A stretch of DNA of 40,288 bases, taken from contig JANTHG010000007.1 of the NCBI GenBank assembly GCA_024762535.1, positions 1-40,288 on the forward strand, read 5' to 3'. This DNA comes from Calditrichaceae bacterium (lineage in GTDB: Bacteria; Calditrichota; Calditrichia; Calditrichales; Calditrichaceae). The position numbers were made by a program, and so were the translations under genes. Below, piece after piece: positions 1-40,288 of the stretch; position 1 is the first letter of the stretch, and every line of letters begins with the position of its first letter. The notes beneath the pieces are model-generated. The model was not told the origin of the DNA and made no database searches. It was given only the letters and a program-made list of their open reading frames with translations.

Positions 1-116
1 TGATTGGCCAATACAACAAAGTGGTGCTTGGACTAACTATATTGATTATCGGCTTTGTGATTTACAAAAAATTCAGGAAACATAAACAAAAAAAACAATC
101 CCAATTTGAGGAATAA
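1..116 (+). CDS. C-terminal end of a membrane protein (partial)
   Basis: This open frame runs in from the left edge and stops at TAA 114-116, so only about 37 residues are visible. They read as one hydrophobic helix (VVLGLTILIIGFVIYKKF) followed by a short, very basic and Gln-rich cytoplasmic tail ending SQFEE. A final helix with a positive tail is seen at the end of DedA-type and other small integral membrane proteins, but too little is present to name a family. The stop lies 2 bases before gltX, and the GAGGAA in its last codons serves as the gltX ribosome binding site, so the two are probably co-transcribed. Confidence 0.6.
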   Translation, partial: IGQYNKVVLGLTILIIGFVIYKKFRKHKQKKQSQFEE

Positions 117-118
117 CT

Positions 119-1552
119 ATGTCTGAAGTTCGCGTTCGTTTTGCGCCCAGTCCCACGGGATTTGTACATGTGGGCAGTTTGCGCACCGCTTTATATAATT
201 ATCTGTTTGCCCGCCATCAAAAAGGTAAAATCATTTTACGCATCGAAGATACGGATCAAACCCGCTATGTGGAAGGGGCGGTGGCTAATTTGCTGCAAGC
301 CATGGATTGGGCCGGACTGACATTTGACGAAGGCCCGAAAAGCGGCGGCAACTTTGGCCCGTATTACCAGTCCGAACGCCTGGAAATTTACAAACAGCAC
401 ATCAGTCAATTACTGGATTCCGGTCATGCCTACCCCTGTTTCTGTTCCGAAGAACGGCTCACCAAAATGCGTGAAGAACAGGCAGCTAACAATCAGCCGA
501 TTATGTACGACGGACATTGTCGCCATATTCCCAAAGAAGAGGCGCTGAAACGCATGGAAAACGAACCGCATGTGATCCGTATGCGTGTACCGTCCGAAGG
601 TGAAACTGTTGTAAACGATTTAATCCGTGGCAGAGTTAGCTTCCAGAGCAATCTTTTAGACGATCAGGTGCTGATTAAAACCGACGGTTTTCCCACCTAT
701 CATTTTGCGAATGTAGTGGATGATCATCTGATGCAGATCAGCCATGTCATCCGTGGTGAAGAATGGCTGCCCAGCACTCCCAAACATGTGCTGCTGTATC
801 AGGCCTTTGGCTGGGATCCGCCGCAATTTGCCCATCTGCCGTTGCTGCTGAATGCGGACCGCAGTAAACTGAGCAAACGGCAGGGCGATGTGGCTGTGGA
901 AGATTACCAGTCTAAAGGGATTCTACCCGAGGCGCTGGTCAATTTTGTAGCTCTGCTCGGCTGGAATCGCGGCGATGACCAGGAATTTTTCTCTCTCGAA
1001 GAATTAGTAGAGTCTTTTACGCTCGAACGGGTTAACAAAGCCGGCGCCGTGTTTGATCTGCAAAAACTGGAATGGATGAACGGACACTATATTCGTAGCA
1101 TCGATGAAGCAACCTATTTAAAGCTCGGCCTGAACTGGATGGCTAAATTTCAACTCGATGCCGGTAGCCCTGAAAAAAATGAAAATATCTTAAAAGCCAT
1201 TCGCCCGGCTATAAACACATTTGGTGAGTTGCCAGCCAAAACAGCGCTCTTTTTTCAGGATGAACTACAATTTGAAGCCGAAGCGCGGGAATGGGTAACC
1301 AAAGAAGAGAGTAAACAGATCTTTACCACCATGCTGGCAGAAATCGATCAGTATCCTCAACTAACCTTAGATGACTTTAGCGCTATGATGAAAATTGTGC
1401 AGAAATCCACAGGAATCAAAGGTAAGAATTTATGGATGGCGGTACGGTCCGCCATTACCGGTATGACCCACGGCCCGGAGCTGCCCATTGTACTGAGTGT
1501 GCTGGGCAAAGATAAAGTAAAACAATTTTTACAACAGGCGCTTGAACAATGA
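119..1552 (+). CDS. gltX: glutamyl-tRNA synthetase
   Basis: This class I aminoacyl-tRNA synthetase charges tRNA-Glu with glutamate in the cytoplasm. The N-terminal Rossmann catalytic domain opens with VRFAPSPTGFVHVGSLRTA, where HVGS is the HIGH signature. The KMSKS equivalent is KLSKRQG near residue 250. The C-terminal part is the helical anticodon-binding region. At 477 aa the length is normal for bacterial GluRS. The ATG follows a GAGGAA Shine-Dalgarno lying in the end of the preceding ORF. The stop overlaps the start of ddl by 4 bases (ATGA), indicating translational coupling. The discriminating (GluRS) or non-discriminating (Glu/Gln) nature cannot be decided from the window. Confidence in the family is very high. 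Confidence 0.97.
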   Translation: MSEVRVRFAPSPTGFVHVGSLRTALYNYLFARHQKGKIILRIEDTDQTRYVEGAVANLLQAMDWAGLTFDEGPKSGGNFGPYYQSERLEIYKQHISQLLDSGHAYPCFCSEERLTKMREEQAANNQPIMYDGHCRHIPKEEALKRMENEPHVIRMRVPSEGETVVNDLIRGRVSFQSNLLDDQVLIKTDGFPTYHFANVVDDHLMQISHVIRGEEWLPSTPKHVLLYQAFGWDPPQFAHLPLLLNADRSKLSKRQGDVAVEDYQSKGILPEALVNFVALLGWNRGDDQEFFSLEELVESFTLERVNKAGAVFDLQKLEWMNGHYIRSIDEATYLKLGLNWMAKFQLDAGSPEKNENILKAIRPAINTFGELPAKTALFFQDELQFEAEAREWVTKEESKQIFTTMLAEIDQYPQLTLDDFSAMMKIVQKSTGIKGKNLWMAVRSAITGMTHGPELPIVLSVLGKDKVKQFLQQALEQ

Positions 1553-2550
1553 AAGTAATCGTTTTAATGGGTGGTGATTCCACCGAACGGGACGTTTCGC
1601 TGGTTACAGGTGATCAAATCGCAGCGGCGCTAAGCGCAAACGGGCACGAAGTGATTAAAATGGACCCCTCTGCCACCCGTTCCGAACAAACCGAACTAAA
1701 TCAGACAGACCACCACTGGATCGGAATCGACTATCCCGATTACGACCTGCTACCCATGCACCGTGGCTCGCTGTACCTTAAAAATCTGCTGATCACCAAA
1801 CGGCTAAAGCCGGATGTGGTCTTTAACGCATTGCACGGCGGCAAAGGCGAAAACGGAATTGTACAAGGTATGTTGGATTCTGCCGGTATTCCCTACACCG
1901 GTTCGGGACGAATAGCCAGTACGCTGGCCATGGAAAAAGATATTTCCAAACAGTTTTTTCGTAATGCCCATCTTCCGGTTCCCAAAGGCGTGGCGCTTAA
2001 CCGTCCCGGCGCTTCCCGCAAGGCAGCAAAACAGCTGACTCTTCCCCTGGTGGTCAAACCCAATGATCAGGGCTCTACCATCGGCTTGGAAATTGTAAGC
2101 AAACCCGAACGTTTAGAGCCGGCCATTGAACAGGCTTTTAAATACAGCAAGAAAGTGATTGTGGAAGAATACATCAAAGGTCGTGAAATAACTGTGGGGA
2201 TTATAAAAACCCGCACGCTGCCAGTTTTGGAAATTGTTCCCGAACATGATTTGTACGACTATGAATGCAAATACAAAGATGGAATGAGCCGTTATCAGGT
2301 TCCTGCCGAGTTGCCGCTTCCTGTAACGCAAAAACTGCAAACACTGGCTTTAAAAGCCCATCGCGTGCTGGGATGCAGCGGCTACTCCCGGGTAGATTTT
2401 CGCTTGAATGAAGCAAATCAGCCTTTTATCTTAGAAGTAAACACACTGCCGGGAATGACTGGCACCAGTTTGCTGCCCAAAGCTGCTAAGGCGGCGGATA
2501 TTCACTTTAACGCCCTGGTCGAAATGATTGTGGAAGAAGCATTAAAATAA
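1549..2550 (+). CDS. ddl: D-alanine--D-alanine ligase
   Basis: This enzyme joins two D-alanines using ATP to make the dipeptide end of the peptidoglycan precursor. It is an ATP-grasp protein of 333 aa, typical for Ddl. Visible signatures are the N-terminal MGGDSTERDVSL and NALHGGKGENGIVQG, the ATP-binding KPNDQGSTIG, EEYIKGREITVGI, and the C-terminal metal and substrate motif RVDFRLNE...FILEVNTLPGMT. The start overlaps the gltX stop by 4 bases. An 88-base AT-rich gap separates it from cysS. The gltX-ddl-cysS arrangement is one housekeeping transcription direction without an obvious terminator inside. Confidence 0.96.
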   Translation: MKVIVLMGGDSTERDVSLVTGDQIAAALSANGHEVIKMDPSATRSEQTELNQTDHHWIGIDYPDYDLLPMHRGSLYLKNLLITKRLKPDVVFNALHGGKGENGIVQGMLDSAGIPYTGSGRIASTLAMEKDISKQFFRNAHLPVPKGVALNRPGASRKAAKQLTLPLVVKPNDQGSTIGLEIVSKPERLEPAIEQAFKYSKKVIVEEYIKGREITVGIIKTRTLPVLEIVPEHDLYDYECKYKDGMSRYQVPAELPLPVTQKLQTLALKAHRVLGCSGYSRVDFRLNEANQPFILEVNTLPGMTGTSLLPKAAKAADIHFNALVEMIVEEALK

Positions 2551-2585
2551 ATTGAGTGATTCTTAGTAGGCATCGTGAATAGTTT

Positions 2586-2628
2586 AACATGAACTCAAAA
2601 TTTAAAATTCATAATTAAAAATTCTTTA
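2586..2628. repeat. AT-rich dispersed repeat, family E
   Basis: The gap between ddl and cysS contains a low-complexity stretch (aaaatttaaaattcataatt). Its reverse complement closely resembles the segment near 10050-10096 (ttttaattttgaattttgaa). Related A/T words are seen at 5530-5612 and 36108-36172. It does not encode a protein. Confidence 0.45.
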
Positions 2629-2638
2629 TGGATGGCTT

Positions 2639-4087
2639 ATGTCTGAATTAAAACTTTACAATTCCCTGACCCGTAAAAAAGAAGTGTTTAAACCGATTCA
2701 TCCCGGTTTTGTGGGTATTTATGTGTGTGGCCCTACGGTGTACGGACATGCTCACCTTGGTCATGCCAAAAGCTACATCAGTTTTGATGTGATTGTACGC
2801 TACCTGCGCCATATCGGTTATCAGGTTCGTTATGTGCAAAACATCACCGATGTGGGCCATCTTGTTTCGGATGCGGATGAAGGTGAAGATAAAATCGGAA
2901 GACAGGCACGCTTAGAAAAGCTGGAGCCCATGGAAGTGGTGGAACGGTACACGCGCAGTTATTTTGAAGATATGGACACATTGAATGTTCAGCGTCCCGA
3001 TATTTCGCCACGGGCCAGCGGCCATATTCCTGAACAGATTGAGCTGGTTGAAACGCTTATCGAAAAAGGCTACGCCTACGAAGTGAACGGCACTGTTTAT
3101 TTTGATGTCAGCAAAGATAAGGAATACGGTAAACTTTCCGGCCGAAACGTAGAAGAACTGATTAGCGGACACCGCATCGATCCCAATTCGGATAAAAAAA
3201 ATCCTGCCGATTTTGCCTTATGGAAAAAAGCGGATCCTGAACACATAATGCAGTGGAATTCTCCCTGGGGCAAAGGCTACCCAGGCTGGCATGCGGAATG
3301 TTCCGTTATGTCCACCAAATATCTTGGGCAACCCTTTGATATTCACGGCGGCGGTTTGGAAAACACCTTTCCGCACCACGAATGTGAAATTGCCCAAAGC
3401 GAGTGCGCACACGATAAAACCTTTGCCAATTACTGGCTGCACAATAATATGATTACTGTGGACGGCACCAAAATGGGCAAATCCCTCGGGAATTTTATTC
3501 TGGTTAAAGATGCCGTAACCAAACACAATCCGCTTGCAATTCGTTTCTTTGTGTTAAGCAGTCATTACCGTTCTCCGGTTGATTTTAGCGATAAAGCTTT
3601 AGATGCAGCGGAAAAAGGAATAGAGAAAATCCACCAAACTCTGCTGCGATTAATGGATTTTAAGGCTGTGCAAAACGGACAGGATGCAACTTTTGAAGAA
3701 GCCATTCATAACTTTATTGCCCGGTTTAAAGCGGAAATGGATGATGATTTCAACACGCCCAAGGCTATTGCCGCTCTGTTTGATTTTATCCGTGACGTAA
3801 ACAGTTGGCTGGACAAATCGAAACAAACCGCTGCAGACACCCTGCAGGCGGCAACCCGGGCCATTGAAAAAACTGCCGGTGACGTACTGGGTCTGCTTCC
3901 GGCCGATCTTAAAACACTGCGTACCGTTGATGACGAAAAATTAAACGGTGTAATCCGGATTTTAATTGATATGCGAAATGAGGCGCGTAAAGAAAAGAAT
4001 TTTGCCCTGGCAGATGATATTCGTAACCGTTTAAAAGAAGCGGGCATCGAGCTTAAGGATACGCCGCAGGGTACTTCATGGAGTTGA
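2639..4087 (+). CDS. cysS: cysteinyl-tRNA synthetase
   Basis: This class Ia synthetase attaches cysteine to tRNA-Cys. The HIGH-type motif is PTVYGHAHLGHAK near residues 33-45 and the KMSKS motif is KMGKSLGN near residue 280. The zinc site that selects cysteine is visible as C in YVCGPTVYG, C in WHAECSVMS, and the H/E pair in FPHHECE. The C-terminal DALR-like helical domain ends with ARKEKNFALADDIRNRL and GTSWS, the usual CysRS finish. At 482 aa the length is standard. It lies downstream of ddl with its own leader, so it may be read from gltX-ddl or from a local promoter. Confidence 0.97.
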   Translation: MSELKLYNSLTRKKEVFKPIHPGFVGIYVCGPTVYGHAHLGHAKSYISFDVIVRYLRHIGYQVRYVQNITDVGHLVSDADEGEDKIGRQARLEKLEPMEVVERYTRSYFEDMDTLNVQRPDISPRASGHIPEQIELVETLIEKGYAYEVNGTVYFDVSKDKEYGKLSGRNVEELISGHRIDPNSDKKNPADFALWKKADPEHIMQWNSPWGKGYPGWHAECSVMSTKYLGQPFDIHGGGLENTFPHHECEIAQSECAHDKTFANYWLHNNMITVDGTKMGKSLGNFILVKDAVTKHNPLAIRFFVLSSHYRSPVDFSDKALDAAEKGIEKIHQTLLRLMDFKAVQNGQDATFEEAIHNFIARFKAEMDDDFNTPKAIAALFDFIRDVNSWLDKSKQTAADTLQAATRAIEKTAGDVLGLLPADLKTLRTVDDEKLNGVIRILIDMRNEARKEKNFALADDIRNRLKEAGIELKDTPQGTSWS

Positions 4088-4423
4088 AGTAGGAATTGGG
4101 AATTTATCAAGTTTCTTGTTTCGAACATCAAATAACAAATTCAATTTTTCCCTAAGTAGAGCGATTGTTGATATAAACCCAATAAAAAACGTCATTGCGA
4201 GGAGCGCAGCGACGAAGCAAACCCCTCAAGAAGCACCATCATGCAAATCCTGCATATGCAGGATGAAGCAAACCCATAGGGGATCACTTCACTCCTCCGT
4301 CGTTCGTGATGACGCCCCATTCCCGTCATTGCGAATCCCACGTGAGCGGGATGAAGCAATCCCCTGTGGATTCGCCACATCGCTGTAGCGATTCGCGATG
4401 ACGAGGAAATCGCTGCATTCAGG
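4088..4423. repeat. intergenic block with two family A palindromic repeat units
   Basis: This 336-base gap between convergent genes holds two copies of a palindromic repeat that starts gtcattgcga and ends in a variant of tcgcgatgac. Unit 1 is about 4191-4314 and unit 2 about 4325-4403. Inside are the words gaagcaatcccc and tcgccac. The left flank gcgattgttgatataaaccc recurs in near-identical form before the copy at 39404, and more loosely at 29366, so the conserved element is longer than the hairpin. The ORFs reported here (4116-4388 and 4192-4380) are repeat artefacts. Confidence 0.8.
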
Positions 4424-5425
4424 TTATAATTGCTTGGAAATTTCGGCTAATAATTTTTGAATCACTTCTTCTTTAGACGCTGCAATCCGGCAACCGGCTG
4501 CACGGGTATGACCGCCGCCATCAAAGGCTTTTGCTACCTGATTAACATCCACATTACTTTTGGATCGTAAACTGATTTTGTGATACCCCGGTTCTATTTC
4601 CCGGATAAAAAGTCCTACCATGCCGCCCTGAACCGCAACACTAAAATTGGCCAGTTCCTCGATCTCGCTTTGTTCCTGGCCTACCAAATCTTCATATTTC
4701 AAATAAATGATATTAACAGCTCCGTTTAAAAAGTTTTCTAAAGAAGCCAGTCCCTTGCCTATGGTTTTTAAAGCGCCAAATTTGCTTTCAAAAAAAACAC
4801 GATTGGTAATCTCTGCCGGTTGAACACCGATTGCAACCATTTCCGAGGCAATGGCATAATCTTTGGCTCTGGTGTTCGAAAACGAAAAACGGCCGGTATC
4901 ATACAAAATCCCCGTATACAGCGCTTTGGCCATATCCAGGTCAATGGGTATTTCCGTTTTTTTGTACACGTCATAAACCATGGCAGTGGTGGAAGAAGAT
5001 TGTATGTTTACCCAGTCAATGCCGCCCATTGTATCTTCAACCGGATGATGATCGATTTTGAGGACATGTTCCGCAGCAGGAAGTAATTTTTCCGGTTTGC
5101 CGAGTCGCTTGTAACCAGGCACATCTAAGATAATGGTAGCTTGTACCTGCCCGTTTTCAAGCCAGGCCGATAGATCCAGGTCTTCCGTAAACGAAACAAT
5201 AGAATTAAAATTTTTCAGGAAATCAAAGCGCGGATCCAATTGTTGATCGTCTAACACCATAACACTTTGCTTGCCCAGCGCCTGAACTAGTAAATGCATG
5301 GCTACCATAGCCGCATAGGCATCACCGTCCGCATGAATGTGGCCGGAAATCATATATTGATTATGATTTTTTAAGAACTCTACTATATCGTCCGTAATGG
5401 GATCGAGTATTGCATCAGATTTCAT
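4424..5425 (-). CDS. DHH/DHHA1 phosphoesterase, NrnA-like (oligoribonuclease / pAp phosphatase)
   Basis: This is a manganese-dependent DHH-superfamily phosphoesterase of the NrnA type. Such enzymes degrade very short RNA and 3'-phosphoadenosine 5'-phosphate in the cytoplasm. Visible motifs are HADGDA (motif I), ILDVPG (motif II), KIDHHPVED (the DHH box), ILYDTGRF, and the C-terminal DHHA1 glycine motif DGGGHTRAAG. I place the start at 5425 and not at the 351-aa ORF end, because MKSDAILDP is preceded by a strong GGAGG on the minus strand and the extra 18 N-terminal residues are unlike the family. That gives 333 aa, a normal length. Which substrate dominates cannot be told. An exopolyphosphatase-like role is a weaker alternative. 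Confidence 0.9.
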   Translation of the reverse strand: MKSDAILDPITDDIVEFLKNHNQYMISGHIHADGDAYAAMVAMHLLVQALGKQSVMVLDDQQLDPRFDFLKNFNSIVSFTEDLDLSAWLENGQVQATIILDVPGYKRLGKPEKLLPAAEHVLKIDHHPVEDTMGGIDWVNIQSSSTTAMVYDVYKKTEIPIDLDMAKALYTGILYDTGRFSFSNTRAKDYAIASEMVAIGVQPAEITNRVFFESKFGALKTIGKGLASLENFLNGAVNIIYLKYEDLVGQEQSEIEELANFSVAVQGGMVGLFIREIEPGYHKISLRSKSNVDVNQVAKAFDGGGHTRAAGCRIAASKEEVIQKLLAEISKQL

Positions 5426-5529
5426 TTTTCCTCCAAAACAAGAGAGGAATATAACCATTTGAACGCACAAGTCCAACACCTTTCTACAGAAAAGACACAG
5501 TGATTTTGTATAGTTGTAGCTAGTTAGGT

Positions 5530-5612
5530 TGTTGAGAATTTGGATACCAAAATTGAACTGAAAATTGGATACTCGGAATTGAAAATTGGGTAATTGAAAC
5601 TATCACAGTTTT
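5530..5612. repeat. AT-rich degenerate repeat, family E
   Basis: The leader region upstream of the DHH gene contains internally repetitive text: gaatttggatac, gaaaattggatac, ggaattgaaaattggg. The segment gttaggttgttgag just before it resembles the family D words at 31673-31725. There is no coding potential. The whole 256-base gap 5426-5681 otherwise shows nothing recognisable. Confidence 0.4.
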
Positions 5613-5681
5613 CACCGGTATCAAAAATTCATTTCGTTTAAAAGATCACATCGGATACACAGAATCTGGTAGGCCAATGTA

Positions 5682-6230
5682 TTATTCAGAGAACTTCGAA
5701 AGCGGTTTTTTCAGGAGTCGCAGCCAAAACCAGCCACAGGCTATGCCCACAACAGCTCCGGCTAAAATATCGAAAGGATAATGAACGCCAACGGCTACAC
5801 GGGAGTACGCCACCAATGCTGCAACACTCCAAAACAGTATCTGATATTTTCTGTAAAAAAATGCGAGCACCGTAGCAACAGCAAAAAAATTGGCCGCGTG
5901 AGCCGAAGGCAGAGAGGGTGACAGATGCTTTTTAGTTAACAGATGTACATGTTCCAGGGCATTGCATGGCCGCACCCGATCCAGGAGCGGTTTTAAAATT
6001 CGATTCACTAAAGGTTCGGTAAGAATAATCGTTAAAATCAGCACCAGCAAAGCCCAGCGCCCGCGCTTACCGCCCTTCCAGAGTAAAACAATTACAATGA
6101 GTAACCATACCGGGAACCAGGTATATTTATTGGTAATCACCGGCATAATCACATCAAAAACGGGATTGGCCAGTGTTTGATTAAAGAAGGTAAACAGAAT
6201 GGTATCGAGCTGTTGAATAATTTGCAGCAT
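5682..6230 (-). CDS. PAP2-family membrane phosphatase
   Basis: This small integral membrane phosphatase belongs to the PAP2 superfamily (type 2 phosphatidic acid phosphatase / undecaprenyl-diphosphatase-like). The three catalytic blocks are present in order: KPLLDRVRPC (KxxxxxxRP), SLPSAHAANFF (PSGH-type with Ala for Gly), and YSRVAVGVHYPFDILAG (SRxxxGxHxxxD). Several hydrophobic helices fill the rest. At 182 aa it is a minimal single-domain member. The likely job is dephosphorylating a lipid phosphate or undecaprenyl pyrophosphate at the membrane's outer face; the exact lipid cannot be inferred. It follows tRNA-Leu on the same strand after a terminator hairpin, so it is likely transcribed separately. 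Confidence 0.88.
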   Translation of the reverse strand: MLQIIQQLDTILFTFFNQTLANPVFDVIMPVITNKYTWFPVWLLIVIVLLWKGGKRGRWALLVLILTIILTEPLVNRILKPLLDRVRPCNALEHVHLLTKKHLSPSLPSAHAANFFAVATVLAFFYRKYQILFWSVAALVAYSRVAVGVHYPFDILAGAVVGIACGWFWLRLLKKPLSKFSE

Positions 6231-6244
6231 GGGATTCCTTAAAC

Positions 6245-6277
6245 TAAAAAAGGCATCCCGTACCCGGAATGCCTTTA
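6245..6277 (-). terminator. Rho-independent terminator after tRNA-Leu
   Basis: The perfect arms AAAGGCAT / ATGCCTTT, with an inner CCG/CGG pairing, form a hairpin. Read on the minus strand it is followed by a run of six T (6246-6251). It sits 4 bases beyond the tRNA-Leu 3' end and closes the glycolysis-secG-tRNA unit. Confidence 0.85.
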
Positions 6278-6280
6278 AGG

Positions 6281-6365
6281 TGCTGAAGGCGGGACTTGAA
6301 CCCGCACGGGCTTGCGCCCACTACCCCCTCAAGATAGCGTGTCTACCAGATTCCACCACTTCAGC
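6281..6365 (-). tRNA. tRNA-Leu (anticodon GAG)
   Basis: The minus strand folds as a class II tRNA. The acceptor arms are GCTGAAG/CTTCAGC with discriminator A, and the D region contains GGTGGAATCTGGTAGAC. The anticodon stem CTATC/GGTAG encloses the loop TTGAGGG, giving anticodon GAG for CUC/CUU codons. A long variable arm is followed by the T-arm GCGGGTTCAAGTCCCGC. CCA is not encoded (the sequence after the discriminator is CCT). It starts 7 bases after the secG stop and is probably co-transcribed with secG. Confidence 0.95.
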
Positions 6366-6372
6366 AACATGG

Positions 6373-6756
6373 TTATTTTTGTGGCGTTTGCGGAGTCGTC
6401 GGCTGCTGCGCGTTGTCACCGCTTACCGGAGCTACCGGTACATTCGGTGTAGGCAGCGCTTCCTGTTGTTCCGCGCGCTGTTGAATCAGGCTCTTCTGCG
6501 CTTCCTGCGCTTCGGACTTGAACATAATTCCAATAATAATCGCTAATCCGGCATAAATGATGGCTGTCCAGGTGGTTGCCTTACTTAAAAAATCGGCTGC
6601 GCCCCGACCGCCAAACATGGAATTACCGCCTGCCCCGCCGCCAATGGCGCCGGCCAGTCCCTGGCCTTTTCCGGCCTGTAACAGGATAACAATCACCATT
6701 GCAATGCTGATCAGGATAAACAAAATTACTAAAAATGTGTACATACTTTCATTCAC
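6373..6756 (-). CDS. secG: protein translocase subunit SecG
   Basis: SecG is the small accessory subunit of the SecYEG export channel. The protein has two transmembrane helices (about residues 5-27 and 62-80) separated by the diagnostic glycine-rich loop LLQAGKGQGLAGAIGGG...FGGRGAADFLSKAT. The C-terminal tail is longer than usual, Gln/Glu-rich then Pro/Thr-rich (QQPTTPQTPQK). At 127 aa it is somewhat long for the family because of this tail. Two ATGs are possible: the first has GGAG only 3 bases away, while the second (MYTFLV, four codons in) has it 11 bases away. It follows tpiA, a tpiA-secG order common in bacteria, and precedes tRNA-Leu. Confidence 0.94.
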   Translation of the reverse strand: MNESMYTFLVILFILISIAMVIVILLQAGKGQGLAGAIGGGAGGNSMFGGRGAADFLSKATTWTAIIYAGLAIIIGIMFKSEAQEAQKSLIQQRAEQQEALPTPNVPVAPVSGDNAQQPTTPQTPQK

Positions 6757-6817
6757 TCCAGTTTTTCAGATAGAATACTTAATTTACAGTTAAATTTTAC
6801 TGCATTCAACTTTTTTT

Positions 6818-7585
6818 CTATCCAAGTTTTTCTGCAATGTGAATAATTTCTGCAAATGAATCCGCCTTAAGGCACGCGCCGCCCACTAAGGCGCCATCAA
6901 TATTCGGCTGACTCAACAGGCTCTGCGCATTTTCCGGTTTCACGCTGCCACCATACTGGATAACCAGTCCATCAGCCGCCTGTTGCCCAAACATTTCGGC
7001 CACTACTTCACGGATGGTTACATGAACCGCTTCGGCCTGTTCGGGTGTGGCTGTTTTTCCGGTTCCAATGGCCCAAATCGGTTCATAGGCTGCTATGATA
7101 TGCGAAATGTCTTCCGGTTTCAATCCGGCAAAAGCGCCTTTAATTTGTTTGGTAACCACTTCGGACGTAATGTTGCCTTCGCGCTGTTCTAAAGATTCGC
7201 CCACACATACAATCGGTTTGAGTCCGAATTCCAGGGCTGTTTTGATTTTTTGATTTACGGAGTCATCCGTTTCACCAAAATACTGCCGCCGTTCCGAATG
7301 GCCAATAATAACATGAATGGCGCCCGTACTTTTAATCATCCCGGCGCTAATGGCCCCAGTGTAGGCACCTTCCTTGGCAATACACATATCCTGCGCGCCG
7401 ATGGAAATTCCTGAATCTTTAACCACATCCGCTACTGCGGCGAGCGCTGTAAAAGGCGGACACATAATCATTCCGGTATGTTTTACATCCGTGGTTTTCA
7501 TTTTAATCTGATTGGCTAATTGCAGGGCTTCGGAATTGGTTTTATGCATTTTCCAGTTGCCAGCAATAATTATTTTTCTGCTCAT
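6818..7585 (-). CDS. tpiA: triosephosphate isomerase
   Basis: This enzyme interconverts dihydroxyacetone phosphate and glyceraldehyde 3-phosphate in glycolysis and gluconeogenesis. All catalytic landmarks of the TIM barrel are visible: Lys in AGNWKMHK, His in IIGHSERRQYFGE, Glu in AAYEPIWAIGTG, and the phosphate-binding IQYGGSV and GALVGGACL. At 255 aa the length is normal. The ATG is preceded by GGAG at a spacing of five bases. It lies 15 bases after pgk in the same operon and is followed by secG. Confidence 0.97.
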   Translation of the reverse strand: MSRKIIIAGNWKMHKTNSEALQLANQIKMKTTDVKHTGMIMCPPFTALAAVADVVKDSGISIGAQDMCIAKEGAYTGAISAGMIKSTGAIHVIIGHSERRQYFGETDDSVNQKIKTALEFGLKPIVCVGESLEQREGNITSEVVTKQIKGAFAGLKPEDISHIIAAYEPIWAIGTGKTATPEQAEAVHVTIREVVAEMFGQQAADGLVIQYGGSVKPENAQSLLSQPNIDGALVGGACLKADSFAEIIHIAEKLG

Positions 7586-7600
7586 GATCGCTCCAATGGT

Positions 7601-8797
7601 TTAAACGTCTGTAAGTGCGGCAATCCCCGGCAGGGTCTTCCCTTCTAAAAATTCCAACGAGGCGCCGCCACCGGTGGAAATATGGGTAAACTGCTCATCC
7701 ATTCCAAACTGACTAATGGCTGCCGCCGAATCGCCGCCACCGATTACGCTAACCGCTCCACTTGCTGTGGCTGCCGCAATGGCTTCGGCTACCGCCCGGG
7801 TACCTTTGGCAAAATTCGGCATTTCGAACACGCCCACCGGCCCGTTCCAGATGATGGTTTTAGCGGTTTTGATTTCCTGTGAAAAGGTCTGAATCGTTTC
7901 CGGCCCGATATCCAGCCCCATATATCCTTTGGGCATGGCTGTTACAGGTACAATATCCGTTTTGGCATTATTGGCAAAGGCGTCGGCTACAACTACATCC
8001 TTTGGCAAAAGGAAGTTTATTTTCTTTTCTTTGGCTTCCTTTAAAATGTCTAAAGCCAGTTCAATTTTGTCTTCTTCCAACAAAGAATCGCCGATTTCCA
8101 GCCCCTGCGCTTTGTAAAACGTGTAGGCCATACCACCGCCCACAATGAGCGTATCCACTTTATTAAAGAGATTTTTAATCACATCAATTTTACCGGAAAT
8201 TTTGGCGCCGCCCAAAATGGCCAGCATGGGACGCGTAGGATGTTCTACTGCCTGCCCCAAATATTTTAACTCTTTTTCAATCAGGAATCCGGCTGCTGCC
8301 TGTTTAAAATATTTGGTAACGCCTTCGGTGGAAGCATGCGCACGGTGCGCTGTTCCAAAAGCATCATTGATGTACAAATCGGCTCCGGCGGCCAGTTCTT
8401 TGGCAAAGGCGGGATCATTGGCTGTTTCTTCTTTATGAAAACGTAAATTTTCCAGTAACAGCACTTCCCCCGGTTTTAGACGGGCTTTTAGTTCTGCAAC
8501 CTGAGGGCCAACACAATCCGGTGCCATGATCACCTTTACGTTCAGAAGTTCTTGCAAGCGCTCTGCTACGGGCGCCAGCCGCATACTTTCTTTTACCTGC
8601 CCCTTGGGACGACCGAGATGACTGCATAAAATAGCGGATCCCCCGTCCGAAAGCACTTTTTGAATGGTAGGTAAAGAAGCGGTAATGCGCCGGTCATCCG
8701 TAATTTTTCCCGAATCATCTAAAGGAACGTTGAAATCGCAGCGAATTAAAACTTTTTGATTGCTTAGCTCTAACTGGCTGATGGTTAATTTTGCCAT
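7601..8797 (-). CDS. pgk: phosphoglycerate kinase
   Basis: This enzyme transfers phosphate from 1,3-bisphosphoglycerate to ADP in glycolysis. Signature elements are [14 protein letters not shown] at the N terminus, the substrate-binding HLGRPKG, the domain hinge region with [14 protein letters not shown], the nucleotide-binding GPVGVFE, and the C-terminal [11 protein letters not shown] with [13 protein letters not shown]. At 398 aa the length is standard for bacterial PGK. The start has GAGGGTG upstream. It sits between gap and tpiA, and a hairpin in the gap-pgk spacer may reduce read-through from gap. Confidence 0.97.
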
Positions 8798-8817
8798 TTT
8801 TATTCACCCTCAAATTT

Positions 8818-8844
8818 AAAAGAGGCTGCCGGGCAGCCTCTTTT
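8818..8844 (-). terminator. hairpin terminator/attenuator between gap and pgk
   Basis: This is a perfect 13-base inverted repeat (AAAAGAGGCTGCC / GGCAGCCTCTTTT) around a single centre base, 16 bases past the gap stop. Its downstream arm ends in TTTT on the minus strand, as in an intrinsic terminator. It lies inside an otherwise collinear glycolytic operon, so partial termination (more gap than pgk mRNA) is the likely effect. The hairpin is seen; the effect is inferred. Confidence 0.8.
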
Positions 8845-8860
8845 CAGATTTTACTTAGAA

Positions 8861-10360
<1,500 letters not shown>

Positions 10361-12031
10361 ATGGAACACAGCAAAATTCCTCTTAAATTTAAAGAATGGG
10401 AAAACACAACTCTTAAACGCGTTTTAGATAAAAGTGCGGAACGGAAAGCACAGTTCACCACCGGTTCCTGGCAAGCAGTTCCGCGGGTGGCTTTACCGAT
10501 TCCGCTAACAGACGATGACTATTTGGAAAAACTGGGTTTTCCCGGCGAATTTCCCTACACACGGGGCGTACAGCCCACTATGTACCGCGGCCGCTTTTGG
10601 ACTATGCGTCAGTATGCCGGCTTTGGTACAGCCGAAGAATCCAACCGGCGCTACAAATATCTACTAAAACAGGGACAAACCGGACTTTCAGTTGCCTTTG
10701 ACTTACCAACACAAATCGGCTACGATTCCGATGACAGCCACAGTATTGGTGAAGTGGGCAAAGTGGGCGTAGCCATCGACACCCTAAAAGATATGGAAAT
10801 CCTGTTTGACGGTATCCCCTTAGACAAGGTGTCCACTTCCATGACCATCAACGCCCCGGCTGCCATTTTACTGGCTTTTTATATAGCTGTCGCAGAAAAA
10901 CAGGGCGTAAGTAAACGTCAGCTGCGCGGCACCATCCAGAATGATATTTTGAAAGAATACATAGCGCGCGGCACGTATATTTTCCCGCCTAAAGCGTCTC
11001 TGCGATTGATTACCAATATCTTTGAATATTGCGCTAATGAAGTGCCTAACTGGAATACAATCAGCATTTCCGGTTACCACATCCGCGAAGCAGGCTCCAC
11101 TGCTGTTCAGGAAGCAGCCTTTACCCTGGCCGACGGCATCGAATATGTAAAGGCCGCGCTAGAAGCCGGTCTGGATATCGACCGCTTTGCCGGCCGTCTG
11201 TCTTTCTTTTTTAACGCACATAACGATCTGTTTGAAGAAGTGGCCAAGTTCCGCGCAGCTCGGCGTATTTGGGCCAAAATTATGCGCGAGCGTTTTAACG
11301 CAAAATATCCCAAATCCATGATGCTGCGCTTTCACACCCAAACCGGCGGCAGTACGCTCACTGCTCAGCAGCCGGATAATAACATTGTACGCGTTACCAT
11401 CCAGACTCTGGCCGCTGTATTGGGAGGCACACAAAGTCTGCATACGAATTCCCGGGACGAAGCCCTCGGCCTGCCCACCGAAGAAGCGGTACGCATTGCT
11501 TTGCGCACCCAGCAAATCACAGCATACGAATCCGGTGTAACCAATACGGTTGATCCGCTGGGCGGTTCCTATTTTGTGGAAACTCTGACCGACCAAATGG
11601 AAGAGCAAATCTGGAAATATTTAGATAAAATTGAGGAACTGGGCGGCATGGTGGAAGCTATTCGCAAAGGTTATGTGCAAAAAGAAATCCAGGACGCTGC
11701 TTTTAAATATCAGCGTGAAATTGAAGATAAAGAACGCATCGTTGTGGGTGTCAACCAATTTACCATAGACGAAGAAGGTCCCAAAGATATTCTTAAAGTC
11801 AACCCTGCCCTGCGGGAAATTCAGAGCAAAAAAATCGCACAGGTTAAACAGGAACGTAACAACCGGGAAGTGGAAAAGGTACTACAAGCTTTAAAAGAAG
11901 CCGCGCAAGACCCGGAACAGAATTTGATGCCACTGATTGTGGAGGCCGCTAAAACGTACGCTTCCCTCGGTGAAATTACCAACGTGTTGCGCGAAGTATT
12001 CGGCGAATATCAGGAAACGGTTATTTTGTAA
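10361..12031 (+). CDS. methylmalonyl-CoA mutase, catalytic (large) subunit
   Basis: This is the TIM-barrel catalytic subunit of adenosylcobalamin-dependent methylmalonyl-CoA mutase, which interconverts (R)-methylmalonyl-CoA and succinyl-CoA. The substrate-binding signature [18 protein letters not shown] has the Tyr (RQYAG) and Arg that define methylmalonyl-CoA specificity; isobutyryl-CoA mutases have Phe here. [21 protein letters not shown] retains the second Arg, and [11 protein letters not shown] carries the conserved active-site His. The B12-binding domain is absent and is encoded separately just downstream, as in archaeal and some bacterial split mutases. I choose the ATG at 10361 (556 aa) over the upstream TTG in the ORF track because AAGGAG lies 8 bases before it. 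Confidence 0.95.
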
Positions 12032-12070
12032 CTGAATTTGCCGGTTATTTTATTGGAATCAGGAGTAGAA

Positions 12071-12481
12071 ATGAAATCTAAAATTCGCATTTTAATTGCC
12101 AAACCCGGACTGGACGGTCACGACCGCGGTGCCAAATACATTGCCCGCGCCCTGCGGGACGCCGGCTACGAGATTATTTACACAGGCATTCGCCAGTCGC
12201 CCGAAGCCATAGCCAAAGCGGCCATTCAGGAAGATGTGGATTTTGTCGGCCTTAGCCTGCTATCCGGCGCACACAACGAACTCTTTCCGGAAATTGTACG
12301 ACTGTTGCGGGAAGGCGGTGGGGCGGATATTATTGTGTTCGGCGGCGGCGTTATTCCGGAAAACGATATTCCGGGCCTCAAAGAAAAGGGCGTCGAAGCA
12401 GTTTTCACTCCGGGCGCCCCTATTCAGGATGTTATCGATTTTATCGAAGCCAACCGTACACGGATGGAAGGAAAATCATGA
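12071..12481 (+). CDS. methylmalonyl-CoA mutase, cobalamin-binding (small) subunit
   Basis: This stand-alone B12-binding domain of about 136 aa completes the split mutase. It has the full base-off/His-on signature: [18 protein letters not shown] contains DxHxxG, whose His coordinates cobalt. LSLLSGAH supplies the SxL element and [14 protein letters not shown] the glycine-rich motif. I start at MKSKIRIL because AGGAG is 5 bases upstream; the ORF track extends 11 residues further without family support. The stop overlaps the next gene (ATGA), so large subunit, small subunit and epimerase form one operon. The domain could in principle serve another mutase, but the adjacency makes pairing with the upstream subunit very likely. 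Confidence 0.94.
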
Positions 12482-12891
12482 TTAAACAAATCAACCATAT
12501 TGGAATTGCCGTTTCTTCTTTGGAAGAGCATATTCCCTTTTACCGCGATGTACTCGGGCTGCCTTTTAGCGGTATCGAAGAAATTGCCGATCAAAAAGTG
12601 AAAGTCGCCATGTTCAAAGTTGGTGAAGTACACCTTGAATTGTTGGAACCCACATCGGAAGACAGCCCCATTGCCAAATATTTAACCCGCAAAGGTCCTG
12701 GTCTGCACCACATCGCCTACCAAACCGATGATATCGAAACGCAATTACAACAATTTGAAGATCAAAATATTGCCTTGATTGACCAAACACCGCGCAACGG
12801 CGCTCATGGCACACGCATCGCTTTTATTCATCCTAAATCTTCGGGCAAAGTGCTTAGTGAAATTTGCGAACCGGCCCCAAAAGGCAAATAA
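12478..12891 (+). CDS. mce: methylmalonyl-CoA epimerase
   Basis: This VOC-fold (glyoxalase/bleomycin-resistance superfamily) metalloenzyme inverts methylmalonyl-CoA between the S and R forms so that the mutase can use it. Two beta-alpha-beta-beta-beta repeats are evident: [23 protein letters not shown] near the start, and [21 protein letters not shown] in the second half. Candidate metal ligands are His in INHIGIAV, the E/H residues in EVHLELLEP, His in LHHIAY, and Glu near LSEICEP. At 137 aa the length is typical. Its 4-base overlap with the B12 subunit gene and the mutase context support the specific name over a generic VOC protein. Confidence 0.94.
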
Positions 12892-13442
12892 TTTCGGGAC
12901 TGAAGTATTCAGATAAACGTTTTGTTGGGGTAAACATTCTGGATTTGAAAAAATACTAACTATTAGGACTTCGGCCCCAATATTAACTATTCTAAATCCC
13001 CCCTTAACTAAGGGAGTTAGGGGATTGTAAAATCTATATTATTCAATAATTTTTCCAGTGAAAAAACACCCATTAATCCTCTCTTTTTAGGATGGATGCG
13101 CTGTGCTCACAACCGGTGTAAGGATCCGACTGAAGGCTTTCGTCTAAATACCTGAAAATGACATTATAGATACAGGTTCGTTCGATGCGCCGTGAATCCT
13201 GTTCGCCATATGCACAAGCTGGCAAAGAGCTGGCTGGGGAGACAATAGGATTTTGACGTTTACCTAATCATATTTTAATTACCTTCGATTATTCAATCCC
13301 TCACTCCTGACCATCACTAAACTATTACTCATCTATGCCGAATACTATCCGAAACAATTTGGCCGGAAATACACGATAATTAATTGTCTGCACATGGGCA
13401 CACCTTTTGATTTTTTAACCATTCAGTTAGCGGAGAAAGAAA
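12892..13442. other. 551-base intergenic region with a repeat and a possible relic
   Basis: This region lies between mce and the giant secreted protein gene. About 12995-13092 is a family B repeat copy. Bases 13085-13270 are richer in GC and contain a near-repeat (gatgcgctgtg at 13095, gatgcgccgtg at 13184). On the minus strand an uninterrupted frame of about 65 codons with no ATG ends at TAA near 13073; it could be a decayed gene fragment or a structured RNA. From 13270 to 13430 nothing is recognisable apart from AT-rich leader text. A GGAG (cggagaaagaaaatg) precedes the next gene. Confidence 0.5.
12995..13092 (+). repeat. family B palindromic repeat, diverged copy
   Basis: It begins atccccccttaactaaggg and continues ttgtaaaatctatatt...caataatt...aaaaaacaccc, ending near ctttttagga. 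The same order of words is present at 29495-29600 and 39498-39602. Those two copies are closer to each other than to this one, so this copy is older or decayed. Confidence 0.8.
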
Positions 13443-16400
13443 ATGAAAGTAGTGATCGGCGCGGTTTTACTGTTTTGCTTATCGATGAATTTATTTGCTG
13501 CCGAAGCAATAATGCTTAACGACTACCTGACCATTTATGGTGAAACGAGGACCGGTTCCAATGGACGCTACACCTTGTCGGGCAATGTAAACATCAACCA
13601 TCTGGTTTTTTTTGATGATGATGTTGTTGTTGAACTGCATGAGAGCCAGACCAGTAAAATCACAACCGATTCAAAAATATATTTCCGTGATGAAAGCGGC
13701 TCCGTGCATTACTTAAAGAAGTATATTAAAAGCAAAACATTTAAGGCTGTTGATAATCAACTGGTGATTGACGGTACCCACTTTACACTCGCTGACCAGG
13801 TCGGCGGATTTAATGTTTTTTGTGAACAGATGACCTTTGATGAGGCGGGAAATTATTTGGATGTCGGTTATGTGCCGGACTTTCCCGGTATTGTTAAGGA
13901 TGTGTTAAAATACGCTCTGAACAATTCGGGTGGCGTGGGCGATGCTGGCTCCGTTGATTTGGGAATCCAGTATTTTAAGGATGGCTCTTCTGATGTGCGT
14001 TGTAATGTGGAAAATCTGGTATATGCCAGTCCCATTGTTCTGGTTTATGATTTCGATCTTACATTTAACCCGGGTGAAAATGTTTTCGGCGGTGGGTTTA
14101 AAATAAAAATACCTGCACTGAATAAGTTAAAGTCTAACAAAACGAATTCCGATCCGGAAAGCCGGAAAACAAAGGAAATATTCACCACCCTTTTTGGCAA
14201 TACATACTCATTTACCAATTCGGAAGATGAACAGATATTTTCGGAAATGGCAACACAGGGAAGTGCTGGTAAATTTATAAACGGAATCATCGTGGATATG
14301 CGCTTTGTGCAGGGCGCAATTGAATCCTTTACCCTGGGCATCCTAACGGACATTCCGATTGGCGCAACGGGGACCTTGTTGACCCAGATGAAGGGAAGCG
14401 CCTGGGGGGTATCCAGCGATAAGCTGAAATTATCTGCCACCGTTAATATAGGAACTGCTCTGGACCCGATGATTACGCTGGAAGATTTGGGCGTAACCAT
14501 TAAAAAAGGTTATATAAGCGGCGGGGGAAAAATAAAAATATTTAAGAAAACAATTTCTTCCGGTAAAATTTACTATAGTAAAAAGAAAAAAGCATTCAAA
14601 GTCTCCGGTAGGCTCAACCTGGGTGGTGTGTTGAAGGGCAAAGTAAAGGCAAGTTTGCGAAAGTCAAAATTTTCAGGCAGTTCCAGATTGTCTGTTAATA
14701 CCCCGGAAATTGATGTATGGGCCTGGAAATGGCTCGGAGATAAAAATCTGGGTTACGCGGAAGCTTCCATCCATAAAAACACCCGCTTCAGAGCAAAGCT
14801 GAAATATAAAGATGTCAAGCTGGCGATTCAGACAAAATACATATCCAGTTATCCGTATTTTAAATTCTATATTGGCACAAATTATGATGATTTACACAGG
14901 ATAGCCAAACGGGGTGAAAATGGAAGTCAAACCTATCGTTTTGATGTGGATGAAAATGTAAGAGATTTAATTCTGGTTGCCGGCAACGATACGGAATTAT
15001 TTGATTTTACGGCTACAGATCCAGAAGGCGCTATTTACAATAATCTGAATACCCGTTATACACAAATTGATTCCACCAAACAAACCACGATGTATATTCA
15101 AAACCCCAAGCCGGGGGCCTGGACATTCCAAACGGATGAGAGCGGAGAAATATCCTTTAATGCGATGCAGATAAACCAGCCGCCGACGTTTATGTTCCAT
15201 CTGCCTTCAGAAAAAAGGACAAATGTGCCGCAACTGAGTCTATCCTGTTCAGACTATCAGGATACCGTTAGTGTCGAATTTTATTACGATACCGATAACA
15301 GGAATTACGACGGAACACTGATCAATTCTTTCGAGCTGGTTAATAATGCCACGGTAGATTTTTACTGGGATAATGCTGATATCGATAACGGAGAATATTA
15401 TATCTATGCAGTAGTTGATGACGGCAAAAATGCACCAATCATGCAATACGCCCCAGGTTCCATTCTCGTGAATAACTGGGATGTGTCTGCGCCTGAAAAT
15501 ATAACCGTAACCCAAACGGCTGATTCCGCACTGGTTAGTTGGACACCGGTGGACAACCCGGATATCGCTTCTACACAAATATATGTGCGAAATGCTTCAT
15601 CCGGTGAAATAACGGAATTCACATCCACCTCAGATTCTGTCTACATCACTGATTTAGTAAGCGGTTATCGTTATGAGATTTGGGCGGCCTTTCAAAATGA
15701 AGATTATCTGAATTCATTTAGTAGTGAGCGGGTATCCTATACCCACCTCAATCATTCAAACGGGAACAACATTCCATACTTTACTATTTCTCCGGAAAAG
15801 ATTTTCACTTTTCAGAGCGGCGAGCACAGTGCATATACACTAACCGCTTATGACGCCGACGGAGATCTATTGACATACGACATTATCGACATGCCTGCCG
15901 GTATGGCGCTCTCTGGGAATGCGCTCAGCTGGACGCCGACGGAAGAAGACCAGGGCGTTTATAACCTGAAGTTTAAAGTTTCTGACGGCGTGGCCATGGA
16001 TAGCGTGTACCACGAAGTGGTTGTTTATAACAAAGAACAAGCCGAAATTTCTATTCAATATTCTTCTTTAAATCTTTACAAAGATGACAACCTCTATCTC
16101 ATCGTGAACGATTTACATAACAGCCTTCCCACGATCAATTGCAGCTGGCGAAATCCGTTTACCAATGAAGATATTGGTGTGGAACTGAAAAAGGTCAATG
16201 AGTTTACCTATATTGGAAAGATCGATCTTCCGGAATTTCCCACAAGCATATTCGGACAGCCGGTTAATTTTGAAGATTATCCCATCGTGGCCACTTACAA
16301 TCCACCGGTAAGAAATAATAAAATCTTTTCTGTGAATGAAACCTATACTACCAGTGGTATTTACAATGTAAATACCCAGAGCAAAGATGAAATATCCCCA

Positions 16401-17618
16401 GCGGCTATAAACGATATCACAATCACCAACCTTGATAAGAACCGCCTGCTGCTCACATGGACTGCCACCGGTGATGACGCCAACACAGGCAAAGCCTTCC
16501 GCTATGATTTACGTTACAATTATTCGGGAATCACGACGGAAAGCGCATTTAACAGCAGCTACACTTACGAGTCGGAACCCTATCCTCAGGTAGCGGGATT
16601 AATGGATTCGATTATTGTTAATTTGGCTTCTCTAACAGAAGCAAGAAATCATGACCGGATATTTTTCAGTCTGAAAGCGATCGATGAGTGCGGTAATACA
16701 AGCGGCTTGAGTAATAACCCTTCTAGCGATTATCTTTTAGAGGCTGCGGATGTTCAATACACCCTGCAGGAGGACTACAGCGTCCGGCTTAATTGGGATG
16801 GACCTGCCCAGAATAGAAACAGTAAAGAACTGTTGTCAAAAAATAACAGTGATGTGATATTTCTGGGCTATAACATTTACCGTACCAGGGATAATAAGGA
16901 TACAAAATTAATTCATAGCGGCGTGATGGATAACACCTGGTATGATTCTCTAAAAGGTGAACCGGACGGAAGCTATTATTGGACGGTGGAATCGGTTTAT
17001 AATACCGGCGTTGCTGAAAAAGAATATTCCGATACCCTGCGATTGGATCGCTTTAACAGCGTCAGCATCGTCTGTCGCTTAGAAACAGCTGAGGATTATA
17101 GACAGGTAGAAGTAAACCTGGCAGGTTTGGATACAATCTATAGTCAACAGCTTACAGCATTAACCGATAGTACCGGGTTAGCTGAATTTTCGGGCGTATT
17201 CGATGGGCAATATCAAATGACCTTGCAAAAATCCGGATTTAATTCCGTAACGGATACCATTTGGGTGAATAATAATTCAACCGAATTCAGTTATTATTTG
17301 ACAACCTTTACCGGATTGGAAGAACCGGCATTGTTACCCACAACGACTAGGCTATATCAGAACTATCCGAATCCATTCAATCCGTCTACGGAAATCAAGT
17401 ATTATCTGCCCAATGCTGAGAAAGTATCCATCATCATCTACGACCTTCTTGGCCGCAAAATCAGAACATTGGTCTCGGGTCAAACCATGATTGGTGAAAA
17501 TGCAATCAAGTGGGACGGGGCAAATGAAACGGGTAATCAGGCATCCTCAGGAATATATATTTTTCGTTTAAAGACGAAGGATAAGTTGCTGTCAAAGAAA
17601 ATGCTTTTACTCCGTTGA
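13443..17618 (+). CDS. very large secreted multidomain protein with C-terminal sorting domain
   Basis: This 1391-aa exported protein has a Sec signal peptide (MKVVIGAVLLFCLSMNLFAAEA). Residues 23 to about 500 form a region I do not recognise, rich in beta-strand-like text and basic repeats (KKAFKVSGRLNLGGVLKGKVKASLRKSK). A PPC-like segment follows (about 500-570, ending KPGAWTFQ). A fibronectin III-like domain lies near 680-765 and a cadherin/He_PIG-like Ig domain near 775-865 (LTAYDADGDLLTYDI, LSWTPTEEDQGVY). Two further FN3-like domains are near 980-1085 and 1100-1200. A carboxypeptidase-regulatory-like fold is at about 1206-1285. Residues 1302-1391 are the C-terminal sorting/FlgD-like domain (YQNYPNPFNPST, YDLLGRKI, SSGIYIFRL, KKMLLLR) used with type IX-type secretion in the FCB group. 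It is probably a surface or released protein. Its catalytic or adhesive role is unknown. Confidence 0.85.
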   Translation: MKVVIGAVLLFCLSMNLFAAEAIMLNDYLTIYGETRTGSNGRYTLSGNVNINHLVFFDDDVVVELHESQTSKITTDSKIYFRDESGSVHYLKKYIKSKTFKAVDNQLVIDGTHFTLADQVGGFNVFCEQMTFDEAGNYLDVGYVPDFPGIVKDVLKYALNNSGGVGDAGSVDLGIQYFKDGSSDVRCNVENLVYASPIVLVYDFDLTFNPGENVFGGGFKIKIPALNKLKSNKTNSDPESRKTKEIFTTLFGNTYSFTNSEDEQIFSEMATQGSAGKFINGIIVDMRFVQGAIESFTLGILTDIPIGATGTLLTQMKGSAWGVSSDKLKLSATVNIGTALDPMITLEDLGVTIKKGYISGGGKIKIFKKTISSGKIYYSKKKKAFKVSGRLNLGGVLKGKVKASLRKSKFSGSSRLSVNTPEIDVWAWKWLGDKNLGYAEASIHKNTRFRAKLKYKDVKLAIQTKYISSYPYFKFYIGTNYDDLHRIAKRGENGSQTYRFDVDENVRDLILVAGNDTELFDFTATDPEGAIYNNLNTRYTQIDSTKQTTMYIQNPKPGAWTFQTDESGEISFNAMQINQPPTFMFHLPSEKRTNVPQLSLSCSDYQDTVSVEFYYDTDNRNYDGTLINSFELVNNATVDFYWDNADIDNGEYYIYAVVDDGKNAPIMQYAPGSILVNNWDVSAPENITVTQTADSALVSWTPVDNPDIASTQIYVRNASSGEITEFTSTSDSVYITDLVSGYRYEIWAAFQNEDYLNSFSSERVSYTHLNHSNGNNIPYFTISPEKIFTFQSGEHSAYTLTAYDADGDLLTYDIIDMPAGMALSGNALSWTPTEEDQGVYNLKFKVSDGVAMDSVYHEVVVYNKEQAEISIQYSSLNLYKDDNLYLIVNDLHNSLPTINCSWRNPFTNEDIGVELKKVNEFTYIGKIDLPEFPTSIFGQPVNFEDYPIVATYNPPVRNNKIFSVNETYTTSGIYNVNTQSKDEISPAAINDITITNLDKNRLLLTWTATGDDANTGKAFRYDLRYNYSGITTESAFNSSYTYESEPYPQVAGLMDSIIVNLASLTEARNHDRIFFSLKAIDECGNTSGLSNNPSSDYLLEAADVQYTLQEDYSVRLNWDGPAQNRNSKELLSKNNSDVIFLGYNIYRTRDNKDTKLIHSGVMDNTWYDSLKGEPDGSYYWTVESVYNTGVAEKEYSDTLRLDRFNSVSIVCRLETAEDYRQVEVNLAGLDTIYSQQLTALTDSTGLAEFSGVFDGQYQMTLQKSGFNSVTDTIWVNNNSTEFSYYLTTFTGLEEPALLPTTTRLYQNYPNPFNPSTEIKYYLPNAEKVSIIIYDLLGRKIRTLVSGQTMIGENAIKWDGANETGNQASSGIYIFRLKTKDKLLSKKMLLLR

Positions 17619-18140
17619 CTGCATGATACTCTAAAATTCGTCCGGCAATTCCGGTAACACATCCTAAGCATGTCCGGCGCATTACCTAGAAATTCGTGAT
17701 TATCTTCGATTATTGTTGCCTCGTTAACTTATCAAATGACTGGAAGCTGGGTCTGGCGCGGCACGTTGAGCTGTGGTTTCGGTTGGGGGTATGTCCAAGA
17801 ATTATGCAAATTGTTTTTTGGCCATCGATGGTTTTTTAGAAGGAAATCCTTTTGGGAATTTGACAAAGTATTTAACTAGTAAGTCCTTTTGTAGTTTTTG
17901 CAATTAATTAAAATGTTGCCATAATGCACACAATGCAATAAATTCTGTTGATGAAATTGTATAATTGGAACAGAAAAAAAATGAGTAGTTAAAAGAAAAT
18001 GGGAGTATCTGATTTGAGGATATTTTTAAAATGAAAAGGATTGTCCTATCAGGCCTTGATTTCAAGAATTCTTCATAAATACGTTAACAGAGTTCCCATT
18101 CAATAAAGGGATTAATTAAAAAAGGCAAAATATTTACTTT
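17619..18140. other. 522-base intergenic region, no gene recognised
   Basis: This lies between the giant secreted protein and the purine operon. No frame longer than about 30 codons looks protein-like and no tRNA or known repeat family is visible. The text ttcgattatt occurs here (about 17706) and upstream of the secreted gene (about 13284), which may be chance. The last 150 bases are AT-rich and must hold the promoter of the amidohydrolase operon; no convincing boxes or strong Shine-Dalgarno were found. Confidence 0.5.
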
Positions 18141-19457
18141 ATGTCACATTCCATTTTAATAAAAAACGCGCTTATCGTAACAGTTAATCCGCAAATGGAT
18201 GTTTTCCGCGGCGATCTTCTGGTGCGGGGAAATCGTATTGATGAACTGGCCCCTTCGCTGAATATAAGCGCAGACGAAACCATAGACGCAATCGATTACA
18301 TTATCACACCGGGATTTGTACAAACACATGTGCATCTCTGCCAGGTATTGTTCCGCAACCTCGCGGACGACTTATCTCTGCTGGACTGGCTGACAAAAAA
18401 AATCTGGCCTTTCGAAAGCAGCCACACACCTGAAAGTATTTCCCTTAGCGCACAACTGGGTATTGCCGAATTGATTAAATCCGGCACGACCACCATTATG
18501 GATATGGGAACGGTACGGCATCAGGACGCCATTTTTGAAGCGCTGGCTCAAAGCGGCATGAGCGCGGTTGCTGGCAAAGCGATGATGGATTTTGGAGACC
18601 GCCCCGAAGGATTGCAGGAAACCACGCAGCAAAGCATTGATGAGAGTGTGCGCCTGTTAAAACAATGGCACGGATATGACGACGGCCGCTTGCAATACGC
18701 TTTTGCCCCACGCTTTGCTCTTTCGTGTACCAGGGAGTTGCTGCAGGAAACCGGGCGATTGGCCCGTGAATACCGGGTTTTATACCATACGCACGCTTCG
18801 GAGAACATAAAGGAATCGGAACTAGTGCGCGAACGGTTTGGCGTTTCCAATATTCAACTGTTTGATAAATTAGAAGCCACAGACCATTTGTGCCTGGCGC
18901 ACTGTGTCTGGACAGACCATGATGATAAGGAACTACTGCAGGATAAGAAAATTAATGTGCTGCACTGCCCTTCCGCTAATTTAAAATTGGGGTCCGGTAT
19001 TGCCCCTATCCCCGATTATTTGGAAAGAGGGATTAATGTTTCGCTGGGAGCGGACGGCGCGCCCTGCAACAACAATCTGAATATATTTCAGGAAATGCGG
19101 CTGGCTGCCCTCATTCAAAAGCCCTTAAGCGGGCCGCAATCCATGCCCGCGGATGCGGTACTGAAAATGGCAACCATCAACGGCGCCAGGGCATTAAATA
19201 TGGAAAATCAGATTGGCAGCATCGAAGTGGGAAAACGGGCGGACTTAACATTTATTAAAAATAATCAAGTTCATTCAATTCCGTTCGACAATGTATACTC
19301 AAAATTAGTATATTCCACACAAGCAAACGATGTAGAACATGTTTTACTCAATGGAAAATGGGTTCTTAAAGCAGGCATACTGCAAACCATTGACGAAAAA
19401 AAGGTTCTGCAATCTGTAAACAAAACACTTGCTAAACTCTTGCAAACATCTAAATGA
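18141..19457 (+). CDS. amidohydrolase, MTA/SAH (or deoxyadenosine) deaminase family
   Basis: This metal-dependent amidohydrolase of the TrzA/AtzA/SAH-deaminase group probably deaminates an adenine-containing nucleoside. Metal and catalytic motifs are in order: TPGFVQTHVHLCQ (HxH), YHTHASENIKESE (His plus the Glu-containing loop), LAHCVW (His), and SLGADGAPCNNNLN (Asp). The flanking beta-sandwich is formed by the N- and C-terminal strands (LIKNALIVTVNP; GSIEVGKRADLTFI). At 438 aa the length is typical. The operon also holds an ITP/XTP phosphatase and adenosine deaminase, which favours a purine substrate such as methylthioadenosine, S-adenosylhomocysteine or 5'-deoxyadenosine. Guanine or 8-oxoguanine deaminase are alternatives. 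The substrate is inferred. Confidence 0.85.
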   Translation: MSHSILIKNALIVTVNPQMDVFRGDLLVRGNRIDELAPSLNISADETIDAIDYIITPGFVQTHVHLCQVLFRNLADDLSLLDWLTKKIWPFESSHTPESISLSAQLGIAELIKSGTTTIMDMGTVRHQDAIFEALAQSGMSAVAGKAMMDFGDRPEGLQETTQQSIDESVRLLKQWHGYDDGRLQYAFAPRFALSCTRELLQETGRLAREYRVLYHTHASENIKESELVRERFGVSNIQLFDKLEATDHLCLAHCVWTDHDDKELLQDKKINVLHCPSANLKLGSGIAPIPDYLERGINVSLGADGAPCNNNLNIFQEMRLAALIQKPLSGPQSMPADAVLKMATINGARALNMENQIGSIEVGKRADLTFIKNNQVHSIPFDNVYSKLVYSTQANDVEHVLLNGKWVLKAGILQTIDEKKVLQSVNKTLAKLLQTSK

Positions 19458-19468
19458 AGGAGTATAAA

Positions 19469-20368
19469 ATGAAATTTGTACACCTTTTGTTGCTTTTAAC
19501 CGCCCTGTTTGTTTTAACAATGGGATGCAGTTCGAACAACGAAGTAAAAGAAGGCCCGCTCTTTTCGGACAAAGAAATGATGGCTACAGCTGACCAACAA
19601 TTTGCCGCCGGCAAGTATCTGGATGCCTTAAACACCTATCAATCCCTGTTGATGGAACATCCCACATCCGATTTACATATCGATACGCAATTAAAGATTG
19701 CCGCTGTTTACGGAAAAATGGAAAACTACGAGGCGCAGATGGACGCTCTGCACACTCTGCTGTCCGAGAATATTATTCCGAGACAAATTCCTAATATTTA
19801 TGTGCAAATCGGACAGTTTTATGAACAGGCAGCTCGATTTAATCCAGGAACCGTCACAACGGATACAAGCGATTATCAAACTGCTATTTCCTATTATCAA
19901 AAAGCTTTTAATTATAAAGATAGTGAAGACAGTACAGCTAAAGCCGAAGCCGGCTATAGAAAAGCGCTTACCGAAGCACGCATCGGCCAGGTATCGGAGG
20001 CCGTCAAAGATTATCAACTGGTAGTGGATCAGTTTCCACAAACCGATTTTGCCGTTTTAGCTTCTGTAAAACTAACTAATCCTAATGATGTTTCGGAATT
20101 AAAGACCGATCCCGCTTCCATTGAATCCTATCGACAAACTCTGGCCCTGCCGGAACCGAGTACGGGAAATATGGTTCCGCAAGAACCAACTCCTGTGGAA
20201 TCCGTAGAGCCTGCTCCGCAGGTAGAGGAACCACCTCAATCCACAGAAGAACCGTCCGTTACAGAAGAACAGGAGTCATCAGAAGGCCAGGACGCACAAA
20301 ACACTCTGTTCGAAACGGATAGCACAACCGTTGCACCGGCAGTAACGGATTCCCTCGGCGGGCAATAG
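19469..20368 (+). CDS. TPR-like outer-membrane lipoprotein
   Basis: This is an exported lipoprotein. MKFVHLLLLLTALFVLTMGCSS has a signal sequence with a lipobox ending at Cys. The ORF track starts 5 codons earlier, but GGAG six bases before this ATG decides the start, giving 299 aa. Residues about 45-210 are helical tetratricopeptide-like repeats (AADQQFAAGKYLDALNTYQSLL; YRKALTEARIGQVSEAVKDYQLVV). The last 90 residues are a low-complexity Pro/Glu/Val/Thr linker. The tandem-helix body resembles BamD/YbgF-type lipoproteins, which bind partners at the outer membrane, but no specific match is claimed. It sits between two purine enzymes, 11 bases from the first and abutting the second. Confidence 0.85.
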   Translation: MKFVHLLLLLTALFVLTMGCSSNNEVKEGPLFSDKEMMATADQQFAAGKYLDALNTYQSLLMEHPTSDLHIDTQLKIAAVYGKMENYEAQMDALHTLLSENIIPRQIPNIYVQIGQFYEQAARFNPGTVTTDTSDYQTAISYYQKAFNYKDSEDSTAKAEAGYRKALTEARIGQVSEAVKDYQLVVDQFPQTDFAVLASVKLTNPNDVSELKTDPASIESYRQTLALPEPSTGNMVPQEPTPVESVEPAPQVEEPPQSTEEPSVTEEQESSEGQDAQNTLFETDSTTVAPAVTDSLGGQ

Positions 20369-20926
20369 ATGATAATCGGTGTCGGCACACAGAATCCGGC
20401 CAAACTTTCCGCAGCAGAACAGGCGCTTAAACAGATTTTAAACAAATTTGAACGCGCTCCGGGGCGTTCTGTCCGGATCAGGCAAACAACTACAAGCACC
20501 TCGGTGCCGGACATGCCGCTCACCATACACGATTTAATGCAGGGAGCTCTGGAAAGAGCTCTTTTTACATATAAAACATTCCCGGAAGCGGATTTTGTGC
20601 TGGGGCTCGAAGGCGGCGTGTATCGCGTTCCGGAGCAACGGGCAGTATTTTTACAAAGCTGGGCTTACGCGTTTAACGGTTCAACAGGCTTTTTCGGTAG
20701 TTCGCCGGCTTTGCCCCTGCCGGAGTCCATTACCGCACCCTTATTTGAACAGGGACTGGAATTAAGCTCTGTGATTGATCAGTTAAGCGGCAAAGAAGAT
20801 GTGCGTTCCAATGAAGGTACCTTTGGCATACTTACACGAAACCTGATGAGCCGCAGCGATTCCTTTGTAATGGCGGTTATAGCCGCTTTAACGCCGTTCT
20901 TCAACAAAGATTATTATGAAATTTGA
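20369..20926 (+). CDS. inosine/xanthosine triphosphatase (YjjX/DUF84 family)
   Basis: This house-cleaning phosphatase hydrolyses ITP and XTP, the deaminated purine nucleotides, to prevent their use in nucleic acids. The N terminus IIGVGTQNPAKLSAAEQAL is the family hallmark. FVLGLEGGVYRV carries the catalytic acidic cluster, and NEGTFGILTRNLMSRSDSF matches the usual C-terminal block. At 185 aa it is typical. The ATG follows directly on the lipoprotein stop, so translation is coupled. It precedes adenosine deaminase, whose products (inosine derivatives) are upstream of ITP, which fits one shared purpose. Confidence 0.9.
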   Translation: MIIGVGTQNPAKLSAAEQALKQILNKFERAPGRSVRIRQTTTSTSVPDMPLTIHDLMQGALERALFTYKTFPEADFVLGLEGGVYRVPEQRAVFLQSWAYAFNGSTGFFGSSPALPLPESITAPLFEQGLELSSVIDQLSGKEDVRSNEGTFGILTRNLMSRSDSFVMAVIAALTPFFNKDYYEI

Positions 20927-20937
20927 AAGGTAAAAGA

Positions 20938-21966
20938 ATGATTATTGAACAGAAAATTATAAAACAGATGCCCAAAACCGATTTACATTGCCATCTTGAC
21001 GGCAGTGTTCGTATCGACACCATCATTGATGAAGCCAAAAAACAGAATGTGGAATTACCCACAACCGATCGTAAAGCGTTAAAGCGTTTGTTGCAACCGG
21101 GATTAAAATGTAAGAGCCTGGTAGAATATTTACGCCCTTTCGATATTACCCTTTCCGTTATGCAGGAACCCGAAGCGCTTACCCGTATTGCTTATGAACT
21201 GGCGGAAGACGCAGCCAAAGAAAATATCTGGTATCTCGAAGTACGCTATTCGCCTGTGCTGCATACCCGTAAAGGGATGAAATTGACGGAAATTGTGGAC
21301 GCCGTTTTACTAGGTTTACGAAATGCCGAGCAAAAATACCACATCAAAACCGGTGTGATTATTTGCGGGATGCGTAATATTAATCCCGAAACGTCACTCA
21401 CTTTGGCGGAGCTGGCCATGGCGTATAAAAATCAGGGCGTAGTGGCCTTCGATTTGGCTGGCGCGGAAGAAAGCTATCCGGCCAAACACCACCGCGAAGC
21501 TTTCTACCTGATTCTGAACAACAATATTAACTGCACGGCCCATGCCGGTGAAGCCTACGGGCCGGAAAGTATTCACCAAGCTCTGCATTACTGCGGCGCA
21601 CACCGCATCGGCCACGGTACCCGGCTGAAAGAAGACGGCGACCTGCTCAATTATGTAAACGACCACCGTATTCCTTTGGAAATTTGCTTAACCAGCAACA
21701 TTCAGACCAAGGCGGCGCCCTCCTACGAAGCGCATCCGCTTAAGTTCTACTTTGATTATGGCCTACGGGTTACCATCAACACAGACAACCGGCTCATTTC
21801 CAACACAACCATGACCAAGGAATTATATCTCGCAGCCAAATATGCGGACTGGAATATGACAGACCTGAAAAATGTAATTGTGGCGGGATTTAAAAGCGCA
21901 TTTATGCCCATGCGTGAAAAAGCTATTATGCTGAATATGGTTAATGCGGAACTGGAAAAATTTTAA
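20938..21966 (+). CDS. add: adenosine deaminase
   Basis: This enzyme deaminates adenosine and deoxyadenosine to inosine and deoxyinosine. The zinc-binding HxH is in KTDLHCHLDGSVR, the catalytic His/Glu are in NCTAHAGEAYGPESI, HRIGHGTRL supplies another His, and VTINTDNRLIS has the metal Asp. At about 342 aa the length is standard. I start at ATG 20938 (MIIEQKIIK), preceded by GAAAGG; the ORF track begins 5 codons earlier at a TTG. Adenine deaminase or an aminofutalosine deaminase are possible relatives, but the size and motifs favour ADA. Its last 4 bases overlap the convergent small membrane gene. Confidence 0.93.
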   Translation: MIIEQKIIKQMPKTDLHCHLDGSVRIDTIIDEAKKQNVELPTTDRKALKRLLQPGLKCKSLVEYLRPFDITLSVMQEPEALTRIAYELAEDAAKENIWYLEVRYSPVLHTRKGMKLTEIVDAVLLGLRNAEQKYHIKTGVIICGMRNINPETSLTLAELAMAYKNQGVVAFDLAGAEESYPAKHHREAFYLILNNNINCTAHAGEAYGPESIHQALHYCGAHRIGHGTRLKEDGDLLNYVNDHRIPLEICLTSNIQTKAAPSYEAHPLKFYFDYGLRVTINTDNRLISNTTMTKELYLAAKYADWNMTDLKNVIVAGFKSAFMPMREKAIMLNMVNAELEKF

Positions 21967-22208
21967 TTTTTTTTACCGGTTTTAAAATAGCGGCGCAATC
22001 GGGGCATCATCCCTTTGCGGAGTAAGGCCAGGGCCAGAAGGAAGAGCAGGATTCCGGGAATTACCGGCACTACAATGCCCAGCAGGCCTATCAAAACAAG
22101 AATCAGTGCCGTCAGATATTTATTTTTACTAAAACGCAGAATATCTTCCCACAAAAGAGGCGTTCGTTCTTTTTTACGAACCGGAACGGGAAGATTCTGC
22201 TTTTCCAT
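21963..22208 (-). CDS. small PGPGW-like membrane protein
   Basis: This 81-aa protein has a basic N-terminal head (VPVRKKERTP), a hydrophobic hairpin (about residues 32-65, containing VVPVIPGILLFLLALALL), and a basic tail (RLRRYFKTGKKN). The Pro-Gly turn between two short helices resembles small putative transmembrane proteins of the PGPGW/DUF454-like type; function is unknown. Its ATG overlaps the stop of the upstream epimerase gene (TAATG), so it is translated together with the CerR-like gene. That makes it a candidate accessory part of the sphingolipid cluster. Its 3' end overlaps the convergent add gene by 4 bases. Confidence 0.75.
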   Translation of the reverse strand: MEKQNLPVPVRKKERTPLLWEDILRFSKNKYLTALILVLIGLLGIVVPVIPGILLFLLALALLRKGMMPRLRRYFKTGKKN

Positions 22209-23188
22209 TACAGCCAGCCTTTTTCTTTATACCAGTCGATGGTTTCTTTAAAAGAATCTTCCAGGCTGTATTTTGCTTCAAAGCGCAAATCCTGTTTAGC
22301 CCGGCGCGGGCTGCACACCCAAAAATTTTGTTTCATCTCAATCACTTTTTGGCGGTTCAGAATTGTTGTTTTCCCGCTAAACTGCGCCCAGCTTTCCGAA
22401 ACCAAAGCCACACCCTTTAATAAAAGCACCGGGATGCGAATTGGAATCCCCTTTTTATTGAATATTTTTAATGCTAATTCAGCCATCTGAGTCCAGGAAT
22501 AGGGGCGCGGATTTGCGATAAAATAGGTTTTACCTATCGCTTTGGCACGTGTTCCGGCCAGCCAGATCCCTCGCACCAGGTCTTTTACATAAATAAGGCT
22601 TACATATTTATCGCTTCCGCCAATTCTCGGAATAAGCCCTAATTTAACGGTTTTGAAAAAATCCAGTACATCCGTATCGCGCGGGCCAAAAACAGCCGGA
22701 GGTCGTACAATGGTAACAGGCAGACGATCAGCCATGCTGCGCACATAATTTTCCGCCATGAGTTTACTATGGCCATAATCGGTGAGGGGACGCGGGCTGG
22801 CCTCTTCATCTATGGGTTCAATGGAAGAACCCGGCCCGGCTGCCGCCTGGGAACTTACCAGCACAAACCGTTTGACTGATTTACCTCTGTTCAGCACGGC
22901 CTGCACAAGGTTACGGGTACCTTCGTAATTCCCTTTTACATAGGTAATTGCGTCCGCTGCTTTGGTTACACCGGCCACATGGAAAACATAGTCCACATCT
23001 TTCACCGCATTTTTCAGAGAATCCGGATCATCTAAGCTTCCATACACGCATTCCAAATTCAAATCTCTGATCCACTGCATATTGGAAGATCTCCGAACCA
23101 ACGCACGTACTTCATAGCCTTTACGGATCAGTAATTCACTTAAATGACTACCCACAAATCCGGTAGCGCCCGTGATTAGTACTTTCAT
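22208..23188 (-). CDS. NAD-dependent epimerase/dehydratase-type oxidoreductase, CerR-like
   Basis: This extended short-chain dehydrogenase of 326 aa has the NAD(P)-binding motif TGATGFVGSHL at residues 6-16, and the catalytic YGHSK (Tyr138, Lys142) with an upstream VLVSSQAA serine. The C-terminal region is more variable (SWTQMAELALKIFNKKG). It resembles 3-beta-hydroxysteroid dehydrogenase/dihydroflavonol reductase types. In bacteria that make ceramide by the Caulobacter-type route, a protein of this fold (CerR) reduces the 3-keto group of oxidised ceramide. Here it is divergent from serine palmitoyltransferase and a GNAT-like acyltransferase. That role is inferred from context; a nucleotide-sugar enzyme is the alternative. 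The leader shows GGGG 6 bases before ATG. Confidence 0.85.
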   Translation of the reverse strand: MKVLITGATGFVGSHLSELLIRKGYEVRALVRRSSNMQWIRDLNLECVYGSLDDPDSLKNAVKDVDYVFHVAGVTKAADAITYVKGNYEGTRNLVQAVLNRGKSVKRFVLVSSQAAAGPGSSIEPIDEEASPRPLTDYGHSKLMAENYVRSMADRLPVTIVRPPAVFGPRDTDVLDFFKTVKLGLIPRIGGSDKYVSLIYVKDLVRGIWLAGTRAKAIGKTYFIANPRPYSWTQMAELALKIFNKKGIPIRIPVLLLKGVALVSESWAQFSGKTTILNRQKVIEMKQNFWVCSPRRAKQDLRFEAKYSLEDSFKETIDWYKEKGWL

Positions 23189-23356
23189 TTATTACCCCGA
23201 AATCCTGTTTTCGATTTGTCACGAACTTAAAAGAACTGTATATTTTAAGAAAGAATTACATTGGGAGCAAACTTGAATCATTAGGTATAATCACTTAATT
23301 TTACAGAACCTAACTCAAAGTGATTATATTATTATATTGAACAATATGGAGGCAAT
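23189..23356. promoter_or_regulatory. divergent control region of the ceramide-type cluster
   Basis: 168 bases separate the CerR-like gene from spt. A TATAAT at 23286-23291 points toward spt. It overlaps the left arm of a perfect 8-base inverted repeat, aatcactt (23289-23296) and aagtgatt (23318-23325). For the minus direction, TTGCTC and TAAAAT are 17 bases apart. GGAGG (23348-23352) lies 4 bases before the TTG start of spt. The repeat could be an operator or a leader hairpin. Boxes were assigned by eye. Confidence 0.45.
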
Positions 23357-24544
23357 TTGGACATTTTTGACAAATGTTATCAGTTTACACGCGCCAAAGA
23401 AACCATAGAAGCCGGAATTTACCCCTATTTTAAACCTCTTTCCGGGAACGACGGCCCTAAGGTGGAAATGGAAGGCCGTCAAGTTATAATGATCGGTTCC
23501 AATAATTATCTTGGGCTGACCCACGATCCCCGCGTGGTAGAAGCAGCAATAGATGCCACCCGGCGGTATGGCACCAGTTGTTCCGGTTCACGTTTCTTAA
23601 ACGGCACTCTGGATTTACATCTGGAATTAGAAGCCAAAGTAGCCGATTTTTTGGGACGCGAAGCCGCTCTGATTTTCAGCACCGGATATACGAGCAACGT
23701 GGGCGCTATTTCCACCATTGCAGGCAGAGACGATTACATCATTCTCGATAAATCCGATCATGCTTCCATTTACGCCGGAACCTGGGCCGCACAAGGCGCC
23801 ATCGTAAAACGCTTTCCTCATAACAATATGGAAAAGCTCGAAAAATTGCTTTCGGAATTAGACCCTGATAAAGGTAAAATCATTGTTAGCGACGGTGTGT
23901 TTAGTATGGAAGGCGATGTGGTTCAGTTGGACCGTCTCATTCCCATAGCCAAAAAATATAATGCCCGCGTGTATATCGATGAAGCGCACGGTTTGGGCGT
24001 TTTGGGAGACCACGGACGTGGCGCCTGCGAATTTTTGGGACTGGAACAGGATGTGGATATTGTGATGAGCACCTTCAGTAAATCCCTTGCCAGCTTAGGC
24101 GGCTTCGTAGCCGGCCCGGAAGAAGTGATAAATTTTATCAAGCATTTTGCCGGGCCGCTCGTATTCAGCGCCTCTCCCACGCCTGCCGCAACAGCTGCCG
24201 TACTTAAAACAATCGAAATTATTCAAACCGAACCGGAACATATGGATCGCCTGCGCTATATTGGCGATTACATGCGGGAGGAACTGCGATCTCTGGGTTT
24301 TGATATTGGTACCAGTAAAGATACGCCCATAATCCCCATTTACATCCGTAAAGATGAAACCACGTTTAAATTCTGGCGGCGATTATTTGACGAGGGTGTT
24401 TTCGCTAACGCGGTAATCAGCCCGGCCGTCCCTCCGGATCAGGCTCTCATTCGCACCAGCTATATGGCAACGCTTTCGGATGATGATTTGAACAAGGTGT
24501 TAACCATTATGCAAAAAGTGGGAAAAGAACTACATATTATCTAA
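23357..24544 (+). CDS. spt: serine palmitoyltransferase (alpha-oxoamine synthase family)
   Basis: This PLP-dependent enzyme condenses serine with a fatty acyl thioester to 3-ketosphinganine, the first step of sphingolipid synthesis. It is a fold-type I alpha-oxoamine synthase of 395 aa. GSRFLNGTLDLHLELE (about 77-92) is the serine palmitoyltransferase form of this block; glycine C-acetyltransferase has a different text there. DHAS (His135) stacks on PLP, DEAHGLGVLG holds Asp208/His211, and STFSKSLASLGGF has the PLP lysine Lys242. YPYFKPL and DGVFSMEGD also match bacterial SPT. The start is a TTG with GGAGG 4 bases upstream; no in-frame ATG is nearby. The neighbouring acyltransferase and epimerase support the assignment. 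8-amino-7-oxononanoate synthase is unlikely because no biotin genes are nearby. Confidence 0.92.
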   Translation: MDIFDKCYQFTRAKETIEAGIYPYFKPLSGNDGPKVEMEGRQVIMIGSNNYLGLTHDPRVVEAAIDATRRYGTSCSGSRFLNGTLDLHLELEAKVADFLGREAALIFSTGYTSNVGAISTIAGRDDYIILDKSDHASIYAGTWAAQGAIVKRFPHNNMEKLEKLLSELDPDKGKIIVSDGVFSMEGDVVQLDRLIPIAKKYNARVYIDEAHGLGVLGDHGRGACEFLGLEQDVDIVMSTFSKSLASLGGFVAGPEEVINFIKHFAGPLVFSASPTPAATAAVLKTIEIIQTEPEHMDRLRYIGDYMREELRSLGFDIGTSKDTPIIPIYIRKDETTFKFWRRLFDEGVFANAVISPAVPPDQALIRTSYMATLSDDDLNKVLTIMQKVGKELHII

Positions 24545-24558
24545 GCGGGGTCGTTATT

Positions 24559-25692
24559 ATGGCTGCACAAATCATTGAAGTTCGCTCCAAACAGGATAAA
24601 AAACGATTTATCGATTTTGAATGGGAAGCAAACAAGAACTTGCCCCACTGGGTCAGTCCCCTGCGATTGGAACGGCAGGAATTATTAGACCAGGGAAAAA
24701 ATCCTTTTTGGCAACATGCCGAAATAGCTCTATTTTTGGCCGAAGAGGATGGAAAAACCGTGGGACGGATTGCTGCAATCACAAACCAGAATTACAATGA
24801 TTTCCAAAAAGACAATAGCGGATTTTGGGGATTCTTTGAATGTATTAATGATCAGGAAACCGCCAACCTGCTCTTTGATGCGGCTGCCACCTGGCTGCGC
24901 AGCAAAGGCAAAGACAAAATGCTCGGCCCTATGAATCCTTCGACCAATGACGAAGCCGGTATGTTAATTGACGGGTTTGACACCCCGCCCTACATGATGA
25001 TGATCCATAACCATCCTTATTACCCGCAATTAGCCGAGGGATACGGCAACACCAAAGCCAAGGATTTATATGCCTGGTTTGTAGAGTCAGCCAGAGCGCA
25101 GGAAAATATTTCGGACAAGATGCGCCGGGTCTCTGAAAAAATTCTGAAAAAATACAATATAACAATCCGCCAATTAGTGAAAAAAGATTTAAAAAACGAG
25201 ATCAAACTCATCAAAGATATTTACAATAATGCCTGGAGCGCTAACTGGGGATTTGTACCATTTACAGATGCCGAAATAGATAAACTGGCGGCAGACCTTA
25301 AGCCGATTGCCGATGAGCGTATGTTGTTTATTGCGGAAAAAGACGGCAATCCCATTGCTTTCAGCCTGACCCTGCCTAATATCAATGAGATCTTAGCCAA
25401 AATCCCAAATGGGAGACTATTTCCCACCGGAGTCTTTAAATTATTGCTTGGACTTAAAAAGATTAAAACCTTACGTGTACTGGTGTTGGGAGTTAAACGG
25501 GAATTTCAGTATTTAGGGCTGGGCTCCATATTTTATGTTAAGTCGATTCAGAACGCGCTGGAATGCGGATACGAAGCGGCGGAGATGTCCTGGATACTGG
25601 AAGATAATTATCCTATGAATAAAGCCATTGAATCCGTAGGTTCCCGGCGCTATAAAACCTACCGGATATACGAATATTCATTGAATAAATAA
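24559..25692 (+). CDS. GNAT-fold acyltransferase, bacterial ceramide synthase (bCerS)-like
   Basis: This 377-aa soluble protein resembles the YghO-like acyl-CoA N-acyltransferase group. The N-terminal half contains FIDFEWEANKNLPHWVSPL, GRIAAITNQNYNDF and the highly conserved-looking LGPMNPSTNDEAGMLIDGF. The C-terminal half (about 180-370) has a GNAT core, with the acyl-CoA loop VKREFQYLGLGSIF and the closing EDNYPMNKAIESVG...YKTYRIYEY. In the Caulobacter-type pathway a protein of this sort acylates the amino group of 3-ketosphinganine to give oxidised ceramide. It lies 14 bases after spt in the same direction, which is the main reason for the call. Function is inferred from family and context; a generic N-acyltransferase remains possible. 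Confidence 0.8.
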   Translation: MAAQIIEVRSKQDKKRFIDFEWEANKNLPHWVSPLRLERQELLDQGKNPFWQHAEIALFLAEEDGKTVGRIAAITNQNYNDFQKDNSGFWGFFECINDQETANLLFDAAATWLRSKGKDKMLGPMNPSTNDEAGMLIDGFDTPPYMMMIHNHPYYPQLAEGYGNTKAKDLYAWFVESARAQENISDKMRRVSEKILKKYNITIRQLVKKDLKNEIKLIKDIYNNAWSANWGFVPFTDAEIDKLAADLKPIADERMLFIAEKDGNPIAFSLTLPNINEILAKIPNGRLFPTGVFKLLLGLKKIKTLRVLVLGVKREFQYLGLGSIFYVKSIQNALECGYEAAEMSWILEDNYPMNKAIESVGSRRYKTYRIYEYSLNK

Positions 25693-25718
25693 AAAAAGCC
25701 CGTCTGAAAAGGCGGGCC
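25689..25718 (-). terminator. bidirectional hairpin terminator between convergent genes
   Basis: GCCCGTCT (25698-25705), loop GAAA, and AGGCGGGC (25710-25717) form a strong stem with one G-T pair. On the minus strand it is followed by an uninterrupted run of nine T (the A run 25689-25697), so it ends the Cys-rich gene transcript. It lies just after the bCerS-like stop and may also stop that transcript. Confidence 0.8.
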
Positions 25719-25746
25719 CGGATAAAAATGAAATTCGTATGTACTG

Positions 25747-25983
25747 TTAATACTCATCGTCGTTGTAATAATCTTCATTGGTAGTGAATGCCGTTGAATT
25801 GTATTTTTTGTCCTTCCGACAGAAATCAAAAAACTCACAATCCTGACATTCATAATCATCACAATTAACCATATTTTCACATGTACCGTTTAAATCCAAA
25901 GTGATGGATTCACGGTAACAAAGAGCTTCATGGTTAAAATGACAATCTTCACAGCCACAAGTCAGGTTTTCAAAATAGCTCAT
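25747..25983 (-). CDS. small cysteine-rich acidic protein, unknown
   Basis: This is a 78-aa protein with nine cysteines (positions 9, 11, 14, 22, 35, 41, 46, 49, 55), grouped as CGCEDC near the start and CDDYECQDCEFFDFC in the middle. The tail is Tyr/Asp/Glu/Asn-rich (NEDYYNDDEY). No signal peptide is visible, so it is probably cytoplasmic. The cysteine spacing suggests two zinc or iron-sulfur binding knuckles. It has a strong Shine-Dalgarno (GGAGGGAGACG before ATG), lies 29 bases after the rhomboid gene, and is followed by a terminator. That argues for a real gene at the end of the proS operon. I do not recognise the family. Confidence 0.75.
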   Translation of the reverse strand: MSYFENLTCGCEDCHFNHEALCYRESITLDLNGTCENMVNCDDYECQDCEFFDFCRKDKKYNSTAFTTNEDYYNDDEY

Positions 25984-26012
25984 CGTCTCCCTCCTTCGAG
26001 AAATCCGGTTAT

Positions 26013-26858
26013 TTAATTAAATCCGTTAGTATCATGTTCACGCAGATATTTACTTCCTTCTTCCAAAAGCTTTTTCTCTGCATCGGTCAGGTTTAAGTAA
26101 CCCACCCGGTTTATTTTATCCAGTAATTCATCGATCACTTTACGATAATATTCTGTTTTATCGCCTTTACCGCCGCCCGAACTAAAGTGCATGTTCGAAC
26201 CACTTTTTTTCTTTCCAAACATATTTTTAGGGATGCCGTTTTTAAGGCGATACCAGACATACCCGTACTTCAAATATAAAAACCCCACCAGTGCGCCACC
26301 CAAATGCGCCGCATGTGCCACGCCATCGGAATAGGGACCAAAAGTGGAAAAGAACTGCAACAGGATTAAAAATCCCATTAAATATTTTATCTTAACCGGA
26401 AAGAGCATCCAAATATACACTTCACGGTTGGGATAGCGCATGGCAAAAGCAATCATCACACCATAAATCGCACCCGAAGCGCCAATGGTGGGCGCGCCGG
26501 ATACCAGAATATTGATCAGTCCTGCGCCGATTCCGGTAATAAAATAGAATTTTAAAAATTCCCTTGTGCCCCATTCCCGTTCCAGTTCCACACCGAACAT
26601 CCACAAATAGAGCATATTAAACAATATATGCATGATGCTAAAGGGATCATGCAAGAACATGTAGGTTACCAATTGCCAGATTTTAAAGCGATAAAATATA
26701 TCTCCTGCACTGAGGGAAAAATTTTCGATAAGCGTTTGGGCCAGGCTGTGATTGAGCATGACCATAACCTGCACAACCACATTGATCAAAATAAGATTTT
26801 TGATCCCCGGCGGCAAAGCGCCTCCCGGACTTAAACGATAGGATCGATTTCCAAACAT
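26013..26858 (-). CDS. rhomboid-family intramembrane serine protease
   Basis: This polytopic membrane protein of 281 aa cleaves transmembrane segments. The catalytic serine is in TIGASGAIYGVM (Ser128, GASG box) and the partner histidine in AHAAHLGGALVGF (His185). Other family text includes WQLVTYMFLH, MHILFNMLYLWMFGVELE and the FYFITGIGAGLINIL helix, giving about six helices. The C-terminal 70 residues are soluble and charged (GKKKSGSNMHFSSGGGKGD, then a helical DAEKKLLEEGSKYL). It follows proS by 13 bases, so it is probably co-transcribed; the substrate is unknown. The start is ATG 26858 with AAGGA about 10 bases upstream. Confidence 0.92.
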   Translation of the reverse strand: MFGNRSYRLSPGGALPPGIKNLILINVVVQVMVMLNHSLAQTLIENFSLSAGDIFYRFKIWQLVTYMFLHDPFSIMHILFNMLYLWMFGVELEREWGTREFLKFYFITGIGAGLINILVSGAPTIGASGAIYGVMIAFAMRYPNREVYIWMLFPVKIKYLMGFLILLQFFSTFGPYSDGVAHAAHLGGALVGFLYLKYGYVWYRLKNGIPKNMFGKKKSGSNMHFSSGGGKGDKTEYYRKVIDELLDKINRVGYLNLTDAEKKLLEEGSKYLREHDTNGFN

Positions 26859-26871
26859 ATATGTTTAATCC

Positions 26872-28302
26872 TTAATAGGCCTTGGCAAAAATAACACGCC
26901 CGTCCGAAGCCCCGCCACATATCAGGCATTTGCCCGCTTCCTTTTTCTGGTCAAAAGGAATATTACGGATGGTGGCTTTGGTGTCATTTTTCACTTTGGT
27001 TTCACACTCGGGATTTCCGCACCAGTGTGCGCGGATAAATCCGCCTTTTCCATTGACAATTTCTTTGAATGTGTCGTAATCGTCCACATCAAACGTATTT
27101 TCCTGCTGAAAGTTTCGTGCACGTTCCAGCATTTCTTTTTGCATGGTGTCCAAAGCGGTTTCCACAGTCTGCAAAATACCATCACGGTTTACAAACTGTT
27201 TTTCCATAGTATCCCTGCGCACCATAACCAGCGCGTTTTTAGCAACATCTTTAGGGCCTATTTCCAAACGAAGCGGAATTCCCTGTAATTCCCATTCGGA
27301 AAATTTGTATCCCGGTTTATACTGATCCCGGTCGTCAAAAATTACATTATATTTAGCTTTTAATTCTTTTAAAACACCATCGGCATAGTCCAGCACTTCC
27401 TGTTTCTGGTCTTCACCGCGCCAGATCGGCACCATTACAATGGGTCTTTGCGCCATTTTCGGCGGCAGAACCAGGCCGCGGTCGTCACTGTGGGCCATAA
27501 TCAGCGCACCAATAAGCCGCGTGCTCACACCCCAGGAGGTAGCCCAAACATATTGCAGCTTACCTTCTTTATCCTGAAACTGAACATCAAAGGCTTTGGC
27601 AAAATTTTGCCCCAAATTATGCGAAGTTCCCGCCTGCAGCGCTTTCATGTCCTGCATCATAGCTTCTATGGAATAGGTATGTTTGGCGCCGGCAAACTTT
27701 TCGGCTTCACTTTTACGCCCCGGAATAACGGGAATTGCCAGATATTCTTCGGCAAATTTCTGATACACATTTAAAATTTTGCGGGTTTCTTCTTCTGCCT
27801 CTTCATAGGTTTCGTGCGCTGTATGCCCTTCCTGCCATAAAAATTCGGAGGTACGCAAAAAAAGACGGGTACGCATTTCCCAGCGCATTACATTGGCCCA
27901 CTGATTAATCAGCAGAGGTAAATCGCGGTAGCTGTTAATCCATTTTTTGTACATGGCCCAGATGATGGTTTCCGAGGTGGGACGGATATAGAGGTTTTCT
28001 TCTAATTTTTTACCGCCACCAACGGTAACCACCGCACATTCCGGTGAAAAGCCTTCCACATGCTCGGCTTCCTTTTGCATAAAACTTTCGGGAATCAGCA
28101 GCGGGAAATACGCATTTACATGCCCGGTTTCTTTAAACAAACGGTCCAGATTACTTTGAATCAATTCCCAGATGGCGTATCCATTGGGACGAATGACCAT
28201 CGCACCTTTAACCGGCGAATAATCTGCCAGCTTTCCCTGCAAAACAATATCCGTATACCAACGTGAATAATCCACATCACGGGGCGTTACTTTTTCTGCC
28301 AT
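26872..28302 (-). CDS. proS: prolyl-tRNA synthetase, archaeal/eukaryotic type
   Basis: This class II synthetase charges tRNA-Pro. It is of the short type without the bacterial editing insertion. The order is catalytic core ([65 protein letters not shown]), anticodon-binding domain ([10 protein letters not shown] onward), and a C-terminal zinc-like domain with Cys residues ([14 protein letters not shown]) ending in the typical FAKAY. I start at MAEKVTPRD (28302): AGAGAGGA lies just upstream, and the 18 extra residues of the ORF track are not family-like. Length is 476 aa. Ancient transfer or deep inheritance of this type is common in several bacterial phyla. Confidence 0.95.
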
Positions 28303-28456
28303 GAAATCCTCTCTGTCCAACTTAAAATAATCTGATGCTCTGGCATGCTGGTACATTTGCCTTGGAAGTAAGAATGAAGATAATCGTCGGAATCTTTACT
28401 CCTTTGGGAGCACACAGCTCTTTACACCTGTGCATCCTGAGCTAAGTTTAAAAATG

Positions 28457-28530
28457 TACGCCCGGAGGGAATCGAACCCCCAACCTTTGGAACCGGAATC
28501 CAACGCTCTATCCAATTGAGCCACGGGCGC
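28457..28530 (-). tRNA. tRNA-Arg (anticodon CCG)
   Basis: The minus strand reads as a canonical 74-base tRNA. The acceptor GCGCCCG pairs with CGGGCGT (one G-T pair), and the discriminator is A. The D arm is GGCTCAATTGGATAGAGC. The anticodon stem TTGGA/TCCAA encloses loop TTCCGGT, giving CCG. The T arm is GGGGGTTCGATTCCCTC. CCA is not encoded. It lies alone between proS and trkA. The rest of the 28303-28601 gap shows nothing else. Confidence 0.95.
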
Positions 28531-28601
28531 ATCATATAATTAAAACGGAGGCAAATATATTCGATACGTATCACAATGTCAAATAAAAAGCAGGGGCCTT
28601 T

Positions 28602-29279
28602 TCAGAGATTCGAAATTTTTTGTATATCTTTGGTAGAACCGATTAAAACCAGCACATCATCTTCTTGTAAAACCGTATCCGCTTTGGGGTGATTATTAAT
28701 GAGCATGGGTTGCTTTTTGCCGTCTTTATTGGGTTGAGGCGAATGGATGGAAATTAAATTCACATCGTATTTAGCCCGCAGTTCCAGTTCGGCCGGCGTT
28801 TTACCGGTGAAAATCTTTGGGCTGTTAATTTTGGCCATTACCACTCCGCCGCCCAGAAAAGTAATATCCAGCAATCCGCTATGCATCAGTCGGTACGAAA
28901 ACCGTTCGGCTGCTTCTATTTCCGGAGAAATGATTAAATCTATGCCCACGGATTTAAGAATTTTCACCTGAGTGGGATTGCCGGCCCGGGCCGCCACTTT
29001 TTTAACGCCGATTTGCTTAAGATTAACAGCAGCCAGTAAGTTGGCTTCAAAATTTTCGCCGATGCACACAATGCCCATATCGATATCCTGCGCACCGAGA
29101 CTGGCTAAGGCCCGTTCGTCTTTGGCGTCTAAGCGAATGGCATATGTTACCATATCCTGAATGTCTTCCACCACTTCCATATGTTCATCCACAGCAATGA
29201 CTTCTGCTCCTTTTTCTATCAGGCTAAAGGCCAGTTCACGGCCGAATATTCCTAATCCTATCACTAAATATTTATTCAT
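28602..29279 (-). CDS. trkA: potassium uptake regulatory subunit TrkA/KtrA
   Basis: This cytoplasmic RCK-type protein gates the TrkH/KtrB potassium channel in response to nucleotides. The N-terminal Rossmann motif is YLVIGLGIFGRELAF, with VIAVDE acidic end and CIGENFEANLLAA. The C-terminal half (about 140-225) is a TrkA-C domain (FTGKTPAELELRAKYDVNLISI, LQEDDVLVLIGS). At 225 aa it is the single-repeat, Ktr-like size; E. coli TrkA is a tandem duplication of about 460 aa. I start at MNKYLVIG because AGGAG is 6 bases upstream; the ORF track adds 42 implausible residues. The partner gene lies upstream on the same strand but 525 bases away, with repeats in between. Confidence 0.93.
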   Translation of the reverse strand: MNKYLVIGLGIFGRELAFSLIEKGAEVIAVDEHMEVVEDIQDMVTYAIRLDAKDERALASLGAQDIDMGIVCIGENFEANLLAAVNLKQIGVKKVAARAGNPTQVKILKSVGIDLIISPEIEAAERFSYRLMHSGLLDITFLGGGVVMAKINSPKIFTGKTPAELELRAKYDVNLISIHSPQPNKDGKKQPMLINNHPKADTVLQEDDVLVLIGSTKDIQKISNL

Positions 29280-29804
29280 GATGTACTCCTGTAAATATCT
29301 AATTTGTTTCAAATAATCATGTTGAAAACACTGAGTAACATGCTCATTTTTTTGTAGCAAAGTCGAGCAATTGTTGAAATAACCCCACAGCCCTTTTCCC
29401 GTCATTGCGAGCGACGCAGGAGCGAAGCAATCCCCAGGGGATCGCCACGTCGTTCGCTTCGCTCACTTCTCGCGATGACGAATGCGTTTCGCTCAATCCC
29501 CCCTTAGCTAAGGGGGTTAGGGGGTTGTAAAATCTGTACAATGCAATAATTGTCCATTAAAAAAACACCCCCCTTAATCCCCACTTGATAGGGGCTATTG
29601 CAGATTGTCATTCCCGAATGCTTTTATCGGGAATCTATGCCATCTTTGACTGGATTCCCGCCAGAAACCTGCGGGAATGACAGACTTTCTATGTTTTATC
29701 CTGATACTTCAACACCCTCGATAGGGGGGATGTTATAGCAGCAACCCCAGCCCTTTTCGCGTCATTGCAAAAAATTAAAGCAAACCCGGAAAAAAACGGG
29801 CACT
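29280..29804. repeat. stack of palindromic repeats between trkH and trkA (families A, B, C)
   Basis: Four blocks follow one another. A family A copy spans about 29366-29480 (gtcattgcgagcgacgcagg ... tcgcgatgac). Family B is about 29495-29600 (atccccccttagctaaggg ... gtaaaatctgtacaatgcaa). Family C is 29606-29682. Then 29728-29785 carries broken A text (cgtcattgcaaaaaatt) and a B-like end (gatagggggga). No gene is supported here; the ORF 29344-29541 is a repeat artefact. The trkA promoter, if separate from trkH, must lie in the first 80 bases. Confidence 0.85.
29606..29682. repeat. family C palindromic repeat
   Basis: The ends are a perfect 11-base inverted repeat, TGTCATTCCCG and CGGGAATGACA. 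Inside, two smaller hairpins stand side by side: ATTCCCGA...TCGGGAAT (29610-29633) and ATTCCCGC...GCGGGAAT (about 29654-29678). The paired-hairpin layout is like REP/BIME elements. Only one copy is seen in this window. Confidence 0.75.
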
Positions 29805-31580
29805 CTAACCAACCATTACGCTTTTTTCCTGCGGATATTCCACGCGCGGCTTGTCTTTTGGCGGTGTGATGGCAAAAGCCAGCGTTAAGGCGCCTACTCT
29901 TCCGATGAACATGGAAAGGATGATAATCAGCTGTCCCCAATCGCTTAGCTGCGCGGTAACCCCGCGGGAAAGTCCAACTGTGGCATAGGCCGAAACTTCT
30001 TCAAAGAACAAATCAATTAATGGCGCATGCTCGGTAATGGTCAGGAAAAAAGTTGACACACTAATAACAATAATGGAAAAGGCGAAAATAACCAGCGCCC
30101 GGTTGAGCACAGTGTACGAAACACTTTTCCGAAAGAGCACAATGCGGTTTTTCCCGCTGATAATGGAAACCAGACTGGCAAACAAAATTCCCACAGTGGT
30201 AGTTTTAATTCCACCGCCGGTTGAACCGGGCGAAGCGCCGATAAACATCAAAGTTATAATCAGTAATACCGAAGGAATGTTGAACATACTGAAATCCACC
30301 GTGTTAAATCCCGCGGTACGGGCCGTAACGGATGAAAACAGAGCCTGCATAAAACGATTAAATCCGTTGCCTTCAAAGGGCTGGGTCAGCATTAGAATCA
30401 GCGTTCCGCTCAATAACAGGATGCCCGTTACAATGAGCACCAATTTGGTTTGCACGGACCAGCGACGTACCACTTTGTGGCCCGTAACCGGTTTGATGCG
30501 GATATTTCCAATATCCATGAGCACCACAAAACCCAAACCGCCTATCACGATTAAAATCATAATCACGCTCATCGCTGCATAATTCTGGCTAAAGCTCATA
30601 AAGGAATCGGCATTCAGCGAAAAGCCGGCATTACAAAATGCCGAGACTGCGTGAAACACAGAGTGGTACACGTGTTCGCCAAAGCTCCATTGGTTGCGAT
30701 TCCAGCTGAGAAATAAAAAGAAGGCGCCAATGGATTCAAACAAAAAGGTGAGCGTTACAGCGAGACGCAACGCGCGATTAATCACTCCAAGACGGTCGAT
30801 ATTCATCATTTCCTGCATCATAACCCGTTCTTTAATACCCATACCGCGGCCAAAGAACAGGGCCAAAAAACTGGAAAGCGTCATTAAACCCAAACCGCCT
30901 ATCTGAATCAGGAAGAGAATAATCATTTGTCCCAGAAAGCTGAAATGGGTGCCCGTATCCACCACAATCAAACCGGTTACACAAGTGGCGCTGGTAGCGG
31001 TGAACAACGCATTAATAGCAGAAATGGATTTCCCGGGCGCCGTGGCTTTGGGCAAAAGCAACAAAACCGTTCCCACAAAAATGACCAGTACAAAACTAAG
31101 CAGAAGAGTTTGAGCCGGATGGAATTTAAGGGACAGCACTTTTCGGTTTAAGTGCATACTGCCGCTTATCAGAGATAGAATAATAGCTATCTGCGCGGAA
31201 ACAATGGTCAGTTTGGCAATAACCGTTACATTCAAATCCGTAAAATAGTGGGCAATCAAACCAAAGCCCAAACTGCTGAACAGTGAAACGGCCCGTAAAA
31301 TAATAACTGTAGCCAGGAGTGTTTCGAACCAGTGGCGACGTAAAAATTCCGCATAGTTCCTGGTAAAAATAAGACGGAGTACAAATTGCAGCACATATAA
31401 AAGCACTACAATCAAATCCAGCCGGTCCAGGAGCCTGGCCTGCTGAACAGAAATATAGAATCCATACTGTGTTACCAAACTACCAATAGCCAGCACAGCC
31501 AGCAAAAAGAATAAAATATCCAAAGCCTTATTTACAGGCGCTGACCAGTCTAATAGTTTAAGCCGGATTGTTTGCCACAC
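29805..31580 (-). CDS. trkH: potassium transporter TrkH/KtrB family
   Basis: This potassium-translocating membrane subunit of 591 aa has four M1-P-M2 units. The four selectivity-filter loops are visible: ATSATCVTGLIVVDTG, AVSAFCNAGFSLN, SVTARTAGFNTVD and EVSAYATVGLSRG, each with the conserved glycine. The N-terminal about 150 residues add extra transmembrane helices (FFLLAVLAIGSLVTQYG and on), making it longer than a plain KtrB. The C terminus ends in a short basic/acidic tail (KPRVEYPQEKSVMVG). It should pair with the trkA gene downstream on the same strand. TrkH, TrkG and KtrB names are not separable from sequence alone. Confidence 0.94.
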   Translation of the reverse strand: MWQTIRLKLLDWSAPVNKALDILFFLLAVLAIGSLVTQYGFYISVQQARLLDRLDLIVVLLYVLQFVLRLIFTRNYAEFLRRHWFETLLATVIILRAVSLFSSLGFGLIAHYFTDLNVTVIAKLTIVSAQIAIILSLISGSMHLNRKVLSLKFHPAQTLLLSFVLVIFVGTVLLLLPKATAPGKSISAINALFTATSATCVTGLIVVDTGTHFSFLGQMIILFLIQIGGLGLMTLSSFLALFFGRGMGIKERVMMQEMMNIDRLGVINRALRLAVTLTFLFESIGAFFLFLSWNRNQWSFGEHVYHSVFHAVSAFCNAGFSLNADSFMSFSQNYAAMSVIMILIVIGGLGFVVLMDIGNIRIKPVTGHKVVRRWSVQTKLVLIVTGILLLSGTLILMLTQPFEGNGFNRFMQALFSSVTARTAGFNTVDFSMFNIPSVLLIITLMFIGASPGSTGGGIKTTTVGILFASLVSIISGKNRIVLFRKSVSYTVLNRALVIFAFSIIVISVSTFFLTITEHAPLIDLFFEEVSAYATVGLSRGVTAQLSDWGQLIIILSMFIGRVGALTLAFAITPPKDKPRVEYPQEKSVMVG

Positions 31581-31672
31581 GAAAAAACGCTCCGTTATAT
31601 TAAATAAGTGCTCAATTTAATAAAAAAATGCATATTGTAAAAACTATTCTGCGCAAGAAGGTTTGGGGGGAT

Positions 31673-31725
31673 TAGTTGTTAAGTTATTAGGTTATTGAGT
31701 TATTAAGTTGTCGAGTTATCGAGTT
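31673..31725 (-). repeat. AT-rich degenerate repeat, family D
   Basis: The words gttaagttattaggttatt and gagttattaagttgtcgagtt stand in the short gap between trkH and the AT-rich lipoprotein gene and reach into the 3' end of the latter (stop near 31716). The reverse complement resembles 10143-10206. Confidence 0.55.
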
Positions 31726-32351
31726 TTATAAATATATGGGACTATCATGTTTACTTTTACTTTTCGTCCTTTATAAATTGCAGGCTCAAAATAGAGTCCC
31801 AATGAATTAATTAAACTATTTTTAATAAAATCAATATCTTCATAAAAAATGGCTTTTAAACGCCAAGGATTTATCCCAGAGCTATAATCATCACGATTTG
31901 TTTTTTCATCTCTACTTCTTAGGATATCATACAATTCAGAATATTCAACTATACCTGATTTATCAATTGTTATTTTTATAAGTAGCTTTAAGTATTTTCC
32001 AGGGATTTTAGAAAACACATCTGAGCCTATTTTTATTCTTCTGATTAGTTTGGGTTTCTTTACTATTTGAGTATCAATTTCCACATTAAAAACACTTGTG
32101 GAATCTAATGTATTGGGTGTCTTTGTATTTTTCAAAATACGTTCTGAATAAAACTCATAAGATTTACCAGCATTACGCTTAATCCAATTATTATAGATAT
32201 TAACAATGTTAGCATTATTTTTTGGCGAAAGTTTTATTAATGCGAAATTATTCTTATCAAAATAAAAATCGTTGATATTATTTATTTTAGTATTGTTTCT
32301 TAATCCAGCACATGAAACTATGATTACTGATATAAAAAGAAGAATACGCAT
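31716..32351 (-). CDS. AT-rich lipoprotein with TonB-C-like end, unknown
   Basis: This is a 211-aa exported protein with a short lipoprotein signal (MRILLFISVIIVSCAG, lipobox VSC). The middle is Asn/Lys/Ile-rich (NNTKINNINDFYFDKNNF). Residues about 125-211 (LIKITIDKSGIVEYSEL ... LGLYFEPAIYKGRKVKVNMIVPYIY) follow the pattern of the TonB C-terminal domain, with a strand, helix, and FxPAxxxGxxVxxxxxxPY ending. Base composition is clearly AT-richer than all neighbours, which suggests recent acquisition or relaxed selection. It lies 5 bases after the DUF4105 gene, last in the operon; its stop falls in a family D repeat. Function is unknown. Confidence 0.7.
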   Translation of the reverse strand: MRILLFISVIIVSCAGLRNNTKINNINDFYFDKNNFALIKLSPKNNANIVNIYNNWIKRNAGKSYEFYSERILKNTKTPNTLDSTSVFNVEIDTQIVKKPKLIRRIKIGSDVFSKIPGKYLKLLIKITIDKSGIVEYSELYDILRSRDEKTNRDDYSSGINPWRLKAIFYEDIDFIKNSLINSLGLYFEPAIYKGRKVKVNMIVPYIYKTR

Positions 32352-32356
32352 TGAAA

Positions 32357-33682
32357 CTATCCCATATATTTTATTCTATTTAAGGCCCGAACAATGGGCT
32401 TTAGTGTGAAGGTTCGCTTTTTCTTTAAATAGAGCAAAATACAGACTGAGCCAAAACAAATCGGTAGTAATAAACTAAGCACAATGCTATTATCCTGCAC
32501 AACGCCGGGCAATAGTTTTGTCGCCAAACCCAGCAGCATGAAGCCTAACTGAAACAGCCAGAAACCGTAGAGTTTGCGCAAACGGTCCAGCTTGCCGTAA
32601 GCAACAGCAGCACCCCATCCAATCAGAAGCAGGAATAACGGGTGCGCAAAAAACAGGTTAACATTATAATAGGTAACATCATGCTCGGTAAAGACAGCCA
32701 TAAAAAAGAGAATGGTTCCCGGAATACCGAGCAGCATACCCAAAAGCGCCTGCAAGCTCCCAAATAACGTACCGGCCCGGCCCATCGGATTATTACGCAT
32801 TAAAAATCCCGCAAGCACAATCACCCCGCCAATAAGAAGCCCGGCGAGCATAAACCAGAGCGTATGCCCGGTCGGACGAGCCGGAGTGAGAGTGCGTTTC
32901 GCCCGGAAATAAATTTCTTCTGTTCCGGCCAAAGCATGACGATGGCCGAGGGAATCGGTTACGACCATATTTTTAATATTTTTTTCCAGTTCATCGGGCA
33001 AAAACATTTCATCCCATTGCCGAATAGGCCGGTCGATATCACTATTCATCAGAAACATCAGCCCCAGTTCCAGCAGCGGGTCCCGTTCAATATAGCGTAA
33101 AGTATGCTCACGCAAAGTCATGGAAGCCGGTGCGGACATGGCTTGTTTAAACCGGCCGTTTAAAACGCGGTCTAAATAATCACGGATACGGGTAGAACAA
33201 TTATCCCAATAATGATGATAGAGATAGGTTCGGTTCTCAGGCAGAACACTTTTTGCCAGCGCCACAGCCAGCTCTTTTTTTTGCCGGGACGAAAGATTCA
33301 GCGGAAGAATACGCACATCCCGGTTTTGCTTTTGATAGAAACGCAGATAGCTGTTCACACGAAAGGCGCCACCCGAAAAATAAAGCCGTCCCATAAGAAA
33401 ATGCACCAGCATACCATTATCAAAAGAGAATAAACCATAATTATAAATACGGGATTGTTTAAGCAGAGTATCTTCCACAATCAAAGCGCTGTGCCCCCAG
33501 TAAGAAGGAATATCATCTCCCGGGCTAAAGGTAACCAGTTTAATTTGCAGGTCTGCGCCCCTGCTCTGCCCGCTTCCCCAGGGTGTTCGGGCTTTTGCCG
33601 GAACGGACAAAACCAGTAACTGCAAAGCGATTAGAAATACAAGAGAACGAATTTTGGGGCGACCCGATGAAAATGATTTCAT
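32357..33682 (-). CDS. DUF4105 (Lnb N-terminal-like) periplasmic/membrane protein
   Basis: This exported protein of 441 aa has a signal sequence (LVFLIALQLLVLSVPAKA). The periplasmic domain, residues about 35-270, has the DUF4105 features: LVTFSPGDDIPSYWGHSALIVED, IYNYGLFSFDNGMLVHFLMGRLYF, and YLYHHYWDNCSTRIRDYLD. The conserved His (WGHSAL) and Cys (DNCSTR) resemble an NlpC/P60-like Cys-His pair. The C-terminal 165 residues contain about five hydrophobic helices. Related Bacteroidetes proteins are largely uncharacterised; the Lnb domain in bifidobacteria accompanies lacto-N-biosidase. A cysteine-hydrolase role is inference. It is third in a tight minus-strand operon, 5 bases from each neighbour. 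Confidence 0.85.
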   Translation of the reverse strand: MKSFSSGRPKIRSLVFLIALQLLVLSVPAKARTPWGSGQSRGADLQIKLVTFSPGDDIPSYWGHSALIVEDTLLKQSRIYNYGLFSFDNGMLVHFLMGRLYFSGGAFRVNSYLRFYQKQNRDVRILPLNLSSRQKKELAVALAKSVLPENRTYLYHHYWDNCSTRIRDYLDRVLNGRFKQAMSAPASMTLREHTLRYIERDPLLELGLMFLMNSDIDRPIRQWDEMFLPDELEKNIKNMVVTDSLGHRHALAGTEEIYFRAKRTLTPARPTGHTLWFMLAGLLIGGVIVLAGFLMRNNPMGRAGTLFGSLQALLGMLLGIPGTILFFMAVFTEHDVTYYNVNLFFAHPLFLLLIGWGAAVAYGKLDRLRKLYGFWLFQLGFMLLGLATKLLPGVVQDNSIVLSLLLPICFGSVCILLYLKKKRTFTLKPIVRALNRIKYMG

Positions 33683-33687
33683 AAAAA

Positions 33688-34509
33688 TTATTCGTCGAAA
33701 ATGGTAAGGGTTTCGGAAGGTGCGTTTTTTGGACTTACCTCCAGCTGAGTAGTATCCAACTGGAAGCGCTGCAGCAAATCAGCTGTGGTTTGCCGGGCCA
33801 GACCGGGCAGGTTGCAATCTTCGCTCAAATGGGCCAACGCAATGGCCCGCGGCAAACGGTCAGAACGCCGGAATACGTCTTCCAGAAAACGGCTGCACTG
33901 TTCGTTAGAAAGATGACCGATGGATTGAATGCGCTCGATTAATTCCATAGAGCGTCCTGAATTCGCCAACATATCCGGGTCGTGATTGGATTCAATTACA
34001 ATTACATCGGAATTTTTAAAAAACCCGGCCAAACCGTTTTCCGGAAATCCCATATCTGTAGCAACACTCACTTTGGTTTTTCCCAAATGAATATTGTAGC
34101 CGAAACAGCCGCCTTCGGAATCGTGCGGCACCTGAAAACCGCGAATCCGAAAAGGCCCCATATCGAACCAGTCGTTTTTAAAGGTACGCAGCAATGCTCT
34201 GTTTTTAACCTTAAAACGGCGGAATAGTACCGGCGCCAATCGCTGATGCACATACACAGGGATGCCTTCGCTTAGTACTTTATTGAGCATGGATTGACGA
34301 AGATGGTCGCTGTGCAGATGGGTAATCAGCACGCCTGAAAGCATGGAAAGGCGTACACCGGCTTCTTCGAATCGTTCACGCATGTAGCGCTGACTAAAAC
34401 CGATGTCCACTAACAGGGCGTTCTGTTTATTCCAGATTAGCGTACTGTTACCGGCGCTGCTACTGCCAAGTACTTTTACATGAATAAGCGGCCGTTGGCT
34501 TTCCTTCAT
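33688..34509 (-). CDS. MBL-fold metallo-hydrolase, YycJ/WalJ type
   Basis: This metallo-beta-lactamase-fold hydrolase is about 273 aa. The family text is clear: VLGSSSAGNSTLIWN, the metal motif LITHLHSDHL (HxHxDH), VPHDSEG, VATDMGF, VIESNHDPDML, IGHLSNEQC and IALAHLSEDCN. These mark the YycJ group, related to nucleases and thought to act in DNA or cell-wall-linked processes in Firmicutes; its true substrate is unclear. The start is ATG 34509 in a TGATG overlap with the upstream AP2-like gene; the TTG at 34512 in the ORF track would lie inside that stop. It is coupled translationally to the regulator-like gene, which is unusual for YycJ. Confidence 0.9.
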   Translation of the reverse strand: MKESQRPLIHVKVLGSSSAGNSTLIWNKQNALLVDIGFSQRYMRERFEEAGVRLSMLSGVLITHLHSDHLRQSMLNKVLSEGIPVYVHQRLAPVLFRRFKVKNRALLRTFKNDWFDMGPFRIRGFQVPHDSEGGCFGYNIHLGKTKVSVATDMGFPENGLAGFFKNSDVIVIESNHDPDMLANSGRSMELIERIQSIGHLSNEQCSRFLEDVFRRSDRLPRAIALAHLSEDCNLPGLARQTTADLLQRFQLDTTQLEVSPKNAPSETLTIFDE

Positions 34510-35099
34510 CAAACAAGACCATCTTTTTTGGATTTTCGGGAGCGGCGGTTCGATTTTTTAATTTCTGCGATTACTTTATTTTCCGCTTCTACCAGCCGTT
34601 CCGTTAGCTTACGGTTGTATTCGACCGCTGCAATCCTAGCGCTTACTTCTTTGGCTTCACGAAATTTAATGGCTTCCTGCAGTGCTTCTTCCCGGGTTCT
34701 TCTATTTCCGTAGTAAAATTTTTTTATTTTGGATTGCCCTTTTCCCTCCACATAGGAAGCGGCAATATAATGACATTTACTTTTGCTGCCGTCTTTTAAT
34801 TTGCGGAAGTCGTGGCTTTCATAAACGCCCAAATAGCCTGTATTACTCGTTGCTTTTCGTTTGGATAAAACCGGTTTCCATTTTCGGTTGGATTTACCGT
34901 CAGCCGGATTGTAGTTAAGCTGTTTAATTTTTTCATCGCGAATCTTAATGGCTAATTGCAGGGCTTTTTCTTTCCCCCCGTTTTTTTTATCCGCAATCCA
35001 TTGCTGGAACAAGACTTCGTTTCCCCTGTAAAGGCGAATCAGGTACCCGTACATTTTACTCTTTTCGCTATCCACGCGCGAAATGTACTTTTCTTTCAT
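34509..35099 (-). CDS. AP2-like DNA-binding protein with two repeats
   Basis: This is a very basic 196-aa protein. Residues 80-150 look like an AP2 (apetala2-type) DNA-binding domain: SNTGYLGVYES, HYIAASYVEGKGQSKIKKFYYGNRRTREEALQEAIKFREAK, that is, three strands then a helix beginning T.EEAL..AI. Residues 15-58 repeat the same plan (YGYLIRLYRGNEVLFQQWIADKK...EKALQLAIKIRDEK), an internal duplication. Residues 150-183 form a charged helix that may be a coiled coil, and the end is a basic patch (KKSNRRSRKSKK). Bacterial AP2 domains are usually fused to phage or homing nucleases; no nuclease part is present. It is first in the operon with YycJ, DUF4105 and the lipoprotein. A transcription or nucleoid role is inferred. 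Confidence 0.75.
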   Translation of the reverse strand: MKEKYISRVDSEKSKMYGYLIRLYRGNEVLFQQWIADKKNGGKEKALQLAIKIRDEKIKQLNYNPADGKSNRKWKPVLSKRKATSNTGYLGVYESHDFRKLKDGSKSKCHYIAASYVEGKGQSKIKKFYYGNRRTREEALQEAIKFREAKEVSARIAAVEYNRKLTERLVEAENKVIAEIKKSNRRSRKSKKDGLV

Positions 35100-35116
35100 G
35101 ATTAAATATCCCCGTC

Positions 35117-35175
35117 TAACTGATTAAATTGAGCTTGATTAAAATAGTAATATAAAAAATATTACTCTGTAAACC
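35117..35175 (-). promoter_or_regulatory. candidate promoter with operator-like inverted repeat upstream of the AP2-like gene
   Basis: On the minus strand TTGGTT and TATATT are spaced 17 bases. A perfect 8-base inverted repeat with a 5-base A loop, AGTAATAT/ATATTACT (35146-35166), overlaps the -10 box. A DNA-binding protein is encoded directly downstream, so autoregulation is plausible. Boxes were assigned by eye. Confidence 0.4.
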
Positions 35176-35217
35176 AACAGGAATTAAGAAGCGGTTAGTG
35201 GAAATTGCAAACAATAT

Positions 35218-36063
35218 TCACCGTTTCTTTTGCTTTTGCAAGGCATCCCAATCCTGTTCGGAAAGCTGTTCCAGAAAATTGAATTCTCCGGCACCGGCCA
35301 GCCATTCACCGCCGTCAATGGTCACCACTTCACCGGTCATATAAGCCGCATAATCCGAAAGCAGGTAAGCGGCCAGGTGGCAGAGTTCTTCGTGCTTCCC
35401 CACCCGCTTGAGGGGAATACGATTTAACAACGCTTCTCCCATGGATGGGTCGGGAAACAATCGTTCCCAGGCACCTTTTGTGGGAAAGGGGCCCGGCGCT
35501 ATGGCATTTAAACGAATTTGATATTTCCCCCATTCCGCAGCAAGCGAACGGGTTAAATTAAGTACGCCGGCCTTGGCAATGGAAGAAGGAACCACATATC
35601 CACTACCTGTGGAGGCATAGGTGGTAACAATGTTGAGCACTGAGCCGGGAATCTTTTCCTGAATCCAGTATTTTCCCAAAGCAAGTGTTAAGTAATAGCT
35701 TCCTTTTAACACAATATCCACGACCGTATCAAATGCTTTGTAACTAAGCCGTTCGGTTGGCGAAATAAAATTTCCTGCTGCATTATTTATCAGTCCGTCG
35801 ATACGACCAAAGCGCCTGAGAATGGTCTGTTGAAGCTTTTTTATATTTCGATAATCGCGCACATCGTGCGGCAATGCTAAAACCGGATTCCCGGTTTGCG
35901 CTTCTATTTCGGCTGCTGTAGCTTCTACTACTTCCTGCTTTCGGCTGACAATCACTATATTGGCGCCCAGCCCGGAAAGATAAGTAGCCATACTGCGGCC
36001 CAGACCAGTACCGCCTCCGGTTACCAGGATAGTTTTTCCGTTAAAGATTTTTCCTTTGAACAT
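35218..36063 (-). CDS. short-chain dehydrogenase, 2,4-dienoyl-CoA reductase-like
   Basis: This classical SDR of 281 aa has the NADP-binding TGGGTGLGRSMA and LINNAAGNF. The active-site region reads VTTYASTGSGYVVPSSIAKAG: the usual YxxxK tyrosine is replaced, the lysine is kept, and a tyrosine lies earlier (TTYAS). This is exactly the arrangement of mitochondrial/peroxisomal 2,4-dienoyl-CoA reductases. NAIAPGPFPTKGAWERL is also typical of that group. The likely role is reducing 2,4-dienoyl-CoA during unsaturated fatty acid degradation; a generic enoyl/ketoacyl reductase is the alternative. It stands alone between the AP2 operon and a secreted phosphatase, so context adds little. Confidence 0.88.
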   Translation of the reverse strand: MFKGKIFNGKTILVTGGGTGLGRSMATYLSGLGANIVIVSRKQEVVEATAAEIEAQTGNPVLALPHDVRDYRNIKKLQQTILRRFGRIDGLINNAAGNFISPTERLSYKAFDTVVDIVLKGSYYLTLALGKYWIQEKIPGSVLNIVTTYASTGSGYVVPSSIAKAGVLNLTRSLAAEWGKYQIRLNAIAPGPFPTKGAWERLFPDPSMGEALLNRIPLKRVGKHEELCHLAAYLLSDYAAYMTGEVVTIDGGEWLAGAGEFNFLEQLSEQDWDALQKQKKR

Positions 36064-36107
36064 GCTTTTCTCCTGTGATGCCTGAAATCATAACATACAA
36101 AACACAA

Positions 36108-36260
36108 ATATGTCACAATTTGCAGAGTTCGATAATCAATTTCCAATTGCCGATTGCCAAGACTTTGAACGATGGTCCAACTCCCATAACCCACCCGAAT
36201 TGCAAGAGGACTAGAATCCATCCCCCCGGCAAGGGGGGACTGAGGGGGGTGTTTTTAGGT
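36108..36260. repeat. repeat remnants: AT-rich family E and short family B-like hairpin
   Basis: 36108-36172 has caatttccaattgccgatt words like family E. 36219-36257 reads tccccccggcaaggggggac then tgaggggggtgttttt, which looks like the two ends of a family B element joined without its middle. Together with flanks this fills the 216-base gap between the SDR and the phosphatase gene. Confidence 0.55.
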
Positions 36261-36279
36261 GATGCGAACCGCAACCATT

Positions 36280-38163
36280 TTAAGGATTTAGAGACATGCC
36301 ATCCACCGGTTCCAGTGTGTCCGGATTCTGCACTTCCACTTCAATCTGTTTGCCGTTTACATGAAAATAGACCACCACATTCTGCGTGGTAAAACCTTTC
36401 ACTTTTCCGGACCAGGGCAGTTTTTCCTGCGCATAATAAGGCGCTCCGGCCGAGCCGTTGTTAATCTGCCAAATGGTGCGGCTAAGCTTAATCTTCTTTC
36501 CTTCATATTTTTCCGGATACATGGGCGTATTCGGCCCAACTTCCAGGCGGCAGTAATTATGTTCGTCGCCGGTTAAAATGGCGCGTACTTTGGGCGTATG
36601 GTTCACAATTAAATCCAGCAATTGGTCACGGCGTTCGATAATGCCTTTGGAAACCGGTTTTCCGGCTACTACAGCCCGCTGTTTATTATTACCGCTATAC
36701 CACATATCATCGCCAGAATGTCCGCCATTGGGGAAAAAGGGTGTGTGTTCGGTAACAAAGATATGGTCAATATTTTTATTCTGCTGTAATTGGGCCAGTG
36801 TTTTTGCTACCCAGTTGAACTGATTATCCATAATATAACCGTGCAAATTCCCGCTGCTCAGCGGTTTGTGCTTTAAGCTGGGTGCGTACCAGTAATTGGA
36901 ATTCATCACCACTACCGCCACATTGGCGTACGTGTAAAAATAAGCGTTTTCTTTATATGAAGGAAAATCGATATGATTAGGGTCGGGGTCGTACACAGCG
37001 CCGTCTTCAGTTTGCGGGCCGTTTAAAGGATTAACAAAATTGGCGGCAAATACAGCTTCGGCGGATTGAGTATCATAGGGGAAACGGTCCACGGAATACC
37101 CATAGGTTGTGCCGTCGCTAAAAGAGTAAGTTAGCGCTTCATGGTTGCCCATAGCTGCGATGGCAGGCAGGTAATGAGCAAAGGGTTCCACAGCGCGTTT
37201 CCAGTTTGCATATTGCAGATTCATCTCATCGGTATGATTCAGATAACCACTGATTAAATCACCGGTAAACTGCATGAAAGCCGCTTTTTTAAAGGCGGTT
37301 AAGGCCATAATTTTTTTAACCATGTACACGTTCGGGCCAAGAAAATTGCGTTCACCACCGCCGCTGCCCCCGCGGGAATCACTGGCATAGGCAAAGGTAA
37401 AGGGCTTTCGGGAACCGGATTCCGGTGCGGTACGGAAAGCATAGGTTTGTTCATTGTTGCCATACAGAACCGTGTAATCATAGGATGTTTCCGCCCTTAA
37501 TCCGCTTATTAAAATTTCATGCGTCAGGCCGGCCTGTGCATCGCTAAAAATTTTACCATTGACTTTTACGGCTGCTTTAAGCACATGATTGGTCGTAAAA
37601 GAGATGGTTACGTCATGCGCATGCAGTAAATTTACAAACGGGCCTTCAAGAATGGTATCGTCCACTTCAAAGGGGCCTTTTCCCTTAAAAGCAACCCGGC
37701 CCTCATAAATCAGGCGGCCTTTGGAATCGGCAATGCGGTAGCCGAGCGTGCCCTTTCCGCTCGTTTCCCAGCCAATCATATCATATTTACCGGCCATTTT
37801 TTTCTTTATCTTAATAACCGCCTTCCCTGCTTTAATTTTGGCGGTACGTTTAAAAAAGACCGGCTGCGGATACTTTGAATCGCCATAGGGAATGAAACCG
37901 TAGTACATCAGTCCTGTAAACCCCGCATCTTTAAAATCGAATGCTAAACCGTCTTCGCTTCCTTTGGGATGACCAATCATATTTTGAAGCGCGTAAAAGG
38001 ATTTGGATTCCCGCTGCGGGAAAACAACCGTATCCGCCTTTAAAAACAGTTTACCGTCCGCATCCCGGAAGATGTGGGAATACGAAGCGGGAATACGCTG
38101 AGCGAATGCTGAAATTGTGAAAAAAAACAGGCTTAGTAGAACCAGTTGAAATGAACGAAACAT
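36280..38163 (-). CDS. secreted purple-acid-phosphatase-like metallophosphoesterase
   Basis: This is a 627-aa exported enzyme with a signal peptide (MFRSFQLVLLSLFFFTISAFAQ). Residues about 23-180 have no family I recognise. Residues 180-246 are a fibronectin-like N-terminal domain as in purple acid phosphatases (ISGLRAETSYDYTVLYGN). The calcineurin-type metallophosphatase core follows: YASDSRGG (Asp262), FTGDLISG (Asp302), AMGNHEAL (Asn340/His341), a His near VTEHTPFF (about 473), and ILTGDEHNYCRLE (GDxHN, about 532-536). The C terminus has no sorting domain. The likely function is hydrolysis of extracellular phosphate esters, for phosphate supply or signalling; the substrate is unknown. Confidence 0.88.
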   Translation of the reverse strand: MFRSFQLVLLSLFFFTISAFAQRIPASYSHIFRDADGKLFLKADTVVFPQRESKSFYALQNMIGHPKGSEDGLAFDFKDAGFTGLMYYGFIPYGDSKYPQPVFFKRTAKIKAGKAVIKIKKKMAGKYDMIGWETSGKGTLGYRIADSKGRLIYEGRVAFKGKGPFEVDDTILEGPFVNLLHAHDVTISFTTNHVLKAAVKVNGKIFSDAQAGLTHEILISGLRAETSYDYTVLYGNNEQTYAFRTAPESGSRKPFTFAYASDSRGGSGGGERNFLGPNVYMVKKIMALTAFKKAAFMQFTGDLISGYLNHTDEMNLQYANWKRAVEPFAHYLPAIAAMGNHEALTYSFSDGTTYGYSVDRFPYDTQSAEAVFAANFVNPLNGPQTEDGAVYDPDPNHIDFPSYKENAYFYTYANVAVVVMNSNYWYAPSLKHKPLSSGNLHGYIMDNQFNWVAKTLAQLQQNKNIDHIFVTEHTPFFPNGGHSGDDMWYSGNNKQRAVVAGKPVSKGIIERRDQLLDLIVNHTPKVRAILTGDEHNYCRLEVGPNTPMYPEKYEGKKIKLSRTIWQINNGSAGAPYYAQEKLPWSGKVKGFTTQNVVVYFHVNGKQIEVEVQNPDTLEPVDGMSLNP

Positions 38164-38384
38164 AAAAAAGCTCCTTTAAAATTAATTTTTATTTCTCTGT
38201 TTGAACCAATCTACCCAAATGACCAGATTGGATGGAACATCAACATCCCTTCGAACAACGGATGAATTTTCTGTATTTTCAATAAAACGGATGCAACTCT
38301 TTTAACCACACCCATTCTTAGTTAGAATACATTGGGTAAAAACACATAGAAAATTATTTAACTTAACTCAATTTAATAACCACT
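38164..38384. promoter_or_regulatory. leader of the phosphatase gene, with inverted repeats
   Basis: This 221-base non-coding gap contains a perfect 7-base inverted repeat, CCAATCT (38206-38212) and AGATTGG (38225-38231), about 45 bases upstream of the phosphatase ATG. There is also a small ATTCT/AGAAT hairpin near 38318-38332. The minus strand shows AAGGAG (ctcctt at 38171) before the ATG. No Pho-box-like direct repeats were recognised. Confidence 0.35.
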
Positions 38385-39380
38385 TTAGTGATCAGCAAGA
38401 ATCCTTTCAATGGCATCCAGCTCTTCCCGACTAAATTCTAAATGGTTCAGTGCAGCTACCGAATTCTCGATTTGCGAAACCTTGCTCGCGCCCACCAAAG
38501 CGGAAGTTACCTGCGGCAGACGCAGTACCCAGGCAATGGCCATTTGGCTGAGGGTTTGCTCTCTGTGCCTGGCAAGTTCGTTTAGCTTTTTAATTTTTGT
38601 CAGCGTTGACTGTGTTAACTGATTCTGCTTTAAAAAACCATGCGGTTTGGCCATGCGCGAATCCTTTGGAATGCCGTTTAAATAGCGGTCGCTCAACAAC
38701 CCCTGCGCCAAAGGTGAAAACACAATAGAGCCAACGCCTTCACGTTCCAGAACATTAGTCAGGCCATCTTCGATCCAGCGCCGAAACATGCTGTATGCCG
38801 GTTGATGTATGAGAAGGGGCGTACCCATGGCGCGAAGCATCTTTATCGACTGAGCGGTTAATTGGCCATTGTACTGAGAAATACCGATATACAGGGCCTT
38901 ACCGCTGCGCACCATATGAGACAGAGCTCCAAGGGTTTCTTCGAGCGGTGTGTCCGGATCGGGGCGGTGATGGTAAAAAATATCCACGTACTCCAACCCC
39001 ATGCGTTTTAAACTTTGATCCAGACTGGCCAGCAGATATTTACGCGAGCCAAAATTTCCGTAAGGGCCGGGCCACATATCCCAGCCAGCTTTGGTGGAAA
39101 TAATCAGTTCATCCCGATAGGCTTTTAGATCCGCTTTAAAAATCTTGCCGAAATTAGATTCAGCCGATCCCGGAGGCGGGCCATAATTATTAGCGAGATC
39201 AAAATGGGTAATCCCCAAATCGAAAGCCCGAAGGAGCAGAGAGCGACTGTTTTCAAAATCATCCACATCGCCAAAATTGTGCCACAGCCCCAAAGAGATG
39301 GCCGGGAGCAACAGGCCACTTTTTCCACAACGGTTGTAGCGCATAGAATCATAACGGTGCGAGTCTGCTTTATAATTCAT
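38385..39380 (-). CDS. aldo-keto reductase, YghZ/Gpr type
   Basis: This NADPH-dependent aldo-keto reductase of 331 aa closely resembles E. coli YghZ (L-glyceraldehyde 3-phosphate reductase), which also detoxifies methylglyoxal. Shared text includes RCGKSGLLLPAISLGLWHNF, FDLGITHFDLANNYGPPPGS, and DELIISTKAGWDMWPGPYG. SLDQSLKRMGLEYVDIFYHH also matches. The catalytic tetrad is visible as Asp and Tyr in DLANNY, Lys in STKAG, and His in FYHHRPD. FSPLAQGLLSDRYLNGIP is the cofactor-side loop. The gene stands alone; the promoter region is shared with repeats upstream. Function in this organism is inferred from similarity. Confidence 0.92.
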   Translation of the reverse strand: MNYKADSHRYDSMRYNRCGKSGLLLPAISLGLWHNFGDVDDFENSRSLLLRAFDLGITHFDLANNYGPPPGSAESNFGKIFKADLKAYRDELIISTKAGWDMWPGPYGNFGSRKYLLASLDQSLKRMGLEYVDIFYHHRPDPDTPLEETLGALSHMVRSGKALYIGISQYNGQLTAQSIKMLRAMGTPLLIHQPAYSMFRRWIEDGLTNVLEREGVGSIVFSPLAQGLLSDRYLNGIPKDSRMAKPHGFLKQNQLTQSTLTKIKKLNELARHREQTLSQMAIAWVLRLPQVTSALVGASKVSQIENSVAALNHLEFSREELDAIERILADH

Positions 39381-39399
39381 TGTATTATCCTCTTCTTAA

Positions 39400-39665
39400 G
39401 TCGAACGATTGTTGATATAAACCTAACAAAATAACGTCATTGCGAGCGACGCAGGAGCGAAGCAAACCTACAGGGTTTCGCCACGTAACTATCGCTTAAT
39501 CCCCCCTTAGCAAAGGGGGCCAGGGGGTTGTAAAATCTGTACAATGCAATAATTGCCCATAAAAAAAACACCCCCCTTATTCCCCCCTTATTAGGGGGCG
39601 TTATTGCTGCAACCACAACAGCGATCGCTGGAGCGAAGCAATCCCCAGGAGTTCGTCCCATCGCC
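39400..39665. repeat. stacked family A and B repeats between reductase and hydrolase genes
   Basis: A family A copy (39404-39495) begins with the conserved flank cgattgttgatataaacc and continues gtcattgcgagcgacgcagg, but its right end is altered. Family B follows (39498-39602: atccccccttagcaaaggg ... gtaaaatctgtacaatgcaa ... ttagggggcg). A family A fragment (gagcgaagcaatccccagg, about 39631-39649) ends the block. The A-then-B order matches that at 29366-29600. The ORF 39437-39661 is an artefact. Confidence 0.85.
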
Positions 39666-39679
39666 TTATAAATCCCGGA

Positions 39680-40288
39680 CTACTCTAAAAACTGTTCAAT
39701 CGCCTGTGATACCTGTTTCATATGGCTACCGATAGCCAGATGCCCGTCCTTCCCTTTTAACATTTGTACTTTGGCATGAATAAATGGAGCGAAACGCTGC
39801 GCCGGCGCCGGATTAAGCAAATGGTCACTTTCGGATAGAATGAACAGTACATCCGCATGAACATGCTTTGCCGTTTCGACCGGTGAACCACCAAACCTTT
39901 TAAAAATATCGTGTTGTTGCATGGCTTGTAATTGAGTTAAATAATTTTGCAGGCTAAAAGGCACATGGGGCGCTTGCTGCCATTGTATCCACAAGCTGTC
40001 TATTTTTCCTGCCGGAGTATGGGCAGTTACATAATCCGGGGAATGGGCCGCATAGCGCGTTAAGGCGGAAAGCGTTGCCCAGGCCTGAGCTGTATCCGCT
40101 CCGGCCATCCGAATAATCGATTCCTGCGCACGCATAAGTAATAAATCGGCTGAAGCTAATTTGGGTGTGGCTACATAGGCCACCACTTTATCCATATAAT
40201 TCGGATATTCAATCATCCATTCGAGCGCCTGCATGCTGCCCATGGATCCGCCAATAAAGGCATAAACATGTTTAAGATTAAAACGGCC
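39680..40288 (-). CDS. MetX-like alpha/beta hydrolase, C-terminal part (partial)
   Basis: The gene continues past the right window edge; the frame is open from 40288 and lacks a start. The first visible residues include FIGGSMGSMQALEW, the nucleophile elbow (GGSMG with Ser) and helix typical of the homoserine O-acetyltransferase family. The Asp of the triad lies in ILSESDHLLNPAPA and the His in GKDGHLAIGS. A lid-like helical insertion lies between. Members use acetyl- or succinyl-CoA to acylate homoserine or serine, but many MetX-like paralogues are plain hydrolases. No methionine or cysteine gene is nearby to decide, so I leave the symbol empty. Confidence 0.8.
   Translation of the reverse strand, partial: GRFNLKHVYAFIGGSMGSMQALEWMIEYPNYMDKVVAYVATPKLASADLLLMRAQESIIRMAGADTAQAWATLSALTRYAAHSPDYVTAHTPAGKIDSLWIQWQQAPHVPFSLQNYLTQLQAMQQHDIFKRFGGSPVETAKHVHADVLFILSESDHLLNPAPAQRFAPFIHAKVQMLKGKDGHLAIGSHMKQVSQAIEQFLE

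What the first reader, a model, noticed from the sequence alone, without database searches (positions are those of the whole stretch)
21963..25692. Compact bacterial ceramide (sphingolipid) synthesis cluster
Serine palmitoyltransferase, a GNAT-fold acyltransferase 14 bases downstream and a divergent NAD-dependent epimerase together match the three enzymatic steps of the Caulobacter-type ceramide route (Spt, bCerS, CerR). Seen directly: the SPT block GSRFLNGTLDLH, the PLP lysine, GNAT-like text and the Rossmann/YxxxK motifs. Established: these three families carry out ceramide synthesis in some Gram-negative bacteria. Inferred: that they do so here. The cluster also adds a translationally coupled 81-aa membrane protein and has no dedicated acyl carrier protein in the window, so it may be a distinct version of the pathway.
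Basis: partly seen in the sequence, partly recalled or inferred. Interest (0 to 1): 0.75.

Follow-up and report, generated by a model that had tools for sequence, protein, structure and literature searches.

The report
Ordinary bacterial ceramide-synthesis gene cluster
This stretch carries the standard three-gene bacterial kit for building ceramide, the backbone of sphingolipids, in a little-studied phylum (most likely Calditrichota); the same genes in the same or similar order occur in many other bacterial phyla, so it extends a known pathway rather than showing a new one.

Summary
At 22208-25692 there are intact genes for a serine palmitoyltransferase (SPT), a 377-aa tandem-GNAT acyltransferase starting 14 bases after it, and a divergent SDR/epimerase with intact TGxxGxxG and YxxxK motifs. 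Trees place all three with the characterised ceramide proteins or their published orthologues: SPT with Sphingobacterium and Sphingomonas SPT, away from Kbl and BioF; the GNAT with E. coli YghO and other bCerS; the epimerase with E. coli and Sphingomonas CerR, away from HpnA. SPT has Ala where sulfonolipid SulA has Lys281. The ceramide reading is supported by inference; no lipid was measured.

The 'distinct version' idea is not supported. The divergent EPI<- ->SPT->GNAT layout recurs in relatives and in 20 of 80 loci from several phyla. Having no linked acyl carrier protein is also seen at Bacteroidota-type SPT loci. The 81-aa membrane protein sits next to the reductase here because a methyltransferase and BshC, present between them in many relatives, are absent.

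Verdict: a new member of a known kind. Host most likely Calditrichota. In the open-access papers searched I found no statement of sphingolipids for that phylum.

The parts
23357..24544 (+). Serine palmitoyltransferase (395 aa, TTG start, RBS GGAGG)
   Evidence: NCBIfam SerpalmtaseCFB 521 bits, below its cut-off of 640, next family 372; PDB 3a2b 426 bits vs E. coli Kbl 216; 30-row SPT clade 96/98; Ala at the SulA-Lys281 position
24559..25692 (+). Tandem-GNAT N-acyltransferase, bCerS/CerS (YghO) family, 377 aa
   Evidence: 36-38% identity over full length to E. coli YghO and the Sphingomonas orthologue; 33-row clade 91/90 with proteobacterial bCerS orthologues; AF2 model pLDDT 94, tandem GNAT fold
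22208..23188 (-). Atypical SDR (NAD-dependent epimerase family), CerR-type reductase, 326 aa
   Evidence: 25-row clade 94/93 with E. coli ECD_02852-type and Sphingomonas CerR, Aureispira and Bacteroides; HpnA and Gox2253 fall outside; TGATGFVG, Ser and YGHSK intact
21963..22208 (-). 81-aa membrane protein, sub-threshold DUF454 match; neighbour, probably not part of the pathway
   Evidence: PF04304 26.9 bits, below cut-off; TAATG overlap with the reductase; in many relatives separated from it by a methyltransferase and BshC
23189..23356 (.). 168-bp divergent intergenic region (probable promoters both ways)
   Evidence: sequence; promoter-like sites no more frequent than in shuffles

Best explanation
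A complete bacterial (dihydro)ceramide-backbone cluster with an SPT nearest the Bacteroidota type, in a bacterium that is most likely Calditrichota. The SPT condenses L-serine with a long acyl thioester to give 3-ketosphinganine. The tandem-GNAT enzyme N-acylates the sphingoid base. The SDR reduces the 3-keto group, before or after acylation (unresolved in the literature). Shown: gene content, family membership by tree, conserved catalytic residues, conserved linkage. Inferred: the chemistry, the order of the last two steps, serine as the amino acid, the acyl donor, and any head group. The 81-aa membrane protein is a neighbour, not a demonstrated pathway member.
For: SPT: best PDB match is Sphingobacterium SPT, 426 bits against about 272 for the next sequences and 216 for E. 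coli Kbl; SPT clade 96/98 that excludes Kbl, BioF and the genome's own second alpha-oxoamine synthase; His, Asp, His, Lys and Arg active-site residues conserved, Ala at the SulA-Lys281 position (PMC9304779). GNAT: clade with YghO-type bCerS; YghO and CC_1154 are listed as corresponding genes required for dihydroceramide synthesis in PMC9386255; tandem GNAT fold. Reductase: clade with E. coli and Sphingomonas CerR, catalytic motif intact. Linkage: three genes together in most relatives, in Aureispira, and in 32 of 50 full-flank loci across phyla.
Against: No lipid or enzyme data. The SPT scores below NCBIfam's equivalog cut-off (521 vs 640), as does Aureispira's (487). Support for the joint GNAT and reductase clades is moderate (91/90, 94/93). 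The characterised Caulobacter bCerS and CerR sequences were not in hand; orthologues identified through PMC9386255 stood in for them. Specificity of the SPT for serine cannot be read from the sequence.
Confidence: 0.9

Rival explanations
1. The cluster makes a sulfonolipid (capnine type): the PLP enzyme is a cysteate acyltransferase (SulA) and the other two finish an N-acyl capnine.
For: SulA and SPT share fold and active site (PMC9304779); matches to SulA-type chains exist (192-197 bits).
Against: The key position (SulA Lys281) is Ala in the window protein and in all SPT rows; the SPT match far exceeds the SulA matches (426 vs 192-197 bits).
Confidence: 0.03
2. The same enzymes make a non-canonical sphingoid backbone, for example 1-deoxy or lysine-derived ceramide, because SPT-like enzymes may accept other amino acids.
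For: SPT can take alanine or glycine at much lower efficiency (abstract of PMC10196870), and unusual ceramides in anaerobic marine bacteria are proposed to come from SPT using other amino acids (PMC11334938).
Against: The active-site residues tested are those of serine-using SPTs.
Confidence: 0.07
3. The divergent epimerase is not CerR but another lipid or sugar SDR (HpnA- or OleD-like), and the keto group is reduced by another enzyme (BT_0972-type SDR).
For: Generic HMMs rank HpnA first but far below cut-off (157 vs 368 bits); in Bacteroides the SDR BT_0972 reduces 3-ketosphinganine (PMC9278070); G009 keeps the epimerase without SPT.
Against: The tree puts it with CerR and not with HpnA; it is linked to SPT across phyla; in G009, which has no SPT, the catalytic Tyr has become Phe.
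Confidence: 0.1

Closest known systems
Caulobacter/E. coli-type dihydroceramide cluster (spt, acpR, aasR, cerR, cerS/yghO)
   Same: Homologous SPT, acyltransferase and reductase, clustered
   Different: No AcpR/AasR beside SPT here; SPT not in the proteobacterial clade; no lptFG genes or lipid head-group genes alongside
Bacteroidota-type SPT (Sphingobacterium 3a2b, Bacteroides)
   Same: Closest solved SPT; no ACP beside the gene
   Different: In Bacteroides and Parabacteroides the acyltransferase and reductase homologues are not beside spt; here they are
Aureispira anguillae plasmid cluster (L040) and Ignavibacteriota/Zixiibacteriota loci
   Same: Same divergent reductase<- ->SPT->GNAT layout
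   Different: Sequence divergence only was seen (39-48% identity for Aureispira)

Membership tests
Serine palmitoyltransferase | Falls in the clade of characterised SPTs, apart from Kbl, BioF and other alpha-oxoamine synthases | tested here: met
   30-row clade 96/98; HemA not included in the tree
Serine palmitoyltransferase | PLP Lys, stacking His, Asp, His, Arg; Ala not Lys at the SulA-281 position | tested here: met
   alignment columns, roles from PMC9304779
Serine palmitoyltransferase | Over the NCBIfam SerpalmtaseCFB (NF047600) cut-off | tested here: not met
   521 vs 640 bits; still the best-scoring family by 149 bits; Aureispira SPT also below. A curated naming threshold, not a biochemical feature
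Serine palmitoyltransferase | Makes 3-ketosphinganine from serine | not testable with these tools
   needs an assay
Bacterial ceramide synthase (CerS/bCerS/YghO) | In one clade with orthologues of CC_1154 (YghO etc.) | tested here: met
   support 91/90; CC_1154 itself not in hand
Bacterial ceramide synthase (CerS/bCerS/YghO) | GNAT fold | tested here: met
   AF2 pLDDT 94.1; tandem GNATs top the PDB list, E 1e-13
Bacterial ceramide synthase (CerS/bCerS/YghO) | N-acylates a sphingoid base | not testable with these tools
   needs an assay
CerR reductase | In one clade with CerR orthologues, apart from HpnA | tested here: met
   support 94/93
CerR reductase | NAD-binding TGxxGxxG and YxxxK | tested here: met
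CerR reductase | Periplasmic location as in Caulobacter (PMC11087976) | not tested
   no localisation tool; no signal peptide is evident by eye
Rhodobacterial AcpR/AasR ceramide system | Dedicated ACP and acyl-ACP synthetase with SPT | tested here: not met
   none in the cluster; best AasR match in the genome lies in a 2929-aa frame; about four short ACP-like frames elsewhere, none next to SPT

The most novel reading that the evidence does not exclude
A Calditrichota lineage that also carries LpxC makes sphingolipids whose backbone amino acid or head group is unlike those of Bacteroidota and Proteobacteria.
Probability: 0.12. Interest if true: 0.45.

Novelty: new member of a known kind. Interest (0 to 1): 0.22.

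Why it matters
It adds a lineage that is most likely Calditrichota, with a probable cultured relative, to the predicted sphingolipid producers. It shows that the divergent three-gene layout is shared by several phyla, which makes the ceramide prediction easy to transfer and easy to test. It changes no view of how the pathway works.

Tried and rejected
Distinct ACP-free variant: rejected, since Aureispira, Bacteroides and Parabacteroides SPT loci have no ACP beside spt either. 81-aa protein as pathway partner: rejected as unsupported, because in many relatives its neighbours are a methyltransferase and BshC. Sulfonolipid synthesis: rejected by the Ala at the Lys281 position. HpnA identity for the epimerase: rejected by tree. 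Sphingolipid replacing LPS: not supported, because LpxC is present in the genome. A first SPT tree had two rows read in the wrong frame and was rebuilt. A literature search for Calditrichota with sphingolipid found nothing on topic.

Full report
What is there. ORF calling confirms four genes at the given coordinates. The SPT starts at TTG 23357 with GGAGG just upstream. The GNAT gene starts 14 bases after the SPT stop. The epimerase gene runs the other way from a 168-bp gap, and the 81-aa ORF overlaps its end by one base (TAATG).

Serine palmitoyltransferase. The best NCBIfam model is SerpalmtaseCFB (521 bits, below its 640 cut-off; the next model scores 372). The best solved structures are Sphingobacterium multivorum SPT (426 bits), with alphaproteobacterial SPTs and a Thermus AONS/KBL-type enzyme near 270 and E. 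coli Kbl at 216 (organism names of the PDB chains partly from my own knowledge). In a maximum-likelihood tree the window protein lies in a 30-row clade (96/98) that holds Sphingobacterium, Bacteroides, Sphingomonas and E. coli SPT and excludes E. coli Kbl and BioF and the genome's own second alpha-oxoamine synthase on contig C168. Active-site His, Asp, His, Lys and Arg are conserved. At the position that separates SulA (Lys281) from SPT (Ala) according to PMC9304779, the window has Ala.

Acyltransferase. Sequence libraries are nearly silent (Pfam Acetyltransf_1 21 bits; no NCBIfam). tblastn against plasmid records found full-length relatives inside annotated sphingolipid clusters: E. coli YghO, Sphingomonas, Roseomonas and Diaphorobacter, near ACP, SPT and epimerase genes. 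PMC9386255 lists yghO ECD_02850 and CC_1154 as corresponding genes required for dihydroceramide synthesis. The window protein and these form one clade (91/90), apart from a second GNAT subfamily that includes the Bacteroides finegoldii homologue. AlphaFold2 gives a confident model (pLDDT 94.1, pTM 0.91), and Foldseek finds tandem GNAT proteins (E 1e-13, TM about 0.6).

Reductase. The epimerase-family SDR falls in a 25-row clade (94/93) with the E. coli and Sphingomonas CerR proteins and with Roseomonas, Diaphorobacter, Aureispira, Bacteroides, Rubrobacter and Streptomyces proteins. HpnA, Gox2253 (3wj7), GalE and UXS fall outside. TGxxGxxG, Ser and YxxxK are intact. BT_0972 of Bacteroides, a 3-ketosphinganine reductase of about 31 kDa found by similarity to the yeast enzyme (PMC9278070), was not compared here.

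Layout. Divergent reductase<- ->SPT->GNAT is found in most of the window's relatives, for instance G004, G006, G008 and G048, in Aureispira anguillae, and in 20 of 80 named loci, among them Bacteroidota, Ignavibacteriota, Zixiibacteriota, Gemmatimonadota, Chlorobiota, Planctomycetota and Calditrichota. Of 50 loci with at least 3.5 kb on each side of the GNAT gene, 39 have SPT and 32 have both SPT and reductase; many others use the co-directional order SPT-GNAT-reductase.

The 81-aa protein. It is a short membrane protein with a sub-threshold DUF454 match. In many family and order relatives the string is reductase, methyltransferase, BshC (bacillithiol), 81-aa protein. In the window genome, G006 and G008 the middle two are absent from this place, so the overlap with the reductase is probably secondary. 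G009 (97% complete) has the reductase and the 81-aa protein but no SPT or GNAT, and there the catalytic Tyr is Phe.

Acyl carrier. No ACP or acyl-ACP synthetase gene lies beside SPT. The genome's ACP domains are mostly in very large frames, with about four short ACP-like frames elsewhere. The best match to E. coli AasR lies in a 2929-aa frame. Dedicated AcpR/AasR pairs are described for alpha-, beta- and gamma-Proteobacteria (PMC9386255), and Bacteroidetes SPTs are said to use acyl-CoA (PMC11324152), though acyl-ACP has been argued to be likely (PMC9304779). The donor here is unknown.

Host. G004 is one contig of 4,978,541 bp in the same family, probably Caldithrix abyssi (my inference). The host is therefore most likely Calditrichota; the label of G012 disagrees, and the window's own record name was not available. 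The genome carries an LpxC. It also has a PAP2-superfamily protein (C183, 35% identity to one beside SPT in G005) that could add a head group, but this is speculative.

Known background. PMC11334938 reports SPT-like genes in MAGs of 38 phyla and raises the total of potential sphingolipid-producing phyla to 40; Calditrichota is not named in its main text (the supplements could not be read). The order of acylation and reduction is disputed (PMC11087976).

Verdict. This is a standard three-gene ceramide cluster with a Bacteroidota-like SPT in a host that is most likely Calditrichota: a new member of a known kind, of low to moderate interest.

Noticed in passing
L109:4618-5829 (G009, same family): Reductase and 81-aa protein kept without SPT or GNAT; its catalytic motif reads FGKSK instead of YxxxK, consistent with relaxed constraint after SPT loss.
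   Followed up: partly
L086 (G036, same class): SPT, GNAT and reductase group with the proteobacterial versions in all three trees, which suggests horizontal acquisition.
   Followed up: partly
L042, L043, L188, L193: SPT-GNAT-reductase operons on Actinomycetota plasmids (Rubrobacter, Streptomyces), and an SPT gene divergent from GNAT in Conexibacter: ceramide-type genes in monoderm bacteria.
   Followed up: no
L056, L059, L060 (G005, G016, G007): Extra SDR, CPBP protease and PAP2_3 gene beside SPT-GNAT; the PAP2 protein weakly matches phosphoinositol dihydroceramide synthase.
   Followed up: partly
L052, L082 (G012, G003): A further SPT and GNAT pair of a separate type (a second copy in G012); a patatin-like phospholipase gene directly follows SPT in L052.
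   Followed up: no
L045:7113-9242: Methylocystis iwaonis plasmid: SPT-like enzyme in a longer protein beside ACP, AMP-binding and polyketide synthase genes.
   Followed up: no
window 25747-25983 -: Cys-rich 78-aa protein conserved next to the cluster in ten of the loci compared; no Pfam match for the G004 homologue.
   Followed up: no
window genome contigs C14, C88, C105, C146, C152: Many carrier-protein domains in frames of about 1000-3460 aa, which look like NRPS or PKS genes.
   Followed up: no
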